Positions 1 to 64,000 of a stretch of 64,000 nucleotides of DNA are shown here, in pieces (the first letter of the stretch is position 1; every line of letters starts with the position of its first letter). Under the pieces are notes generated by a model, which was not told the DNA's origin, did not search any database, and saw nothing but the letters and a program-made list of their open reading frames with translations. The stretch is taken from the NCBI GenBank assembly GCA_009929485.1, contig SAAJ01000017.1:1-64000 (forward strand), in the 5' to 3' direction. Position numbers and translations under genes: made by a program. Origin of the DNA: Negativicutes bacterium (GTDB lineage Bacteria; Bacillota; Negativicutes; Anaeromusales; Anaeromusaceae).

Positions 1-76
1 GGAAAGCTGAATTGCATTCTTGAGAACCTGGCGGAGCATCTTTCGGCGTATTATGTCGCGTTGTTTTTTAAAAATA

Positions 77-202
77 CTAGTTATGCAAAAGACTCAATTG
101 ATATGCTTTCCTGTCAATTTGATTCAGCAAATCTTTTATTTCCTCCATTTCTTTCTTTATCCGTGCGTCATCAATAACAAGTTCTGTTAACACGTTACTC
201 AC
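77..202 (-). CDS. small hypothetical protein, 41 aa
   Basis: Not recognised. I start it at GTG 202, behind an AAAGGTGAGG ribosome site; a longer frame to 304 runs through two hairpins and is unlikely to be translated. The product is a short helical, acidic/basic peptide (VIDDARIKKEMEEIKDLL). It follows the Cro-like gene on the same strand and could belong to the same early transcript. The size recalls Spo0E-like peptides, but the SQELD motif is absent, so I do not assign that family. Confidence 0.35.
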   Translation of the reverse strand: MSNVLTELVIDDARIKKEMEEIKDLLNQIDRKAYQLSLLHN

Positions 203-223
203 CCTCACCTTTCTTTGGCAATA

Positions 224-286
224 AACACACTCTTGTGAGTGTGTTGCCGTCAAATCTCCACCTCCGGGCCTAGCCAAGCTAGGCCC
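224..286. repeat. two adjacent hairpins between small genes
   Basis: Two perfect 9-bp inverted repeats lie side by side: AACACACTC/GAGTGTGTT (224-232/237-245) and GGGCCTAGC/GCTAGGCCC (266-274/278-286). They separate the Cro-like gene from the small gene downstream on the minus strand. Neither has a clean U-tract in that direction, so attenuation or processing is as likely as termination. Confidence 0.5.
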
Positions 287-313
287 CTCTCTTCTTTTCC
301 GCATCTTTAAAAG

Positions 314-514
314 TTACTTTTGACGCAAAAAAATTGTCATCGGGTTTTCGATTTCAAGCAAAGAAATTAACATTTCAATTTCGTCCGACCCAAAAACTCC
401 TTTTTTCGACTTCAAAGACAGCGTCTTGGAGGAAATACCAAGCTTCTTGGCTAACTCTGCCTGAGTATATCCCTTTGAAACTATTCTGCCTTTAAGTTCG
501 TTAACTAATATCAT
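314..514 (-). CDS. Cro-like HTH regulator, DUF739-type
   Basis: A 66-aa XRE-type DNA-binding protein. The helix-turn-helix reads YTQAELAKKLGISSKTLSLK at about residues 16-35, followed by a short helical tail as in the small DUF739 phage repressors. It is transcribed divergently from the CI-like gene at 672, the usual layout of a lysogeny switch. The ribosome site AAAGGGAGGG precedes ATG 514. A likely role is to repress or balance the opposing promoter on an integrative element. The fold is clear; the assignment as Cro is inferred from layout. Confidence 0.8.
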   Translation of the reverse strand: MILVNELKGRIVSKGYTQAELAKKLGISSKTLSLKSKKGVFGSDEIEMLISLLEIENPMTIFLRQK

Positions 515-531
515 TCGCTATCCCTCCCTTT

Positions 532-587
532 AGTAACTTCTCAGGCAACCAAAGTATAGCAAACGTAAAGTATACCTTCAAGTTACT
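532..587. promoter_or_regulatory. divergent control region of the Cro/CI-like switch
   Basis: The minus-strand promoter of the Cro-like gene is TTGAAG-N17-TATACT (581 down to 553). Two AAAGTATA direct repeats (551-558 and 567-574) overlap it, and an inverted repeat AGTAACTT/AAGTTACT (532-539/580-587) brackets it. These are the best candidates for repressor operators. Confidence 0.55.
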
Positions 588-612
588 TATTACGCTGTTT
601 TTTACATTTTTG

Positions 613-640
613 TTGCTTAAAAAGATATTTATGCTATAAT
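613..640 (+). promoter_or_regulatory. promoter of the CI-like gene
   Basis: TTGCTT (613-618), a 16-bp spacer and a consensus TATAAT (635-640) lie about 30 bp before the GTG start at 672, whose ribosome site is AAGGAGG. Confidence 0.6.
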
Positions 641-671
641 TGAGTTAATCTTCAATAAAGGAGGACTTAAT

Positions 672-1082
672 GTGACTTTGGGCGATAGATTAAAAAAAGC
701 TCGCACAAATAAAGGCTTGACGCTTGAAGAGGCCGGTAACTTAATTGGAACAACTAAACAAAATATATATAAATACGAAAATGGTATCATAACAAATGTT
801 CCATCGGATAAAATTGAGGCGTTGGCTAAAATATACGAGGTTTCTCCATCTTTCTTAATGGGCTGGCAACTCCCTGGGAGAGTCAATCGCTCACAAGGTT
901 GTGATGAAGAAGGAGAATATCAATCTTACTACTTAGACCCCGAAGTTGCAGAACTAGCGAACGAAATCCATAAAAATCCCGACATGCGCATCTTGTTTGA
1001 TGCGAGTAAAAAACTAACCAAGGAAGACCTCCAGTTTGTCATGGATATGGTCAACCGTATGAAAAGGGATGAAGGCCATTGA
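672..1082 (+). CDS. CI-like XRE repressor
   Basis: A 136-aa transcription regulator with an N-terminal HTH (LGDRLKKARTNKGLTLEEAG, then TTKQNIYKYENG, within residues 3-38) and a C-terminal helical region rather than a LexA-type peptidase domain. The start is GTG 672, the only codon correctly spaced from AAGGAGGACTTAAT. It diverges from the Cro-like gene and is followed by an ImmA-like gene overlapping by 4 nt. Repressors in ImmR/ImmA elements are typically relieved by proteolysis by such a partner, and the same may hold here. Confidence 0.82.
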   Translation: MTLGDRLKKARTNKGLTLEEAGNLIGTTKQNIYKYENGIITNVPSDKIEALAKIYEVSPSFLMGWQLPGRVNRSQGCDEEGEYQSYYLDPEVAELANEIHKNPDMRILFDASKKLTKEDLQFVMDMVNRMKRDEGH

Positions 1083-1312
1083 ATATAATTATCCGGTACC
1101 AAGATATGCCTTGCCGCGTAAAGGCGTTTTCCGCAGCGAACCACGACGGTACGTATACCATTGTTATCAATTCTCGTCACAGCTACTTAGAGCAGCGCAA
1201 GGCCTTTGCTCATGAGGTCCAGCATATCCACGGCGGCGACCTTGATAACATAGATATGCATTGCGATTTACTGGAAGCCATGATCCATATGAGATTGGAG
1301 GTAGCGGTATGA
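1079..1312 (+). CDS. small ImmA/IrrE-like metallopeptidase
   Basis: A 77-aa protein with the zinc motif HEVQH (AFAHEVQHIHGGDL, about residues 44-57), typical of ImmA/IrrE peptidases that cleave the partner repressor. It is shorter than usual family members, which run about 130 aa or more. The TTG start at 1079 overlaps the stop of the CI-like gene, implying translational coupling. The expected role is inactivation of the CI-like repressor to induce the element. Because the catalytic core is so short, it could be a degenerate copy. Confidence 0.7.
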   Translation: MNIIIRYQDMPCRVKAFSAANHDGTYTIVINSRHSYLEQRKAFAHEVQHIHGGDLDNIDMHCDLLEAMIHMRLEVAV

Positions 1313-1632
1313 CAATCCATGTAGCGACAATTCACGGATTAGTACACGCTGGTTCCATGCGCTGGACCAACCACATACTAACCCGCATCCTTCAGCGTGG
1401 AATTACCACCACAGACGTAACAACCTCACTACTGAGTGGCGAAATAATAGAGCAATACCCTTCCGACTATCCTAACCCGAGCTGCCTTGTCCTGGGAATC
1501 GACGTGCAGCAACTACGACTTCATATCGTTTGCGGAGTCAGTCAAAACGAACTCTGGCTGATCACAGCGTATCGACCCAATCCTTCTGAATGGGAATCAG
1601 ATTTCAAAACCAGAAAGGGGCGATCATCATGA
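1309..1632 (+). CDS. DUF4258 protein, probable toxin of a TA pair
   Basis: A 107-aa protein with the DUF4258 pattern: HILTRILQRGITTTDV near the N-terminus, then GEIIEQYP, LVLG and a C-terminal LWLITAYRPNPSEW. ATG 1309 overlaps the ImmA-like stop (ATGA) and has a TTGGAGG ribosome site. DUF4258 proteins commonly pair with a YgiT/MqsA zinc-finger protein, exactly the gene that follows with a 4-nt overlap. A RelE-like ribonuclease toxin role is inferred from that pairing. Confidence 0.75.
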   Translation: MTIHVATIHGLVHAGSMRWTNHILTRILQRGITTTDVTTSLLSGEIIEQYPSDYPNPSCLVLGIDVQQLRLHIVCGVSQNELWLITAYRPNPSEWESDFKTRKGRSS

Positions 1633-1859
1633 CCTGCTTCATGTGCAAAGGACAACTAGAGGATAAAATCACCACGTTCATGGTGGACCTCGGAAACTGC
1701 ATTGTCATCGTCAAAAACGTACCGTCACAAGTCTGCAGCCAATGTGGTGAAATCTCATATAGCCACGAAGTAACTAAACAATTAGAAGCCATCGTAAATA
1801 CCATGCGGGCATCTATCACGGAAATTGCAGTTGTGAAATATCCCGATCAAGTTGCTTGA
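1629..1859 (+). CDS. YgiT-type zinc-finger antitoxin
   Basis: A 76-aa protein with two CxxC knuckles (CFMC at residues 3-6 and CSQC near 38-41), followed by GEISYSHEVTKQLEAIV, the hallmark of YgiT/MqsA N-terminal domains. There is no C-terminal HTH, so it is the short class. The ATG at 1629 overlaps the DUF4258 stop and has an AAAGGGG ribosome site. It probably neutralises the DUF4258 protein. Confidence 0.78.
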   Translation: MTCFMCKGQLEDKITTFMVDLGNCIVIVKNVPSQVCSQCGEISYSHEVTKQLEAIVNTMRASITEIAVVKYPDQVA

Positions 1860-1874
1860 ACGAAAATAAAAAAG

Positions 1875-1903
1875 GCCCCTCGGTGCTACCAACACCGAAG
1901 GGC
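1875..1903 (-). terminator. terminator-like hairpin with T-tract on the minus strand
   Basis: GCCCCTCGGTG pairs with CACCGAAGGGC with one mismatch. On the minus strand it is followed by CCTTTTTTATTTT. The plus-strand side lacks a T-run, so it would mainly block transcription entering from the right. Confidence 0.55.
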
Positions 1904-1922
1904 TTGCGAGATACACTTACCT

Positions 1923-1993
1923 GGCGGTAAAATGCTTCTCCACGCAATATGAGTATAGCATTTTGCCGCCTTTATTGAAAGGCGGTTTTATTT
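1923..1993 (+). promoter_or_regulatory. attenuator-like leader before recombinase 1
   Basis: Three segments can pair in two exclusive ways. GGCGGTAAAATGC (1923-1935) pairs with GCATTTTGCCGCC (1958-1970) with one G-T pair. The end of that second arm, CCGCCTTT (1966-1973), instead pairs with AAAGGCGG (1978-1985), followed by TTTTATTT. The second form is a compact terminator ending directly at the start of the recombinase reading frame. Confidence 0.5.
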
Positions 1994-3522
1994 ATGGGTA
2001 ATAGACTTAATATGCTTAAAGTCGCAGTTTATGCTCGGTATTCTTCTAATAATCAACGTGAAGAATCAATTACCGCCCAGTTACGGGCGGCATGCGAATA
2101 TTGCAAACGCAAGGGATACACAATCGTACAAGAGTACTGTGATGAAGCGCTTACCGGCACCAACGACAACCGGCCCGCTTTTCAGCAACTTGTTAGCGAT
2201 GCGAAGGCCGGTCTTTTCGAAATCGTAGTCTTTCATAAAATTGACCGGAATGCCAGAAATGAATACGATTACTACTTCCACAAAGCCCAACTGCAAAAGT
2301 ACGGCGTGCATTATGAATATGCCGCACAAAACATAGACGATAGCCCGGAAGGGCAAATGATGGAAGGCGTCATGGTTAGCATGGCCGCTTTTTACAGCCG
2401 CAATCTTGCCAAAGAGGCTCTTAAGGGAATGCGCGAAAATGCCTACCAAGCGCGGCACAACGGCGGCATCCCGCCCCTTGGCATAACGTTGGCCCGGAAG
2501 GAAAGTATATTATCAATGAAGAGGAAGCTGCTATCGTGCGCCTAATCTTCGAGCGCCGCGCTGCTGGTTTTGGATACGGCCAACTGCTAACCGAACTTGG
2601 CGAAAAAGGCTATCGCACGAAACGCGGCGGACAGTTTGGCAAAAATAGCTTGCATGACTTGCTGCGCAATAAAAAATATATCGGCATCTATACCTTTGGC
2701 CGTGTTGCCGGCGGGCGGGCGCGCGGCGCTCGAAACAACCATAAACAAAATGACGATATGATTGAAATTCCCGGCGGCATCCCGGCTATTGTCTCGCAAG
2801 AGTTGTGGGACAAAGTGCGCGCGCGGGCGGAAAAAGACAAACACGCCCCTGGAACTCATAAGGCCAAAGAGGTTTACTATCTCACCGGCACTGTAATATG
2901 CGCGAATTGTGGTTCTAAAATGGTCGGCGGTACCTTGATGTCAAAAGGCGTTAGATATTCCTACTACCGCTGCGGCAATAACAATAAGATGACTTGTTGC
3001 AAGGGTACCCGCATAAAAAAGGAATGGCTTGAGGAAGCGGTTTTGCAATATATTGACGAGCAGCTTTTTTCGCCAGAAATGCTGCCACTGATTGCCGCAG
3101 AAATAAAAAAACGCATTGACGCTATGACCGCCGGCCACAACGTAGAGAAAAAGCTTTTGGAAAAGCAGTGTACGGACTCAATGCGCAAAATCGAAAATCT
3201 GCTCGACCTTGCTGAAGGTGGTCAAGTTGACGATATTATTCGGCAGCGCATCGCTGAAAACAAGGCCCGCATAGCTGACGCTGAAATGCGCATTAAGCAG
3301 ATTGCCAATGCCGCAGGTTCGATTCTCGACGAATCGCAGGTCATTGCCGTTCTCCAATCTTTTGCTGAAAAAGAAAAAAGCCCGGAACAAATCCGGGCCA
3401 TTATTGAGACTTTTGTGGATCGCATCGTTGTCTCTAAAGATGATTACGTTATTAAATTGCGTTTGTCTTTTGAGTGGTGGAGGCGAGCCTTTTCGGATCG
3501 TATGTACGCACTCACTCTCTAA
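1994..3522 (+). pseudogene. large serine recombinase 1, single-base frameshift
   Basis: Residues 10-180 are a resolvase domain with YARYSS (catalytic serine), followed in another frame by the recombinase domain (LIFERRAAGFGYGQLL), a zinc ribbon (VICANCGSKMVGG) and a coiled coil. One base is missing after 2482. Restoring a T gives PLGYNVGPEGKYIINEEEA, matching recombinases 2 and 3, so the break is a one-nucleotide deletion or a sequencing error. The two pieces are 1994-2545 and 2536-3522. A second possible start is ATG 2012 (MLKVAVYARYSS). The 3' end carries the ssrA-like att core. It would be the integrase of the leftmost element. Confidence 0.88.
3475..3487 (+). repeat. ssrA-type att core in the end of recombinase 1
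   Basis: TGGTGGAGGCGAG is identical over 13 bp to the antisense of the tmRNA 3' end at 35510-35522. It lies inside the last codons of recombinase 1 (residues WWRR). Integrases of elements inserted in RNA genes often end across the att site like this. Confidence 0.75.
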
Positions 3523-3681
3523 GCTTAGGCACAAGAAGCGCAAGCATCGCAAATCCTGAGAGCCTTCCTCTCCCCATCAATCCTTTAACTATCAGCTCAT
3601 TTTCCCTACAACTATTGTACTTAAAGGAATGCACAAAGTCAAAGAATATGGCTAATATATTTATCATATTTCTACATAGGA

Positions 3682-3722
3682 AGCGCTCTTGCTTGTACTA
3701 GCAAGAACGCTTCACTTTTTTC
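3682..3722 (+). terminator. terminator after recombinase 1
   Basis: AAGCG-C-TCTTGCT pairs with AGCAAGA-A-CGCTT across TGTACT, followed by CACTTTTTT. It lies 160 bp past the recombinase stop and before the Gp49-family gene. Confidence 0.75.
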
Positions 3723-3772
3723 ACCCGGCTTAATTGCCGCCATGATCCAAGCATTTAAAAGGAGGATTATTT

Positions 3773-4231
3773 ATGAGCTTTTACATTTCTATATCCATGA
3801 TCGATGCAAGCCTTTGGGGCTTTAACCGTGACGAATATTACCACAAAGGAACGAACAGCGGCCCAGGTTACCGCTATTGGAACCAAGAGCATACAAAGCT
3901 GGAATGGGTGCCGCAGGAAGACTTTGAAAAGGAGTATCCCGTCAAGCTCGAAGACAATAAAACCATTACGGACAACGATGCAGCCAATTTCATTGCTTCC
4001 ACACACTATTGGAACGTCAGCGCGAATACGCTGGTTGTCGAAGCGGAACTTATTAATGGCAGCTTACTTTCGGAGATATACTCTTGCCCAATTTCCTGCG
4101 ACTTGGATGAGGAAGAAGCAAAGAGGATTTGCATGCGGCAAATCTATGAGAAGGTGAAGTTTTTGTTGGCCTTTTTGCTGCAATGTGCAAAGCCAGAACA
4201 GCGATTTAGGGGAGCGAATGAGAAGGGGTGA
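3773..4231 (+). CDS. N4 Gp49/Sf6 Gp66-family phage protein
   Basis: A 152-aa protein. The segment ITDNDAANFIASTHYW, then SLLSEIYSCPISCDLDEEEAKRICM and the closing KVKFLLAFLLQ, matches the Gp49-family layout, in which DEE(I/L)G...C and ELLGF blocks occupy the C-terminal half. Family function is unknown; members occur in phages and plasmids. A strong AAAAGGAGG ribosome site precedes ATG 3773. It is followed by the NYN gene after 7 nt, probably on the same transcript. Confidence 0.65.
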   Translation: MSFYISISMIDASLWGFNRDEYYHKGTNSGPGYRYWNQEHTKLEWVPQEDFEKEYPVKLEDNKTITDNDAANFIASTHYWNVSANTLVVEAELINGSLLSEIYSCPISCDLDEEEAKRICMRQIYEKVKFLLAFLLQCAKPEQRFRGANEKG

Positions 4232-4238
4232 CATTGAC

Positions 4239-5066
4239 ATGAAATGCCACCCCCAAAGTAAGCTAGCGTTATTCATTGACGCCGAGAACACCAAGCCTGA
4301 TTTTGAACAGCTGCTTTCTTTCTGCCGCAGCTATGGCGAAATATGTATCGCCCGCATTTATGGCCATCGGGATTTGCTGCGGCATCCCCGTTGGCAAAGA
4401 GAATGCACTCAATTCCGATTTGAGCTCGTTTTCGCTGAAAAAGGACGGAAAAATAGCGCCGACATGCTTTTGGCCGTAGACGCTGTGGAAGTTCTTTATC
4501 TTAAGCCTGAAATCACCACGTACATCATTGCCTCCATGGACTACGATTTTTTACCGCTTGTCCATCGGCTCCGTAAGCATCAAAAGATAACCATAGGTAT
4601 TTCAACGCGCTATCCGCCGGCATTATTGCGGGGCGCATTTCATGAATACCATACCTTGCTGCGCCCGGAGTGGGATGTCTTTGAATTTTGCGCCCAGCAA
4701 TTCTACCTAACTTATTTAGACTGCCAGGTTTATAATGGCTGGGCCTTAGCCGATGAAGTGCTGTTTGCTTTGCCTGATCCGCTGCCATTTTTGCAGCGAT
4801 TGCATCGAATGGGCTTTGACAGCTTTTTTTCATTCCTGAATCACTGCCGCTTCTTTTCTATCTGGAAGGACAAAGAGCAATACAAAAGCGGAACGGTCAT
4901 GCCATGCTGGCTGCGAAACCCTCGCGAGCTCGCCGAAGAATCATTAGCAGAAAGCGATAAAATTTGGTTACGAAAATATGCACAGGCTTTCTTTGAGCAA
5001 AAACGGCCATGGATTGGCTCGGGTGTTCTTTCGCTTCTGCAACATTTCAAGAGACAGTTGGGTTAA
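4239..5066 (+). CDS. NYN-domain (LabA/PIN-like) nuclease
   Basis: A 275-aa protein with an N-terminal NYN domain of the PIN-like RNase fold. LALFIDAEN (D14, N17) begins the fold, NSADMLLAVDAV gives the central acidic residues (D75, D81), and IASMDYDF (D101, D103) is the SxDxDF motif. These would bind the metal for RNA cleavage. The C-terminal 140 residues are not recognised. I start at ATG 4239, behind AAGGGGTGA, because a start at 4185 would overlap the previous gene by 47 nt. It converges on the defence operon and may be an accessory RNase of element B. Confidence 0.82.
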   Translation: MKCHPQSKLALFIDAENTKPDFEQLLSFCRSYGEICIARIYGHRDLLRHPRWQRECTQFRFELVFAEKGRKNSADMLLAVDAVEVLYLKPEITTYIIASMDYDFLPLVHRLRKHQKITIGISTRYPPALLRGAFHEYHTLLRPEWDVFEFCAQQFYLTYLDCQVYNGWALADEVLFALPDPLPFLQRLHRMGFDSFFSFLNHCRFFSIWKDKEQYKSGTVMPCWLRNPRELAEESLAESDKIWLRKYAQAFFEQKRPWIGSGVLSLLQHFKRQLG

Positions 5067-5070
5067 TAAT

Positions 5071-5108
5071 AGGGCTGTGAACAAGCAATTGTATGCGTTC
5101 ACAGCCCT
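5071..5108. terminator. bidirectional terminator between convergent genes
   Basis: A perfect 12-bp stem AGGGCTGTGAAC/GTTCACAGCCCT, flanked by AT-rich sequence, sits between the stops of the NYN gene (5066) and the DUF499 gene (5128). Confidence 0.8.
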
Positions 5109-5127
5109 AAAATTTTGGTTCTAATTT

Positions 5128-8022
5128 CTATTCTTCTTCAAATTCGGCATCTACAATACCCAGGGTGCTGCAATTTTCCCGCAAAGAGCGTTGAAGGCTT
5201 TCCTCAAAGCCGCGCTCATGTTCTGCTTCAATTTCTACAGTCAATTGAATTTTGCACTCAGGACGCCGTAAAAGGTCAACAATTTCATCGACCAAGTCAG
5301 CAAATTGCAGCTTTGCTTGATGCGGTTCAAGCTGCAATGTAGCATGAAAGCGCTTTTTGCTTCGTGTCGGAACAGGTTGCGCATCCACTGAAGTAGGCGC
5401 AGCAGGTCTGCCTGAAATTGGCTTTTGAAAAGAACTTCCTGCCTTGTTTTCTCCAGCCGTTAAACCACTACCCGCGCTTTCGCCGCCATAGATACCCGGG
5501 CGAGCTTTTGCAGCGGCGTCGGCTGCTTCTTTAGCAGCTCTTGCTGCTTCTTCGGCTTCTGCCACATTAGGATCGATAAGCAGCAAAGAACTATCATAGA
5601 AAATACCTCGCGCTCTTCCAAAGGAGAAATCAGCATAGCGATCTTCGTCCATTCCTTGAGCTAGACCGAAATGTTCACGGCTGGCTGTTCCATCCTCAAT
5701 CGCCCGTAAAAAGACGGGTTCATCAGCAAGGCGAGTCAAATATAGATAGGCCCCCATGGCTTTCCAGAGGTCCTGCGCTTTCACCGCCGGCACATCGTCC
5801 TTCCAAAACCAGGTTTTCAGCATGCGTGACAAATGCACCGGCGCCCAGGCAGTAACGACGAGCTCATTTTCCTTAATCACACGCTGAATTTCCTGAGGCA
5901 AAACGGTGCCGCCCGCTAAAGGAAGCACTTCCCAAGAAAGCTCTGATGGCTTTTGGCCAGGCTGTGCATCCTGGTAAGGAGCTAACAACCATTTATAGCT
6001 TTCTTGCACCAGACGTCCCACTAGCGTCTGCGTCTTGCTTACACTTTCTTCTACTTGCCGTTGCTGCAATTGATCTAAATTCAGGCGCATCGCACGGCTG
6101 TCGCTTTCAATGGACTTCCATGCCAACAAGGTTCGCACTGCATCACGCAGGCGGCTCACAATATCTTGTTCCGGAGCTAAGAACAACAAGCGATTTTGCT
6201 GCTGTCGCGGTTGGTCGCCTCGCTGCCGTACATATTCCTGCGCCTTAGCCGTTGCGTTAGTTGAGCTGGTACGACTGCAAACAGCATCTAAGGGCAGTAC
6301 AACCAACCGCAGCCGGCTGTCGTCCGGCACATCCGCAGTCGGCGTAAAGATATGGACGCCGCCAAAGAAACCGCCTCGCAGCGTATTTTGCAAGCGTTCT
6401 TTGATTTCCGGCACCACATCCTGCGTATCGTCAAAGCGCCGTTTGCGATCTTCCATTTCTCGTCTCAAAGTCGGCCTTGTATCAAACCAGTAGCGCCGTT
6501 CGCCATCGGCATGAAGATAATGCAAACGGTCCCGCAAACGGTTCAGGGCGTCCTGAAATAGCCCGGGAGACTGGCCCGGCTGTACGACACCAAGAAGCAT
6601 GCGGCTTTCTTCTAAGCCCTGCGCTAAGCGTCCGGATACGCCGGGGGCCGATCCTAAAAAGAGCGTTCTCGCCACACGACGGCAGGCTTCCACACTGCCA
6701 AAGCGTCCTTCTTTTTGATCGAGCTCCGTCGTTTCCGCACGCGGTCCATCCACATCTTTTTCTACTACCGGATCCCAACCGGCAGGCAAATAGTACAAAG
6801 CTTCATTCCGTGCGTCGGCATCATAAAAAGGCAGGCTCCCCGGCATAATCAGCAAATCCCGGTTGCCATCCTTCCAAAGACGGAAAATCATCTTAGCCAG
6901 CAATTTCAGTACGCCCCGAGTGCGTTGAAACCCATCCAGCGAAGACCAGTCTTCATAGAGACGATCAAATACTTCCGGATGCAGCGGGTAGGACAGACAA
7001 AGGCGTTCATAGTAGCGGCTCTCTTGGGTTTCCCCGGGGAACGCATCGCCATGAGCCAAATATAAGTCCGCAAAAGCGCGGCACACTGCAGCCGCTTTCG
7101 CTTCATCCACCTGCGCAAAAAGCCGGCGCCGCACAATGGCAAAGGCTTCTTCCGTAGCCACCGGTTTCCAAAGCGCCTGCACCCGGCCAAAGGTTTTCTC
7201 CAAACTTTCCTTAGCCCACAATTGTCCCAAATCAGCCATGGCTTGCCGCCCTTGGCGAGCTCCCGCTTCGGAACGCTCCGATTCTGGCAGCGATGCCAGC
7301 AGTACCCCTTGCGGAACGGCCTTGAGCGCTTGGGTCAAATTCTGCATGAAGGCCAAGTTGGATTCAAAGGTGCCTCCACTATACGAAATGCCATCTTGAA
7401 ACTGCCCCAAATAGCGCACCAATTCATCGGCCAAAATAACTACAGGCTGATATTGGCGCAGCAGCTCCTGAAGCACCGTAGCATCTGGAGCCGTACCGCT
7501 CTCGTCACTGCCTTGCACTTGTTGGTATGCTTCTTGGCCGCCTAATTGCCACGCCAGGTCTCCCCACAAAGTTTTTACGGCGATGCCGTCGCGCATTTTA
7601 GGTTGGCCCGGGGAAAACCGATTGCCGTCAAGAACGGCTACTTGAGCTCGCGGCACTTCGGTTAGCCCCGCAGCATCCAGTATCGGGGCGATTCCCAGCA
7701 GCTCACTTACAGGAACCGCTGCTTGCGCCAAATGATACACAGCCAGCATCGTATGCGTTTTGCCGCCGCCAAACGCTGTCTGCAGTTGAATCACCGGATC
7801 ACCGCCGCAGCCGCTTAAGCGACGCAGTACATTATCCAGCAAGAGACGCATGCCTTCGGTAATAAAGGTGCGCCGGAAAAACAAGGCGCTATCTTGGTAT
7901 TCGGCGGCAGCCTGATTCTCGTGAACCAGTGACAAGTCAGCAGCAAACTCCGCTTGTTGAAAGGTTCCTCTCAGCACATCTTCGTGGGGAATAGCCAATT
8001 CCCGCCAGGGTGTGTAGCTCAT
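5128..8022 (-). CDS. DUF499 P-loop ATPase, last gene of the defence operon
   Basis: A 964-aa AAA+-type ATPase of the DUF499 family. It opens with the family N-terminus ([14 protein letters not shown]), then a Walker A motif AFGGGKTH (83-90). [11 protein letters not shown] is a plausible Walker B region, and the C-terminus is Ala/Gly-rich before a small closing domain. DUF499 ATPases are recurrent partners of DUF1156 methyltransferases and SNF2 helicases in defence islands, where they are thought to power the complex. ATG 8022 has a GGAGG ribosome site. It lies 40 nt after the DUF4276 gene on the same strand and is probably the last gene of one transcript. Confidence 0.88.
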
Positions 8023-8062
8023 GCCTTTGCCTCCTTCATATTTTAATCGAGCTCTTATAAAA

Positions 8063-8746
8063 CTATATAATCCTGTCGCCTAATCGTTCCAAACTTGTTA
8101 CCCATTTGTCAAAATGGCTGCACTCACAGCGCAGCTTATCAAGCCCAATTGCTTCTGCGATAAAAGGCCCAGCTATTGCTTTATCTTTTGCATAAGAGGG
8201 CAGAAAGTTAATAATTCTTTTTGAGGGTGCGGTTTCTGGTCCATCATTGATATGCTCCGGTGATAACGCTGCCGCTCTCATGGCTTGTAGTTGCATAATG
8301 CATGATTGAGGTTCATCCACATAATAATTCAGGATTTTCGTCACATCAGAGAATAGCAATGCTTCAAATTCAAATAACTGTAGGTACGGATAAAAATGGG
8401 TTTCGCCGATATCCGCCGCAAAGGATGCCTCTAGCATTTGTACTCGCTCTATAGGATTGCCCCTTCTTTTAGCCTCTTCATATCCCGGAAAATCATGGGG
8501 AAGAGCATATAGGTCAAACATTGTACTTACCCAAGAAACCGAAGGCATACGCAGCCATCGTTGTAAATCACGGCGCACTTTTTCGTAAGAGCTCATCCCG
8601 CCACGATAAATGTAGTTTCCTTTGCGGCCTGTCTCAACGCGACATGCCGTAACAAATACGCCATATTGCCCTAAATGGGGCGCTAATATCTGGTTAACAA
8701 AGGCCTCTTCGGTCTGCCCTTCCACTACAATACAGCCTCGATTCAT
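8063..8746 (-). CDS. DUF4276 (Toprim-like) partner of the OLD-like ATPase
   Basis: A 227-aa DUF4276 protein. The acidic start VVEGQTEE (E9, E13, E14), the [10 protein letters not shown] segment with an aspartate, and [11 protein letters not shown] form the conserved Toprim-like core expected to bind metal. In OLD-family systems a Toprim nuclease works with an ABC-type ATPase; here the two would be separate proteins. Its ATG overlaps the ATPase stop by 4 nt, so the pair is translationally coupled. A nuclease role is inferred from the fold. Confidence 0.82.
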
Positions 8747-9873
8747 CGTGCAGGCCTCCCGCCAAAGACATTCTTATCCCAAAGCTCACCTAAGGAATAT
8801 TCCTCCAGCCATTGAACGAGAGACTGCTCATCAAGACGACGAAACACGGATTGACCATTTTCGCGATCCACGACGATCACATCTTGAGGTTCCAGATAGT
8901 TCAGTAACGCAGCCGATTGGGTAGATACCAATAGCTGCGTTTTCTGCGACACACTTTGCAATAAGGACGCCAGCACGCCCAAGGCATAGGGATGAAGCCC
9001 TAATTCAGGTTCGTCCACAACAATTAGCTCAGGCAGCTGCGGCTGTAGTAACAAGGTAAGCAATGCTGCCATGCGTAACGTCCCATCGGACAATTGATGC
9101 GGTCCAAAGATAGTATCTTTGCCTGTGTCTCGTTCTTTCCAATTTAGAGTAATATACCTAGAATTAAGCCGTGACGGTTCCAAAACAAAATCGCCAAAGA
9201 AAGGAGCAACCTGCTGAAGCACCTGAATAATACGCCTGTAATGCTTAAGGTGCGTCTTCTTCATAGCATATAAGAACGCTGCTAAATTTCCGGCATCATC
9301 TCGCAGATATTGATTATCTTCAAGATAACCTTGCTTTTTTACCTTGGCTTCTGCCGAAGTATCATGAAAATGATATACTCGCCAAGATTCCAAGATAGCG
9401 TGTATAGGCGCTTTGGATTGTGGCAATTTATTATGCCCCCAATGTAGCACTTCCTCATAGGATAAAAGCTCCGATTCCTTATGCCCAGCATCTAATGAAA
9501 CTTTGTGTAGCTTTTCTCTATTGTTTAAATTCGTAAGACCGACAAGTTCTTCTGTAAAAATCAAAGTATCATTTACTGCTGCTGCCAACTGAAAATCATA
9601 AGAATGCAGGCCTGCAGCTGTTTTGAAAATCAACTCGGCTTTTATCCTTGGTGTCTCTTTCGAGCCATAATGCAGCAGCGAATCAGCACCGCCTTGAAGG
9701 CCAACATATCCTTGCAAATTGCCGCTCATCATATAATTGAGAAGACGAAAAAAGGAAATAAGGTTAGATTTTCCTGCACCATTGGCGCCAATCAAAACAT
9801 TAAGAGCTTTTAGCTCCAACTGCATTTCTTTGATAGATTTCAGACCTTCCAAGTGCAGCGACTGCAACATCAT
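8743..9873 (-). CDS. OLD/RecF-like AAA ATPase (AAA_21)
   Basis: A 376-aa ABC-type ATPase with Walker A GANGAGKS (29-36), the signature-like QLSDGTLRM, Walker B IVVDEPELGLHP (D287, E288) and a later VSTQSAALLN histidine-loop-like segment. This is the layout of OLD/RecF/AAA_21 proteins that sense DNA ends or phage products. Paired with DUF4276 it resembles stand-alone effector pairs in defence islands. It begins 2 nt after the methyltransferase stop, with GGGGTG as ribosome site, and is thus embedded in the DUF1156-DUF499 operon rather than merely nearby. Confidence 0.87.
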   Translation of the reverse strand: MMLQSLHLEGLKSIKEMQLELKALNVLIGANGAGKSNLISFFRLLNYMMSGNLQGYVGLQGGADSLLHYGSKETPRIKAELIFKTAAGLHSYDFQLAAAVNDTLIFTEELVGLTNLNNREKLHKVSLDAGHKESELLSYEEVLHWGHNKLPQSKAPIHAILESWRVYHFHDTSAEAKVKKQGYLEDNQYLRDDAGNLAAFLYAMKKTHLKHYRRIIQVLQQVAPFFGDFVLEPSRLNSRYITLNWKERDTGKDTIFGPHQLSDGTLRMAALLTLLLQPQLPELIVVDEPELGLHPYALGVLASLLQSVSQKTQLLVSTQSAALLNYLEPQDVIVVDRENGQSVFRRLDEQSLVQWLEEYSLGELWDKNVFGGRPAR

Positions 9874-9875
9874 GT

Positions 9876-12752
9876 TTATTCACCCCAATCCAAGGTAATC
9901 TGCTCGTCTTTCAATCCAGCCTGGGCTGCTGCGTTTTCGATGGCGCTCCAAGAAGTCATAAGCTCGTTGTATCCTCTGGCATCTTCGGCCCAGCCGCGGC
10001 GTTCGCATAATGGATAAAGGCGATAGGCTAAGGAACGGATGGTTTCACCTCGCTCCGGCATTTGCGCCAGCAGCGCACCGCAAGACTGCTCGCCGCCACT
10101 ATAAAGCGCGCGGATCAGCTGATGCAATGCCTCCCATACAGGCACGCGGTTGTCGGAGAGGGGAGACCAATCTGCCGGATATTCACTCCAGCGCAGCAAT
10201 CGGAAACGCCCGCCGCTGCTTTCGGCCACGCCGGCTTCAACCAGACCGCCAATACTCGTTCCCTTAGACTTAGAAAGCACTTCGGCTTCGCCGTAGGCAC
10301 CTTCACTCCAGCCGTACTGTTCAAACCAGCCCAAGCAGCACTGGGTATCCGCGTCGAAATCGTCTTCACTCAAGAAGCGGTTAATAAGTTTCAAAGCTGT
10401 TCCCACAGACATGGCGCTGCCATCGGCTTCTAATACGGCCTGATAGCGGCTGAAAATCCCCATGCCAGGACCGATCACAGCCTGAGAAAGATCCACCGGC
10501 GCGACCGCTCCTTCGCCGCCGGTCATTGCTTCTAAGGCTTCCGGCAACACCTGGTTGAGCTCCCGCAAAAATTCGCGCCGCGAAATACTGAGTGCGTCTT
10601 TTTCTCGCCGGCGACAAACAAGAACTATGCTGGAAGCTAGTGTATTGGAGCCGAAACTAATTGTTCGCCCTTCTCGCTCCGTACGCATAGGCCATGTGCC
10701 GGTAATAGCGAAGCCAGCATCCAGCACAGCTGCCAGGAACGTCTCCCAGCCGGTACTCGAAGTAGCGCCTTCTTTCGTTTCCGCCTGCTTGAAAGCGTAA
10801 TAAATAGTTACCGGAAAAGCCGGATGCGCTTGCGCTGCTAATTGCTTTAGGGCTTGAGTCATTCCCCCTAAAAAGAACGATTCCGCCGCGTCCTTGCCTC
10901 CGTGTCGGTAAGGAGTCGCTACCAGCTCCTCTGCCTTGGGCACGGCCATAGTGGCGTAGAGCCTAGGAAAAATGGGCTTAATACTTTTGCGCAGCCAGAC
11001 ATAAAAGAAGTCCGATAAATCTGCATAGCCAATATTATCATAGTACGGCGGATCGCTAGATACTACTTTATTATCGCTGATAACCTGTGTTTGAGCATCT
11101 TGCTGACATGCATGTCCGATTCCTGTTGGGAAAAGAGAAATTGCTTTTTCTACCCAAGATAGTGCGCTATATAAATTACCTGCTGAGCCCGAAAATGGAT
11201 TTGCTTCCGCGAAATCCCAAACCATGGGTAATGCTTGACGCGCAAATGTATTTCGCAAAGTGTCACGTTGTGCCGTCCAACTTGTCAAAGCAGAATGAGA
11301 GTCACTCATCTTATCAACAACAAAGGCCAAATACACTCCTATTGCCTGGGCGTAAGCCGTTGCACCGCAGCCGCCGTCGTCAAGTCCCATGTCATCGTCC
11401 CCCCAGCCTGCAGCCAACGCATCGCGCCGCACTAGTTCTATCGCTTCCGGCACTAAGTCGGCAAAAGTGGATAAGGCTGTCAGTTGGCGGGAGGTGAAGA
11501 GCTCTGAAAAGCGAGTCATACCATATTCCACAACATTTGTCCGACCCGGCCAATGAGAAATTGCCACATCACTTATATCAATATTAGAAATTTCATGTGC
11601 AATATGCGATTGAATTTTCAATGGGTCTAAATAGACACGCCCCTTACTTCCTTCTGCAACAATTGCCATTAATCGTACTCCAAAATGTCCTGCCTTTGCT
11701 TGTGCACGTAAATATTTAAAATCAATAGCCGTTTCAGACAATAAGCAAACAGCTCCTTTTCGGCAAACGGTTCCGTTCTTAGCTGCTGCCGGGAAAGCTC
11801 CTGTGCGCACGACAAAACGATAACGGTCGTTTTCTACAATTGGCTCTACCCAGGCTTCTTTACCAGCTTTGCTGGAAAGGACAAAAGAGGAAACCAAAGG
11901 CACATCTACATGAGAAAAAGCTGGATTGGGGCTTTTGACGGTCCGCGCCCACAGCCAGGCAATCACCGTCAGTTTTTGGCCAACTAGCTCCTGCAAGTCT
12001 GGCCTTTCCAGTGCCATTTCCGCTGCGATTTCCACCTGCGGATACAGGTGGCCGATACGTTTTTGGGCTTCTTCGCGCATCCAAGCGCCATAACGGCGCA
12101 CGTCTTCCGCCAGGCCCTTGGCACCTGGCCAAGGGTTGCTATTACCTAGGGGGATCGCATCGCCATCAGGATTGTCCTGCGACCCAACTGGCCCACGGCC
12201 AGCAAACTTAGGCGGTATTTCAATCATCGCCTTGTTAATGGTCACTGCTACCGGATTGAGATCTGAGGCCCATGCCTCTAAGCCCAAACGCTGGGCTTCT
12301 AACGGTATAGCGCCGCCGCCGGCAAAAGGATCATGGAAGGCAGGCAGTTTGTCGGGGTTAAACAGTTCCGCTGCTTGGGGATGTTTCTTATTGAGTTCGC
12401 AGGTTTCCTGCCATGATTTTCTGACTTCCGCGCGGGCTTCCGCTAGAACCTCTTCGTTATTCGTGTTTTCCCATAGCACTAGTCTTTCAATAATGCCGAA
12501 GAGGCGTTTTCGTTCTAAAGCGGCAGCTTCCTTGTTCACGCCGCGCTGCAAATTCCGTTCATAGCCCGGATCATTAACCATTTGAGCAAAAAGCACTGCT
12601 CTAGCTGCCGCCAAAGGACGCCTAGCCCACCAGAGATGCAGCGTCGAAGGATGGCCGTGCCGAATGGATTTTTCCCTTGCTGATGCTGCGTTAATGGCAT
12701 CTAAGGGCAGTGCCGTCTCAATGAGCTTCTTCGGTATTTTTACGTCATTCAC
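9876..12752 (-). CDS. DUF1156 DNA methyltransferase
   Basis: A 958-aa amino-methyltransferase (adenine-N6 or cytosine-N4 type). It starts with the DUF1156 block [19 protein letters not shown] (31-49). The cofactor motif DPFAGGG is at 141-147 with DLNPVAV at 164-170, and the catalytic DPPY lies near residue 566. It is much larger than a simple methylase because of long inserts between motifs. The expected role is marking self DNA. It starts 6 nt after the helicase stop. No zinc-ribbon cysteines are obvious to me, although the orthologous group is often described as having one. Confidence 0.88.
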
Positions 12753-12758
12753 TACTTG

Positions 12759-15700
12759 CTAACTCCTTTCGGCCCGGGACAGTAGCTGCGCCAGGTCGAG
12801 ATTCTTGCTGGTTTCCGCCCAATCCGGCTCTTGCGTAAAGGGGCGGCGGATATAGTAGGGGCCGTCAGTGGTCTCGCCATCGACAAGAACGACAGCCAAT
12901 ATAAATTTGTCTTCCTGATTGAGGGCGCAGAGAATTTCATTGCGCGTTACCGTGACAGTTGTAGCGTCTTTTACACGCCCCTTGACTTCAATATGGCGCA
13001 CAGCCGGCCAAACGCCGTCGACTTGCTGCGGCTGGCTGGTAATGTCCCAGCCGCACTTAATGGCGGACACGTCTTTTACCTGACAGCCTTGCGCTTTTTC
13101 TGCGCGAAAGACCGCTTCCATAGCCAGCCTTTCCACACGCTGCCGAGCTACAGCATCGGCGCAGACCCCCTGCTGTCCGCGGAAGCGAGTCAACAGACCA
13201 GCCGGCACTATCAGCATGCCGCCTGCCACAAAAGGTGTGGCCGACACTACCTGTTTCTGTCCTTCCAGCTCGGCCACGCGACTATTAAGGCGCGCCTGGA
13301 GTTCCTCCATCTGCCGCCGAGCGTTTTCATAGTTTACCCGGGGCTGCTTGCCGGCAGCTGCGTCTTCTTTGAGCTTAAGAGCTCGGTCTTCCCAATAGCG
13401 GATTTCTTTGGTCAAGCGTTCATAAACAGCATGCAGCGTCTTTTCGACTTTTTCCAAACAGCGGCTGCGCACTTCTTCGTAATGCGCCGGAGCCAAGTGT
13501 TCCGCTGCATAAGCCAGCGCCTGCTGCTCAAGATCCCCTGTCAGCCAGCTTTGCGAGAGAACCCCTTGGGCTGCTGCTTCCTCTTCGGGAGCCAGAGGCT
13601 CCAGATCCAGGTGAGGCGCCCAGCCTGCCTGCGCTGCCTCGCCGTCACGATTGAGACTGACAAACTGTAGCCGCCGGGAAAGGACTCTTCCTTCTGCGCC
13701 GCCTTCCTTGACGCTGTGATCCAATAAAAATACTACCCTTGGCGTTTCCGAGGTGTCAGTGGGATCGACCAAAATACTGCCTGCTTTTAAAACGCCGCGC
13801 AATTCTTCCAGCACCATGTCTGTCAGCGCCTGCAGCAGCGGATGAGCCGGGTGGAGAAGCTCTGCCCGAGGAGAACCGGCTTTAGCACCGTAGATGTGCT
13901 GCTTTTCAAAACACACCCGCGCATAACGACGCCCGACAGGCTCTTTATAACGGCGGTCTCTGCCTGCCAATTGGCGGTCTCGTTCGCGAATTGACGCAGG
14001 CACATGCGTGATTTCCCAGCGTCCCGGCTCGCGTCCGCGCAAGACACCGCCAAAACGGGCGAAGGCTTGCGTGAAAAAGGCGCGTACAAAGAAAGGCTGA
14101 AGTTTGCGAGCTTCTGCGGCTTCCATCTCTTCTTTCACCGCGAAAAGTCGTTTTTCGTCAAAGACTTCTTCGCAAAGGGCGTTACGCCGCAAAATATCTT
14201 CTAAATGCGCCGTATCCATAGCCTGATCCACCTTGCGTAAAAGAGCTTCCCGCCGTTCCGGCTGCTCGCCAAACCGAATGGCCTCCATCAAAAGGTCTTT
14301 AAGACTGACGTCGTCAAACACATCACCCAAGATATCAAAGACCCTGCCGCCCAAGGCTTTGCGTTCAGTTTCCAGCTTTTCCAAAAGCCGTTGAAACACA
14401 TCGCCTTCCCGTGTTTCCGCTGCGACCATATTCCATAAATGACAAACTTCCCGCTGGCCGATGCGGTGAATACGCCCGAAGCGCTGCTCTAAACGATTGG
14501 GATTCCAAGGCAAATCATAGTTCACCATGAGATTGGCGTTTTGCAGGTTCACCCCTTCGCCGGCAGCATCGGTAGCCAAAAGAATTCGCACCACCGGGTC
14601 GTTGCGAAAGAGCTCCTGCACTCGCCGCCGCTCATCGCGGTGCATGCCGCCATGAATCAAGGCTACAGCTTCCGGCACGCCTAAAAGGCCGCGAATCTTA
14701 TCCGCCAGGTAATGAAGGGTATCTTTATGCTCGGTAAAGATAATCAGCTTGCGCTGGCGTCCATCGGCGTCATGCATATCCGGGTTGGTTTGGAGAACCG
14801 AAGAAAGTTCCTCCCATTTGCGGTCTTGATTGCTGTGAACCACCAGACGGGCATCTTCCTCCAATTGCTGCAGAACCAAAATCTCCGCTTCCAGTTCCGC
14901 AATGGTTTGCGCCGCAGTGGCCTGATCGACTAGTTCTTCTTCCAGGGCTTCGTATTCTTCGCTGGGAAGGTCTTCGTCAGCATCCCATAGGTCGCGAGCC
15001 TGCAACGGCTGATGTACAGCAGCCAATTGCTCGCCGCGCTGGCGCAGCTTTTCTTCTTCCACACGGCGGGCTAAACGCTGATGGCGTCGGCGCAGCGACT
15101 GATAAATCGCCTCAGGGCTGGAAGCCAACCGTCTCTGTAACGCCGTCAAAGCAAAACCGACCGTACCTTTGCGGCCGCCGTTCAGGCGATCCGCTTTATT
15201 CATTTCTTCTCGTACATAGGCAGTTACTGCTTCATATAGCGCCGCTTCACGGTCTGACAAACGGTAATTGACTGTGTAGGCCCGACGTTCCGGAAACAAC
15301 GGCGTACCGTCGAAACGTACTAAATCCTCTTTCACCATCCGCCGCATCAGATCATTTACTTCTACTTTATGTACGCCGTCACGGAACTTGCCGTAAAAGC
15401 GGTCTGCATCCAATAAGGAAAGAAAGAGCTGAAAGTCTTCCTCTTTGCCGTTGTGCGGCGTAGCGGTCATCAAAAGTAAATGCCGCGTTCGGCTGCCAAG
15501 GAGCTTACCCAATTTAAAACGTTTGGTTTCCCGTACTTCAAAGCCGCTGTAGGTAGCAGAAAGCTTGTGCGCTTCATCTACTACCACCAGATCCCAGTGG
15601 CACTTCGCTAAACAGGCTTGGAGGTCCTCGTTTCTAGCCAGTTGATCTATGCGCGCAATCAGCAGTTCCTGTTCCTCAAACGGATTGCCGCTGCGGCATT

Positions 15701-16262
15701 GTTCCGCCATCTCGCGGGAGAACAGCGAAAAGGAGAGACCAAATTTCTCATGCAGTTCGTCTTGCCATTGCTCCACGAGACTGCCTGGAGATACAATCAG
15801 CACCCGCCTGGCATCTGCCCGCAATATGAGCTCACGGATAAAAAGACCGGCCATAATGGTTTTCCCTGCACCAGGGTCGTCTGCCAAAACAAAACGCAGA
15901 GGCTGCCTGGGCAGCATGGCTTCATAAACGGCCGTCAGTTGGTGCGGGAGTGGCTCCACATTGGAAGTATGTACCGCCATCATAGGGTCAAAAAGATAGG
16001 CCCAGTGAATGCGCACCGCCTCGGTCACTAGCTTGAAATCTTCTCCTGGCGCGTCAAATGCCCAGGGCCTTCCTGCTACCGCTGGAGCCAAAGAGCTCTC
16101 GTCGCCTCTGAATAGCAGCCTCTCGCCGAACTTGCCGTCACTTTTCTTATAGTACACCGTCAATGCCTCTGTGCCAGCAGCTTCCACTGCGATAATGCGC
16201 ACAACTTGTCCAGGCTCAATGCCGGTAACAACCGCATCTTTTTGCAACTCTTCCAGCTTCAT
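12759..16262 (-). CDS. SNF2-family helicase with C-terminal DUF3883
   Basis: A 1167-aa superfamily-2 translocase. Motif I is DDPGAGKT (128-135), motif II is DEAH (229-232), motif III is TATPHNG, and the second RecA lobe carries [13 protein letters not shown] and [14 protein letters not shown] with a [11 protein letters not shown] motif VI. The last 130 residues (WDI..., RHIEVKGR, then [13 protein letters not shown]) form a DUF3883 domain, which resembles a nuclease fold. It is the first gene of the operon, with AGAGGAGG before ATG 16262. The DUF1156, DUF499 and SNF2 combination marks a defence system related to DISARM and type 3 BREX. Confidence 0.9.
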
Positions 16263-16801
16263 GGATCAGCCTCCTCTGGATTCCATCAAGGTTCCTTGCG
16301 CTAATTTATGCTAACTTTTTAACTTCGCTTTTTGTTCGTTAATTCCTGTAAATGCCTAGAAAAATTCTTGTAAATCAAGGTGTTGGGCGCTTGGTTTTAT
16401 TATCCTTTTCTTCGATGCTGCAGATGCTGGATGATTTTTCCATCCAGCTAACACTGCCACGTTGCGACCAAAGCTGCTTAAAAATAATATCTTCTCCGGC
16501 TCTACCTAGTGCTTTTGTGCCGTTTTAGCGAAACGCACCCTTTCCTCTTCCCCTGGCCCCCTTTACTAGGCACAAACCCGCATGATTACTGCATTCTTTC
16601 TTTTCTTTCCTTTGTCGGCATTACATTCGATTCTGAAGAGGTACGTAATAGGTTACCTGCGTTTTTTCTGTACTATACATGCACTTTCGAAGAAAGGTAA
16701 AAATAACTTACTCGGAACTACTTAGTTGACGGTGAATTCTTCGCGTATTCTCCAGATAAGCCATCTGTATTTGCAGCTTGAACTTGCCTTCCAATTGCTA
16801 T
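16263..16801. other. intergenic region upstream of the defence operon
   Basis: About 540 bp without a convincing gene. It must hold the operon promoter on the minus strand. A short palindrome CAAGGTTCCTTG lies at 16288-16299, about 26 bp before the helicase start. I see no clear -35/-10 pair and no HTH regulator gene here. Confidence 0.4.
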
Positions 16802-16828
16802 AAAAAAACAGCCGCAAAGAGCGGCTGT
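16802..16828 (-). terminator. terminator of the Rep-like gene
   Basis: ACAGCCGC/GCGGCTGT with a 5-nt loop, followed on the minus strand by seven Ts, 20 bp after the Rep-like stop. Confidence 0.85.
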
Positions 16829-16847
16829 GCATGGAGCGGTTCGCATT

Positions 16848-17990
16848 TTAGCGTTCAAGACGCAGATGCCGAGGCATTGGATTTGGCAGGGTGTTAGCAG
16901 GATAATCAGGTGGCAGACATACCGGATTTAGGCCATAGCGGGGCAAATAGCCATTTAGCAGGTTTTGCAGCGAGCTCGTCGGGCCCCAGACAAAAGCGCT
17001 GCTTCCATCAGCAAATACACCTTGGCGGAATGCCTCAATGCCAGCATCAACGGAGCCAGCATGTGCAACTTGTCGCAAGAAAGCCAGTGAGCGGTCTTTG
17101 CTTTCAGAGCGTCCTTGTTGTATTCGCAGAGATTGCTCAGCGAAAGAACGAGTATAGTAATCCCCATATCCAATGGAGCGTCTAAAATAGTCCTGGACAA
17201 TTTGGTTGGCAATGCTTTCATTAAGAAAAGTTCTCAACTCCATGCCGTGGTAAGGCAGCCCTTGATCCCGAACCAAGCTATGGATATGCAGCAGTTTGTG
17301 TCCTTGGCATTGGACTTCAAAGCGCAGAAGGTCTTGAGCTTCCCTGAGCAAGCGGTCATTGCGGCACAAATCCTTGTCGTTTAGCAGCTGGGCCTTCTTG
17401 TCGTAGAAGTTCAGCCGGACGTCGCCTCCTTTGGAACGCAAATAGAAACTGTCGTCATACACTTCGTGCTGCATAAGTCCGCGTGGAATGCTGGCGTGCT
17501 GCATGAGTGAAACATAGGCAGGGGCTAAGCCGGGCAATCGGACATCCACTGCATAATCCACCCGGCGTGTAGACCATTCTAAGAGTGATTTGGATGGCAA
17601 ATCGGAAAAAGATGCCATCACCCGGTCAAATGCGCAACAGCAGCGTTCTAGACGTTCCTGCGTAAAGGAGCCAAAGGATTCTACTGTCATGTCTTGACGG
17701 AATAAAGACTCCAGATTTACAACTACTACCAAGTAAAAAGATCCAGGCAGGCTAGGATTGTGCAGCAGCGTGACTTTCTGAATCCCTGGCGCCGGATACA
17801 TAGGGCTGGAAAGCACAGCGTGAGCTCCTGCGCGCGCGGAGGCAGGCGCATACATATAATCGCTGAGACTCTTCCAAGCGTAGTTGTGCTGCTCGCTTGG
17901 TGAGAACTGAAACAGCCGCTGTGTGCGGCAGAAGATGCGCATTAGGCGTGGACCTAACGGCCGGCTGATTTCGACGGTATGGATGTTCAT
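16848..17990 (-). CDS. phage/plasmid replication-initiator-like protein (gene II/X type)
   Basis: A 380-aa protein. The central blocks STRRVDYAVDV, VRLNFYDKKAQL and LLRFEVQCQG resemble the conserved segments of filamentous-phage gene II/X and related rolling-circle initiators (R.D....D, ..YDK, LR.E). It has GGAGGGTTTAAACC before ATG 17990 and its own terminator. It suggests that element B replicates or is excised as a circle. I cannot confirm a catalytic tyrosine; several are present (for example YYTRS). It could instead be a distant Rep_trans relative. Confidence 0.5.
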   Translation of the reverse strand: MNIHTVEISRPLGPRLMRIFCRTQRLFQFSPSEQHNYAWKSLSDYMYAPASARAGAHAVLSSPMYPAPGIQKVTLLHNPSLPGSFYLVVVVNLESLFRQDMTVESFGSFTQERLERCCCAFDRVMASFSDLPSKSLLEWSTRRVDYAVDVRLPGLAPAYVSLMQHASIPRGLMQHEVYDDSFYLRSKGGDVRLNFYDKKAQLLNDKDLCRNDRLLREAQDLLRFEVQCQGHKLLHIHSLVRDQGLPYHGMELRTFLNESIANQIVQDYFRRSIGYGDYYTRSFAEQSLRIQQGRSESKDRSLAFLRQVAHAGSVDAGIEAFRQGVFADGSSAFVWGPTSSLQNLLNGYLPRYGLNPVCLPPDYPANTLPNPMPRHLRLER

Positions 17991-18653
17991 GGTTTAAACC
18001 CTCCTTTAAGAAATGCGAGTAAAATGGATAACTTGTAATTGGTGGAGTGGTCTTTTAACTATTATGTGCGCCACAGTTTTATACACAAGATGCCTTTAAA
18101 TTTTTAAGGAATGCCCTATAGGGAAGTGGAAAATTCAAAAATTTTCCGGGGGTACTAGGCCGTCATGGTGTTTTTCCAGGCTGTTTTTCCGAGGCCCCAC
18201 CTACTGAGTTTGCGCCTTGATACAAGGACAAGCAAAAAGACGCCCACCAACGTTAAGTAAGCAGGACAAGATGAAATTCTTGCCTGCGAAGTTACTTAAA
18301 CGCCAGGGGCGCCTTTATCTTTTCTATGAGCTCCCGTCGCTTGCTGGGCGGCAGAGCCAAGATTCTATGTGTTTGAATTTCAGTATAGCATATGTCAGGT
18401 TGTCTTTGTCAAGCAGCCCTACGGGCTGACGCGCTAGCTAGCCTACGGAACAGAGGGATACCGGAAGCTACAGGGAAAACGCATCGCAAATGACGGGGTC
18501 GGGGACTTCCCCCCTCGCACCTTTTCTTGCTTCCATGCCAATCAAGCCATCCTTTCCTTCTTCCTTTCCCCCAAGCCACTGGCTCATCCCAGATTCATTT
18601 GCTTCTACCATTTCTAATCCAGTAAAAGATTAAATTTAAAAGGAGTTTTTTCT
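17991..18653. other. gene-free region with palindromes, possible replication origin
   Basis: About 660 bp upstream of the Rep-like gene with no convincing gene. It holds a palindrome CCCTATAGGG (18114-18123), a hairpin GGAAAATT-CAAA-AATTTTCC (18128-18147), then a GGGGGTACTAGG stretch, and the large stem-loop listed separately. In rolling-circle replicons the nick site and single-strand origin are often placed like this relative to rep. Confidence 0.4.
18234..18324 (+). ncRNA. large imperfect stem-loop (structured RNA, terminator or single-strand origin)
   Basis: Nested arms: AAAAAGACGCCC pairs with GGGCGCCTTT, GTTAAGTAA with TTACTTAAAC, and GCAGG-A-CAAG with CTTGCCTGC around an 8-nt loop. 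The 3' side runs into TTTATCTTTT, so it could terminate plus-strand transcription. Its size and imperfect pairing also suit a single-strand origin. Confidence 0.45.
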
Positions 18654-18992
18654 ATGACCATTCTTCTCACGACCGCAAACAACCAATGCCCAAACTGCTC
18701 AGCGCCTGTTCAAAGGCACGTTATCAACGAATCCTGTATTCTGGCCCCTTCCGACGTCCCCGCTTCACCTGCCGCCATTCTCAGTGTCTGCATCTGTCCT
18801 ACCGAACTTCAATCCTTTTTACAAGGTAACTCTGACACAGACCCTTGCCAGCAGTGCTTACACAACCAAGTCATCGAAGACCCTGGCACTTTTATTGCGA
18901 TGAAACAGCTCGGAGAGCGCTCCTGGGTAGAACTCCACAAATGCCCGAATTGCAATACCAGCTTTGCTCTTACAGACAGCAATTCAAACTAA
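18654..18992 (+). CDS. small zinc-ribbon protein, hypothetical
   Basis: A 112-aa protein with three CxxC pairs (CPNC near residue 12, CQQC near 65, CPNC near 99), enough for one or two zinc ribbons, and a C-terminal KCPNCNTSFALTDS. The function is not recognised. AAAAGGAG precedes ATG 18654. It sits between the possible origin and the recombinase module of element B. Nucleic-acid binding or a structural zinc role is possible but not shown. Confidence 0.6.
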   Translation: MTILLTTANNQCPNCSAPVQRHVINESCILAPSDVPASPAAILSVCICPTELQSFLQGNSDTDPCQQCLHNQVIEDPGTFIAMKQLGERSWVELHKCPNCNTSFALTDSNSN

Positions 18993-19168
18993 CTTCATCT
19001 TGCGCCGCCAAAATTCTCATGATATACTTTAAAAGCTCTTTTAATCAAGAGCAGGTACTTGCCGCTGGCCTAGCCTGCGGCGATGATGCCCAGGCATCAT
19101 ACTGATAAGAAAATGCGCCCCGACAATTCCATATCATCACGCATTTGTACGACACTAACGATAAAACG

Positions 19169-19241
19169 GCGCGACACGCGCAGTAAAGAGTTGGCTATCC
19201 TTCATAGATAGTCTATTCCTGCTGTGCCTGTCGCGCTTTTT
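19169..19241 (+). terminator. long hairpin with T-tract upstream of recombinase 2
   Basis: GCGCGACACGCGCAG pairs with CTGTGCCTGTCGCGC (two mismatches) and is followed by TTTTTGCGTTTT. The 38-nt loop can form an inner CTATC/GATAG stem. It resembles a terminator but is large enough to be a small structured RNA ending the transcript before the 61-aa gene. Confidence 0.6.
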
Positions 19242-19288
19242 GCGTTTTAAAATCACGCGAGCTCTTCGCGTATACGGGAGGTGAATTC

Positions 19289-19474
19289 GTGAAAGCAGTC
19301 AGGTTTGTAACAACCTACTGCAGAGAAAGCGGCAAAGGCTCTCTTGGCCAGCCGATAAGAGAAGAAAGAATCGATACCGAGCCTTTCGAAGCTACCCAAG
19401 AAATCCAGGTTACAGAAATGTGGCTCCAAGGATTTCTAGGAAGCAACAAGCCAGAAATGGCGGAAGCAGTCTAG
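19289..19474 (+). CDS. 61-aa protein preceding recombinase 2
   Basis: Not recognised. It has a clear GGGAGGTG ribosome site before GTG 19289 and lies 48 bp before recombinase 2 on the same strand. It is acidic at the centre (EERIDTEPFEATQEIQV) with no cysteine pair or HTH. Recombinase 3 also has a short gene (77 aa) just upstream, so these may be small partners such as directionality factors. There is no sequence evidence beyond position. Confidence 0.5.
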   Translation: MKAVRFVTTYCRESGKGSLGQPIREERIDTEPFEATQEIQVTEMWLQGFLGSNKPEMAEAV

Positions 19475-19522
19475 GCGAGCTCATTGTATTAAAAGCAAAG
19501 AATATGAAAGCGGGGATATGAA

Positions 19523-21025
19523 ATGAATGCAGCTATCTATGCACGCTACAGTTCCGACAACCAACGGGAAGAATCCATCGATGCGCAAATTCGAGCCGCA
19601 ACCGATTTTGCCAAACAGAACGGCTATACTATTGTCAAGACCTATACCGACCACGCCAAAACAGCCACTTCGGACAATCGTCCAGGTTTTCAAGAAATGT
19701 TTAAAGAAATCGATAGTGGCCTATTCGAAGCGATTATCATACACAAACTTGATAGATTCTCGCGCGATCGGTACGACAGTGCTATTTACAGACAAAAACT
19801 TCGCAAACAAAATATACAATTAATCTCCGTCTTGGAGCGCTTTGACAACAGCCCAGAATCCGTCGTATTGGAAAGCGTCTTGGAAGGTTTTGCAGAATAC
19901 TATTCTAAAAATCTTTCACGAGAAGTCAAGAAAGGCATGTGTGAGAATGCTTACCAGTGCAAACACACTGGCGGCATTCCTCCCCTGGGCTATAATGTAG
20001 GTCCTGACCGTCGGTACGTAATCAATGAAGCAGAAGCCGAGGCAGTCACGCTTATCTTTGAGTCCTTCGCTGCTGGTTATGGTTACAAAAAGATTTGCGC
20101 CCAACTCAAAATCAATGGTTACAAATCTAAAAAGGGCAAAGACTTTACACCTACAAGCTTGCATGACATCCTGCGCAATGAAAAGTACACTGGCGTATAT
20201 ATTTTCAACCGTACCGTCAGCAAGGTCAACGGATTGCGAAATAATCACGCATCTAAAGCGGAGGAAGATATCATTAGAATCCCCGGCGGAATGCCGGCTA
20301 TCATTTCCAAGGAGCTCTTCTCGGCAGTAAGGAAAAAGATGGGCAAAAATAAATTGAACGCCCAAAACAAAGCCATTGAAACCTACTTGCTCAGCGGCAA
20401 ATTATTCTGCGGCGAATGCGGCGCTACCATGGTGGGGCATACATCAAACAACTCCGGAAGGAACAAAACAAAATACTCCACTTATCATTGCGGCAATCGC
20501 TATCGTACCAAAAATTGCAGCAACAAGCCTGTCAACCGCGACGAAATAGAAAAAGTAGTTCTTCAAAACCTGCAACAGAAATTGAGCTCGCAAAGCGCCA
20601 TTGAGCATTTAGCCGACAATATTCTGGCTCATTACCAAAAAATACACTCCGGCGTTAACCGAGAAATTGAACTAGCTCACAAGCAGCAAAAAGCCATCGA
20701 AAAGAAAATACAAAACATCGTTAGCGCGATAGCCAGTGGTACGTTTAGCACCAGCCTAAAAAGCGCTTTAGAGTCCTTAGAGAACGAAAAAGCAGCGATG
20801 ACTGCGACTATCCACTCTCTTCAGCGGCGAAAAAGAAATGATATGCTGAACCGCGCCGCCATTATCGACTATTTATCCCAAGATATAGGAAGCCTAGAAA
20901 ACAAAAAGCCGGATGACCTAAAAAAGATCATCCAGACTTATGTGGAAAAAGTTGTTGTGTATGAGGAACGCATTGAGGTGTTCCTCATCTTTTTTGTACA
21001 TACGAATGGTGGAGGCGATCCGTGA
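19523..21025 (+). CDS. large serine recombinase 2 (integrase of element B)
   Basis: A 500-aa integrase. It has a resolvase domain at residues 3-140 with YARYSSDNQREES (S10 as nucleophile) and LDRFSRDRYDS, a recombinase domain (LIFESFAAGYGYKKIC, SLHDILRNEKYTGVY), a zinc ribbon (LFCGECGATMVGH ... YHCGNRY) and a C-terminal coiled coil. Its last codons (TNGGGDP) cross the ssrA-type att core at 21007. Read on into ssrA, this frame would give GGGEGSRTPVQ, a tail typical of integrases fused to RNA-gene antisense. It is intact. Confidence 0.95.
   Translation: MNAAIYARYSSDNQREESIDAQIRAATDFAKQNGYTIVKTYTDHAKTATSDNRPGFQEMFKEIDSGLFEAIIIHKLDRFSRDRYDSAIYRQKLRKQNIQLISVLERFDNSPESVVLESVLEGFAEYYSKNLSREVKKGMCENAYQCKHTGGIPPLGYNVGPDRRYVINEAEAEAVTLIFESFAAGYGYKKICAQLKINGYKSKKGKDFTPTSLHDILRNEKYTGVYIFNRTVSKVNGLRNNHASKAEEDIIRIPGGMPAIISKELFSAVRKKMGKNKLNAQNKAIETYLLSGKLFCGECGATMVGHTSNNSGRNKTKYSTYHCGNRYRTKNCSNKPVNRDEIEKVVLQNLQQKLSSQSAIEHLADNILAHYQKIHSGVNREIELAHKQQKAIEKKIQNIVSAIASGTFSTSLKSALESLENEKAAMTATIHSLQRRKRNDMLNRAAIIDYLSQDIGSLENKKPDDLKKIIQTYVEKVVVYEERIEVFLIFFVHTNGGGDP
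21007..21018 (+). repeat. ssrA-type att core in the end of recombinase 2
   Basis: TGGTGGAGGCGA is identical over 12 bp to the antisense tmRNA 3' end (35510-35521) and to the copy at 3475. It marks the junction of elements A and B. Confidence 0.75.
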
Positions 21026-21061
21026 CCTTGCAAATCCATTTTCTTAAACTCCGTTTTATCG

Positions 21062-22591
21062 CTAAATATGACTATTACCATTAAATGAGTTTTGGCCACT
21101 CTTTAAATCTACCCAAAGATTAATAAGTACGTCTTCCGTATGGTCCAATAAATTAAAAAACAGTTCATTGCATACATCAGAAATTTCATCTTCTACGCGA
21201 AACTTTATCTCACCCTCAAATACCATCCCCTCAGGGAAGGCTAATAAATGAATATATTCATCCCTAAATTTATTTAGACTGGATATTACGCTTAAAAATT
21301 CACCATATCTCTCTAGTTCATGCAAGTTAACTCCCTCTTCAAGAATTACCCGAGGATCTGAATTCTTATTTTCACTTAATATTTTCGCTATTTCTTTCTT
21401 AAGTTCTCCAACAAAAAAAGATAATGGTTTTTTTATTAACTGGTCATATTTAGCAGGTATTGCGCGAATAAATTTAGTTTTAAGTCTTATTTCAAGAAAA
21501 GAATTCAAAGATACAAGGGCATCCATTACTTTTCCTTGAAGCAACCGAACCTTTATTTCTCTTACTAATTTAAAAAGTGATAACGGCCCCTCCTTAATAC
21601 TTCTTTCAATATCAGCTCTATTTAACTTTACGCTTGAAAAAGATGGACTTGCAGAAAGCGATGCTACTTTTAAAGCACCATTATTTAGCCTATAATAGAT
21701 TATTTCTTCTCTTCTTTGCTTGTCATAATTAATATATTGCTGAGGTAAGTCAGAAAAGCTGCTAATGTATGCTTGAATAACTTTATTTCCCATATCAGCA
21801 ATAATTCTAGGCAAATATAGTTGAACATTTCGAATTAGCCATTCTGTTCTAGGTCCCTGTTTATTCGTTCGCTCGTATTCTTTCATTTCTTGCTGATATA
21901 ACTCTTCCAAATATTCTCCATATATTGATGGTGCATTACTTTTAATGTTACGAAACAATTTACTTAATTTATTCGTACCAATTTCAACTTCTAAATATCC
22001 AAATTTATAGTGGCCAGAAAAAAAAGCCTGTTCAAAACCACTTAAGTCCAGATAATTTTCACTTTCAATACCTTTATCAAAAAAAAATCGGCTTAATAAG
22101 CCCATCTCTTCTTGCCTTGACACATTCTGTATTCTGGAAATGACCGAAACTGGTGCTAGGTTATTAGATACGGAATACTCAAAGTTGAACTCTTCCTCGT
22201 GTTCCAAACCACGCCATTCGCTTTCTAAAAAAAACCCAAAAATAATAGAATTTACTTCATCATCATCAAATACCCTCTTGCTCTCAACATGCTCAACTTT
22301 ACATTTCCCCTCAAATATGGTTTTCTCAATTAACTGAAACAAGTTGTTTTGTAAGTAATTAGGTACAAACAGACTTCCCCATCGATAGCCGATTAACTTT
22401 CCTTTAGAATTTTTTCTTTCCAGTACACAGTCTATTGACGGCTCTACTACAATAGACTTGCCATTTCTTATTTTTTCTTTAACGCAATCCCAATGCGCAC
22501 CATTCTTCGGAAAAAAAGTACCTTCCCCAACTACTCCAATAATCTCTCCTTTCCAGTTATACTGTTTTATAAGTCTTTCAGCTATCTCCAA
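21062..22591 (-). CDS. 509-aa protein with C-terminal HEPN-like Rx4H motif
   Basis: Not a recognised full-length family. The C-terminal 150 residues are helical and contain LNKFRDEYIHLLAFPEG, an Rx4H motif (R443, H448) as in HEPN ribonucleases. The first 80 residues (WKGEIIGVVGEGTFFP, GYRWGSLFVP) look beta-rich. It starts at TTG 22591 with GGAG seven bases upstream and follows the HExxH gene by 14 nt. It is clearly AT-rich compared with its neighbours, suggesting recent transfer. A toxin or RNA-targeting effector role is inferred from the motif. Confidence 0.6.
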   Translation of the reverse strand: MEIAERLIKQYNWKGEIIGVVGEGTFFPKNGAHWDCVKEKIRNGKSIVVEPSIDCVLERKNSKGKLIGYRWGSLFVPNYLQNNLFQLIEKTIFEGKCKVEHVESKRVFDDDEVNSIIFGFFLESEWRGLEHEEEFNFEYSVSNNLAPVSVISRIQNVSRQEEMGLLSRFFFDKGIESENYLDLSGFEQAFFSGHYKFGYLEVEIGTNKLSKLFRNIKSNAPSIYGEYLEELYQQEMKEYERTNKQGPRTEWLIRNVQLYLPRIIADMGNKVIQAYISSFSDLPQQYINYDKQRREEIIYYRLNNGALKVASLSASPSFSSVKLNRADIERSIKEGPLSLFKLVREIKVRLLQGKVMDALVSLNSFLEIRLKTKFIRAIPAKYDQLIKKPLSFFVGELKKEIAKILSENKNSDPRVILEEGVNLHELERYGEFLSVISSLNKFRDEYIHLLAFPEGMVFEGEIKFRVEDEISDVCNELFFNLLDHTEDVLINLWVDLKSGQNSFNGNSHI

Positions 22592-22605
22592 ACTATCATC
22601 TCCAG

Positions 22606-23064
22606 TTATGTAAGATTTAAATAATCATGTCTAGTTAGTTTTTTACACTCTACAAGTTTTTCTACAAACCGATCTATCTTTCCATTCATACCAGGCAAAC
22701 GAAAAAATTGAATATTTTCAGCCACAGCACGACTTATACATTTATTACTATTTTCGTATGGGGCAACCTTCTTTAAAAATTCCTTCGTCTCTTCACGGTC
22801 ATATTTAGACGAACTTAATGCCAAAAATCGACCATACTTAAATCGTATAATCGCTTCACCTGCCATTTTCACCACGACAAACTTGCAAGCATTTTCTTTA
22901 CACTCTTTTATTTCATCATGTTTAACACAACCTCCCTTTGTGGGATCGCAAGAGTTTATTGTAACATATTCCCAATTAATTTTGTTTTTTTCTAAAACAA
23001 GAACATGACCTATCTCATGTCTCGCCTTAAATTCGTCTTTTTCAGTTATCTCAAAAATCCCCAA
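22606..23064 (-). CDS. small HExxH metallopeptidase-like protein
   Basis: A 152-aa protein with RHEIGHVLVL (H16, E17, H20), a zinc-peptidase motif close to the N-terminus, followed by VVKMAGEAIIRFKYG, which recalls the helix after the HEAGH site in FtsH/M41-type peptidases. A cluster of cysteines (C39, C46, C55, C60) could hold a second metal. The TTG start at 23064 has GGGAGGTG upstream. It is the first gene of an AT-rich pair with the HEPN-like gene. Possible roles are proteolytic activation or control of that partner. Confidence 0.6.
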   Translation of the reverse strand: MGIFEITEKDEFKARHEIGHVLVLEKNKINWEYVTINSCDPTKGGCVKHDEIKECKENACKFVVVKMAGEAIIRFKYGRFLALSSSKYDREETKEFLKKVAPYENSNKCISRAVAENIQFFRLPGMNGKIDRFVEKLVECKKLTRHDYLNLT

Positions 23065-23201
23065 TTATTTCACCTCCCATCACATTGCGTTTAAAACAAG
23101 TTTACACAATATGGCTAGCTCCAGGAACAGCTTAATATACAGTTATCCTAACAAACCCAATATTACAACCTTTTTTTACATATTCCTGCATAATTTCCCA
23201 A

Positions 23202-23227
23202 AAAAGAAAGCTCCTCAGCTTTCTTTT
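23202..23227 (-). terminator. terminator of recombinase 3
   Basis: AAAAGAAAGCT/AGCTTTCTTTT with a 4-nt loop, followed on the minus strand by a T-run. It overlaps the recombinase stop at 23226-23228. Confidence 0.8.
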
Positions 23228-24836
23228 ACGCACACCGTCCTTTCCTCTGCGTTACCATGGACCTCGACGCCTCCATCTCCATAGACAACGCCGTCACATT
23301 TTCCCCAAGAGACAGAACAAAGACCACGACAACGTGGTCTTTGTAAACAATCACCTGTTTGATGTAATTGCTGATGAATTTCTTTACTTCCAGGATGTTG
23401 CGGTCTTTAACGTACTGCCGGAACTGCCCTAAAAGCCGCCTTAATAGCGCTTCGTCAATGGGCGCTTGGGTTTGGCACTTGGTCAAGTTCGCCAAAGCTG
23501 TTTCCGCCTGTATTTTGCGTTCTTCCAGTTCTTGCAGCTTTCCTAAGATCAGGGACTCCCCACAGCCTTGGGCAATGGCATTGACCAGATTGGACGATTG
23601 CTTGGTCAAGTCCGCCACTAGTGCAGTCAGGCGCTCAATTTCTTCGCTGCTCTCCTGGCTCTGCTTGCTGCGGTATTCGTTAAGCTGCTTCACTAGCTTG
23701 GGAATGGCTTTTTCACTAAAAATGCGTTGTTCCAATTGCTCCAAGACAAATTCTTCAATGTACTCACGGCGCAGTTCCTTATTGCTGCATTGCTTGGCAT
23801 TCTCCCGGTTGCTACAGCGGTATGTCACATGTTTTCGCTTATCCCGGCCTGAATGCTTAACATTCCCCATCAAGGAGTAGGCTTTTCCTTCTCGCTCCAG
23901 GCATTCGCCGCAGACAATCAAACCGCTTAACAGGTAATGCTCCTTCGCTTTGTACGCGCCGGGGCGTTTTTTGTTGTTGAGCATTTTTTCTCTCGCTTTG
24001 GCAAAATCGTCTGGATCAATGATGGCAGGCATACCTCCTGGAACGCGAATCACGTCATCATCCGCTTTAGACAAGTGGTTGTTGCGCTTTCCCTCATAGT
24101 CCTTTGCCGCTGACCGATTGAAGACGTACACGCCGCTGTACTTTTCGTTACGCAGGATGTCATGAATGCTTCCTTTGCCAATGGGCCTGCCTAGCTTACT
24201 TCGATAGCAGCGCCGGTTTAGTTCGTCCACAATCTGATCGTACCCAAACCCATCCAGGTACATCTGAAAGATAAGTCGTACCGCTGGCGCTTCTTGCTCA
24301 TTGACGACATACTTTTTCGTTAGTGGGTCTACATCATACCCTAAAGGAGCTAATCCTCCCGTGTGTTTGCACTGAAAGGCATTCTCCCGCATGCCTTTCA
24401 TGACTTCGCGAGCCAGGTTGCGAGAGTAGTATTCCGCCATGCCTTCTAGAAGCGATTCTAAGATGACTGATTCGGGACTCCCATCTAGATTTTCCGTAAC
24501 ACTGCACAAGGTAATGCCGTGTTTTTTGAGCTTGCGTTTGTAGGTAGCCGAGTCGTACTTGTCCCTGCTGAAGCGGTCCAATTTGTGCACAATGACCACT
24601 TCAAAGAGGCCCTTGGCGCTATCCGCCATCATGCGTTGAAATTCAGGACGTTTGTCGGTAGTAGCAGATTTGGCCCGGTCAATATATCGTTGTACTATGA
24701 CCATTTGATTGCGCTTGGCGTATTCTTCGATAGCCCGCACTTGTGCGTCAATGGATTCTTCCCGCTGATTGTCACTGGAAAAACGGGCGTACACAACGGC
24801 TCTTTTCATGATGGCAATCCCTCCTTTCCTGGGCAT
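23226..24836 (-). CDS. large serine recombinase 3
   Basis: A 536-aa integrase with VYARFSSDNQREES near residue 14 (catalytic serine), LDRFSRDKYDS, a recombinase domain (LIFQMYLDGFGYDQIV, SIHDILRNEKYSGVY), a zinc ribbon (LIVCGECLEREG ... YRCSNRENAKQCSN) and a C-terminal coiled coil. The body may begin at the internal MKRAVVYARF, which has GGAGGGA upstream. Its 3' end contains TCGACGCCTCCATC (plus-strand reading), repeated 290 bp upstream of its start. It reads opposite to recombinases 1 and 2. Confidence 0.94.
   Translation of the reverse strand: MPRKGGIAIMKRAVVYARFSSDNQREESIDAQVRAIEEYAKRNQMVIVQRYIDRAKSATTDKRPEFQRMMADSAKGLFEVVIVHKLDRFSRDKYDSATYKRKLKKHGITLCSVTENLDGSPESVILESLLEGMAEYYSRNLAREVMKGMRENAFQCKHTGGLAPLGYDVDPLTKKYVVNEQEAPAVRLIFQMYLDGFGYDQIVDELNRRCYRSKLGRPIGKGSIHDILRNEKYSGVYVFNRSAAKDYEGKRNNHLSKADDDVIRVPGGMPAIIDPDDFAKAREKMLNNKKRPGAYKAKEHYLLSGLIVCGECLEREGKAYSLMGNVKHSGRDKRKHVTYRCSNRENAKQCSNKELRREYIEEFVLEQLEQRIFSEKAIPKLVKQLNEYRSKQSQESSEEIERLTALVADLTKQSSNLVNAIAQGCGESLILGKLQELEERKIQAETALANLTKCQTQAPIDEALLRRLLGQFRQYVKDRNILEVKKFISNYIKQVIVYKDHVVVVFVLSLGENVTALSMEMEASRSMVTQRKGRCA
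23264..23277. repeat. 14-bp direct repeat, copy 1 (end of recombinase 3)
   Basis: TCGACGCCTCCATC, identical to 25126-25139. On the minus strand it contains TGGAGGCG, shared with the ssrA-type att core. Confidence 0.65.
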
Positions 24837-25039
24837 TGGATTTCATTATGTTCTAAATCCAGGTACATTCGATTCAGCAGCGCCAACAGCGGCGTTGCAA
24901 AAGCAACATCGCTCTCGTAATGGCCAACGGTTTCCTTAACCGTTGCCTTTGTTTCTTCATAGGTACCGTATTTTAAAGCCTGCCGCGTCACTACTAATTC
25001 GTAGTGCTGTAAGGCTTGTGGTTCTGTTGTTTCTTGCAT
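24806..25039 (-). CDS. 77-aa protein preceding recombinase 3
   Basis: Not recognised. It is helical (LQHYELVVTRQALKYGTYEETK, then PLLALLNRMYLDLEHNEIQCPG). GGAGGCAGCA precedes ATG 25039. Its end overlaps the start region of recombinase 3 by about 30 nt, so the two are probably translationally coupled. Position suggests an accessory or directionality role. Confidence 0.55.
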   Translation of the reverse strand: MQETTEPQALQHYELVVTRQALKYGTYEETKATVKETVGHYESDVAFATPLLALLNRMYLDLEHNEIQCPGKEGLPS

Positions 25040-25125
25040 GTTGCTGCCTCCTTAGTTTCCGATGTTGCTATCGGTCTATGTTAAGCAGCCGTTTGCGGGT
25101 TTCTTTTTATGTTATTTAGCGTGCT

Positions 25126-25139
25126 TCGACGCCTCCATC
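25126..25139. repeat. 14-bp direct repeat, copy 2, next to a hairpin
   Basis: TCGACGCCTCCATC, identical to 23264-23277. It is followed at once by the inverted repeat CGCCGTC-TTTAG-GGACGGCG. Confidence 0.65.
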
Positions 25140-25224
25140 GCCGTCTTTAGGGACGGCGACGGGTACGGCGTCGGCTCGCTGTCTTAGGTTTTCTTTGTGT
25201 CTGGCTGTAACTTAGTGTGTAGGT

Positions 25225-25287
25225 TCAGTCTTCTTCAATCATTTTCTTCACAATCAGGTACGCAATGTCGAGCAAGATCGGTCCCAT
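25225..25287 (-). CDS. 20-aa micro-ORF with strong ribosome site
   Basis: ATG 25287 follows AAAAGGAGG with an 8-nt gap and encodes MGPILLDIAYLIVKKMIEED. This is a hydrophobic helix ending in a charged tail, like membrane-active type I toxin peptides or leader peptides. It sits alone between RadC and the recombinase 3 cassette. Only the ribosome site and composition support it. Confidence 0.4.
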   Translation of the reverse strand: MGPILLDIAYLIVKKMIEED

Positions 25288-25329
25288 TGCCGCCGCCTCC
25301 TTTTCTTGCATATATAATGTAGGGAATTC

Positions 25330-25941
25330 TTACAACCATCCTTCTTCCTTAGCGCTGGCATACCCTTGATGCCCTAAAATGATGTGATCCAGCACGCGCA
25401 CTTCCAAGAGTTTCCCTGCTTCCACCATGCGCATCGTAAGGGCTTTGTCATCTTGGCTGGCAACGGCTTCTCCGCTGGGATGGTTGTGGACCAATACCAA
25501 CGCAGCAGCCATGCGTTTTACGGCACGGGAAAATACTTCTTTCGGAGATACTAACGCCGCATCCAACGTCCCGGTTGCAATGTGGCAGCACGCAAGCACC
25601 CGATGCTTCGTATCCAGCAGTACGGTGTGGAATTCTTCTTGGGTTCGGTACAGTAAGGAAGAAAATAGACGCACAGTGTCTTTCGGGCTACGAATAAGCG
25701 GCGGCAAGTCCCTTTTCCCCTGCGTATGACAACGTTGCACTAATTCTGCCATTGCGCAAAACTGCTTGGCTCTTACAGGACCAATCCCTTTAACCGCCTG
25801 CAATTCGTCCGGCAGGATATTGCGGAACCATTGCCGCAAATTGCCGTAGGTTGCATATTCTTGGGACAGTTCCCGCACCGTTGCCGCCGACAGTACCGTC
25901 GACAGCAATTCTTCGTCAGATGCATTAGAAAGGTTGCGCAT
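25330..25941 (-). CDS. radC: RadC-family JAB/MPN domain protein
   Basis: A 203-aa protein with a helix-hairpin-helix segment (LQAVKGIGPVRAKQF) and a C-terminal JAB1/MPN metal site HNHPSG with a downstream aspartate (LVLVHNHPSGEAVASQDD). RadC proteins are common on plasmids and ICEs, with debated roles in DNA processing. It overlaps the preceding gene by 17 nt. ATG 25941 has no clean ribosome site, which fits coupling. The copy is slightly shorter than chromosomal RadC (about 225 aa). Confidence 0.9.
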   Translation of the reverse strand: MRNLSNASDEELLSTVLSAATVRELSQEYATYGNLRQWFRNILPDELQAVKGIGPVRAKQFCAMAELVQRCHTQGKRDLPPLIRSPKDTVRLFSSLLYRTQEEFHTVLLDTKHRVLACCHIATGTLDAALVSPKEVFSRAVKRMAAALVLVHNHPSGEAVASQDDKALTMRMVEAGKLLEVRVLDHIILGHQGYASAKEEGWL

Positions 25942-26362
25942 CGCTAGTCACCTCATCCCAATCGCCCTCTTCCTCTTCTTCTAGCGGCTGCTGAGACAGC
26001 CATGTTTGCAGAGAATCCCAAAGAAGCGTCTCTGGCAAGTAGATTTGAATGACACAGTCATTGTCACTCATAACATACAGCACATAGTACAACTCGCCGG
26101 AAATTTCCAACTTGCTGACCCATTCCGGCATGATGTGTGCTAACGATTCCGGCAACCCAATGGCGCTTAAGGTACGATCTCCTGGTTCCAATACACCAAT
26201 GAATCCATGCGGGAGCAAAGAAAAGGCGGCTAACGAAGCCTCCGGTTCCAGTGCTTGCTGCAATGCTGACAGTTTCTTTTGCAGATGCTGCGCCAAGGGA
26301 GTAGTTAGGTGTTTTTCCTGTTGGAGCCGAGCAATGTCTGCCCCTTGTTTAATGATGAGCAT
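25925..26362 (-). CDS. hypothetical acidic protein upstream of radC
   Basis: A 145-aa protein, not recognised. I start at ATG 26362, behind AAAGGAGG, giving MLIIKQGADIARLQ; the longer frame to 26413 crosses a palindrome. It has a mixed alpha/beta core (ELYYVLYVMSDNDCVIQIYLP) and a very acidic C-terminus (EEEEEGDWDEVT). It overlaps radC and is probably cotranscribed. The acidic tail could suggest DNA mimicry or protein binding, but that is speculation. Confidence 0.55.
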   Translation of the reverse strand: MLIIKQGADIARLQQEKHLTTPLAQHLQKKLSALQQALEPEASLAAFSLLPHGFIGVLEPGDRTLSAIGLPESLAHIMPEWVSKLEISGELYYVLYVMSDNDCVIQIYLPETLLWDSLQTWLSQQPLEEEEEGDWDEVTSDAQPF

Positions 26363-26381
26363 GCTGATTCCTCCTTTTTGA

Positions 26382-26405
26382 GCCGCCAATCTCGAGATTG
26401 GCGGC
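26382..26405. repeat. perfect 24-bp palindrome before the ribosome site
   Basis: GCCGCCAATCTC/GAGATTGGCGGC, 10 bp before the AAAGGAGG of the gene starting at 26362. A second hairpin, AGGGCAAG/CTTGCCCT, lies at 26477-26497. These hairpins fill the gap to the gene ending at 26584. Confidence 0.65.
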
Positions 26406-26583
26406 CCTTTCAAAGGAATAATATTAACTCAGAAGCTTCTTTTGTTACGATTGGAGAAATTCATATATTTCGGCTCAGGGCAAGCATCACTTGCCCTTTT
26501 GCGCCGTTCATTTTCGAATTTGGGTGTCTTTAAAATGATGGGAGTCTTAGGATCTTCAAGCTTCGCAGTCTGTAATTTTCAAC

Positions 26584-27153
26584 CTAATCGTCAAGCAAGG
26601 TGGCGTCATCTACCTGGTTTCGGGTAATGTCCTTGTACGTGTTGTGACCCACTCTCGCGATAACCCGTTTCCCCTCTAAAGTCCGCACGTCAAATAAGCC
26701 CTTGGGCACTGCCCCTAAAACTCCTTCGACAATGGGGCGAAAGCGACTTTTCGTGGTTGCGAGGCTCGTACTCCCGGAAAAGTACACACGCCGTGTTTCG
26801 CCGGATTCAAGCTCGACATCGAACGGAACCGTTACTTTCATATACGATTTTCCAGCACTTCCTTGCACTTTTTCCAACCATATTTCGCCGATCGTGGCGG
26901 TATAGTCGCCCTCTGGTAGTAATTCCGGTTCAGTAGATTCCATCGTAGCATCCTCAGTGTCTCCTGGGATCATGAACTCATTATTTTCGTTGTTTTGATT
27001 GTCTTTGTTTTCCATGTTGGCACCAACCTTTTCAAAATTTTCACATTCATTTGCACTATCCGCTTGATAATCATCATCAAATACACTGGATTTAGAAGGG
27101 GTAGGGGCTTTCCGAAGGATACGTTTTGAACTGGGATTTTTTTCATTTTCCAT
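26584..27153 (-). CDS. hypothetical protein, possible OB-fold DNA-binding
   Basis: A 189-aa protein. ATG 27153 follows AAAAGGAGG, while the upstream extension to 27435 has no ribosome site. The N-terminal 85 residues are low-complexity and polar. The C-terminal 100 residues (GDYTATIGEIWLEK, SYMKVTVPFDVELESGETRRVYFSG) look beta-rich, like single-strand-binding proteins of phage replication modules. It lies between the iteron-like repeats and radC. The family is not certain. Confidence 0.5.
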   Translation of the reverse strand: MENEKNPSSKRILRKAPTPSKSSVFDDDYQADSANECENFEKVGANMENKDNQNNENNEFMIPGDTEDATMESTEPELLPEGDYTATIGEIWLEKVQGSAGKSYMKVTVPFDVELESGETRRVYFSGSTSLATTKSRFRPIVEGVLGAVPKGLFDVRTLEGKRVIARVGHNTYKDITRNQVDDATLLDD

Positions 27154-27806
27154 GATTTTTCCTCCTTTTGTTACGCTACACAAGCTGTTTTTGATAGCTC
27201 CGTACTGGAACTCTTTGATTCTACCACCGTTCGCCAGTATTGGCATTTCCCGTATTTCGCCAAAATCATTTTCGCAAAAAAATACAACTTCCCCTCGCTC
27301 TGGGAACGTGTTCCTTGAGCGTTGCCGAGATTTTTCTCGCAGCCCCCGCGACAACTTCGCATCTTTCAGTATTTCGCCGTTTTTTGCAGTTTTAAGCGTT
27401 TTTTTCATTTTCTTGCCAAAGCCAGTTTGGGGCACTTAGGGTTGCACTTGCCTCCTTTTGCAACTGGCAAAACGGGGCGATTTGCCGCCCGTAATCGCTA
27501 TTCTCAACGACAATCTGCCGAGGGGATTCGCTTTTCCGCTCACAAGCCTTCTGGGGGACATCGGGGGAAAGCAAGGCGGGAAACACCATCCCGCCACACC
27601 TCACACGCCCCCTTGACGCCACAAGGCTACGCAAGAAACACCAGAGCAGGCAGCGCGGGGGCGAGCGACAACCTGGCCTATTCACTTGATTTTTTAACAA
27701 AGGCCAGCGTTTCGATCGAGCCCCGTAGCGCCGTAGTTCCACGACCCGCTCACCCCTGTCCATGTCATTTCCCGTACTTCTAAAGGTTCCTCTAATTTAC
27801 TGATTC

Positions 27807-27931
27807 TTACCCTGTTTACCCTGTTTTCCCACCCAGGCTACGGTGCAACTTAGTTTCGAAAAATCACCTTCAAGGCATTTGCCTTTATATTATATTTTTT
27901 TACAGGGTAAGTAGGGTAAGTAGGGTAATCC
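27807..27931. repeat. iteron-like GGGTAA repeats in both orientations
   Basis: ACAGGGTAA(A/G) motifs occur twice on the minus strand at 27807-27830. Three GGGTAA units with a 9-bp period occur on the plus strand at 27905-27928. About 75 bp of AT-rich DNA separates the two sets. The whole gene-poor stretch 27436-28025 otherwise shows nothing clear. Confidence 0.5.
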
Positions 27932-28025
27932 CAGACTTACAGCCTTGATTTGCAAAGCAGGCGGAGGCACCCTGCCAGCAAAATGGACTTGGACTAGCAG
28001 GGTCTACCGCAGGTGCTCTTGTGGC

Positions 28026-29729
28026 CTATTCGTCAAACAAGCTGCTATTTGTTTTGACCAACGGCCTCTGCATCCAACTCAATTCAAAAACATTTGTTGG
28101 TTCAACACGATACTCTTCAATAACTTTGATAATGTGAACATTATATTGAACGCCACCAATCGCACGTTTTCGTGTCGTTTTTTTCGCCTCTGCATTAAGC
28201 CATCCACGCTTTTTCCATTCCCTCAAAATTGTGTCGCAGTCTTCAAAACCATTTTCTTCTAGAATCTGCCTCGTCTTGCTCTTCATTATGGCAATTTCTG
28301 TCCATACGCCTTGCTTAGCCTCAATTTTCCCCCAAAGCTCTGTTCCTTTTTCTGGCTTGGCCCCACACTCAAATTTGGCACGGTTTTTGCTGACTTCTTC
28401 CAGCAGAACTTCATATGCTTTCTTGCCCAAATCTCGGTCGTCGCTGCGTTCCATCAACGCTCCATGCAACAGTTCACTAATTCCATCAATTGAAAATGAT
28501 AAACCCAGCAGCTCGTTTCCCAACTCCGCTGTTGCGAGAATAACAGCGACGATATCGCTCAAGCGCTCCGAATACTCATCCCGTTCATCCACTCTCGCCA
28601 AGAAGCTTTCTTTGGCTTTTTTCCAGCGCTCCATTACTTCTTCAGTTTCCATTTTCAGCAATGCTTCCGCAAACTGAGGTCCAAGGTGCCCATAATGTTC
28701 AAGCAATCCCGCCTTCAACAAGTCCGCATGTTCCGCCGACTTTGTCCAAGGCAAACCGCCAAATTCCAGCAAACGAACTTGCGCACCAATGTTTTTCGTG
28801 CTCTTGTTCAACCAGGAATATTCACCGGTGGAAAGAAACGTACCAGACCAAGTCTTGGGTGTATTCATTAGGCTGTCCTTAGTAAGTCTGTCTTTTTCAA
28901 CCCCACTAGAAAGCAGATAGATCAAATTGCTTTTCAAGGACGCCGCCATGGAAATTTCATCCATTACAAGCGCAAGACCATGCGTATTTCCAAGAGTTCC
29001 TTGAATCGCATTTGCCGTTGAGTTCCAGGTCTTGATTAACCCGCCTGGCCCAACTGCAGGATACCCAAATGGAGCTACCGCCAATCTGGCAGCTGTAGTT
29101 TTTCCGGTTGTAGAATTGCCGTAAAAGTGAACCAGCAACACATTGCTGTTTATGGCTTGCGAAAGCAACGAAGAAAAAGGAGCGGAAAGGCCGATTGCCA
29201 GTGCCAGTTCTAATGGCGCGTACCCAAAAACATGTTCTTGCAGCAGTTTTCTGAACTCGTCTTCACTGCCGCAGGGTCCAAGTTTCAATTTGCCCACGTA
29301 AGTTGAACCCACGCCGTTAATTTGGGCGTGCTTGTATACTCGCTGCCCCTCCACCTCACTATAGCCTGCATACGTATGCACCAATCGAAGTGGCGCTTTC
29401 TCTTCTGTAATACGCAGATTCTCTAGCACATCTAACGCCGAACGATCACTGATGTCGATACCCTGCTCAGCCAGCACCCCGATTTTCGACTTCATTAAAT
29501 TTCCCCTAGATGTTTCAAACCGGACTGTAGCATTGCCATACTCAAACTCCACAACAACCGTCACCTGTCCGGTTTCAATATTACGAACGGTTTCGCAAAT
29601 CCGACTGTACCGTGCTACAGTTTGTGGTTCTGAAAGCTCACCGTCAAAATTATACTGCCGCTTCATTAGCCGCCCATCTTTTTTAAAATACGGATTATTG
29701 TCAACTACAAACACTTTTCTCTTTTTCAT
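28026..29729 (-). CDS. DUF927 ATPase (mobile-element replication helicase-like)
   Basis: A 567-aa protein with the DUF927 core: Walker A GNSTTGKT (204-211), Walker B LALVMDEIS (253-260), then a sensor segment TFLSTGEYSWL and an arginine-containing VRLLEFGG. DUF927 proteins resemble SF3-like or phage primase-helicases and are typical of integrative plasmids. Unlike longer members there is no obvious N-terminal primase domain. AAAGGAG precedes ATG 29729. It is probably the replication ATPase of element A, acting with the repeats just downstream. Confidence 0.85.
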   Translation of the reverse strand: MKKRKVFVVDNNPYFKKDGRLMKRQYNFDGELSEPQTVARYSRICETVRNIETGQVTVVVEFEYGNATVRFETSRGNLMKSKIGVLAEQGIDISDRSALDVLENLRITEEKAPLRLVHTYAGYSEVEGQRVYKHAQINGVGSTYVGKLKLGPCGSEDEFRKLLQEHVFGYAPLELALAIGLSAPFSSLLSQAINSNVLLVHFYGNSTTGKTTAARLAVAPFGYPAVGPGGLIKTWNSTANAIQGTLGNTHGLALVMDEISMAASLKSNLIYLLSSGVEKDRLTKDSLMNTPKTWSGTFLSTGEYSWLNKSTKNIGAQVRLLEFGGLPWTKSAEHADLLKAGLLEHYGHLGPQFAEALLKMETEEVMERWKKAKESFLARVDERDEYSERLSDIVAVILATAELGNELLGLSFSIDGISELLHGALMERSDDRDLGKKAYEVLLEEVSKNRAKFECGAKPEKGTELWGKIEAKQGVWTEIAIMKSKTRQILEENGFEDCDTILREWKKRGWLNAEAKKTTRKRAIGGVQYNVHIIKVIEEYRVEPTNVFELSWMQRPLVKTNSSLFDE

Positions 29730-29741
29730 CCCTTTGGCTCC

Positions 29742-30022
29742 TTTCTATATTCAACTTCTACGGTTCACCATATAGCGAAAACAAATTTTCCAGCTATGGC
29801 TCTGAATTATACGCCACAAAAATTGCTTTGACAACACTTACCAGAAACGCTGAAACCCTTGATTTTAGTGGCTTTCCAAGCTTTTCCCCAACGCAAAATT
29901 CAGGTTCGTTCCAGGAACATGTTCTCAGTATCAATGGATTCTCAATTATTTTTCGAAACAATACTCCACTCCACAAATACATTCAGAAGTATTATTTCTT
30001 ATTTTTTAAACTATTTAAACCA
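29742..30022. other. gene-free gap, nothing recognised
   Basis: About 280 bp upstream of the DUF927 gene. Short frames on both strands lack ribosome sites. The DUF927 promoter is probably here, but I cannot define it. Confidence 0.4.
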
Positions 30023-30063
30023 GCCCCTTAGCCGCAACGAAGCAGCTAAGGGGCATCTTTTTA
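30023..30063. terminator. hairpin at the end of the 124-aa gene
   Basis: GCCCCTTAGC/GCTAAGGGGC with a 12-nt loop. The T-tract ATCTTTTT is on the plus side and overlaps the stop of the minus-strand gene at 30061. It insulates that gene from the DUF927 region. Confidence 0.65.
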
Positions 30064-30435
30064 CAGTTTTTGGGTTTTGATGAACTCAGACAAAGATGCT
30101 TGGATTAGCAACGTCATCGAGCGGTAAATCGGATGCGTTTTGCAAATTTGCTGCACTTTGCTATCAAGGTCATGTGCCAAATATATCGTCCTGCGATTAT
30201 GGCAGTCTTCAAACTTCGGGCGTCTTTGCAACGCAGGCAATGCAGCTGCCCGTACTTCCGGTTCTGGAGCATTTACAGAAAGCTCCTGAGCCGGAATGCT
30301 TTCTTTCGCTTTCACTACTACAGGTTTTGCTTTTCCTGCGTTTACGACCACTGGGCGACCAATGGGTCTGCGGCGTACAGTTGCTGCTTCCACCCCTACC
30401 AACGAGGTTTCATCTACTTTTTGCAAGTCATTCAT
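30061..30435 (-). CDS. hypothetical basic protein with possible RHH-like C-terminus
   Basis: A 124-aa protein. Residues 1-75 are disordered and Val/Pro/Lys-rich (RRRPIGRPVVVNAGKAKPVV). The C-terminal 50 residues (NRRTIYLAHDLDSKVQQICKTH, then SMTLLIQASLSEFI) fit a ribbon-helix-helix DNA-binding fold. AAGGAGG sits 8 nt before ATG 30435, directly after a terminator-like hairpin. It may help the ParA module or control copy number. Confidence 0.5.
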   Translation of the reverse strand: MNDLQKVDETSLVGVEAATVRRRPIGRPVVVNAGKAKPVVVKAKESIPAQELSVNAPEPEVRAAALPALQRRPKFEDCHNRRTIYLAHDLDSKVQQICKTHPIYRSMTLLIQASLSEFIKTQKL

Positions 30436-30450
30436 GTCCGTATCCTCCTT

Positions 30451-30502
30451 AAAAAAATAGCCGGAGACATCAGCGGTTACATCACCGTCAACGTCTCCGG
30501 CT
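30451..30502 (-). terminator. terminator-like hairpin abutting the ribosome site of the 124-aa gene
   Basis: AGCCGGAGAC/GTCTCCGGCT with an inner CGGT/ACCG stem. On the minus strand it is followed by ATTTTTTT and then at once by AAGGAGG. It would end the ParA transcript or gate read-through into the next gene. Confidence 0.75.
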
Positions 30503-30534
30503 CCATTAATTTGTTTGTAGTAATCTGCAAAGTT

Positions 30535-30765
30535 TTACGCTTTAAGCGACCAGAATCGCTTTAATGCTTCATTGATAGTCCGTGTCTGACTATGCCCCTG
30601 TAAGCGTTCTTCTTGCAAGCGTTCATAGAGGGGCCACTCCACGTAGATGGTAAGTCGTCGATGGGACTCATCAAATTTCTCTGCCCCCACTGCCCTTGTC
30701 CTTGAGCCTGAATATTGGTTAATTTGTTCCAGACGCTGTTTGCTTTTAGAAAAACGTCCTGTCAT
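30535..30765 (-). CDS. small RHH-type partner of ParA
   Basis: A 76-aa basic protein with a beta-strand then two helices (RRLTIYVEWPLYERLQEERLQGHSQTRTINEALKRFW), the pattern of CopG/ParG-like ribbon-helix-helix centromere-binding proteins. Its ATG overlaps the parA stop by 4 nt. In type Ib partition systems such a protein binds the centromere and recruits ParA. No parS-like repeats were identified with confidence. Confidence 0.65.
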   Translation of the reverse strand: MTGRFSKSKQRLEQINQYSGSRTRAVGAEKFDESHRRLTIYVEWPLYERLQEERLQGHSQTRTINEALKRFWSLKA

Positions 30766-31520
30766 TGCTTGGATTCCTCCATTCGCTGCAAAAGCTCATC
30801 TGTTACACGACTAAGTTGGCGCAAGGCCTGACTGTACCACGGCAATTCTCTCAATGACACCTTTTTGTGTATGGCCAACGGAAAGGCCGTATTGTAGCTG
30901 ACACAGTTAGAAAAAACAACGTCACGGAAATTCTCTCGCAATGCCTTTAATGTCTTCTTTGCTAGTTTTCGCCTACTATCCACCTTATTGACCACAATGC
31001 CCAACACATGCAAATTGGGATTCGTAGAGCGTTTAATGTCCGCTAAATCTTCGAGCAAATCGGTGAGATTATCTACCCCAAAGGCTTCCGTATCACTGAC
31101 CACCAACGCTTCATCTGACGCTGAAAAACCAGCTATCGAAGGATTACTTAACGCTGGCGGATGATCCAAAATGACAAAATCCACATCTGACAAATACTCC
31201 CCTGCGCTTAGCTGTCTTCTCAGCACAGTCTTAGAACCTTGAAAAACAAAGTGATTTAAATCTTTGCTCCCTGGAATGAGAAAGAGATTATCGCTTACTT
31301 CTAAACAACATGACTCAATGCTGCACTGCTTGCGAAGCAGCTTGAAAACATCACCGCTGTCTACTGGCTCTGTTAAACAGTATTTTGTCAGATCACACTG
31401 CGGATCTAGGTCAATGAGCAAGGTTACGAACCCTCTCCGGGCAAGTTCATGCCCCAAATTAGCAGAAATGACGGTCTTGCCCACACCGCCTTTACGATTA
31501 GCCACACTGATGATTTTCAT
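30762..31520 (-). CDS. parA: ParA-family partition ATPase
   Basis: A 252-aa deviant Walker A ATPase: KGGVGKT (10-16), LLIDLDPQCDLTKY, and VDFVILDHPPALSNPS as the switch/Walker B region. There is no N-terminal HTH, so it is the short ParA type. It would segregate an extrachromosomal form of element A together with the overlapping RHH-type protein. ATG 31520 has GGGGAC upstream and follows a terminator-like hairpin. Confidence 0.93.
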   Translation of the reverse strand: MKIISVANRKGGVGKTVISANLGHELARRGFVTLLIDLDPQCDLTKYCLTEPVDSGDVFKLLRKQCSIESCCLEVSDNLFLIPGSKDLNHFVFQGSKTVLRRQLSAGEYLSDVDFVILDHPPALSNPSIAGFSASDEALVVSDTEAFGVDNLTDLLEDLADIKRSTNPNLHVLGIVVNKVDSRRKLAKKTLKALRENFRDVVFSNCVSYNTAFPLAIHKKVSLRELPWYSQALRQLSRVTDELLQRMEESKQ

Positions 31521-31540
31521 TATGATTGTCCCCTTTTCTT

Positions 31541-31599
31541 AAAAAAATAGAAGACGCAGGGGTATCGGTAGCCCCTACGTCGACGTCGCCTATTTTTTT
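31541..31599 (-). terminator. terminator-like hairpin directly upstream of parA
   Basis: AAAAAAATAG pairs with CTATTTTTTT, and inside it GACG-C-AGGGG pairs with CCCCT-A-CGTC. On the minus strand the T7 tract runs straight into AAGAAAAGGGGAC, the parA ribosome site. The layout matches the hairpin at 30451-30502. Confidence 0.7.
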
Positions 31600-31655
31600 G
31601 TTTGAAAAGAAGTCTCCCAAATTAGGTTTTTTTCTTCGTTAGTTTACATGGCTGC

Positions 31656-31931
31656 TTAATGGTCCAGCGTACTGCCAAAGCAATCGAAAATCAGCCTTAA
31701 ACACTCCGCAAACAAGAGTTTTCTTGCTTCTTCCTCATTTTCGCAACGGTCCCATGGACTTAACTCCACTGACGCAATCGGAATCGGCCTCGAAAAGCTT
31801 TTTTTCTCTTGATCGACACGTTGCAGCAGAAGTTGAAATTTGCGCTTTCCTCCTGCCACAACAAACTGCACTTTACCAATTCCACTTTGACACATGACAT
31901 TTTCCACTATGCTGCTTCTTGGTTGGATCAT
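31656..31931 (-). CDS. hypothetical protein, 91 aa
   Basis: Not recognised. I start at ATG 31931 (MIQPRSSIVENVM), nine bases after GGAGGT. It has a beta-strand-rich core (GKVQFVVAGGKRKFQLLLQRV) and a C-terminal acidic helix. It lies upstream of the parA hairpin on the same strand. Function unknown. Confidence 0.5.
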   Translation of the reverse strand: MIQPRSSIVENVMCQSGIGKVQFVVAGGKRKFQLLLQRVDQEKKSFSRPIPIASVELSPWDRCENEEEARKLLFAECLRLIFDCFGSTLDH

Positions 31932-32035
31932 TTTGACCACCTCCAAAAAGTAGCCTTGTTAAAAAACAGATTGTGCAACCCTATCTCAGAAAAAATCTTG
32001 ATTAGATGTTGCTTTCATATTCCCGACAAAAACAC

Positions 32036-32248
32036 TTACTGTTTTTCAATAATTCCTCTTTCTTGAAGTATTTTTCTAGCCGCCATTCTATCAGCCATAC
32101 TGCCAGAATTGTTTTTAATCATTTGTATCAAGCGATGATCAGGATAATCAATAAAAACTACATATTTTTCATCGGCCTCTTTTCCTATCTTTTCCATTTT
32201 GTCATATCCCTTTTTGAATGCACTTTCGACACTATCCCAAAAGCCCAT
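32036..32248 (-). CDS. hypothetical protein, 70 aa
   Basis: Not recognised. It begins MGFWDSVESAFKKGYDKMEKIG, an amphipathic helix, followed by YVVFIDYPDHRLIQMIKNN and a short helix. AAGAGGTGG precedes ATG 32248. It starts 23 nt after the membrane protein stop, so the two are probably cotranscribed and may work together at the membrane. Confidence 0.55.
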   Translation of the reverse strand: MGFWDSVESAFKKGYDKMEKIGKEADEKYVVFIDYPDHRLIQMIKNNSGSMADRMAARKILQERGIIEKQ

Positions 32249-32271
32249 TTATTCCACCTCTTTCCACATAA

Positions 32272-33639
32272 TTATTGTAGTTCCAAAACAATACTTTTGG
32301 GCAAATAGTTCATACCTTCAGCACGCAAAATAGTCCATCTTATTTTATATTCATTGAGAATTTCAATGCTTGCTGTTCCAGTCCCACCAAATGAGCTTGT
32401 CCACTTTACTACATTAGTTCCTTTAGGAGCATGAATTTTCGCCCGATCAAGACGTTTTCCACTATTTGTAGATCCAGTAGCAGTCCCCGACAAAGACATT
32501 TCATCGTAATCACACTCAAGATGCAAACTTTCTGGCCCATTAGATCTACTCTGCCACACACCTCGTGGTATTTTTAATGCAGGATGTTGTTTTGCTTCAT
32601 TAGCACCGGGACTTGTTTGCGGAGAATTGGAAACAGGCTGCACTTCTGTCTTTGCCATTTCTTGCGTTGGAACAGTAAATGGCATCAATTTTTTCTCATT
32701 TGTTCTTTCGTTAAATATCTGTAGTTTGAATTCTTTTTCCTCTGCAGGAACATCAAACACAGCCAAAACCACTCTCGTTTCTCCTGGCTTAATCGTTGCA
32801 TCTTTTAGCAAATCGCACTGATATTGCTCTTTTAATGATTTTTCTATGTCACCGACTATATTGAAAGCCTCTTCATGACTGTATGCTTTGCCTTGCCCAG
32901 TAATGAGCTCAAAGCTTCGAGTCACAATCAATCCTTGTTGAATTTGAATAGGTATGCTCTTCTTATTTTCTATTGAAATTTTTGTAATCAAGTATTTTCC
33001 TTTAGCATCCATTTTTTTCCCGAGTTTTTGCATCCAAATTGACTTCTTTTCTTCAACACTGATTACAGCATAACCGACTTCATCGAACATCATCCCATTA
33101 ACTACTCCAACATTAGGAACAGAAACCTGATACTCGGAACTCGGGGGAAACAATTTTGTTTTTATTGAAAGACCAAAACCTACTAAAATGAAAGCAAGAA
33201 AAAACGCAACTGGAGCCATTATTACTTTGTCTTTATACCATTTTGTATCATTCGATCTTATTTTTTTGTATTCCATCCATGCTAATACTGAACCGATAGA
33301 TAGCATGATAGCTGCCAATATGTATGGTAACGAGATAAACAATATGCCTCCGACTGCACTTGTAGCCATTAACACAGCGGCAATTTTAATTTTTGCCTTT
33401 GCAATAGAGCCGCCTACAATCCCCATTATTGCAAAAACCGCTCCTATTGGACAAAAAATCGGAAGAAAATTTTCTAAATGTGCTGAGGTGAAAATCTGAC
33501 GAACATCACCAAATAATAAGCTACACACTACAGTGGCACCATTATATGTTTCAAAACCGCCAAAGAGCCACGAAAAACCTACACTAGCTAAACCAATTAT
33601 TCCACCTAAAATTCCTAAAATCATAATTGCATTCTGCAT
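32272..33639 (-). CDS. membrane protein with C-terminal extracytoplasmic domain
   Basis: A 455-aa protein with about five hydrophobic segments in the first 165 residues (for example MILGILGGIIGLASVGFSWLF and VAFFLAFILVGFGL), then an extracytoplasmic part. Residues about 170-320 resemble DUF4352-like beta-sandwich domains (KYLITKISIENKKSIPIQIQQG, TIKPGETRVVLAVFDVP). After a Ser/Pro/Gln linker comes a last domain (LHLECDYDEMSLSGTATG...). The role is unknown; a cargo gene of element A, possibly a sensor or exclusion protein. GGGAGG lies before ATG 33639. Confidence 0.6.
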   Translation of the reverse strand: MQNAIMILGILGGIIGLASVGFSWLFGGFETYNGATVVCSLLFGDVRQIFTSAHLENFLPIFCPIGAVFAIMGIVGGSIAKAKIKIAAVLMATSAVGGILFISLPYILAAIMLSIGSVLAWMEYKKIRSNDTKWYKDKVIMAPVAFFLAFILVGFGLSIKTKLFPPSSEYQVSVPNVGVVNGMMFDEVGYAVISVEEKKSIWMQKLGKKMDAKGKYLITKISIENKKSIPIQIQQGLIVTRSFELITGQGKAYSHEEAFNIVGDIEKSLKEQYQCDLLKDATIKPGETRVVLAVFDVPAEEKEFKLQIFNERTNEKKLMPFTVPTQEMAKTEVQPVSNSPQTSPGANEAKQHPALKIPRGVWQSRSNGPESLHLECDYDEMSLSGTATGSTNSGKRLDRAKIHAPKGTNVVKWTSSFGGTGTASIEILNEYKIRWTILRAEGMNYLPKSIVLELQ

Positions 33640-33905
33640 AAACAGCCTCCCTTACTATTTTGAAATTAAAAGCAAAATCCCCCCTGCAGTTTGTAATAGC
33701 AGGAGGAATTCTACTTCAAAATAATATCCAATCAACGAAAAGTGTAACGTCCTATACTATAACTACTGCTAAACTAATACTGCTTTCTTTTGCCTGAAAT
33801 ATTTCAAGTTGTACTAGCATTTCTTACAAGAACACTTGGTTGATTTTTAACTTGGGACACCAAATCGACGAACAACTAGCATACCATGTATGCGTATTGC
33901 TGGAG

Positions 33906-34058
33906 TCATCCTCTTCCTGTTCCGCGACAAGCAGGACAAGTATGTACCCCAGATCCGCCGCAAGCTACACAGTCGTCATCAGCTGATGCACGTCCGCACC
34001 CACCTGTGCAATCGCATTCTACTTTTCCTTTTCCACCGCACTCACTACATTTTCCCAT
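33906..34058 (-). CDS. 50-aa DnaJ-type zinc-finger microprotein
   Basis: A 50-aa protein made almost entirely of four CxxC-type knuckles in the DnaJ CxxCxGxG style: CSECGGKG (4-11), CDCTGGCG (15-22), CVACGGSG (30-37) and CPACRGTG (41-48). This is the zinc-binding core of DnaJ without J or substrate domains. AAGGAGG precedes ATG 34058. A 20-bp palindrome lies 21 bp upstream, and the gene diverges from an XRE regulator at 34213. It may bind zinc or unfolded protein; its role is unknown. Confidence 0.75.
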   Translation of the reverse strand: MGKCSECGGKGKVECDCTGGCGRASADDDCVACGGSGVHTCPACRGTGRG

Positions 34059-34078
34059 AATATCATCCTCCTTAAAAT

Positions 34079-34098
34079 GTGAATACTATAGTATTCAC
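34079..34098. promoter_or_regulatory. 20-bp perfect palindrome, likely operator
   Basis: GTGAATACTATAGTATTCAC lies between the zinc-finger gene and the divergent XRE gene. A further half-site (TGAATACTTTAG) lies near 34161. The symmetrical dimer site next to an XRE gene is typical of autoregulation. Confidence 0.7.
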
Positions 34099-34212
34099 CA
34101 CATAAATGGTAAAACCTGCTATCCTTCGTAATCTTTCACAAATTTTTACATTATTCATTCTTGAATACTTTAGTCTGTAGAGCAATAGTGCTTTTAGCCG
34201 TAAATTGAAAGT

Positions 34213-34437
34213 ATGATTGATAAAGCATTCGGTCGTACTCTAAAAAATCTTCGCACTAAAAAAGGCTTGAGCCAAGAAGAATTTGCTTTCCAAGTAGACT
34301 TACATCGAACCTACATCAGCCAGTTGGAAAGGGGGCTTAAAAGTCCTTCCCTACGAACTATGGAAAAATTGAGCAAGGCTCTATCTATTACGTTGCCAAA
34401 ACTGTTAGAAGAAGTGGAGCATGAGCTTAACTCTTAA
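34213..34437 (+). CDS. XRE regulator resembling restriction-modification C proteins
   Basis: A 74-aa single-domain HTH protein. The core GLSQEEFAFQVDLHRTYISQ then LERGLKSPSLRTMEKLSKAL closely matches controller (C) proteins and SinR-like regulators. ATG 34213 lacks a strong ribosome site (nearest TTGAAAG), as is common for leaderless C genes. No restriction-modification genes lie beside it; the divergent partner is the zinc-finger microprotein. It probably binds the palindrome at 34079. Confidence 0.82.
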   Translation: MIDKAFGRTLKNLRTKKGLSQEEFAFQVDLHRTYISQLERGLKSPSLRTMEKLSKALSITLPKLLEEVEHELNS

Positions 34438-34600
34438 ATCACATCAGAAGTATTGCTGCTCTGCTAAAGGATTTGAATAGCATTTGACAATTGAAAATTC
34501 TATAGACGACACATTTTTTGATATGTCAGAGTGTCATGAGGGATAGGATTTGCCTGAATGCGGATCGTTTCTCCCAAACTATTTACAGTAGACATTACAA

Positions 34601-34643
34601 AGTAAAAACCCGCCAATGCTTATCTCATTAGCGGGTTTTTACT
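34601..34643. terminator. bidirectional terminator after the Fic gene
   Basis: AGTAAAAACCCGC/GCGGGTTTTTACT with a 17-nt loop. T-runs on both strands serve the Fic gene on the minus strand and the XRE gene on the plus strand. Confidence 0.85.
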
Positions 34644-34645
34644 TC

Positions 34646-35395
34646 TCATAACCGCAGCAAGCGAATATAATCTCTTTGCGCCTGCAGTACCTGCTCTGCA
34701 ATGTATGCCGCAAAAGACTCCGGCTTTGTATGGCTTTGTTCCAGGGCTTGGATGTATTCATGCTTGAACACAGGAGAAATGATGACGGGCGGGTATCCTT
34801 GGGAAATCAGGGCATGATTCAAAAGCAACCGTGCAACTCTTCCGTTACCGTCTTCAAAAGGATGAATGACGATGAACTCCTGGTGCAGTTGCGCTGCATA
34901 CTGAACAGGATGAAGCTTTTTTCTCTTTTCCGGCAAACTCACTGCCCATGCTTTCATCAATGCAGGTACTTCTTCATGGCTGGGCAATCGGTCATTATGC
35001 TGAGAGCCAGTTATGACTACATTTACATGGCGGTATTCGCCTGCCTGTTCTCCTTCACTAGGTTGAAAGCAAAGAACATGCAGCTTTTTTACGTCTTCTT
35101 CGGAAAGCTCAACATCTTTAGCCAGCCCCCACATCCAATCGAAGGCACGGCCATGTCCAATGGCATCCAAGTGATCTTTCAGTGGTTTTCCGCCAATGGT
35201 TACGCCATCTTCCAAGACTACTTTTGTTTCCGATTCGGTCAACGTATTTCCTTCCAAGGCATTGGAAGCGTAGGTTAGGCCCACTTTGAAGTATTCTTTG
35301 AGATTCTTGATTTGTGTCTGCTCCAAGGGCCTTTGCTTGTTGATTAGCTCCTGTTTGGCATCAATTTCACGCAAAAGCTGCTGCAATGTACTCAT
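34646..35395 (-). CDS. Fic-domain AMPylase with N-terminal inhibitory motif
   Basis: A 249-aa Fic enzyme. The catalytic loop HPFEDGNGRVAR (178-189, H178) is complete. The inhibitory helix SNALEGN (S44, E48, G49; pattern SxxxEG) is at the N-terminus, so it is class II and self-inhibited. Fic enzymes transfer AMP to target proteins such as gyrase or other hydroxyl-bearing substrates. It ends with a hydrophilic helix and has a terminator. It is the element A gene closest to ssrA (115 bp). Confidence 0.92.
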   Translation of the reverse strand: MSTLQQLLREIDAKQELINKQRPLEQTQIKNLKEYFKVGLTYASNALEGNTLTESETKVVLEDGVTIGGKPLKDHLDAIGHGRAFDWMWGLAKDVELSEEDVKKLHVLCFQPSEGEQAGEYRHVNVVITGSQHNDRLPSHEEVPALMKAWAVSLPEKRKKLHPVQYAAQLHQEFIVIHPFEDGNGRVARLLLNHALISQGYPPVIISPVFKHEYIQALEQSHTKPESFAAYIAEQVLQAQRDYIRLLRL

Positions 35396-35509
35396 GACTT
35401 CCCCCTTGTTTAAGCTGTATTTCTAGCCGAAAATGACAAACAACCCGTCCACACCTAGTAAATTCAGGTATTGACGGGTTTTATAGTTTGGAAAAAATCC
35501 GGATTTGAT

Positions 35510-35855
35510 TGGTGGAGGCGAGGGGAGTCGAACCCCTGTCCAGAAGCATTGCCATATAGGTGTCTCCGAGCGCAGTCGCTGATTTAGATTTCGCCCCGTT
35601 GCCGCCCACCGACAGGCTGCGCTGACGCTATCTCGATAAAGTTTCCCTGTGGGTCCTCCGAGAATTGGACTTCAGGTATCCCGCATTGTGACGAGACAGC
35701 TTCCCCGCGGGAGGGAGAAACTGGCCCGTTAGCATTAAGCTGCTAAAGCGTATTCTTCGTTGGCAATTAAAATTGTCCCACCGTCTTACGGGCAGATGGA
35801 ACCCCGGCTCGCTACCCATACCACAACCACCCCTGTCGAAAACCAGTACGCCCCC
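35510..35855 (-). ncRNA. ssrA: tmRNA
   Basis: A one-piece tmRNA of about 346 nt for ribosome rescue. The 5' end GGGGGCGTACTGGTTTTCGA (35855 downward) pairs with the 3' acceptor side, which ends CGCCTCCACCA with encoded CCA at 35510. A TTCGACTCC T-arm is visible. The tag frame (35764-35735) encodes ANEEYALAA then TAA. Its 3' end is the presumed att site of the islands to the left. Confidence 0.97.
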
Positions 35856-35944
35856 TGATTACAACGAAGTTATTATGATCAATTAAGTATAGCATACCTG
35901 ACTTTGTAAAACAACCTGCCCTGTTTTTACATAACTCTATAGCG

Positions 35945-37063
35945 CTATCTCGTTTTGCTCCTAGCTTTGCCTTCTTTTCCTTGCTTCTTCGCATACATAA
36001 GCGCATCGCTGTGCTCCACCATTTCGCGCACGCTTTGATAGCCTTCGTCCAAGGTAGTAAGTCCATAGCTGAAACGAATCGTATATGGCAGTTGAAGCTG
36101 ACGGGTATGCGTCAAAATTCTCTCTTGCAAAGCCTCCACATACCGTTGCAAGACCTCGGGTCTTTCTTCCTGCAACAATACTAAGAATTCATCCCCTCCC
36201 AAACGTACCGCCAAGCCTTTACCGGCAAAGGTTGCCGCCAAGCTTTGCGCGAACAGCTGCAAAGCGCGATCCCCTTCATGGTGACCGAAAGAATCGTTAA
36301 TTTGTTTAAAATCATCCAGATCAATATTAAGAGCGGCTAATTTCCTGCCTGTCTTGCGTTGAAACGCAGCTAAATATTCTTCATAAGCCATGCGGTTAGC
36401 CAAGCCGGTCAAGGGATCCCTTTTCGCTTGGTTATGGACAATATATACATAATTAATGACCAAGGCAATCGTTACCCCAGACCAGATAAAATGCGATAAC
36501 TGAAAAAGAGAGAACAGCAAGGGACTTCCGGAAAGCATTCCCAGCACCAAGCATTCTTCTCGCGTCACTTTCCAGCGTCCCGCATAAATCACAAGCAAAT
36601 TTACCAGATAATAGAATCCGGTAGTCAAATAAGAAAAAGACGCTAAAAGGCTTTGGGCTTCTCCATGACCTACTTCTGTCGTTGAAGGAGACAATAAGTA
36701 GCTAACCGCCGCAATCAGCAAATTCAGCAGCAACGGCAAGCTTAATCTTGACCATTTTCTACTTTGAGAGGAATCATATCGAAAAACACGTTGCTGCGAA
36801 TATAGAGAAATGCAAAAAGGAAGCACTGGCGCCAAGGCAAAGCCTAGCACTTCTATAATTCTTTGAAAACCGCCAGCTCTTTGATATTCTGGAGCCGCAA
36901 AAAAGACACTGAACGTTTCCAAAACCAAGATCAACAAAGTCAACAACAATAATACCAGGAAGAGAGGATTTCCTTGCTCACGCCGTTCCAGCTTCAGGCA
37001 GGCATGAATCGCAATGCTTACCAATAACAGAGTCAAATAGATATTCATTTGTACGGCAAACAC
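35945..37063 (-). CDS. membrane diguanylate cyclase (GGDEF)
   Basis: A 372-aa enzyme making cyclic-di-GMP from GTP. Seven or eight hydrophobic segments fill residues 1-195, forming a 7TM-like sensor. The GGDEF domain starts at about 205 (DPLTGLANRMAYEEYL) and has the intact active site GGDEF at 289-293. I see no RxxD inhibitory site just before it, so product inhibition may be weak. It could be one source of signal for the riboswitch at 54337. The start may be the internal MNIYLTLL. Confidence 0.93.
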   Translation of the reverse strand: MFAVQMNIYLTLLLVSIAIHACLKLERREQGNPLFLVLLLLTLLILVLETFSVFFAAPEYQRAGGFQRIIEVLGFALAPVLPFCISLYSQQRVFRYDSSQSRKWSRLSLPLLLNLLIAAVSYLLSPSTTEVGHGEAQSLLASFSYLTTGFYYLVNLLVIYAGRWKVTREECLVLGMLSGSPLLFSLFQLSHFIWSGVTIALVINYVYIVHNQAKRDPLTGLANRMAYEEYLAAFQRKTGRKLAALNIDLDDFKQINDSFGHHEGDRALQLFAQSLAATFAGKGLAVRLGGDEFLVLLQEERPEVLQRYVEALQERILTHTRQLQLPYTIRFSYGLTTLDEGYQSVREMVEHSDALMYAKKQGKEGKARSKTR

Positions 37064-37289
37064 GGAATTGATACGCTCACCTTCTTCCTACGGCTTTCCG
37101 CTCCAACCCCCACGCAACATGGTTTTTGATTATTTTGTATATTATACCAAATAATGACTGACCAGCGTAACCCGTTCACGGAAAATACCTGTAGGACCTT
37201 GGTTGCAATTCTGAAACTTGTTCTTTTTCCGGATACAACCAAGTATAATGAAACATAAACAAGCTTATTGTGAGAAGGGAGTTTTTTCG

Positions 37290-38309
37290 ATGTACCCTTG
37301 GTTTTCTGCTTTTTTTCTTTTCTTAGCGCTGCTGCTCTCCTGGGGAGGGTCGCCTGCCTCAGCCTCGGCGCAGCCGCCGTTAACGCTTGCCTGGGATCAT
37401 GTGAAAAGCCTTTCCGAAACCTCGGAAACAGCGCCCGTACGGGAAGGTCTACAGGTTTTATCTCCCACCTGGTTTTCTCTGGCTGACGCTGCCGGCTCCA
37501 TTCATTCCAAAGGCAGCGCTGGCTATGTTGCCTCAGCCCATCAAAAAGGCTGCCAAGTTTGGGCGTTATTTGATAATGGCTTTGACGCAAACCGGACCCG
37601 TCAGTTTCTTGCTTCGGCTCCTGCGCAGGACAAAGCCATCCAGCAGCTAAGCCGCTATGCCTCCCAATACCAACTCGACGGCATCAACATTGACTTTGAA
37701 AATGTAGCTGACGAAGACCGCGACCGCTTTACTCAATTTATCCGCAACCTCACTACGACGCTGAAGAAGCAAAATCTTATTATCTCTATTGATGTGACAG
37801 TCCCGAATGAAACTCCCTCTTGGTCTCATTGCTATGACCGCAAGGAGCTAGGTGCAATTGTCGATTATGTTATGGTCATGACCTACGACGAGCAGTGGGC
37901 TACCAGCACCCCCGGAGCGCCTGTAGCCTCGCTCCCCTGGGTAGAAAAGAATCTGCAAAAAACCTTGCAAGAAGTGCCGGCAAATAAATTGTTCCTCGGC
38001 GTCCCCTTTTATACAAAACGTTGGGAACACACCGAGGAACAAGGCAAAGTAACCGCTAAAGGAAAAACCTTTTTTATGGAGGATGTAAATGCCGTAATAC
38101 AGACGCACAATATTCAGCCCCAATGGCGCTCTGACTACGGTCTGTCTTACCTAGAGTATGAAGAAGACGGCAAATATTATCATATTTGGGTTGAAAGCAA
38201 AGACTCTCTGGCCTTGAAAACCGCATTGATTCATACCTACCAGTTAGCCGGAGCGGCCTGCTGGCGTTTAGGCTTTGAAACACCTGATATTTGGCCCTTG
38301 CTACCATAA
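37290..38309 (+). CDS. secreted GH18 glycosidase (YaaH/SleL-like)
   Basis: A 339-aa protein with a signal peptide (FSAFFLFLALLLSWGG, cleavage near ASA) and a glycoside hydrolase 18 barrel. The catalytic motif DGINIDFE is at 130-137 (E137 as acid). VMVMTYDEQW and the C-terminal WRLGFETPDIW also match the spore-cortex/peptidoglycan hydrolase branch. It lacks LysM repeats. ATG 37290 has GAAGGGAG upstream. It probably trims peptidoglycan in the envelope or spore. The macrodomain gene follows after 12 nt. Confidence 0.9.
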   Translation: MYPWFSAFFLFLALLLSWGGSPASASAQPPLTLAWDHVKSLSETSETAPVREGLQVLSPTWFSLADAAGSIHSKGSAGYVASAHQKGCQVWALFDNGFDANRTRQFLASAPAQDKAIQQLSRYASQYQLDGINIDFENVADEDRDRFTQFIRNLTTTLKKQNLIISIDVTVPNETPSWSHCYDRKELGAIVDYVMVMTYDEQWATSTPGAPVASLPWVEKNLQKTLQEVPANKLFLGVPFYTKRWEHTEEQGKVTAKGKTFFMEDVNAVIQTHNIQPQWRSDYGLSYLEYEEDGKYYHIWVESKDSLALKTALIHTYQLAGAACWRLGFETPDIWPLLP

Positions 38310-38321
38310 AGGAGGAATAAC

Positions 38322-38879
38322 ATGCATACCATAATTCTTCCCCGCGGAAAAATGCTGCAGATTAAACAAGGCGACATCACCGCTGAAACAACCGATGCCA
38401 TCGTCAATCCGGCCAATAGCCATTTACGGCACGGCGGCGGCGCCGCCTTAGCCATCGCCCGCGCCGGAGGTTCTGCCATTCAAAAACAAAGTCAAGAACT
38501 CATCAAAAAAATCGGCTCTCTTCCTGTCAGCCACGCGGTCATCACCGACGGCGGTTTGCTGCCTGCTAAATTCGTCATCCACACCGTCGGCCCCCGCTGG
38601 GGTGAAGGCGACGAAGAACGCAAACTGCGACAGGCAGTTGAAAATGTCCTCTTTTTAGGACATCTCTACAATCTGCGCAGTGTTTCCATGCCTGCTATCA
38701 GCTCCGGCATCTTCGGCTTTCCCAAAGACCGTTGCGCACAAATCCTCTTGCAAACAGCCATTGACTTTTTTCTTCGTCTGGACACACCGTTAGAAAGCGT
38801 CACTTTTTGCAACTATGACGCAGAAACTTGTCAACACTTCATCCAGGCTGCCAGCGCCGCCAAGCTTATCGATTCATAG
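38322..38879 (+). CDS. macrodomain protein (ADP-ribose binding)
   Basis: A 185-aa single macrodomain: IKQGDITAETTDAIVNPAN, then HGGGAALAIARAGG and the diphosphate loop ISSGIFGFPKDRC. These match YmdB/TTHA-type O-acetyl-ADP-ribose deacetylases. AAAGGAGG precedes ATG 38322. It is cotranscribed with the GH18 gene, although no functional link is evident. It could reverse ADP-ribosylation. Confidence 0.93.
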   Translation: MHTIILPRGKMLQIKQGDITAETTDAIVNPANSHLRHGGGAALAIARAGGSAIQKQSQELIKKIGSLPVSHAVITDGGLLPAKFVIHTVGPRWGEGDEERKLRQAVENVLFLGHLYNLRSVSMPAISSGIFGFPKDRCAQILLQTAIDFFLRLDTPLESVTFCNYDAETCQHFIQAASAAKLIDS

Positions 38880-38894
38880 GCTTTTACTTATGAA

Positions 38895-39683
38895 TTATTT
38901 ACCCATAGTAAAGCCGTATTTTTCAAATACTTTGGCGGCTTCCGGACTCAAAAGATATTGCAGGAAAGCTTCCGCTTCCTTGGGCTGTTTAGCATTTGCG
39001 AGTATAGCCGCCGGATAAATGATAGGCTGATGGCTTCCCTCGGCAGCAGTAGCAATAATTTTGATTTTCGTGCTTACCGCCGCGTCGGTCTTATACACTA
39101 TGCCGGCGTCCGCATTACCGCTTTCCACATAGGTTAGCACCGTACGCACATCTTTAGCCAACACCATTCGCTCCTCTAATTTCTCCCATAAATTCAGCTT
39201 CTTCAAAACCTGCTGCGCATATTGCCCCGCTGGCACTACTTGCGGCTCCCCTACTGCTAAGCGCTTAACAGCGGGATCTGCCAGCTCCTCAAAGCTTTTT
39301 ATAGTTAGCTGGGAGTTTTGGGGTACAATCAATACCAGTTTGTTCTCCAGTAAATTTTTCCTGGTTTGCTGTTGCAACAACCCTTTGACCTGCAATTCAT
39401 CCATTTGTTTAGGAGCCGCTGAAATGAAGAGATCCGCCGGTGCGCCTTGCTCGATTTGCTTTTGCAGCGAACCGGAGGCGCCCAGATTAAAGACGAGTTT
39501 CACGTTTGGATTCTTTTTTTGATACTGCTGTTGAATTTCTCCCAGTGCGTCTTTCATACTTACCGCTGCAGATACGTTCAGTTCTGCAGGCGCCGCCGCT
39601 TTAGGCGGTTCCCCTCCGCAACCAACCACTAGCAACAAACCCAGGAACAACCCCACCAGACCCAACCAACTTGCTTTTCTCAT
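38895..39683 (-). CDS. modA: molybdate ABC transporter substrate-binding protein
   Basis: A 262-aa lipoprotein (GLLLVVGCGGEPP lipobox near C22) with ModA features: LNVSAAVSMKDALGEIQQQY, FNLGASGSLQKQIEQGAPADLF and YVESGNADAGIVYKTDA. It binds molybdate or tungstate. No modB or modC is adjacent; the neighbours are the macrodomain gene (convergent) and an amino-acid binding protein. The permease must be elsewhere. Confidence 0.92.
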   Translation of the reverse strand: MRKASWLGLVGLFLGLLLVVGCGGEPPKAAAPAELNVSAAVSMKDALGEIQQQYQKKNPNVKLVFNLGASGSLQKQIEQGAPADLFISAAPKQMDELQVKGLLQQQTRKNLLENKLVLIVPQNSQLTIKSFEELADPAVKRLAVGEPQVVPAGQYAQQVLKKLNLWEKLEERMVLAKDVRTVLTYVESGNADAGIVYKTDAAVSTKIKIIATAAEGSHQPIIYPAAILANAKQPKEAEAFLQYLLSPEAAKVFEKYGFTMGK

Positions 39684-39825
39684 AATAACTCCCCCTTAAA
39701 AAACAAATGCCAGAAAACGCATGCTGCGCTTCTGACACTACTCCGTATCACTACTATCTTTTTTCTTTTATTATATACGAAGAATTCTTATAGTACAACT
39801 TCCAGCAAAAAATGAACCTCCACAT

Positions 39826-39863
39826 AAAACGAAAGCCTCCTGCCGGCAGGAGGCTTTCGTTTT
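39826..39863 (-). terminator. 38-bp perfect palindromic terminator
   Basis: Self-complementary from AAAACGAAAGCCTCCTGCC through its exact mirror. T-runs on both strands make it bidirectional; it lies 2 bp past the binding-protein stop. Confidence 0.88.
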
Positions 39864-39865
39864 GC

Positions 39866-40648
39866 TTATTTTACGATATCGGCGCCAAACCATTTTTGCG
39901 AAATCTTCGCTGAGGTTCCGTCTTTTTTCATTTCATTCAGTACGTTCTGCACTTTGTCGCGCAGCTCTTTGTCATCCTTCCGGAAGCCCACGCCATAAAC
40001 ACCGACTTCGCCCAAGGGCTGTTCAATCGCAATATACGCCCCGGCTTCTTTGGACATGTAATAACGTCCAAGAATTTCATCGGTTACAACCGCATCCAAA
40101 CGACCTGTTTTCAGATCCATAAAGGCGGCTACACAGTCCGGATATTTTTTGAAATCTTTCAAAGTCGCTTTTAATTTTTCATCCTTATTAACCACTTCTT
40201 CACCAATGCTGGACTGTTGTACGCCAACCACCTTGCCCTTAAGATCAGCGGCACTTTTAATTGGAGAATTAGCCAGGACAAAGATCAATTGCTTGCTTTC
40301 CATGTAAGGATCGCTGAAAAGCACGTTCTTCTTACGTTCTTCCGTGATATTCATGCCGTTCCAGAGCGCATCAATACGCTTGCTGTTCAGCTCGGCTTCT
40401 TTACTGCTCCAGTCGATACCCTTAAATTCCACTTCGATGCCCAAGCGTTTGGCCGCTTCTTTGGCCATATCAATATCAAAGCCAACAATATTGTTCTTTT
40501 CATCTTTGAAGCCCATCGGCGGAAAATTGTCATCTAAGCCAATGACAATCTTTTTCTTGGCAGGCTCCGTTTTAGTTGTGTTGCCACAACCGGCAAACAA
40601 TACCCCCGCCATCACCAGCAACAACACTACAGAAATAATTCGTTTCAT
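39866..40648 (-). CDS. polar amino-acid ABC transporter binding protein
   Basis: A 260-aa lipoprotein (lipobox VLFAGCG near C21) with the SBP_bac_3 fold: IVIGLDDNFPPMGFKDEKN, GFDIDMAKEAAKRLG, WNGMNITEERKKNVLFSDPY and LDAVVTDEILGRYYM. It most resembles cystine/glutamine binders. No permease or ATPase lies beside it, so it is an orphan that may feed a transporter elsewhere. Confidence 0.9.
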   Translation of the reverse strand: MKRIISVVLLLVMAGVLFAGCGNTTKTEPAKKKIVIGLDDNFPPMGFKDEKNNIVGFDIDMAKEAAKRLGIEVEFKGIDWSSKEAELNSKRIDALWNGMNITEERKKNVLFSDPYMESKQLIFVLANSPIKSAADLKGKVVGVQQSSIGEEVVNKDEKLKATLKDFKKYPDCVAAFMDLKTGRLDAVVTDEILGRYYMSKEAGAYIAIEQPLGEVGVYGVGFRKDDKELRDKVQNVLNEMKKDGTSAKISQKWFGADIVK

Positions 40649-40789
40649 GAAAACCCTCCGTTCTAGTCTTTTTTATCGGCTCCTTTATTTTACTTTACTT
40701 CGGTAAAATAAGAAAGGGGTAAATTGATGATAATAGAAAATAATTTGCATATTTTTTTTGACCGATTTGTGTTTTGACAGTCATCTTTT

Positions 40790-40822
40790 TGTAACCAAGC
40801 TGTAACAAGATTACGTTAAACT
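40790..40822 (+). promoter_or_regulatory. shared TGTAAC box and promoter of the charged envelope protein
   Basis: TGTAAC (40790-40795), CAAGC, TGTAAC (40801-40806), then 10 bp and TAAACT as -10 (40817-40822). The geometry is the same as at 46450-46482 and 47877-47909. Confidence 0.6.
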
Positions 40823-40852
40823 AAGTTCAATAAAGCATGAGGGGGATTCACC

Positions 40853-41236
40853 ATGAATAACATAGCAAAAAAAGCAGTCTTTCTAGCACTGGCAGGAATC
40901 ATCCAATTCGGCATTGGGGCGGCAACAATTGAGGCTTCTCCGGCACATCACGACCGCAAGGAGATGAGACAGCAAGACGAGCAGTTTGAGCATGACCGCC
41001 AGGAACGCGAGCGCCACGAGCGCCACGAGCGCAAGGAACGAGAACACAGAGAACGCATGGAACGCGAACGCCACGAGCGTGAGCGTGCCGAACAGCGCCG
41101 TCATGCGGAAGCCATGCGCCGCCATCATCACGAAAGTCAAGAAGCGTGGCGCGAGCGGCAGCGTCTGGAAAACGAGCGCCACGAAAACGAAATGCGAACC
41201 ATTGCCGCTATTGTAGTCGCCGCTGTATTGAAATAA
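40853..41236 (+). CDS. exported charged helical protein (Glu/Arg/His-rich)
   Basis: A 127-aa protein with a signal peptide (AVFLALAGIIQFGIGAATIEA). Residues 33-115 are almost all Glu, Arg and His, forming a long single helix with ERHERHER-type repeats and a HHH run that could bind metals. AGGGGGA precedes ATG 40853. It is not a recognised family. Small helical periplasmic proteins such as CpxP/Spy are regulated by envelope stress, but the LTxxQ motif is absent. Its promoter shares a box with the efflux genes. Confidence 0.7.
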   Translation: MNNIAKKAVFLALAGIIQFGIGAATIEASPAHHDRKEMRQQDEQFEHDRQERERHERHERKEREHRERMERERHERERAEQRRHAEAMRRHHHESQEAWRERQRLENERHENEMRTIAAIVVAAVLK

Positions 41237-41247
41237 AAAGAATCATA

Positions 41248-41290
41248 AAAAGGACGTTGAGAAAATAAGTTCTTTTCTCAACGTCCTTTT
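41248..41290. terminator. bidirectional terminator
   Basis: A perfect 18-bp stem (AAAAGGACGTTGAGAAAA and its mirror) with a 7-nt loop between the charged protein gene and the convergent TrhA gene. Confidence 0.9.
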
Positions 41291-41319
41291 ACCTATTCTT
41301 GCGTACTTGCAGGTTCTTT

Positions 41320-41976
41320 TTAAGGGGCAACAGCAATGGGCAGCACATATTGCGCTACCGCTATAAAGTGAGCGGCGCTGCCGCCCATGACAAACACATG
41401 CCAAACCGCGTGATTGTAAGGAATCCGTTTAAAAAGATAAAACACCGCCCCCACTGTATAAAGCACACCGCCAAAAGCCAGCCAGAACAGGCCCTCCGGC
41501 GCTAAGGCCGCCGCCAAGGGCTGTAAAAAGAAGACGATCAGCCAGCCCATAAACAAATAACAAAGAGTAGCCGTCTTTTTAAACCGATTGACAAAAAAGA
41601 GCTGAAAAATAATCCCCACCGCCGCCAAGCCCCAGACGATGCTAAAAATGGTCCAGCCAAGCAAGCCATGCAGCACCACCAGCGCAAAGGGCGTGTATGT
41701 ACCGGCAATGAGCAAATAAATCGCCGCATGATCGAAAATACGCAGGCGATGTTTTCGTTTTTCATTCTGAAAGCTGTGATACAGCGTAGACGCTAAATAT
41801 AACAAGACAAGAGACGCTCCATAAATGCTGAAGCTGACTACATGCCACAGCCCCCCATACACATAGGCTGATACCACTAAAAACACCAACCCAGCCGCAG
41901 CTAACGCCGCACCCACGCCATGGGTAAGCGCATTCACACGTTCTTCCACCGGCCTTCCCTCCTCCTGCAGATGCAT
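41320..41976 (-). CDS. trhA: TrhA/hemolysin III-family membrane protein
   Basis: A 218-aa, seven-helix PAQR protein. The conserved metal residues are visible: STLYHS (H in TM2-3), FDHAAIYLLIAGTYTP, and HAVWHVFVMGGSAAHF near the C-terminus. Bacterial members influence membrane energetics and lipid homeostasis; haemolysis is a historical name. It begins EERVNALTHGVG as in the family. It is a single gene. Confidence 0.93.
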   Translation of the reverse strand: MHLQEEGRPVEERVNALTHGVGAALAAAGLVFLVVSAYVYGGLWHVVSFSIYGASLVLLYLASTLYHSFQNEKRKHRLRIFDHAAIYLLIAGTYTPFALVVLHGLLGWTIFSIVWGLAAVGIIFQLFFVNRFKKTATLCYLFMGWLIVFFLQPLAAALAPEGLFWLAFGGVLYTVGAVFYLFKRIPYNHAVWHVFVMGGSAAHFIAVAQYVLPIAVAP

Positions 41977-42047
41977 TCCATCCTAGGCTCTATTATACCA
42001 TATGGCTTTGCTAAGGGATAAGCAACCGAAGCGGAAGTTACTTGCAA

Positions 42048-42089
42048 AAGCGGTGTTTACGCCGTAAAAACAGAGCGCAAACACCGCTT
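42048..42089 (-). terminator. terminator of the RND operon
   Basis: AAGCGGTGTTT/AAACACCGCTT with a 20-nt loop, 11 bp after the pump stop, with CTTTTG on the minus strand. The T-tract is weak. Confidence 0.6.
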
Positions 42090-42099
42090 CGTTATAAAA

Positions 42100-45000
42100 T
42101 TATCGTTTCAAAAAGTGACTGCGCCAAGCTTCAAAGCGCGCCGTGAGTTTCTCTACCACCACGAACAATACGGGAATGATAAAAATCCCCAACGCCGTAG
42201 CCATGAGCATACCACCCACAACAGCCGTCCCCATGGAATTTCTCGCACCGGCGCCAGCGCCTGTGGCAATCATCAAGGGCAAGCAGCCGATAATAAAGGC
42301 GAAAGAAGTCATCAAAATAGGACGCAAGCGCAGCTTGGCCGCTTCAATAGCCGCTTCCATAAGGGGCATGCCTTTATCGAAGCGCACTTTAGCAAATTCT
42401 ACAATCAAAATTGCATTCTTCGCGGCTAAACCAATCAGCATGACCAAGCCAATCTGCATATAGATATTGTTTTCCTGACTAAAGAGATATTGGAATAAGA
42501 ACGCGCCGAAAATGCCGGTTGGCACGGAAAGAAGCACCGCAAAAGGCACGCTCCAGCTTTCATAAAGCGCCGCCAGGCACAAGAAGACGAAAACAAGAGC
42601 CAGACCAAACACGACCGGCGCCCTGCCTCCGGAAACCTTCTCCTCACGACTTTGGCCCGACCATTCATAAGTGTAGCCGCTTGGCAGCACTTCCTTGGCT
42701 ACTTCGTCTAAAGCTGTCATGGCCTGTCCGGAGCTGTAGCCAACTGCCTGGGTGCCGTTGATTTTTACGGCCTTGTAGCCATTATAACGAGTAATATTGG
42801 CTGCCGATTTGGTTTTGCGCGGCGTCACCAGCGTATTCAGAGGCACCATCGTATTGTTGGAGCTTTTTACAAAGAGATAACGCAAGGCGTCCACATCGCC
42901 GCGGAAAGGCGCCTCCGCCTGAGCAATAACCTTGTAGCTGCGTCCGTATTTGTTGAAATCGTTAATCTGCAGCCCCCCCAGGAATACCTGCATTGTTGAG
43001 AAAATATCATTTACATCAACGCCCATTTTTTCCGCCTTTGCGCGGTCCACCTCAAATTCATACCCAGGCGTATCGGTGGTAAAAGTAGTCGTAGCTGAGG
43101 CAATTTCAGGACGTTCCTTAACAGCGGCAATAAAACGCCTTGTAACTGCATCCAGATTTTCCAGCGTGCCCCCGCTGCGGTCTTCCAGCATAAAGGTATA
43201 ACCGCCTACGCTGCCTAAGCCTGGCAAGGCTGGCGGCGCGAAGGGAAGCACCTTCCCCCCTGCTAATTGTGCGCCACTGGCAAAGGCTTGCTTGACCAGA
43301 TTTTTCACCTGCGTTTGTTCGCTGGTTCGCTCCGACCAAGGTGTCAAAGAAACGAAAATAGTACCGCCATTGGCTTTGGCAGTGCCTCCCATCAGATCAA
43401 AACCGGAAACTGCCATGACATTGTCCACACCATGCTGTTTGCGAATGACCGATACCACCTCTGACATGAACTCGGCTGTTCGATTCAAGGAAGTTGACTC
43501 CGGCAATGATACCGAAACCATATACCGTCCCTGATCTTCATCAGGAACAAAGGAACTGGGAACAAAGGAAAATAATACCCCCAGCATGCCAATCAGCCCC
43601 GCCAGCAGCATAATGCACAAGCGCGCCCGCGGAATAATCCCGCCCAGACGCCGGCCATAACCTTCTGTCTTACGTTCAAACCATTCATTAAAAGCTTCAA
43701 AAAACCGGCCCAATCTTCCTTGATGCGCCTGGGGATCATGGGGTTTTAAAAGCAGCGTACACAAGGCCGGCGTCAGCGAGAGGGCGACAATCGCCGACAA
43801 CGCCATGGAAACGGCAATGGTCAAGGCAAATTGCCGATACAAAATCCCCATCATACCGCCAAAAAAAGCTACCGGAATAAATACCGACGCCAGCACGAAG
43901 GCAATGGCTACTACCGGACCAGACACTTCGGACATGGCCATTTTCGTAGCCTCGACAGGCGAAAGTCCTTTATATCGCATATGATGTTCCACTGCTTCAA
44001 TAACAACAATAGCATCGTCAACTACCAGGCCAATAGCCAGTACCATCGCAAACAAAGTAAGCGTATTAATCGTAAACCCAAGCAACACAAACGCCCCAAA
44101 GGTACCAATTAACGATACTGGAATAGCCAGCATGGGAATCAAAGTCGCCCGCCAGCTCTGCAAGAAGAGAAACACTACCAATACTACCAGGAACATGGCT
44201 TCGGCAAAGCTTTTGGCCACTTCCGCAATGGACTCATCCACAAAGCGCGTATTGTCCACAACGGTCGTATACTTCATCCCTGCGGGAAAGTCTTGTGCCA
44301 AACGATCCAGGGTTGCTTTAACCTCGCCCACCGTTTGCAGCGCATTGGCATCACTGGTCAGCTTGATGGCAAACCCGGCAGCCGGATGGCCGTTCAATTC
44401 GCTGGAAAAAGTATATTCTTTACTGCCCAGCTCGACCCGGGCAATATCCTTCAGCCGCACAAAAGAACCGTCCCCTTGGGCCCGAACAATGATATTTTCA
44501 AATTCTTTGGGGTCGTCCAAACGGCCTTTTACTCTTGTTGAATACTGATGCTCCTGCTTTCCGGCCATAGGCATTTGCCCCAGACTGCCGGATGCGGCCT
44601 GTTTGTTTTGATTTTCCACGGCGGTTTTTACTTCCGATGTAGAAATTCCAAGGCGCGCCATTTTTTCGGGCTGCAGCCAAATTCGCATGCTGTAGTCCGC
44701 ACCAAAAGCCATAATATCGCCTACGCCGGAAATTCGTTTCAGTTCATCGATAATAAAAATACTCCCGTAGTTTTTGAGAAAATTACGATCATATAGATTT
44801 TCCTCTGACCACAGGGTAAACACCATCGCCGTGTCCTGCGAAGCCTTACGGGTACTCACCCCTATGTCCTGAACGCTTACAGGCAGCCCAGGCGTTGCCT
44901 CCGAGACACGACTTTGGGTCTGTACCGACGCCATATCTGAGTTTTTTCCTGATTCAAATTGCACACTCAGCGAATAGGAACCGGCGTCAGAACTTGTGGA

Positions 45001-45237
45001 AGACATATAAACCATGCCTTCAGCGCCATTTATTTTGTCTTCCACAATCTGAGCTACAGACTGGTTAACAACGTCCGCATTGGCCCCTTGATACGTTGCA
45101 CTCACCGATACAATCGGCGGCGAAATATTGGGGTATTGCGCCACAGGCAGCTGTGCTGCTGCCAGCAGACCTGCAATCGTAATGAGTAACGACAGCACGA
45201 TGGCGAAAATCGGCCGTTCGATAAAAAACTTAGCCAT
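42100..45237 (-). CDS. RND multidrug efflux pump (AcrB/HAE1 family)
   Basis: A 1045-aa inner-membrane proton antiporter. It starts MAKFFIERPIFAIVLSLL (TM1), has two large periplasmic loops and twelve TM segments. The proton-relay aspartates are present in GLVVDDAIVVIEAVE (TM4) and the lysine in GLAAKNAILIVEFAK (TM10). The length matches AcrB/MexB. It lies 24 nt after the adaptor gene and would work with it and the TolC-like channel. This shows that the host has an outer membrane. Confidence 0.97.
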   Translation of the reverse strand: MAKFFIERPIFAIVLSLLITIAGLLAAAQLPVAQYPNISPPIVSVSATYQGANADVVNQSVAQIVEDKINGAEGMVYMSSTSSDAGSYSLSVQFESGKNSDMASVQTQSRVSEATPGLPVSVQDIGVSTRKASQDTAMVFTLWSEENLYDRNFLKNYGSIFIIDELKRISGVGDIMAFGADYSMRIWLQPEKMARLGISTSEVKTAVENQNKQAASGSLGQMPMAGKQEHQYSTRVKGRLDDPKEFENIIVRAQGDGSFVRLKDIARVELGSKEYTFSSELNGHPAAGFAIKLTSDANALQTVGEVKATLDRLAQDFPAGMKYTTVVDNTRFVDESIAEVAKSFAEAMFLVVLVVFLFLQSWRATLIPMLAIPVSLIGTFGAFVLLGFTINTLTLFAMVLAIGLVVDDAIVVIEAVEHHMRYKGLSPVEATKMAMSEVSGPVVAIAFVLASVFIPVAFFGGMMGILYRQFALTIAVSMALSAIVALSLTPALCTLLLKPHDPQAHQGRLGRFFEAFNEWFERKTEGYGRRLGGIIPRARLCIMLLAGLIGMLGVLFSFVPSSFVPDEDQGRYMVSVSLPESTSLNRTAEFMSEVVSVIRKQHGVDNVMAVSGFDLMGGTAKANGGTIFVSLTPWSERTSEQTQVKNLVKQAFASGAQLAGGKVLPFAPPALPGLGSVGGYTFMLEDRSGGTLENLDAVTRRFIAAVKERPEIASATTTFTTDTPGYEFEVDRAKAEKMGVDVNDIFSTMQVFLGGLQINDFNKYGRSYKVIAQAEAPFRGDVDALRYLFVKSSNNTMVPLNTLVTPRKTKSAANITRYNGYKAVKINGTQAVGYSSGQAMTALDEVAKEVLPSGYTYEWSGQSREEKVSGGRAPVVFGLALVFVFLCLAALYESWSVPFAVLLSVPTGIFGAFLFQYLFSQENNIYMQIGLVMLIGLAAKNAILIVEFAKVRFDKGMPLMEAAIEAAKLRLRPILMTSFAFIIGCLPLMIATGAGAGARNSMGTAVVGGMLMATALGIFIIPVLFVVVEKLTARFEAWRSHFLKR

Positions 45238-45261
45238 GCTGATTCCTCCTCAGATTATTTC

Positions 45262-46413
45262 TCAAATGGATTCTGGAGAAAGCAGCGCAACCGATAACTG
45301 AGCTCCCTGCTTCACTTTGTCGATGCCTTCCACAACGACCCTGTCCCCTGCAGCCAGACCGGATTCGACAATATACCAATTTCCAACCTTTTCTCCGACC
45401 TTAACAGGACGGCTTTCCGCCGTATCAGCAGTGGTAACCACGGTAACAAAGGTATTGTCCAGCATCTCTTTCACCGCACGCTGAGGAACCAAAATCGCCT
45501 TTTGACGCAGCTCACCCGGTGCCACCACCTTGGCAAAAAGCCCGGGCAGCAGCGTACGTTGCGCATTATTAAACACCGCTTTTAAGGTAATCGTACCTGT
45601 AGTGTCGTTGATCCCCTTATCCACCTGCTCCAGCTGCCCAAGTTCAGGATATACCGAACCATCGCTAAGAACCAGCTGCAGCTGACTGCGAAAGGAATCC
45701 GGCAAGAGGCCATTCCCCTGGCGCACCAATTTTAAGTACTCGTTTTCGCTCATACTAAACTGCACCCATACCGGGTCCAGAGAGGAAACCGAGCCCAGAA
45801 CAGTAGAACCGGCCACTGCAAACTGGCCGGCACTGACATCATTCACGTCAATGCGGCCGTCAACAGGAGATACAATCAGCGTATCTGCTCTGTTTTCCAT
45901 TGCTTCTTGCAAATTAGCCTCGTTCATCGCCACATCGGCTTCATTCTGATCCACTTGGGAGCGGTAGGAATCCACAGTTTGCTGCGAAACGCCCTGTACC
46001 GCAGCCAAACTCTCGTAACGCGCCAGATCGCGCTGCGAATTAATCAAAGTCGCCCGCGACTTGTTTAATGATGCTTGAGCCGCCCGAATAGCCGACTGGT
46101 ACTGTTTGTCGTCGATTCGGAACAATGGCTGCCCTTTGGTAACAGCAGCGCCTCCCTGTACCATTTTGGCAACCACAACGCCGCTCACTTTAGAAATAAT
46201 TTTAACTTCTTCCTTGGCTTTAACCTGCCCGACAAATTCATACGAGATCCGTGCATCCTGCTGCTGCACCTGCACCGCTTTAACCGCAATGGCCGGAGCC
46301 GCCTGCGTTTTAGAGCCTCCGCCCAGCCAGCCTGCCTTGTAACCAACCAAGCCCAGACATAGCAGCACCACACCGATAATTACATAATGATTTTTTGACA
46401 TGTTTCTTTGCAT
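45262..46413 (-). CDS. RND periplasmic adaptor (membrane-fusion protein)
   Basis: A 383-aa adaptor with an N-terminal membrane anchor (YVIIGVVLLCLGLVGYKAGW). It has split lipoyl motifs (VQQQDARISYEFVGQVKAKEEV and LIVSPVDGRIDVNDVSAG), a helical hairpin between them, and beta-barrel/MP domains (VLVPQRAVKEM). It links the RND pump to TolC. There is no lipobox. Its own promoter carries the shared TGTAAC box. Confidence 0.95.
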   Translation of the reverse strand: MQRNMSKNHYVIIGVVLLCLGLVGYKAGWLGGGSKTQAAPAIAVKAVQVQQQDARISYEFVGQVKAKEEVKIISKVSGVVVAKMVQGGAAVTKGQPLFRIDDKQYQSAIRAAQASLNKSRATLINSQRDLARYESLAAVQGVSQQTVDSYRSQVDQNEADVAMNEANLQEAMENRADTLIVSPVDGRIDVNDVSAGQFAVAGSTVLGSVSSLDPVWVQFSMSENEYLKLVRQGNGLLPDSFRSQLQLVLSDGSVYPELGQLEQVDKGINDTTGTITLKAVFNNAQRTLLPGLFAKVVAPGELRQKAILVPQRAVKEMLDNTFVTVVTTADTAESRPVKVGEKVGNWYIVESGLAAGDRVVVEGIDKVKQGAQLSVALLSPESI

Positions 46414-46449
46414 GACGCACGCAACCCCTTTTTTCGCTTTTGCTGTTCT

Positions 46450-46482
46450 ATTGTACCAAGATTATGTGACAGTTTGGTTACA
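46450..46482 (-). promoter_or_regulatory. shared TGTAAC box and promoter of the adaptor-pump operon
   Basis: On the minus strand: TGTAAC (46482-46477), CAAAC, TGTCAC (46471-46466), then 10 bp and TACAAT as -10 (46455-46450). No good -35 is present, which suits activation by a bound regulator. Confidence 0.65.
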
Positions 46483-46513
46483 GTTTTATGCCCCCGCCAG
46501 GTCAAGCAAAAAA

Positions 46514-46544
46514 GAAAAGCTATGCCCCGTAAGCATAGCTTTTC
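46514..46544 (-). terminator. terminator between the tolC-like gene and the adaptor gene
   Basis: GAAAAGCTATGC/GCATAGCTTTTC with a 7-nt loop. It ends the tolC-like transcript and explains why the adaptor has its own promoter. Confidence 0.85.
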
Positions 46545-46557
46545 CAGTCTTTACCGC

Positions 46558-47814
46558 TTATTCCACAGGACGCCCCATGAAATGCTCCAGTTTCGCCTTA
46601 TTGATATTGTAGTCATACAAAGCCTGAAGGCTGTCCCGTTTGGCCTGATCTAAGGATAATACCGAATCCCTCAAATCAAGGTTTGTGCCGACGCCTACTT
46701 CATAACGCATTTTTTGAATGCTCAGGCTTTCTTCCGCCTGCTGAATCGCCACTTTATTCGTCTCGATACGCTTGGCCGCTTCCTGCATGCTCAAATAATA
46801 TTGGCGCACTTCCAGCAAGACTGAATCTTCTTCTTTGCCTTTTTGCTCGTTAACCATGTTCAAGTTATGTTTGGCCTGTTCCACCTGCGCCCCGGTTACG
46901 CCGGAGTCAAACAAGTTCAAGGAGGTTGTTAGCGAAACCGACCAGTTGCTGTTTTTCGAGCCTGGAAAATCTTCATCATTCCAGCCCTGGGACGCCGATA
47001 AATTGACCGTAGGGCGATAGCCGCTGCGCGCTACATCAATGCCCTCTTTAGCGCTATTCATCTTAGCCTTATATTGGGCAATCTCCGGACGATGCTCTTT
47101 GGCATAAGCCAAGCACTCTTCCAGCGACAATGGATAGCCTTCAGAATTAAAAGCGTCCTTTAATTCCAACTCGGTTCCATGAGGCAGCTGCAGTTCATTG
47201 TTCAGCGCCGCCACGGCATTGCGATAGTTGTTTTCCGCCTGCACCTGGCTGTCCTGCGCTTTCGCCAAGTCGACCTGACTGGTCAACACGTCCAGCTTGG
47301 CCACCATACCTGCAGCGTATTTGTTTTCGACCAGCTTTAAATGGTCTTCGTAATTCTTGGTTGTATCCTGGCTTACTTGCCAAATTTTCTGGTACTCCAA
47401 GACGGACAAATAATTGCTTACCACATTCAATTTGACCTGCTGCTGCGCCGCGTTCACATCCAAATCGGCAACGCGCAACGCCTCTTCAGCCTGCTTGATT
47501 TTTCCTTCCAGACTGCCGCCGCTATAAATGGGCAGCGTCAGCGCCACTTTATTTTGAAAGCTATTTACGCTTTGAGCCACCGTATCCGTATGGGTGAAAG
47601 ACGCAGCAAGGCCTTTATTATTTTTCGCCTCTTTCAAACTCCAATAGCTTTTTTCTCGGGCTTCTTTGGCATAGGATAAATCATAATGCTTGGCTAGCGC
47701 CATCTGAACGCTTTCCTCCAAGGACAATTGCATCGGCGCCGCTGCCGCATGCGCCGTCCCCAGCAGACTGATGCAAAGCAGGGCGGACACGCCTCCGACA
47801 AGCAATTTTCTCAT
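46558..47814 (-). CDS. TolC-like outer-membrane efflux protein
   Basis: A 418-aa protein with a signal peptide (LLVGGVSALLCISLLGTAHAAAA). It has two repeats of the OEP domain, each with long amphipathic helices: LSLEESVQMALAKHYDLSYA, YLSVLEYQKIW, then LSLEECLAYAKEHRPEIAQY and YYLSMQEAAKRIETNK. It forms the outer-membrane exit duct for the RND pump. It is slightly shorter than E. coli TolC. It is first in the efflux cluster with a separate terminator. Confidence 0.94.
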   Translation of the reverse strand: MRKLLVGGVSALLCISLLGTAHAAAAPMQLSLEESVQMALAKHYDLSYAKEAREKSYWSLKEAKNNKGLAASFTHTDTVAQSVNSFQNKVALTLPIYSGGSLEGKIKQAEEALRVADLDVNAAQQQVKLNVVSNYLSVLEYQKIWQVSQDTTKNYEDHLKLVENKYAAGMVAKLDVLTSQVDLAKAQDSQVQAENNYRNAVAALNNELQLPHGTELELKDAFNSEGYPLSLEECLAYAKEHRPEIAQYKAKMNSAKEGIDVARSGYRPTVNLSASQGWNDEDFPGSKNSNWSVSLTTSLNLFDSGVTGAQVEQAKHNLNMVNEQKGKEEDSVLLEVRQYYLSMQEAAKRIETNKVAIQQAEESLSIQKMRYEVGVGTNLDLRDSVLSLDQAKRDSLQALYDYNINKAKLEHFMGRPVE

Positions 47815-47876
47815 AGGTACCTCCCAAATCTAGGCTCAAGAAGCCATTCCTAGCTTCTTACCATTCAATTGCTGTT

Positions 47877-47909
47877 ATTGTATCAAATGTTCGTGACAGA
47901 TTTGTTACA
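47877..47909 (-). promoter_or_regulatory. shared TGTAAC box and promoter of the tolC-like gene
   Basis: On the minus strand: TGTAAC (47909-47904), AAATC, TGTCAC (47898-47893), then 10 bp and TACAAT (47882-47877). The -10 and both half-sites are identical to the adaptor promoter. Confidence 0.65.
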
Positions 47910-47940
47910 GTTTTTATTTTCTTTTGTTCACAAAGCGTTT

Positions 47941-49056
47941 TCAGCGCCAAGCTTGTGGATTCAGTCCTTGCAGCTCTTCTAAAACGAACAGTCCGTCTTT
48001 GCGCACCAAGCGACCATCAAACCAAATCTCCCCGCCGCCGTACGCTGGCGTCTGCATGCACACCAAATCCCAATGAATAGCGGAGCGATTGCCGTTGTCC
48101 GTATTTTCATAAGCATTTCCCGGTGTGAAATGGAAGCTGCCGGAAATTTTTTCATCAAACAAAATATCGCCCATCGGCTTGGTAATGTGCGGATTCACGC
48201 CTAATGCAAACTCGCCAATGTAGCGCGCGCCTTCATCGGTATCCAAGATCTGGTTCAATTGTTCCGTATGATTGGCTGTAGCCTTCACAATCCGCCCCTG
48301 GGCAAATTCCAGGCGCACATCTGCAAAGGTTACCCCTTGGTATACGCTCGGGCAATTGTAGGAGATGACTCCGTTCACCGACTGTTTCACTGGCGCCGTA
48401 AAGACTTCACCGTCGGGAATGTTACGCAAACCGCAAGATTTGCTCACCGCAACACCTTCAAGAGAAAATGTAAGATCGGTTCTTTGCCCCAAGATGCGCA
48501 CTTCCTTCGTTTTTTCCATAAGTTTAAGCAGCGGTTCTTCCGCCTCCGCCAGACGGGAATAATCCAAGTTCGTAACTTGAAAATAGAAATCCCGAAAAGC
48601 CGCCGTGCTCATGCCGGACATCTGCGCCATCGCCGCATTGGGATAACGCAGAACGCACCATTTTGTACGGTTAACCCGCACCTCCGAGTGCACCGGATGC
48701 CACCATAGGCGTTGATAAAGCTGTGATTGCTCCTGCGGCAAGTCCGCCATCTCGCTATGGTTATAGTACGCTCGCAAACCTATGTAAGCATCCATTTCTT
48801 CCATCCGCGCCTTTTCCCAGGCGGCCATACGCTCTACCTGCGAAGCAGCGCACTGGCGCAGCAGCTCCCGCTGGAGCACCATATTTTTCACGCTGACAAA
48901 GGGAACGCCGCCGGCCTTGTACGCTGCCGCCACCAGTTCCTGCGCTAAATCTTCGCCTCCGTCAAACACTTCGATTAAAATTTTTTCACCCGGCTGCAGC
49001 TCCACCGAATAATTAATAAGATTTCCCGCCAGCTTTACAATACGTTCTTCCGCCAT
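47941..49056 (-). CDS. M29-family aminopeptidase (AmpS/PepS-like)
   Basis: A 371-aa cytosolic metallo-aminopeptidase. ATG 49056 follows ACAGGAGG; a much longer frame would overlap the ABC gene and is rejected. Features include LINYSVELQPGEKILIEVF, the metal-ligand region FPNGEVF-like (IPDGEVFTAPVK), YIGEFALGVNP and SAIHWDLV with GGGEIWFDG. It would release amino acids from peptides taken up by the Opp system encoded just upstream (ATPase genes end 44 nt before). Confidence 0.93.
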   Translation of the reverse strand: MAEERIVKLAGNLINYSVELQPGEKILIEVFDGGEDLAQELVAAAYKAGGVPFVSVKNMVLQRELLRQCAASQVERMAAWEKARMEEMDAYIGLRAYYNHSEMADLPQEQSQLYQRLWWHPVHSEVRVNRTKWCVLRYPNAAMAQMSGMSTAAFRDFYFQVTNLDYSRLAEAEEPLLKLMEKTKEVRILGQRTDLTFSLEGVAVSKSCGLRNIPDGEVFTAPVKQSVNGVISYNCPSVYQGVTFADVRLEFAQGRIVKATANHTEQLNQILDTDEGARYIGEFALGVNPHITKPMGDILFDEKISGSFHFTPGNAYENTDNGNRSAIHWDLVCMQTPAYGGGEIWFDGRLVRKDGLFVLEELQGLNPQAWR

Positions 49057-49099
49057 GATCGTTCCTCCTGTTTTTCCGCAATATCTAAAGGGACGGGTA

Positions 49100-50071
49100 T
49101 TACTCCCATAAATAACAAGCCGCCAGGTGCCGTTCCGACGCCACCGCCCGCAAAGCCGGCCGCTCACGTCGGCAGCGTTCCATAGCCTTAGGACACCGAG
49201 GCGCAAAAGCGCAGCCAGGCGGCGGATTGGCAGGCGACGGTACATCTCCCTGCAAGATAATACGCTCGCGTTTGCGTTTGGGATTCGCCGCGGGAATCGC
49301 CGAAAGCAAAGCCTGCGTATAAGGATGCAGGGGCTGGCTGTACAATTCTTCCGCTGGGGCGCACTCCAATAGACGTCCAAGATACATAACCCCGACGCGA
49401 TCGCTGATATGACGCACCACCGACAAGTCATGAGAAATGAACAGATACGTCAGGCCCAACTGTTGCTGAAGCTCCTGCAATAAATTGAGAATCTGCGCTT
49501 GTATGGAAACGTCCAGCGCCGAAACTGGCTCATCGGCAATAATTAATTTAGGCCGCAGTGCCAAGGCCCGGGCAATGCCGATCCTTTGCCGCTGACCGCC
49601 CGAAAACTCGTGAGGATACCGACTGCCATACTCCAACGGCAAGCCGCATAATTCGAGAGTTTCCTCCACTTGCCGCCGTAACGCAGCGGCATCCTTCAAG
49701 CCGTGAGCAGCCAAGGCTTCGCCGACAATATCAAATACGCACATGCGGGGATTTAGCGAGGCATAAGGATCCTGAAATATCATCTGAAAATCCCGCCGTT
49801 TACGACGCAAAGCCATGCTTCCCAGCTCCGCCAAATCTTCGCCTTCAAAAAAAATCTTCCCTGCCGTAGGCTCCAGCAAACGCAGAATCGTACGTCCTGC
49901 CGTTGATTTACCACAGCCCGATTCGCCCACCAGGCCAAAGGTTTCTCCCTCAAACAGGGAAAAGGAAAGATCATCTACGGCTTTGACTTGCCCTACTACT
50001 TTGCCGTTAAGACCGCCGCGCACATCAAAGTATTTTTTTAGGCCCTTCACTTCTAAAATCGGCGTTTGCAC
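49100..50071 (-). CDS. oppF: oligopeptide/dipeptide ABC ATPase, OppF/DppF type
   Basis: A 323-aa ATPase with Walker A GESGCGKS, signature [17 protein letters not shown] and Walker [13 protein letters not shown]. The C-terminal oligo_HPY part ([19 protein letters not shown]) includes cysteines for an Fe-S cluster. I prefer GTG 50071 behind AAAGGGGGG; ATG 50095 is in frame but has no ribosome site. It overlaps oppD by about 47 nt. No permease or binding-protein genes are present here. Confidence 0.92.
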
Positions 50072-51050
50072 TGCTGCGCTCCCCCCTTTCTTCATACAGC
50101 CAGCAACGGCAATAATGACCGTCCTTCATCTGCTCCAGCAAGGGAGGATGTTCTCGGCAGCGTGCTGCTGCGTGAGGACAGCGAGGTCCAAAGCGGCAGC
50201 CTGCCGGCATGCAATGCAAGGAGGGCACCTGCCCGGGAATAGGCTGCAGCCGTTCTTCCTTACGGTCATGCCAAGGTATGGACTGCAAAAGCCCGCGGGT
50301 GTACGGATGCAAAGGCGCGTCAAATAAGACCTCCACACTGGCTTCCTCCACAACCTGACCAGCGTACATAACGATAACCCGGTCACATAATTCCGCCACT
50401 ACGCCCAGATCATGCGTAATAAGCAAAACCCCCACGTCAGTTTCTTCCCTCAGATTACGCAGCAGTTCCAATATCTGCGCCTGGATGGTTACATCCAAGG
50501 CGGTTGTCGGTTCATCGGCAATTAAAAGACGAGGTCTGCAGGCCAGCGCCATAGCAATCATCACTCGCTGCCGCATGCCGCCGGACAGTTGGTGCGGGTA
50601 TTCTGCGCAAATTTCCTGCGGCCGTGGTATGCCTACTTTCGTCAGCATTTCCACGGACAAAGTCCGCGCCTCCGGTCTCGATACTTGACGGTGCAGCAAC
50701 GACACCTCATCCAACTGCTGACCAATAGTCTGCACTGGATTGAGCGACGTCATCGGCTCCTGAAACACCATAGAGAACATATTGCCCCGTAACGAACACA
50801 TATTTTTTTCCGGCAGCGTCAGCACATCAACTCCATCTACCAGCACCGCCCCAGACACGTGCGCCCGTTCTTCCAAGAGGCGCATAATGGCTAAAGCCGT
50901 CACCGACTTGCCGCAGCCGGACTCCCCCACCAGGCCCACTACTTCTCCAGCCTGCAGCTGAAAGGACAAGTCCGCCACCGCCGCAACCGCCTGTGCTCCT
51001 TCGCCAAAGGAAATATTCAAATTCTGAACTTCTAAAATTCTTTGCGCCAT
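50025..51050 (-). CDS. oppD: oligopeptide/dipeptide ABC ATPase, OppD/DppD type
   Basis: A 341-aa ATPase with Walker A GESGCGKS, signature [17 protein letters not shown] and Walker [13 protein letters not shown]. The C-terminal oligo_HPY tail ([19 protein letters not shown]) carries the Fe-S cysteines. With OppF it forms the ATPase heterodimer of a peptide importer. Its last 20 residues are read through the oppF start and look less conserved. Permeases lie outside the window. Confidence 0.93.
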
Positions 51051-51165
51051 TCGTTCTGTATCCCCCGCCTTATTTTAGCTATTATGCCTATTCGCTAAAC
51101 ACAGCGTCCTTCCCTGCCGTTTTGGCAAGGACCACCGACTTATTCCGCCCAAGACAGAGAGGACG

Positions 51166-51217
51166 AAAAATAAAAAGCAGGCTGCCAGGAAAAGCAATCT
51201 TCCGTAGCAAACCTGCT
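51166..51217 (-). terminator. terminator of the yitT-type gene
   Basis: AGCAGG/CCTGCT outer stem with further imperfect pairing inside. On the minus strand it is followed by TTTTTATTTTT, 12 bp after the stop. Confidence 0.65.
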
Positions 51218-51229
51218 GTCGCTTACAAA

Positions 51230-52087
51230 TTAATGGATCGCTTTTTTCTTAAAGCGCCCGCCCATAACCTCATGGACATCCGAAATAGTCACAAAAGCCG
51301 TCTCATCCCATTCGCTGACAATCGACTTGAGTTTCGCCACTTCCAAGCGCGTCACCACGCAATACAGCACCGGCTTCTCCTCTTTGCTGTAACCGCCTGT
51401 AGCATGCAGAATGGTAACGCCTCTGCCAAGGCGCGCCATCAAGGCATCGCGTATTTCTTCCATTTGATCGGAAATGATATAGACTGCCTTCGATTCATCC
51501 AAGCCGCGCAAGGTAATATCGATAACCTTAAAGGCCACAAAATAAGTCACAAGAGAATACATGGCCTTGTCCCAAGAAAAGATGAAACCCGCCGCAGTCA
51601 GGATAAACAAATTGAAGAACATGATAATTTCTCCAATGGAAAAACTGGTGCGCTTATCCAAAAGAATGGCAATCATCTCCGTACCGTCTGTACAGCCGCC
51701 ATGCCGAATAATAATACCGATGCCGACGCCAATGGTAATACCGCCGAATACAGCCGCTAAAAACAAATCGTTTGTCACTTCTGGGATGGGCGTGAATACC
51801 CCTACCCAGAAAGCCAAGGAAATAATAGAAAACAGAGTGGAAAAAGCAAACGTCTTACCGATTTGCGTATACCCCAAGTACAAAAAGGGCAAATTTAAGA
51901 GCACCAAAAATGCACTCAGCGACCACCCCGTCAAGTAACTGGCCATAATGGAAATGCCGACCACGCCGCCATCAATAATATTATTGGGTACCAGAAATAC
52001 TTCCAGTCCTGCGGCGGCAATCACCGAACCAATCCCCATAAGCACTATATTTTTCACACGCTGCACCACTGTTATTTTTTTTGTCAT
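51230..52087 (-). CDS. YitT-family membrane protein (DUF161/DUF2179)
   Basis: A 285-aa protein with six hydrophobic segments in residues 10-195 (for example LMGIGSVIAAAGLEVFLVPNNIIDGG and GITIGVGIGIIIRHGGCTDGTE). The C-terminal DUF2179 domain (KAVYIISDQMEEIRDALMARLGRGVTIL) resembles ligand-binding ACT-like folds. Family transport function is unresolved. It is a single gene with its own terminator. Confidence 0.93.
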   Translation of the reverse strand: MTKKITVVQRVKNIVLMGIGSVIAAAGLEVFLVPNNIIDGGVVGISIMASYLTGWSLSAFLVLLNLPFLYLGYTQIGKTFAFSTLFSIISLAFWVGVFTPIPEVTNDLFLAAVFGGITIGVGIGIIIRHGGCTDGTEMIAILLDKRTSFSIGEIIMFFNLFILTAAGFIFSWDKAMYSLVTYFVAFKVIDITLRGLDESKAVYIISDQMEEIRDALMARLGRGVTILHATGGYSKEEKPVLYCVVTRLEVAKLKSIVSEWDETAFVTISDVHEVMGGRFKKKAIH

Positions 52088-52227
52088 ATAAGACCTCCCT
52101 TATTCAGTAAACCTAATTTATCAGAGAAAAAAGAAAAGCTTGTACCACGATTGCAGCGGCCAAGCTTTTCCGTCCTCATTTCATTTCAAAACAAGCGCAC
52201 TCGACCAACTTCTTTTCGCAACGCCAC

Positions 52228-52785
52228 TCAAGAAAACTTATGATATTTCTCTTTTTTCGCCCCACAGATCGGACAAAAATCTTCTGTTTTATCGTTCACC
52301 GTATGTCCGCAAATTTCGCAGACAAACACATCGCTATATTCTACGTCTTTGCCTTCTTTAGCTGCATCTTGGGCCCCTTTAAACAGCGTCGCATGGGTTT
52401 TTTCGGCTTCCAGCGCAAAATGACAGCTGCGCTCCGCGCCTTTTTCCCCTTGGAACTGCGCCGCATTCAAATACACCGGGTACATTTGATGGATTTCATG
52501 TAGTTCGCCATCAAGAGTGCCCTGCAAATTTTCAGCCGTTTTTGCCGTACCAAAGACAGCTCCCGCAAATACCGCTGAATCTTTGACAACCGCTCCCATT
52601 TCCCTAAAATGATTGGTTGCGTGAACTTGCTCTGCATAAGCTACAGCTTTGAAAAGATTGGCAATTTTAGGAAACCCTTCTTTGCGGGCAACATCGCCCC
52701 ACCAGAGATAGCGCATGTGAGCCATACTCTCGCCGCCATAGGCGGAATGCAAAAACTCCAAGGTCATATCATTTTTCACAGCCAT
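52228..52785 (-). CDS. rubrerythrin
   Basis: A 185-aa peroxide reductase. The N-terminal four-helix di-iron domain has E18/E-type ligands in FLHSAYGGESMAHMRYL, AYAEQVHATNH and FALEAEKTHATLF (ExxH). The C-terminal rubredoxin-like domain has CEICGH...CPICGA. It scavenges hydrogen peroxide with NAD(P)H-derived electrons, typical of anaerobes. AAGGAGG lies before ATG 52785. Confidence 0.95.
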   Translation of the reverse strand: MAVKNDMTLEFLHSAYGGESMAHMRYLWWGDVARKEGFPKIANLFKAVAYAEQVHATNHFREMGAVVKDSAVFAGAVFGTAKTAENLQGTLDGELHEIHQMYPVYLNAAQFQGEKGAERSCHFALEAEKTHATLFKGAQDAAKEGKDVEYSDVFVCEICGHTVNDKTEDFCPICGAKKEKYHKFS

Positions 52786-52934
52786 TTCTTTTCCTCCTTA
52801 CGCTTATTGGCAGGTTCGGTTGATTCCGCTCCCGCAAAACCGCTTGCGACATTACAACGCCAAACAGTCCTAGTTAATAGATTCGCCTCAGGCTAAAAAA
52901 CACCTCTTTTAAAATACGCGATCCGCAAAAACAA

Positions 52935-54113
52935 TCAGTGTTGTCGGCATATTTTCCCGTTTCGACTTAGGAGAGCCAAAAAAAGCAATAAGCTCGCCGT
53001 CAAAAGAAACACAGGCCTTATGCCCCAACTGGCGCTGATGAATCCCCCTAATAAAGGGCCCGTCATACAACCCAGCTGGTTGGCTGTCGTAGTCAGCCCG
53101 AACAAACGCCCGCGAAAATTTTCGTTCGACGACTGGACGGCAATGGTGTTGATAGCCGGAAACACGCCAACCACGAAAAAGCCAAACAATGCTTGCAACA
53201 GACTGAATTGCACAATATCCACCGCAAAAAACTGCAACGCATTCCACACCGCAGCGCCTAAAAATGCGATTTGCAAAATAAGAGCAAAGCCTTTTTTCTG
53301 ACCCACCCGTCCCCACAAAGGCGCCGCCACCGCACCGGCAATACCGGCAACACTGCAAACAATTCCGGCGGTCAAAGCCACCCCTTCCAGATCTCCCTGA
53401 AGTTCTGCAACAAACAAGGCTAACAGCGGCTGCAGCACCAAAGTCACCACCTGCACCCCAAACATCAAAAACAGCATGCGCATCAATGTTTTATTGTTCC
53501 AGGCCTCCCGAAAATCATCAAGAACGCTTCCCTGGCGGGACGCCGAAGCCTGGGGCGGTTCTTTAACCCAAGCAGCCACAGCCAAGGTGCCGATAAAAAT
53601 AACAGCCGCCGCCACCACAAAGGACATGCGCATACCGAACACATGCGACAAAGCCCCACCTGCCAGAGGGCCGGCAATGCCTCCCAAAAGCAGTGCCGTT
53701 TGCATAAAGCCTAAATTAGAACCTAAGCGTTCCGGAGGGGAAGCAGAAGCTACAATCGCCAGCGACGCCGGTACGAAACCATTGGCAAATCCCTGCAGCA
53801 ATCGCACTGCAAGCAGTTCCCAAGGATTCCGTACAAAAGCTCCCAAGAAATAAACAGCCGCTAAGCTAAAGCCAGCCCGCAGCACCATGCGCCGCTTGCC
53901 GCTGCGGTCCGCCCGCCGCCCCCAATAAGGCGCCATAACAGCTGCAACAAAAAAAGTAATAGAAAAAATAAATCCGGTCCACCAATGGACCCCTTCCGCC
54001 GTAACACCTATCTCCAATAAATATAACGGTAAAAACGGCGTCAGCATCGTATAGCTTGCCCCGGAAAACATGCACGCCATAGCCAACAGCCAAACGGTTC
54101 GCTGCCAATGCAT
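52935..54113 (-). CDS. MFS efflux transporter
   Basis: A 392-aa, 12-TM major facilitator. Motif A is APYWGRRADRSGKRRMV in loop 2-3, and PLWGRVGQKKGF is its copy in the second half. RLLQGFANGFVPASLA is the motif B/C-like region. It most resembles drug/multidrug efflux members (DHA1). It is monocistronic and adjacent to rubrerythrin on the same strand. The substrate is unknown. Confidence 0.9.
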   Translation of the reverse strand: MHWQRTVWLLAMACMFSGASYTMLTPFLPLYLLEIGVTAEGVHWWTGFIFSITFFVAAVMAPYWGRRADRSGKRRMVLRAGFSLAAVYFLGAFVRNPWELLAVRLLQGFANGFVPASLAIVASASPPERLGSNLGFMQTALLLGGIAGPLAGGALSHVFGMRMSFVVAAAVIFIGTLAVAAWVKEPPQASASRQGSVLDDFREAWNNKTLMRMLFLMFGVQVVTLVLQPLLALFVAELQGDLEGVALTAGIVCSVAGIAGAVAAPLWGRVGQKKGFALILQIAFLGAAVWNALQFFAVDIVQFSLLQALFGFFVVGVFPAINTIAVQSSNENFRGRLFGLTTTANQLGCMTGPLLGGFISASWGIRPVFLLTASLLLFLALLSRNGKICRQH

Positions 54114-54286
54114 AGTTTTGCACCCCCTACAAAGCCTTCGACAGCCCTTAGGGACTGCTTTTTATTGTACATTTTAGTCTAGCCTATCTATTCGAAAAGG
54201 GCAATGTCATTATTTGCAAGCTTATCGAACTCTCACAACAGCAGGACTCTCGCACATAAGTCCTAGGTCTAACGTATCGTTATCCA

Positions 54287-54315
54287 TTGACAATAGACTC
54301 TGCTGTCTATATACT
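54287..54315 (+). promoter_or_regulatory. sigma-70-type promoter of the riboswitch transcript
   Basis: TTGACA (54287-54292), 17-bp spacer, TATACT (54310-54315). It lies about 20 bp before the riboswitch. An upstream inverted repeat AGGACT/AGTCCT is at 54243-54264. Confidence 0.8.
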
Positions 54316-54336
54316 ATTTTATAGATATTAATTTTT

Positions 54337-54415
54337 ACCAAGGCAAACTTCGCGAAAGCGGAGGACGCAAAGCCATGGGTCTACAGGAGATTCTCCCATG
54401 ACCGCCAGGCTGCCA
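54337..54415 (+). ncRNA. cyclic-di-GMP-I (GEMM) riboswitch
   Basis: The GEMM-I signature is plain: AAGGCAAAC, a CGAAAG tetraloop region, GGACGCAAAGCCATGGG, then the P3 arm closing with CCCATGACCGCCAGGCTGCC. It binds cyclic-di-GMP and controls the transcript downstream. No terminator is seen between it and the 48-aa gene, so translational control near the ribosome site (AAAGGAGCG) is likely. Confidence 0.93.
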
Positions 54416-54486
54416 AAAGATAGTATTTAGTCTTTGGTCTGCTTCTCAGCGCTCAAAAGTTGCCGGTCAACAAAGGAGCGTTTATC

Positions 54487-54633
54487 ATGAAAAATGGATC
54501 TACCGCCATGGAGTCATTGCAAAGTCTGGAAACATTCTTCACTAGCATTTGCAAAGATGCCGTTCTTTCGGCGCATGTGCAAAAGCACTCGCAGGAAATT
54601 ATTGACGCCATGCTGCATATTACAAAAAAGTAA
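54487..54633 (+). CDS. 48-aa protein controlled by the c-di-GMP riboswitch
   Basis: Small acidic helical protein (TAMESLQSLETFFTSICKDA, then HVQKHSQEIIDAMLHITKK). CAAAGGAGCG precedes ATG 54487, and a strong terminator follows immediately, so it is the only gene of the riboswitch transcript. There is no signal peptide or known domain. Targets of GEMM riboswitches are usually motility, adhesion or envelope genes; this one is unknown. Confidence 0.8.
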   Translation: MKNGSTAMESLQSLETFFTSICKDAVLSAHVQKHSQEIIDAMLHITKK

Positions 54634-54640
54634 GTTAAGT

Positions 54641-54685
54641 AAAAGCCCTGTTGCTTGCCGTCGAAACGGCAGCAGCAGGGCTTTT
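54641..54685. terminator. terminator of the 48-aa gene
   Basis: AAAAGCCCTG and CAGGGCTTTT form the outer stem, with TTGCCGT/ACGGCA inside around CGAA. It is bidirectional and also faces the convergent gene at 54715. Confidence 0.88.
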
Positions 54686-54714
54686 GTTGTAGGACGGCCT
54701 CCCAAAAAGACTAT

Positions 54715-55065
54715 TTATGCTTCCGTAATTTCGGAAAAATAAATAACCGTTACCAAGTCCTCCATCGTCAACGCTTTGTTGTAAATGCTTTCAAAAAAAC
54801 GCAATAACGCTTCTACCGAATCAATATCCGGATTCTGATGCTGCAAATCTTCCATGGTCAGCTGGGAAAAGCGTTTCGTCTTCGTCCGGTCAACACTGGC
54901 AGCATATAGCTTGCGTTTAGGCCCCATGCGCTTACCCACCGTAATCCAGACTACTGAATTTTCCGGGTATATGTTGCGTACATCTCCTAAACGCACTGTA
55001 CAATTTTTAGTCCGGGCTATAAGCAGTTTTTCATGATGCGGCGATTGAAAGTTAAGAGCAAACAT
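54715..55065 (-). CDS. ASCH/PUA-like protein
   Basis: A 116-aa protein beginning MFALNFQSPHHEKLLIARTKNCTVRLGD, with WITVGKRMGPKRKLYAASVDRTKTKRF. This is the ASCH-like beta-barrel pattern (pyrophosphate- or RNA-associated PUA fold), followed by a helical C-terminus ending LVTVIYFSEI. AAAGGGGGA precedes ATG 55065. The role is unknown; RNA binding is suggested by the fold. Confidence 0.65.
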   Translation of the reverse strand: MFALNFQSPHHEKLLIARTKNCTVRLGDVRNIYPENSVVWITVGKRMGPKRKLYAASVDRTKTKRFSQLTMEDLQHQNPDIDSVEALLRFFESIYNKALTMEDLVTVIYFSEITEA

Positions 55066-55235
55066 AATATCCCCCTTTAGCAACATTCACTTTTATTTGT
55101 AATCAGTATAGCTTTTTTTGTATAGCATTGCAAAACATTCATTTGCTTTTCCCTTTTCAAATACGCCGCAACTGCAATCCTCTTGCGACTTTGTTTATTC
55201 TGCTCGCACATTTCTAAAATTAAGACAGGAAAATT

Positions 55236-55670
55236 TTACATCAACCGTCGCAAAACCTCCACTAGGCGCATATCACACAAAAAACCTTGCATATTACCCA
55301 TATAGCGGTTATGCCGCGCCCGTTCCGACAACTCCTGCAGCCAGTCCCTCCGCTCGGCTACGGCAGGCCTTCTCACCGTCATTCCTGGCGCCACTCGCTG
55401 CGAATCAAAGGTCAGCATAGCATGCTCATACCTCGATAATACGCCTTCTTGGTATAAGCGCGCCGACAAATCACAAAGTTCGCCAAAAGAAGCATCTGTC
55501 GGATCATAATCCATGCGCAGCTCCGTCCAAAAAGGAGCTTCACGGGGTCGATCCATTTCAACTTTTTCCAAAGTGACTTCGTATTCCGTATTTCCATCTT
55601 GCAAGTCAAGCTGTTCCCAAGGCGGCAAATTTATTACCGATTCCTTTTTTTTCACAGTTCCACCCGCCAT
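55236..55670 (-). CDS. hypothetical protein, 144 aa
   Basis: Not recognised. It is a polar, mostly helical protein with a conserved-looking NLPPWEQLDLQ start and a C-terminal RHNRYMGNMQGFLCDMRLVEVLRRL helix. It is followed by about 170 bp before the ASCH-like gene on the same strand. There is no signal peptide or cysteine motif. Confidence 0.6.
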   Translation of the reverse strand: MAGGTVKKKESVINLPPWEQLDLQDGNTEYEVTLEKVEMDRPREAPFWTELRMDYDPTDASFGELCDLSARLYQEGVLSRYEHAMLTFDSQRVAPGMTVRRPAVAERRDWLQELSERARHNRYMGNMQGFLCDMRLVEVLRRLM

Positions 55671-55782
55671 TCATTAATTATTTGTTTTTTCTATTATTTC
55701 TAAACAACTTGCTAAAATCCTCCTATTGTTTTACATTTTTTGTAAAACATAGTTTGCTTATAATTCGACAGCTTTTTTCTAG

Positions 55783-55812
55783 TAGACAAAACGAACTTTT
55801 CCAGTGTATGAT
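55783..55812 (+). promoter_or_regulatory. promoter of the amino-acid ABC operon
   Basis: TAGACA, an 18-bp spacer and TATGAT. Transcription from it would run through the hairpin at 55861 before the ATPase gene. Confidence 0.5.
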
Positions 55813-55860
55813 ATAAAAAACGTCCAATATGTGACAACTGCAAAATTAATCGGCAATGAA

Positions 55861-55903
55861 GCCTCGGTGAATTGTTAATCAAACATTCACCGGGGCTTTT
55901 TAT
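55861..55903 (+). terminator. leader terminator/attenuator before the amino-acid ABC operon
   Basis: GCCTCGGTGAAT/ATTCACCG-GGGC followed by TTTTTATT, 28 bp before the ATPase start. It either ends an upstream small RNA or attenuates the operon. Confidence 0.7.
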
Positions 55904-55931
55904 TATCTCAAGAAAGGACAGGTGAACGCGT

Positions 55932-56660
55932 ATGATTCAATTATCTCAAATCCACAAATACTTTGGCAGCCTGCATGTACTCAAAGGCGTTGATCTTGCC
56001 GTCGCCGCCGGTGAAAAAATTGTCATCATCGGCCCCAGCGGCTCTGGGAAAAGCACGCTAATTCGCTGCATCAACCTCTTAGAACGACCCACAGAAGGCT
56101 CTGTGGTAGTTTCGGGCACCGATTTAACGGCGCCAAGCGCGGATATCGCCAAAATCCGCCAGTCTATGGGCATGGTGTTTCAACAGTTTAATCTCTACCC
56201 GCATATGACGGTGCTGGAAAATCTCACATTGGCTCCAATCCGATTGCAAGGCGTTTCTCTAGAAGAAGCAAAAAAATCAGGCCTTGCGTATCTGGAACGG
56301 GTAGGTCTCAAAGAAAAAGCGGATGCCTATCCAGCACAGCTTTCCGGCGGACAGCAGCAGCGTGTAGCCATCGCGCGGGCTCTGAATATGCATCCGCAAG
56401 TCATGCTCTTTGACGAACCGACTTCTGCTTTAGACCCTGAAATGATTCAAGAAGTGCTGGATGTCATGACTTCTTTGGCTGACGAAGGCATTACCATGAT
56501 CGTAGTCACCCATGAAATGGGCTTTGCCCGCAAGGTGGCCGACCGGGTCATCTTTATGGATGATGGCTGCATTCTCGAGGAGAATGATCCTGAAAGCTTT
56601 TTTACGAATCCCCAGAATGAACGAACCCAGTTATTTCTTAGCCGCATTAATCATGCGTAA
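55932..56660 (+). CDS. glnQ: polar amino-acid ABC transporter ATPase (GlnQ-like)
   Basis: A 242-aa ATPase: Walker [11 protein letters not shown]-loop [14 protein letters not shown], signature [16 protein letters not shown], Walker [16 protein letters not shown] and [12 protein letters not shown]. This is the GlnQ/HisP branch. AAAGGACAGG precedes ATG 55932. It leads an operon with a binding protein and two permeases. Confidence 0.95.
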
Positions 56661-56695
56661 CCATAAAAACTTCAAAAAAACGAAGGAGACGATGT

Positions 56696-57511
56696 ATGAT
56701 GAAAAAGAAACTGTTAGGACTTCTTGCTGTTTTTGCTATGTCGGCCGTACTTTTGACCGGCTGCGGCAGTTCTCCCGCGGCTAAACCGGGCGATGCGGCG
56801 GCTGCGCCAGACATCAAGGCCATTAAAGATCGAGGCGTACTCAATGTCGGCGTAAAGGTCGATGTCCCGAAATTTGGTTTTAAAGATCCTCAAACAGGGA
56901 AAATCGACGGCATGGAAATTGATTTAGCAAAAAAAATGGCTAAGAAAATTCTTGGCGATGAAAACAAGATTAACGTGCAAGCGGTAACGGCTAAAACCCG
57001 CGGTCCTCTGCTGGACAACGGCGAAGTGGATTTCGTTATTGCCACTTTTACCATCACCGAAGAGCGTAAACAAAGCTACAATTTTTCCGACCCGTACTTT
57101 AGTGACGGCGTAGCGTTGATGGTGAAAAAGAGCTCCGGCATTCAGAGTCTGAAAGATCTTAACGGCAAAAAAGTGGGCGTAGCCCAAAGCGCGACCAGCA
57201 AAAAAGCTCTGATTGACGAAGGCAAAAAACAAGGTTTGAATATTCAATATCTGGAATTCGGCACATATCCGGAAATCAAAACCGCCCTCGACTCTGGTCG
57301 TATTGACTGCTTTTCCGTAGACGCCGCCATTCTCTTCGGCTATCTGGACGACTCGACGACCATCCTGCCGGATCGTTACAGTCCCCAGTTGTACGGCATT
57401 GCTTCCAAAAAGAGCAATACCGCTTTGGCCAATTTAGCGAATGACACGGTAAACGAAATGAAAGCATCCGGCGACCTAGACAAGCTCATTCAAAAATGGG
57501 GGCTGAAATAA
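56696..57511 (+). CDS. amino-acid ABC transporter binding protein
   Basis: A 271-aa lipoprotein (lipobox VLLTGCGSS) with the SBP_bac_3 fold: GVLNVGVKVDVPKFGFKDPQTG, GMEIDLAKKMAKK, VIATFTITEERKQSYNFSDPYF and a C-terminal LIQKWGLK. The TxTxTxER segment is close to PEB1/glutamate-glutamine binders. GAAGGAG precedes ATG 56696. The exact ligand is unknown. Confidence 0.93.
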   Translation: MMKKKLLGLLAVFAMSAVLLTGCGSSPAAKPGDAAAAPDIKAIKDRGVLNVGVKVDVPKFGFKDPQTGKIDGMEIDLAKKMAKKILGDENKINVQAVTAKTRGPLLDNGEVDFVIATFTITEERKQSYNFSDPYFSDGVALMVKKSSGIQSLKDLNGKKVGVAQSATSKKALIDEGKKQGLNIQYLEFGTYPEIKTALDSGRIDCFSVDAAILFGYLDDSTTILPDRYSPQLYGIASKKSNTALANLANDTVNEMKASGDLDKLIQKWGLK

Positions 57512-57513
57512 TC

Positions 57514-58182
57514 ATGGGCCCCTTTGCCTGGTTCAAATGGCAGGCGCTATTTGCCGAATGGCCTGTTTTTCTGGAGGGTTTCGCCATGACAATTGCGTTA
57601 TCCGTCCTGGCGCTGCTCCTCTCCCTGACGCTGGGCATCCTTTTCGGCGTCCTCGGGACGGCTCAATACCGGCCGCTCCGCTGGCTGAACCGCATTTACG
57701 TCGAGTTTATCCAGAATACGCCGTTAGTCATCCAGATTTTCTTTCTGTATCACGCCCTGCCTCATTGGGGCCTCATGCTGCCGGTCTTTACGGTTGGCGT
57801 TTTAGGAATCGGCTTCTATCATGGCGCCTATATCGCCGAAGTTGTCCGCGCCGGCATCTTGGCTGTTTCTAAGGGACAGCATGAGGCAGCGTATTCTCAA
57901 GGGTTTTCCTATTGGCAAGCGATGCGCTACATTATTCTGCCCCAGGCTAAGCGCATGGCCTATCCGCCGCTAACCAATCAGGCGGTCAGTCTGATTAAAA
58001 ACACTTCGGTTATGGCCATGGTTGCCGGCGGCGATCTCATGTACCAAGCAGATTCTTGGGCCAGCGCTAATTTATATTACGGCCCGGCCTATGTCATTAC
58101 CGGCCTTCTCTATCTGGCCCTTTGCTTTCCGCTGGCTACCTATGCGCGTCGTATGGAGCGCCGCTTGGAGGTGTCGCTGTAA
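57514..58182 (+). CDS. amino-acid ABC permease 1 (HisM/GlnP family)
   Basis: A 222-aa inner-membrane permease with an EAA loop ([28 protein letters not shown]) and about five TM helices. I start at ATG 57514 behind GGGGGC; an in-frame ATG at 57496 is inside the preceding gene. It forms a heterodimer with permease 2. Confidence 0.92.
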
Positions 58183-58826
58183 TGTCTGAATTATTACAAC
58201 CCGATATTCTCCGCTTTTTAGGGGAAGGTTTATTGACGACGCTATATATATCTGTAGCCTCCATCATTCTCAGCCTCCTCTTCGGCACCTTGCTGGGAGT
58301 GGCTCGCTATTCCGGCCATGCCATAGCCGCGCCGTTGGCGGCAACCTATATCGAAGCGGTTCGCAACACGCCTCTTTTACTCTTCATTTTGGCCGCCCGT
58401 TTTATGACGCCCTTGCCGCCTATCCAGGCTGGCGTAACCGCGATGACCGTCTTTACCAGCGCGATTATCGCCGAAATCGTCCGCGGCGGCTTGAATTCCA
58501 TTTCCAAAGGACAATGGGAGGCAGCCTCGTCGCAAGGATTCGGCTACTGGCAGACGCTGCGTTTTATCATTCTGCCCCAAGCCTTTCGCAACATGATTCC
58601 GCCTCTGGTTTCCCAGTGCACCACCGTCATCAAGGATACTTCTTTTGTTTGGGCCGTGGGCATTGAGGATTTGACAGGCAAAGGCATGATCATCATGGGA
58701 AAATACGGCTCCACCGCTCAGGTCTTCACTATGTTCGGCATGATTGCCTGCGCCTACTTTATCTTGAACTATTCCTTGTCCCAGTGGGCCCGGCAACAAC
58801 AACAGCGGTTGCTGCGCAGTTTATAA
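58182..58826 (+). CDS. amino-acid ABC permease 2 (HisQ/GlnP family)
   Basis: A 214-aa permease with the EAA loop [32 protein letters not shown] 58182 overlaps the stop of permease 1 (TAATG) and has GGAGGTG upstream; the longer frame is rejected. It is the last gene of the operon. Confidence 0.93.
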
Positions 58827-58842
58827 GACATAATGTAAAGAA

Positions 58843-58884
58843 AAAAGAGAAAGAGCCCGCCTTAGGCAGGGTTCTTTCTCTTTT
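58843..58884 (+). terminator. terminator of the amino-acid ABC operon
   Basis: AAAAGAGAAAGA and TCTTTCTCTTTT form the outer stem with CCC-G-CC/GG-CA-GGG inside. It lies 17 bp after the stop. Confidence 0.88.
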
Positions 58885-58933
58885 GCAGCGAACTAAGCTT
58901 ACAAAGCAAGAATGAAACAAAGGAGAGGTTCCC

Positions 58934-59614
58934 ATGCATTTACTGCTGGTTGGAGGCGGCCGCAGCGGCGCTGAACTACTAAAACTATTTCAAAATATCT
59001 CCGAGGTATCAGTAGCAGGTATTGTCGACGTCAAAACCGACGTCGTTGGCATTCAATTGGCCAAAAGCTTACGAATCCCTACTTACCAGAATTTAAAAGA
59101 AGCCTTGCATAATCCTGTGGTCGATGTGGTTTTGAACATTACCGGCAATCCGGAAGTACAGCGGCAAATTGAAGAATATAAACCAGACAAAGTACAGCTT
59201 GTTGACGGCTATATTACCTCCATCTTATACCACCTCTTAAAAGCGCAGGTTCTCATGTATGAAGAATTAGGCGGGCAGCTGCAAGCCTTAAGCCAGTCTA
59301 CAGATGAAGCCAAGGAACATATCCATAAGACTCACGACGTCATTGACTTCATCAAAAACGTCTCCCAACAAACCAATCTCCTGGGCCTCAACGCCGCCAT
59401 CGAAGCGGCCCGCGCCGGTGAACAAGGAAAAGGATTTGCCGTCGTAGCCAGCGAGGTGCGCAAGCTGGCCGACAACAGCGTTGAAGCCACGAAAAAGATC
59501 ACCGACATTCTCACCAAAGTGGAAAGCTCTATGCAAGTGGTCGTTTCCGGGATTGAAAACACTTCTAAGCTCGCAGAAAAACATATGTGCCATGAAAAAA
59601 CCAGCGTTTCGTAA
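58934..59614 (+). CDS. Rossmann-fold/chemoreceptor fusion, soluble
   Basis: A 226-aa cytosolic protein. Residues 1-100 look like an NAD(P)-binding Rossmann domain ([17 protein letters not shown], then [18 protein letters not shown] and [17 protein letters not shown]). Residues about 115-215 are a short methyl-accepting chemotaxis signalling hairpin containing the tip [20 protein letters not shown]. It has no TM or HAMP. AAAGGAGAGG precedes ATG 58934. It would sense a dinucleotide or small ligand and signal to CheA. Its last codons run into the terminator stem, so the end may be truncated. Confidence 0.85.
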
Positions 59615-59628
59615 AACGCTGGTTTTTT
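59595..59628 (+). terminator. terminator overlapping the chemoreceptor stop
   Basis: AAAAAACCAGCGTTT/AAACGCTGGTTTTTT. The TAA stop at 59612-59614 is in the loop, so the last residues (KTSVS) are coded by the stem. It also faces the convergent ABC-F gene. Confidence 0.9.
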
Positions 59629-59631
59629 CAT

Positions 59632-61188
59632 TTAAACGATCTTGGTTGTCCAATCTTCCACATTCCAGATGTGGGTTACCCAGTCTTCATAAAACTCCGG
59701 TTCATGGGACACCAAGAGAACAGTTCCTTTAAATTCCTGCAGCGCCCGCTTGAGCTCGGCTTTGGCTTCCACGTCCAAATGGTTAGTCGGCTCGTCGAGC
59801 ACCAGCCAGTTGATTTCTTTAAGCATCAGCTTGCATAGGCGTACTTTGGCGCTTTCCCCGCCGCTGAGCACCATGATCTGGCTGGTAATATGCTCATTCG
59901 TCAGGCCGCAGCGCGCCAAGGCCGCCCGCACTTCATAATTGGTCATGCCGGGATATTCCTGCCAGACCTCTTCAATAGCCGTATTGGTATTGTGGCGAGT
60001 GGATTCCTGCTCAAAATAACCAGTAAACAGGTATTCTCCTTGAACGACCTCGCCGGCAAAGGGTTTGATTTCTCCCAACAGCGTCTTAAGAAGTGTAGAT
60101 TTTCCCAGGCCGTTGACGCCCCGGATCGCTACCTTCTGGCCTCGTTCAAGCAAGATATCCACGGGGCGGGTCAGCGCCTCATCATAGCCCAGCACCAGAC
60201 CTTTCGCCTCGACAATGGTTCGGCTTGGCGTACGGGCTTCGCGGAAAGAAAAGGAAGCAGTCATCTTTTCCCTGGGTTTTTCTAAAATCTCCATCTTATC
60301 CAGGCGCTTCTTGCGGCTGTTAGCCATGCCGCGCGTAGCTACGCGGGCTTTGTTGCGGGCAATGAAATCCTCCATGCGTTCTACTTCCTGCTGCTGCCGT
60401 TCATAGGCCCGGATCTCCTGGTTCTTCCGCACCGCATAGGCCGCCTGGAATTGATCATAATCACCGCTGTAGCGAGTCAACACGGTATTTTCTACGTGAT
60501 AAATGACATTGACCACTTCATTCAAGAAAGGAATGTCATGAGAAACAAGAATAAAGCTATTTTCATAGGCCTTCAAGTAGCCCTTAAGCCATTCAATATG
60601 CTCAAAGTCCAAGTAATTGGTAGGCTCATCAAGAATCAAAATAGTGGGATTTTGCAAAAGCAGCTTGGTCAGCAGAACTTTGGTCCGCTGGCCGCCGCTC
60701 AGATCCGCCACATCTCGATCCAGACCAATTTCACCTAAACCCAGACCGTTCGCCACTTCCTCAATTTTAGCGTCCAGAATATAAAAGCCGCTATGTTCCA
60801 GAGCGTCTTGAATCTCACCCACAGAGGCCATCATTTCGTCCATTTCTTCTGGAGACGCCTCGCCCATTTTCTCATACAAAGCCAACATTTCCGCTTCCAT
60901 ATCGAACATCGCCTGAAAGGCTTCCCGCAGCACTTCCCGAATGCTCTTGCCCCGGCTAAGAACCGTATGCTGATCCAAGTAGCCCACCGTTACCCGGCTA
61001 GACCAGGCCACTTTGCCTTCATCCGGCGTCAGTTGCCCGGTAATAATATTTAAAAAGGTAGACTTTCCCTCGCCATTGGCGCCAACCAAGCCTACATGCT
61101 CTCCTTTAAGCAAACGAAAGGATACGTCCTGCAAAATCTGACGAGCCCCAAAGCCTTGGGACACATTTTCAACGGTCAATACGCTCAT
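59632..61188 (-). CDS. ABC-F ATPase (YbiT/YkpA-like)
   Basis: A 518-aa soluble protein with two ABC domains and no membrane part. Walker A sites are GANGEGKS and GVNGLGKS, and signatures are LSGGQRTKVLL and LSGGESAKVRL. Between them lies the ABC-F interdomain linker (YERQQQEVERMEDFIARNKA...). These proteins act on the ribosome, either in translation quality control or antibiotic protection. ATG 61188 follows AAGGAG; a longer start at 61221 has no ribosome site. Confidence 0.94.
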   Translation of the reverse strand: MSVLTVENVSQGFGARQILQDVSFRLLKGEHVGLVGANGEGKSTFLNIITGQLTPDEGKVAWSSRVTVGYLDQHTVLSRGKSIREVLREAFQAMFDMEAEMLALYEKMGEASPEEMDEMMASVGEIQDALEHSGFYILDAKIEEVANGLGLGEIGLDRDVADLSGGQRTKVLLTKLLLQNPTILILDEPTNYLDFEHIEWLKGYLKAYENSFILVSHDIPFLNEVVNVIYHVENTVLTRYSGDYDQFQAAYAVRKNQEIRAYERQQQEVERMEDFIARNKARVATRGMANSRKKRLDKMEILEKPREKMTASFSFREARTPSRTIVEAKGLVLGYDEALTRPVDILLERGQKVAIRGVNGLGKSTLLKTLLGEIKPFAGEVVQGEYLFTGYFEQESTRHNTNTAIEEVWQEYPGMTNYEVRAALARCGLTNEHITSQIMVLSGGESAKVRLCKLMLKEINWLVLDEPTNHLDVEAKAELKRALQEFKGTVLLVSHEPEFYEDWVTHIWNVEDWTTKIV

Positions 61189-61295
61189 GTTTTTCTCCTT
61201 GAAAAATTCATACTCATTCACTCACAGATAGCTTATATTTTAACGTGTCGAAGCCCTGGCTGTCAAAGGAAAAGTACTTTTCACCACTCGTTCTC

Positions 61296-61324
61296 TTGCC
61301 AGGCTGCAGGCATCGTGCTATGAT
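61296..61324 (+). promoter_or_regulatory. promoter of the thiamine operon
   Basis: TTGCCA, 17-bp spacer, TATGAT, about 25 bp before the TPP riboswitch. Confidence 0.65.
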
Positions 61325-61346
61325 AAAATTTAGAATCATATAGCAA

Positions 61347-61432
61347 GCTAGGGGGGCCAGAAGCGGCTGGCTGAGATACGGATCCTCATTCCGTGACCCT
61401 TTGACCTGATCTGGATTATACCAGCGTAGGAA
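61347..61432 (+). ncRNA. TPP riboswitch (THI element)
   Basis: The conserved parts are GGGGGGCC...GGCTGGCTGAGA, then ACCCTTTGACCTGATCTGG and ATACCAGCGTAGG. It binds thiamine pyrophosphate. The terminator that follows (61454-61484) is the expected expression platform. Confidence 0.97.
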
Positions 61433-61453
61433 AAGCTCCCATGCATGCCATGC

Positions 61454-61484
61454 AAGCGCATTCTCCGCAGAATGCGCTTTTGTT
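61454..61484 (+). terminator. riboswitch-controlled terminator
   Basis: AAGCGCATTC/GAATGCGCTT with a 6-nt loop, then TTGTTTTT, 55 bp before the cytX start. It forms when TPP is bound. Confidence 0.85.
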
Positions 61485-61538
61485 TTTCCCTCACCTTGTT
61501 CATTTGCTTGCTTTGCAAAAAAGAAAGAAGGTATCTTC

Positions 61539-62771
61539 ATGCAAACACCGTTAAAAACCATTCGTTTTCCTCATTTTTTCTTTCTCTGGTTCGGCGCCGC
61601 CGTTTCCATGGCGGAAATACTGGCCGGAGGCCTCTTAGCTCCCCTAGGATTTGAAGACGGCTTACTGGCTATTTTAGGCGGCCACGCTCTAGGAACAATT
61701 CTGCTGGTTCTCTGCGGGCTGATCGGCTTTCGCGAAGGACTTTCCGCTATTGAATCCACACGCATTTCTTTTGGCGTCTACGGGGCCAAACTGTTTTCTC
61801 TCTTCAATATTTTGCAGCTGGTTGGCTGGACCTCAATTATGATCCTGGCCGCCGCCCGCTCGTTGAACGAAACCAGCCGCCACCTTTGGCAAATCGATCA
61901 ATACGGCCTCTGGTGCCTTCTCGTGGGCGCGCTGGTGCTGCTTTGGATTGTCTTGGGCCGCGAAACCGGCTGGAAAAAAGCTAACATGGCTGCCGCTTTG
62001 CTTTTATTTGCTTTGACCATCGTCATGAGCAGCGTTGTCTTTGCCGACACTACGGTTCTGAGCAAGCCCGCCGCAGGAGGCATGCCCTTTGGCGCTGGCT
62101 TTGAGCTCAGCGTGGTTATGCCCCTTTCCTGGCTGCCTCTTATCGCCGACTACACCCGTTTCGCCCGTTCCGGTCAAGGAGCCGCCTGGGGCAGCGGCCT
62201 GGGGTATTTCCTCGGCAGCTGCTGGATGTACATTATCGGCCTTAGCGTAGCTCTTGTCGCAGGTCAAGCTGACCCCGCAGGCATGCTGCTGGCGGCCAAT
62301 CTGGGGCTTTCCGTTTTAGCCATCGTTCTTTTAGCCACCATTACCACCACCTTTATGGACGCCTACTCCGCCGGCGTCAGCGTACATACGCTGCTGCCTG
62401 GGTTTAATGAAAAGCATGCGGCTTTAGCAGTAACCGTCGCCGGTACCTTGCTGGCTCTCGGCGTCGACATGGAACAATACGAAGGGTTTCTGCTCCTGAT
62501 CGGTTCGGTCTTCGCACCGCTCTTCGCGATCCTGCTCAGCGACTACTTTCTCTTAGGCAACCGCCAGCTGCGTCCCGGTCTCATGGTCAACTGGCTGGCT
62601 CTAGTCATTTGGGCCTTGGGCGTCGCGCTTTACTATCAACTGCTCAAGCTTGATCTTATAGTCGGCGCTACTGTGCCGGTCATGTTTGCCACTGCGTTTA
62701 CTTATATCCTCGTAGGGAGGTTTGCGGCCAAATGGAGCTTGCAGAAAGACTCGCTGAAAACATCTGCTTAA
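61539..62771 (+). CDS. cytX: hydroxymethylpyrimidine transporter (NCS1 family)
   Basis: A 410-aa, 12-TM transporter of the nucleobase:cation symporter-1 family: FFLWFGAAVSMAEILAGGLLA in TM1, ADYTRFARSGQGAAWGSGLGYFLGS, and DAYSAGVSVHT. In TPP-regulated operons this family is CytX, which takes up the thiamine pyrimidine HMP. GAAGGT precedes ATG 61539. It overlaps thiM by 40 nt. Confidence 0.92.
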   Translation: MQTPLKTIRFPHFFFLWFGAAVSMAEILAGGLLAPLGFEDGLLAILGGHALGTILLVLCGLIGFREGLSAIESTRISFGVYGAKLFSLFNILQLVGWTSIMILAAARSLNETSRHLWQIDQYGLWCLLVGALVLLWIVLGRETGWKKANMAAALLLFALTIVMSSVVFADTTVLSKPAAGGMPFGAGFELSVVMPLSWLPLIADYTRFARSGQGAAWGSGLGYFLGSCWMYIIGLSVALVAGQADPAGMLLAANLGLSVLAIVLLATITTTFMDAYSAGVSVHTLLPGFNEKHAALAVTVAGTLLALGVDMEQYEGFLLLIGSVFAPLFAILLSDYFLLGNRQLRPGLMVNWLALVIWALGVALYYQLLKLDLIVGATVPVMFATAFTYILVGRFAAKWSLQKDSLKTSA

Positions 62772-63562
62772 TTCAAAAACAACGCCCCTTGGTACATCAA
62801 ATTACCAACCAAGTAACTATGCAGGATTGCGCCAACATCACCTTAGCCATCGGCGCTTCCCCTGTCATGGCTAACGCTCCGGAAGAAGCCGCGGAAATCA
62901 CGGTTCACGCTAAAGCGCTAGTGCTTAACCTGGGAACTTTGCAGCCCCGCAGCGCTGAAGCCATGCTTATGGCAGGAAAAGTAGCCAAAGCCCAAGGCGT
63001 CCCCATCGTGCTGGACCCAGTGGGCGTCGGCGCTACCCGCCTGCGGCAGCAGACTGCCGCCAGGTTGCTCCTTGAATGTCCCCCTGATATTATCCGAGGC
63101 AACTTAGCGGAAATCGCGGCTCTAGCAGGACAGACGATCGCCAGTCCCGGCGTTGATGCGTTAAAAGAGGCGGCCCAAGCCGCAGAAACTGCTTACTTTC
63201 TGGCTAAAAAGCTGCACTGCGTCGTGGCGGTTTCGGGTGAAACCGATTGGATTGCCTCTCCAGACCAGCAAACAGCCTGCCTGCATAATGGCGTACCCAT
63301 GCTGCGTTTCGTAACAGGTACAGGCTGTATGAGCAGCTCCCTTATTGGCTGCGCTGCAGCGGTTTCTCCCGCTTGGGAAGCAGCCATAACCGGCCTTGCT
63401 TGCATGGGCATTGCCGGAGAGCTGGCCGCAGCCAATTTAACTTCTTCTCAAGGAACCGGCAGCTTCCGCACCGGCTTATTTGACGCCGTCTCCACCTTGA
63501 CCGGCGCTACGCTGCGCCAACACCTGCACTTGCAACTATCATCCGCTTCAGGAGGTGCCTAA
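62732..63562 (+). CDS. thiM: hydroxyethylthiazole kinase
   Basis: A 276-aa ribokinase-like enzyme that phosphorylates 4-methyl-5-(2-hydroxyethyl)thiazole for thiamine salvage. It has VHQITNQVTMQDCANITLAIGASP, LVLNLGTL, GNLAEIAAL and the catalytic TGTGCMSSSLIG. Its start overlaps the end of cytX, and its stop overlaps the ATG of thiW. Confidence 0.96.
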   Translation: MELAERLAENICLIQKQRPLVHQITNQVTMQDCANITLAIGASPVMANAPEEAAEITVHAKALVLNLGTLQPRSAEAMLMAGKVAKAQGVPIVLDPVGVGATRLRQQTAARLLLECPPDIIRGNLAEIAALAGQTIASPGVDALKEAAQAAETAYFLAKKLHCVVAVSGETDWIASPDQQTACLHNGVPMLRFVTGTGCMSSSLIGCAAAVSPAWEAAITGLACMGIAGELAAANLTSSQGTGSFRTGLFDAVSTLTGATLRQHLHLQLSSASGGA

Positions 63563-64000
63563 TGTCAATTCGTCCGCTTGCTTTTACCGCTTTGTTTGTA
63601 GCCTTAGGCGTGCTTTTGGGCCACTTGGTCTACATTCCCATCGGCGTTGCCAAATGCTTTCCCATGCAGCACGCCATCAATGTTCTTTTAGCCGCCCTCT
63701 TAGGCACACGTTACGCCGTCAGCGGCGCTTTCACCATTTCCCTCTTGCGCAATCTTCTTGGCACTGGTTCGCTCTTAGCCTTCCCCGGCAGTCTCTGCGG
63801 CGCTTTCCTGGCAGGCTGGCTCTTCCGCCGCACCGGTCACATTGCCGGCGCCGTAGCCGGCGAAATCATCGGAACCGGCCTCATAGGCGGCTTACTGGCG
63901 TATCCGGTAGCCTCTTGGTTTCTCGGCTCGCAAGTCGGCGCTTTTTTCTTCATCATCCCTTTTCTAATCAGCACTACCGGCGGCAGTCTGATTGCGTACG
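63562..64000 (+). CDS. thiW: ThiW, ECF transporter S component, cut by the window edge
   Basis: At least 146 residues of a multi-pass membrane protein: LAFTALFVALGVLLGHLVYIPIG, CFPMQHAINVLLAALLGTRYA and GAFTISLLRNLLGTGSLLAFPGS. This matches ThiW, the thiazole-specific substrate-capture component of an ECF transporter. AGGAGGTG precedes ATG 63562. The 3' end lies beyond 64000; thiE or thiD genes may follow. Confidence 0.93.
   Translation, partial: MSIRPLAFTALFVALGVLLGHLVYIPIGVAKCFPMQHAINVLLAALLGTRYAVSGAFTISLLRNLLGTGSLLAFPGSLCGAFLAGWLFRRTGHIAGAVAGEIIGTGLIGGLLAYPVASWFLGSQVGAFFFIIPFLISTTGGSLIAY

Follow-up and report, generated by a model that had tools for sequence, protein, structure and literature searches.

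Several class I c-di-GMP riboswitches of C. difficile precede small orphan proteins, among them 58 aa proteins without conserved domains (PMC11477304). Four of these riboswitch/small-protein loci, Cdi1_8 to Cdi1_11, are duplicates (PMC3649979). The class I switches of this organism are mostly OFF switches (PMC6200980). Among openly licensed papers, we found none on GEMM-I small proteins in Negativicutes or on the 48-aa unit described here.

The unit lies in a 64-kb stretch of DNA (64,000 nucleotides, hereafter the window) from a 3.2-Mb draft genome of the class Negativicutes, whose family consists of a single genus of anaerobes with four genomes. As at the C. difficile loci, the GEMM-I aptamer serves a single small protein, one without a known domain. 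The arrangement is therefore already known from C. difficile, and the 48-aa unit is a new example of it. The C. difficile loci are near-identical duplicates in a clostridium and encode 58 aa proteins, whereas here there is one locus per genome, in Negativicutes, encoding 48 aa; the proteins are likened by arrangement and size, not by sequence. The pattern taken from C. difficile, in which the aptamer is immediately followed by a short frame under purifying selection, was found in each of the four genomes. The features of the locus are as follows.

54113, minus strand: start of an MFS transporter gene, neighbour of the unit
54287-54315, plus strand: sigma-70-type promoter (-35 TTGACA, 17 nt, -10 TATACT; 11 of 12 consensus positions)
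54332-54417, plus strand: GEMM-I (c-di-GMP-I) riboswitch aptamer (RF01051, 81.5 bits, E = 1.8e-14)
54418-54486, plus strand: expression platform, from aptamer to start codon, assigned by folding of four orthologues
54448-54482, plus strand: Shine-Dalgarno-sequestering hairpin (AGCGCUC ... GAGCGUU, inner GUUG:CAAC), predicted in most folds
54472-54478, plus strand: Shine-Dalgarno sequence AAAGGAG, with 8 nt spacing to the start codon, invariant in four genomes
54487-54633, plus strand: 48-aa protein-coding gene, with an ATG start (GTG in one relative)
54641-54685, plus strand: intrinsic terminator, an inverted repeat (-35 kcal/mol, z = -7.66)
54715-55086, minus strand: convergent neighbouring gene of 123 aa

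The sequence-only reading had described a complete monocistronic unit with a consensus promoter, a clear GEMM-I aptamer and a strong terminator, and each of these elements was recovered. Both flanking genes are on the minus strand, so the unit is monocistronic and nothing else is cotranscribed with it. The four loci of the genus, when aligned, are identical at both promoter hexamers, and a promoter scan found one minus-strand promoter-like site at the locus, a weak one. None of 200 shuffled sequences folds as well as the terminator, a hairpin that a simple terminator scan missed owing to its stem and loop limits. Since its 5' arm is A-rich and its 3' arm U-rich, the terminator is possibly bidirectional and may be shared with the convergent gene. 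In a metagenome-assembled genome of Negativicutes outside the genus (L127), this convergent neighbour is present at 66% identity, but neither aptamer nor open reading frame (ORF) lies beside it.

The covariance-model match to RF01051 covers model positions 1-87 of 87 and scores far above the gathering cut-off of 35 bits. A G at the ligand-specificity position of the aptamer (CCAAGGCAAAC) is found in all four orthologues; we take this position to be equivalent to G20 of Vc2, where G versus A separates c-di-GMP from cAMP-GMP types. Only 3 of 86 aptamer sites (3.5%) vary among the four genomes. By its full-length match, its specificity G and its sense orientation upstream of a gene, the element resembles RF01051 riboswitches generally, and on this sequence basis it is assigned to the c-di-GMP-I family, from which we infer that it responds to c-di-GMP. 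It differs from other members in that it would regulate a genus-specific 48-aa orphan. Among the other GEMM-I aptamers of Negativicutes, A in place of G at the specificity position occurs at eight loci (L003, L004, L048, L049, L055, L058, L059 and L089); two of these (L003 and L049) have same-genus orthologues with G, which suggests that recognition has recently shifted between c-di-GMP and cAMP-GMP.

Evidence that the ORF encodes a selected protein comes from the same four genomes. The protein (MKNGSTAMESLQSLETFFTSICKDAVLSAHVQKHSQEIIDAMLHITKK) is present in all of them at 96-100% identity, behind a promoter and aptamer that are likewise kept. The sequence-only reading had named a lack of conservation of the 48-aa frame behind orthologous riboswitches as the result that would speak against it; in 4/4 genomes the frame is intact behind the aptamer. 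Variable sites account for 37-40% of the flanks and 12% of the ORF. The 17 variable ORF sites are distributed 5/0/12 over codon positions 1/2/3, and the only amino acid replacements are S/T swaps and I/L. Pairwise dN is 0-0.036 and dS is 0.03-0.53 over the 48 codons (dN/dS ~0-0.07). This third-position bias and low dN/dS show that the ORF encodes a selected protein, which lies behind an aptamer that is itself under selection.

Conservation is strong within this one genus and appears to be limited to it. The proposed search for the protein behind GEMM elements in related species recovered it in the four genomes of the genus and, with convincing support, in none outside. Searches found no convincing relative outside the genus in 300 genomes of the class, nor, with a profile, in 348 genomes of the phylum. 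The conserved peptide patterns of the protein, which reach close relatives only, were found in no genome outside the genus among 84,980 species genomes. The best weak extra-genus matches had E-values of 7e-4 and 8e-4, calculated per genome among the 348 genomes of the profile search, and the first of them contains an in-frame stop. No GEMM-I element was found at the weak extra-genus loci scanned (four from the phylum search and three from the class search).

The lack of a known domain, noted at the outset, was borne out by Pfam, NCBIfam and PDB searches, which gave no credible match; PDB sequence matches were at chance level, and DUF6918 (15.4 bits, E 0.026) stayed under its cut-off of 27. The protein is charged and soluble-looking, without a long hydrophobic stretch. 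AlphaFold, given four near-identical sequences, predicts a single helix over residues 3-47 (pLDDT 82); a helical hairpin would fit too, as two hydrophobic stretches are separated by a polar one. We propose that the protein is soluble, helical and genus-specific. Binding to a partner protein is its probable mode of action, given that a single helix or helical hairpin is predicted and catalytic or membrane features are absent. This role is suggested by size and shape only. It is improbable that the protein has instead diverged from a known family of small helical proteins, such as the Spo0E-like phosphatases, or from a HAMP-like fragment. The motifs SQEII, which we liken to the SQELD motif of Spo0E, and LSAHVQKHSQE look Spo0E/HAMP-like by eye, and 6 of 11 positions are identical to a segment of a GEMM-controlled methyl-accepting protein of the same genus (HAMP region by eye). 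However, Pfam gave no such match to the protein at E up to 10, PF09388 (Spo0E-like) matched nothing over its cut-off anywhere in the genus, and the HAMP-segment score of 19.0 bits lies among those of 20 shuffled queries, which spanned 16.8-21.3. Both origins thus lack statistical support.

Control of the 48-aa gene is probably exerted at translation, since the Shine-Dalgarno sequence sits in a conserved hairpin and the leader carries no terminator. The hairpin is kept in 4/4 genomes, which are closely related and make up the whole sample for its conservation. In folding calculations, the leader segment GCUUCUC(C)GC is able to pair with an aptamer strand, GCGGAGGACGC. In three genomes, leader GCUUCUCCGC of the free RNA pairs with this strand, the aptamer is destroyed and the Shine-Dalgarno stem is shortened. 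In the four genomes, imposing the aptamer makes the Shine-Dalgarno sequence costlier to open by a predicted 2.1, 4.8, 2.7 and 0.5 kcal/mol, and 8, 0, 0 and 7 of 60 leader shuffles, in the same order, reach the real rise. The effect is weakest in one genome (G003), where its sign depends on which transcript end is chosen. In the window strain, A54448 replaces a C needed by the anti-aptamer helix and weakens it, and 8/60 shuffles do as well. Whether or not the aptamer is formed, folding predicts a largely paired Shine-Dalgarno sequence, which leaves the amplitude of the switch unaccounted for.

These calculations weakly favour repression upon c-di-GMP binding. The sigma-70-type promoter would drive a short mRNA with a c-di-GMP-I aptamer leader and the 48-aa protein as its only gene. 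In the absence of ligand, the 3' strand of the aptamer P1b hairpin would be engaged by leader segments, which would weaken the Shine-Dalgarno hairpin. Bound c-di-GMP would lock the aptamer, so that the Shine-Dalgarno hairpin would form in full and translation would drop (OFF switch). With moderate confidence, we consider a translational OFF switch controlling a partner-binding helical protein the best explanation of the locus as a whole.

The opposite sign of control is unlikely, though it deserves serious consideration. In an ON switch, c-di-GMP would form P1, free AGUCUUUGG and expose the ribosome-binding site through kinetic folding or other pairing. Folding shows that a leader hairpin, CCAAAAGAU..AGUCUUUGG, competes with P1 in 4/4 genomes, opening is slightly easier with the aptamer formed for some transcript ends in G003, and class I ON switches exist, e.g., upstream of CD630_19900 in C. 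difficile (PMC6200980). On the other hand, aptamer formation makes Shine-Dalgarno opening harder in most calculations. There is little probability that a leader-internal terminator controls transcription, in place of control at translation. Other GEMM-I leaders of the same genome (L001 and L003) have, by eye, terminator-like hairpins and T-tracts after the aptamer, but neither the sequence nor a terminator scan revealed an intrinsic terminator, or a hairpin followed by a T-run, between 54418 and 54486.

It is very unlikely that the transcript serves mainly as a regulatory RNA, i.e., a riboswitch-controlled sRNA or antitoxin RNA like RCd11/RCd12 of C. difficile, with an incidental or dual-use frame. 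Some class I riboswitches drive type I antitoxin RNAs (PMC11477304), and the transcript is short, monocistronic and strongly terminated. Yet the codon bias, the low dN/dS and the conserved Shine-Dalgarno sequence and start codon point to selection on protein, and the codon pattern of the ORF in particular disfavours a type I antitoxin RNA. The DNA sequence of the locus shows no sign of a toxin frame, and the 48-aa protein does not have the character of a type I toxin, a small hydrophobic membrane peptide.

As for the c-di-GMP context of the unit, the genome contains 39 GGDEF matches and five GEMM-I elements. A membrane diguanylate cyclase had been reported 17 kb from the unit, and a GGDEF gene is indeed located at 35945-37063 (minus strand); with so many GGDEF matches and GEMM-I elements in the genome, it carries almost no weight and is no evidence of a dedicated link. 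A similar N-terminus lies, by eye, directly behind GEMM-I in another Negativicutes genome (L039). The 64-kb window also contains a TPP riboswitch aptamer (61340-61450, plus strand, 69.3 bits) and a tmRNA gene (35510-35855, minus strand, 178.6 bits).

GEMM-I elements are carried by 77 of 380 Negativicutes genomes. At 37 of the 112 GEMM-I loci read, the best-scored first frame is a complete ORF of no more than 100 aa, although a few low-scoring ones may be spurious. Several unrelated families are represented among these small ORFs. One family with a single transmembrane segment (alignment A2; 46-67 aa, motif KS.F.K....VEIR.W, members at L133-L152) was found by whole-genome search at 20 places in 19 genomes, including the window's own (L146, G000:C23:6727-6900), and has no Pfam or NCBIfam match. 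GEMM-I lies upstream on the same strand at 19 of the 20 places, an association that is partly built in, as the query alignment was drawn from GEMM-I loci, although the whole-genome search could find members elsewhere. At several A2 places, genes for HD-GYP, EAL-HDOD or HD-GYP-N-like proteins come next, of which the HD-GYP and EAL-HDOD ones were named by eye. Helical proteins of 53-65 aa behind GEMM-I (L027, L038, L087, L107, L118 and L119), grouped by eye, show a pattern like LQQLVKKYF.EASD..IE.I..EL..EIE and may be a second family.

The A2 units, the 53-65 aa helical units and HD-GYP-N-like units of 56-60 aa resemble the 48-aa unit in that GEMM-I is followed by an ORF of 43-74 aa. The 48-aa protein is unrelated to them in sequence, and scores for its kinship to other GEMM-driven small ORFs were within the range of shuffled queries. 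Several of those units are followed by genes for c-di-GMP-degrading enzymes, unlike the 48-aa gene, which stands alone.

Orphan small proteins are hard to assign to a pathway; here, regulation would place the 48-aa protein in a c-di-GMP programme, and the strong selection on it indicates importance to the cell. With the many other GEMM-I small ORFs of the class, it provides a short list of testable c-di-GMP microproteins, the strongest of which is the A2 family, with GEMM-I upstream nearly throughout and HD-GYP or EAL genes often beside it. As a tentative proposal, Negativicutes c-di-GMP-I riboswitches may form a dedicated output layer driving unrelated microprotein families that adjust c-di-GMP or surface-life machinery through partner binding, with the 48-aa protein possibly a recently arisen, genus-specific member.
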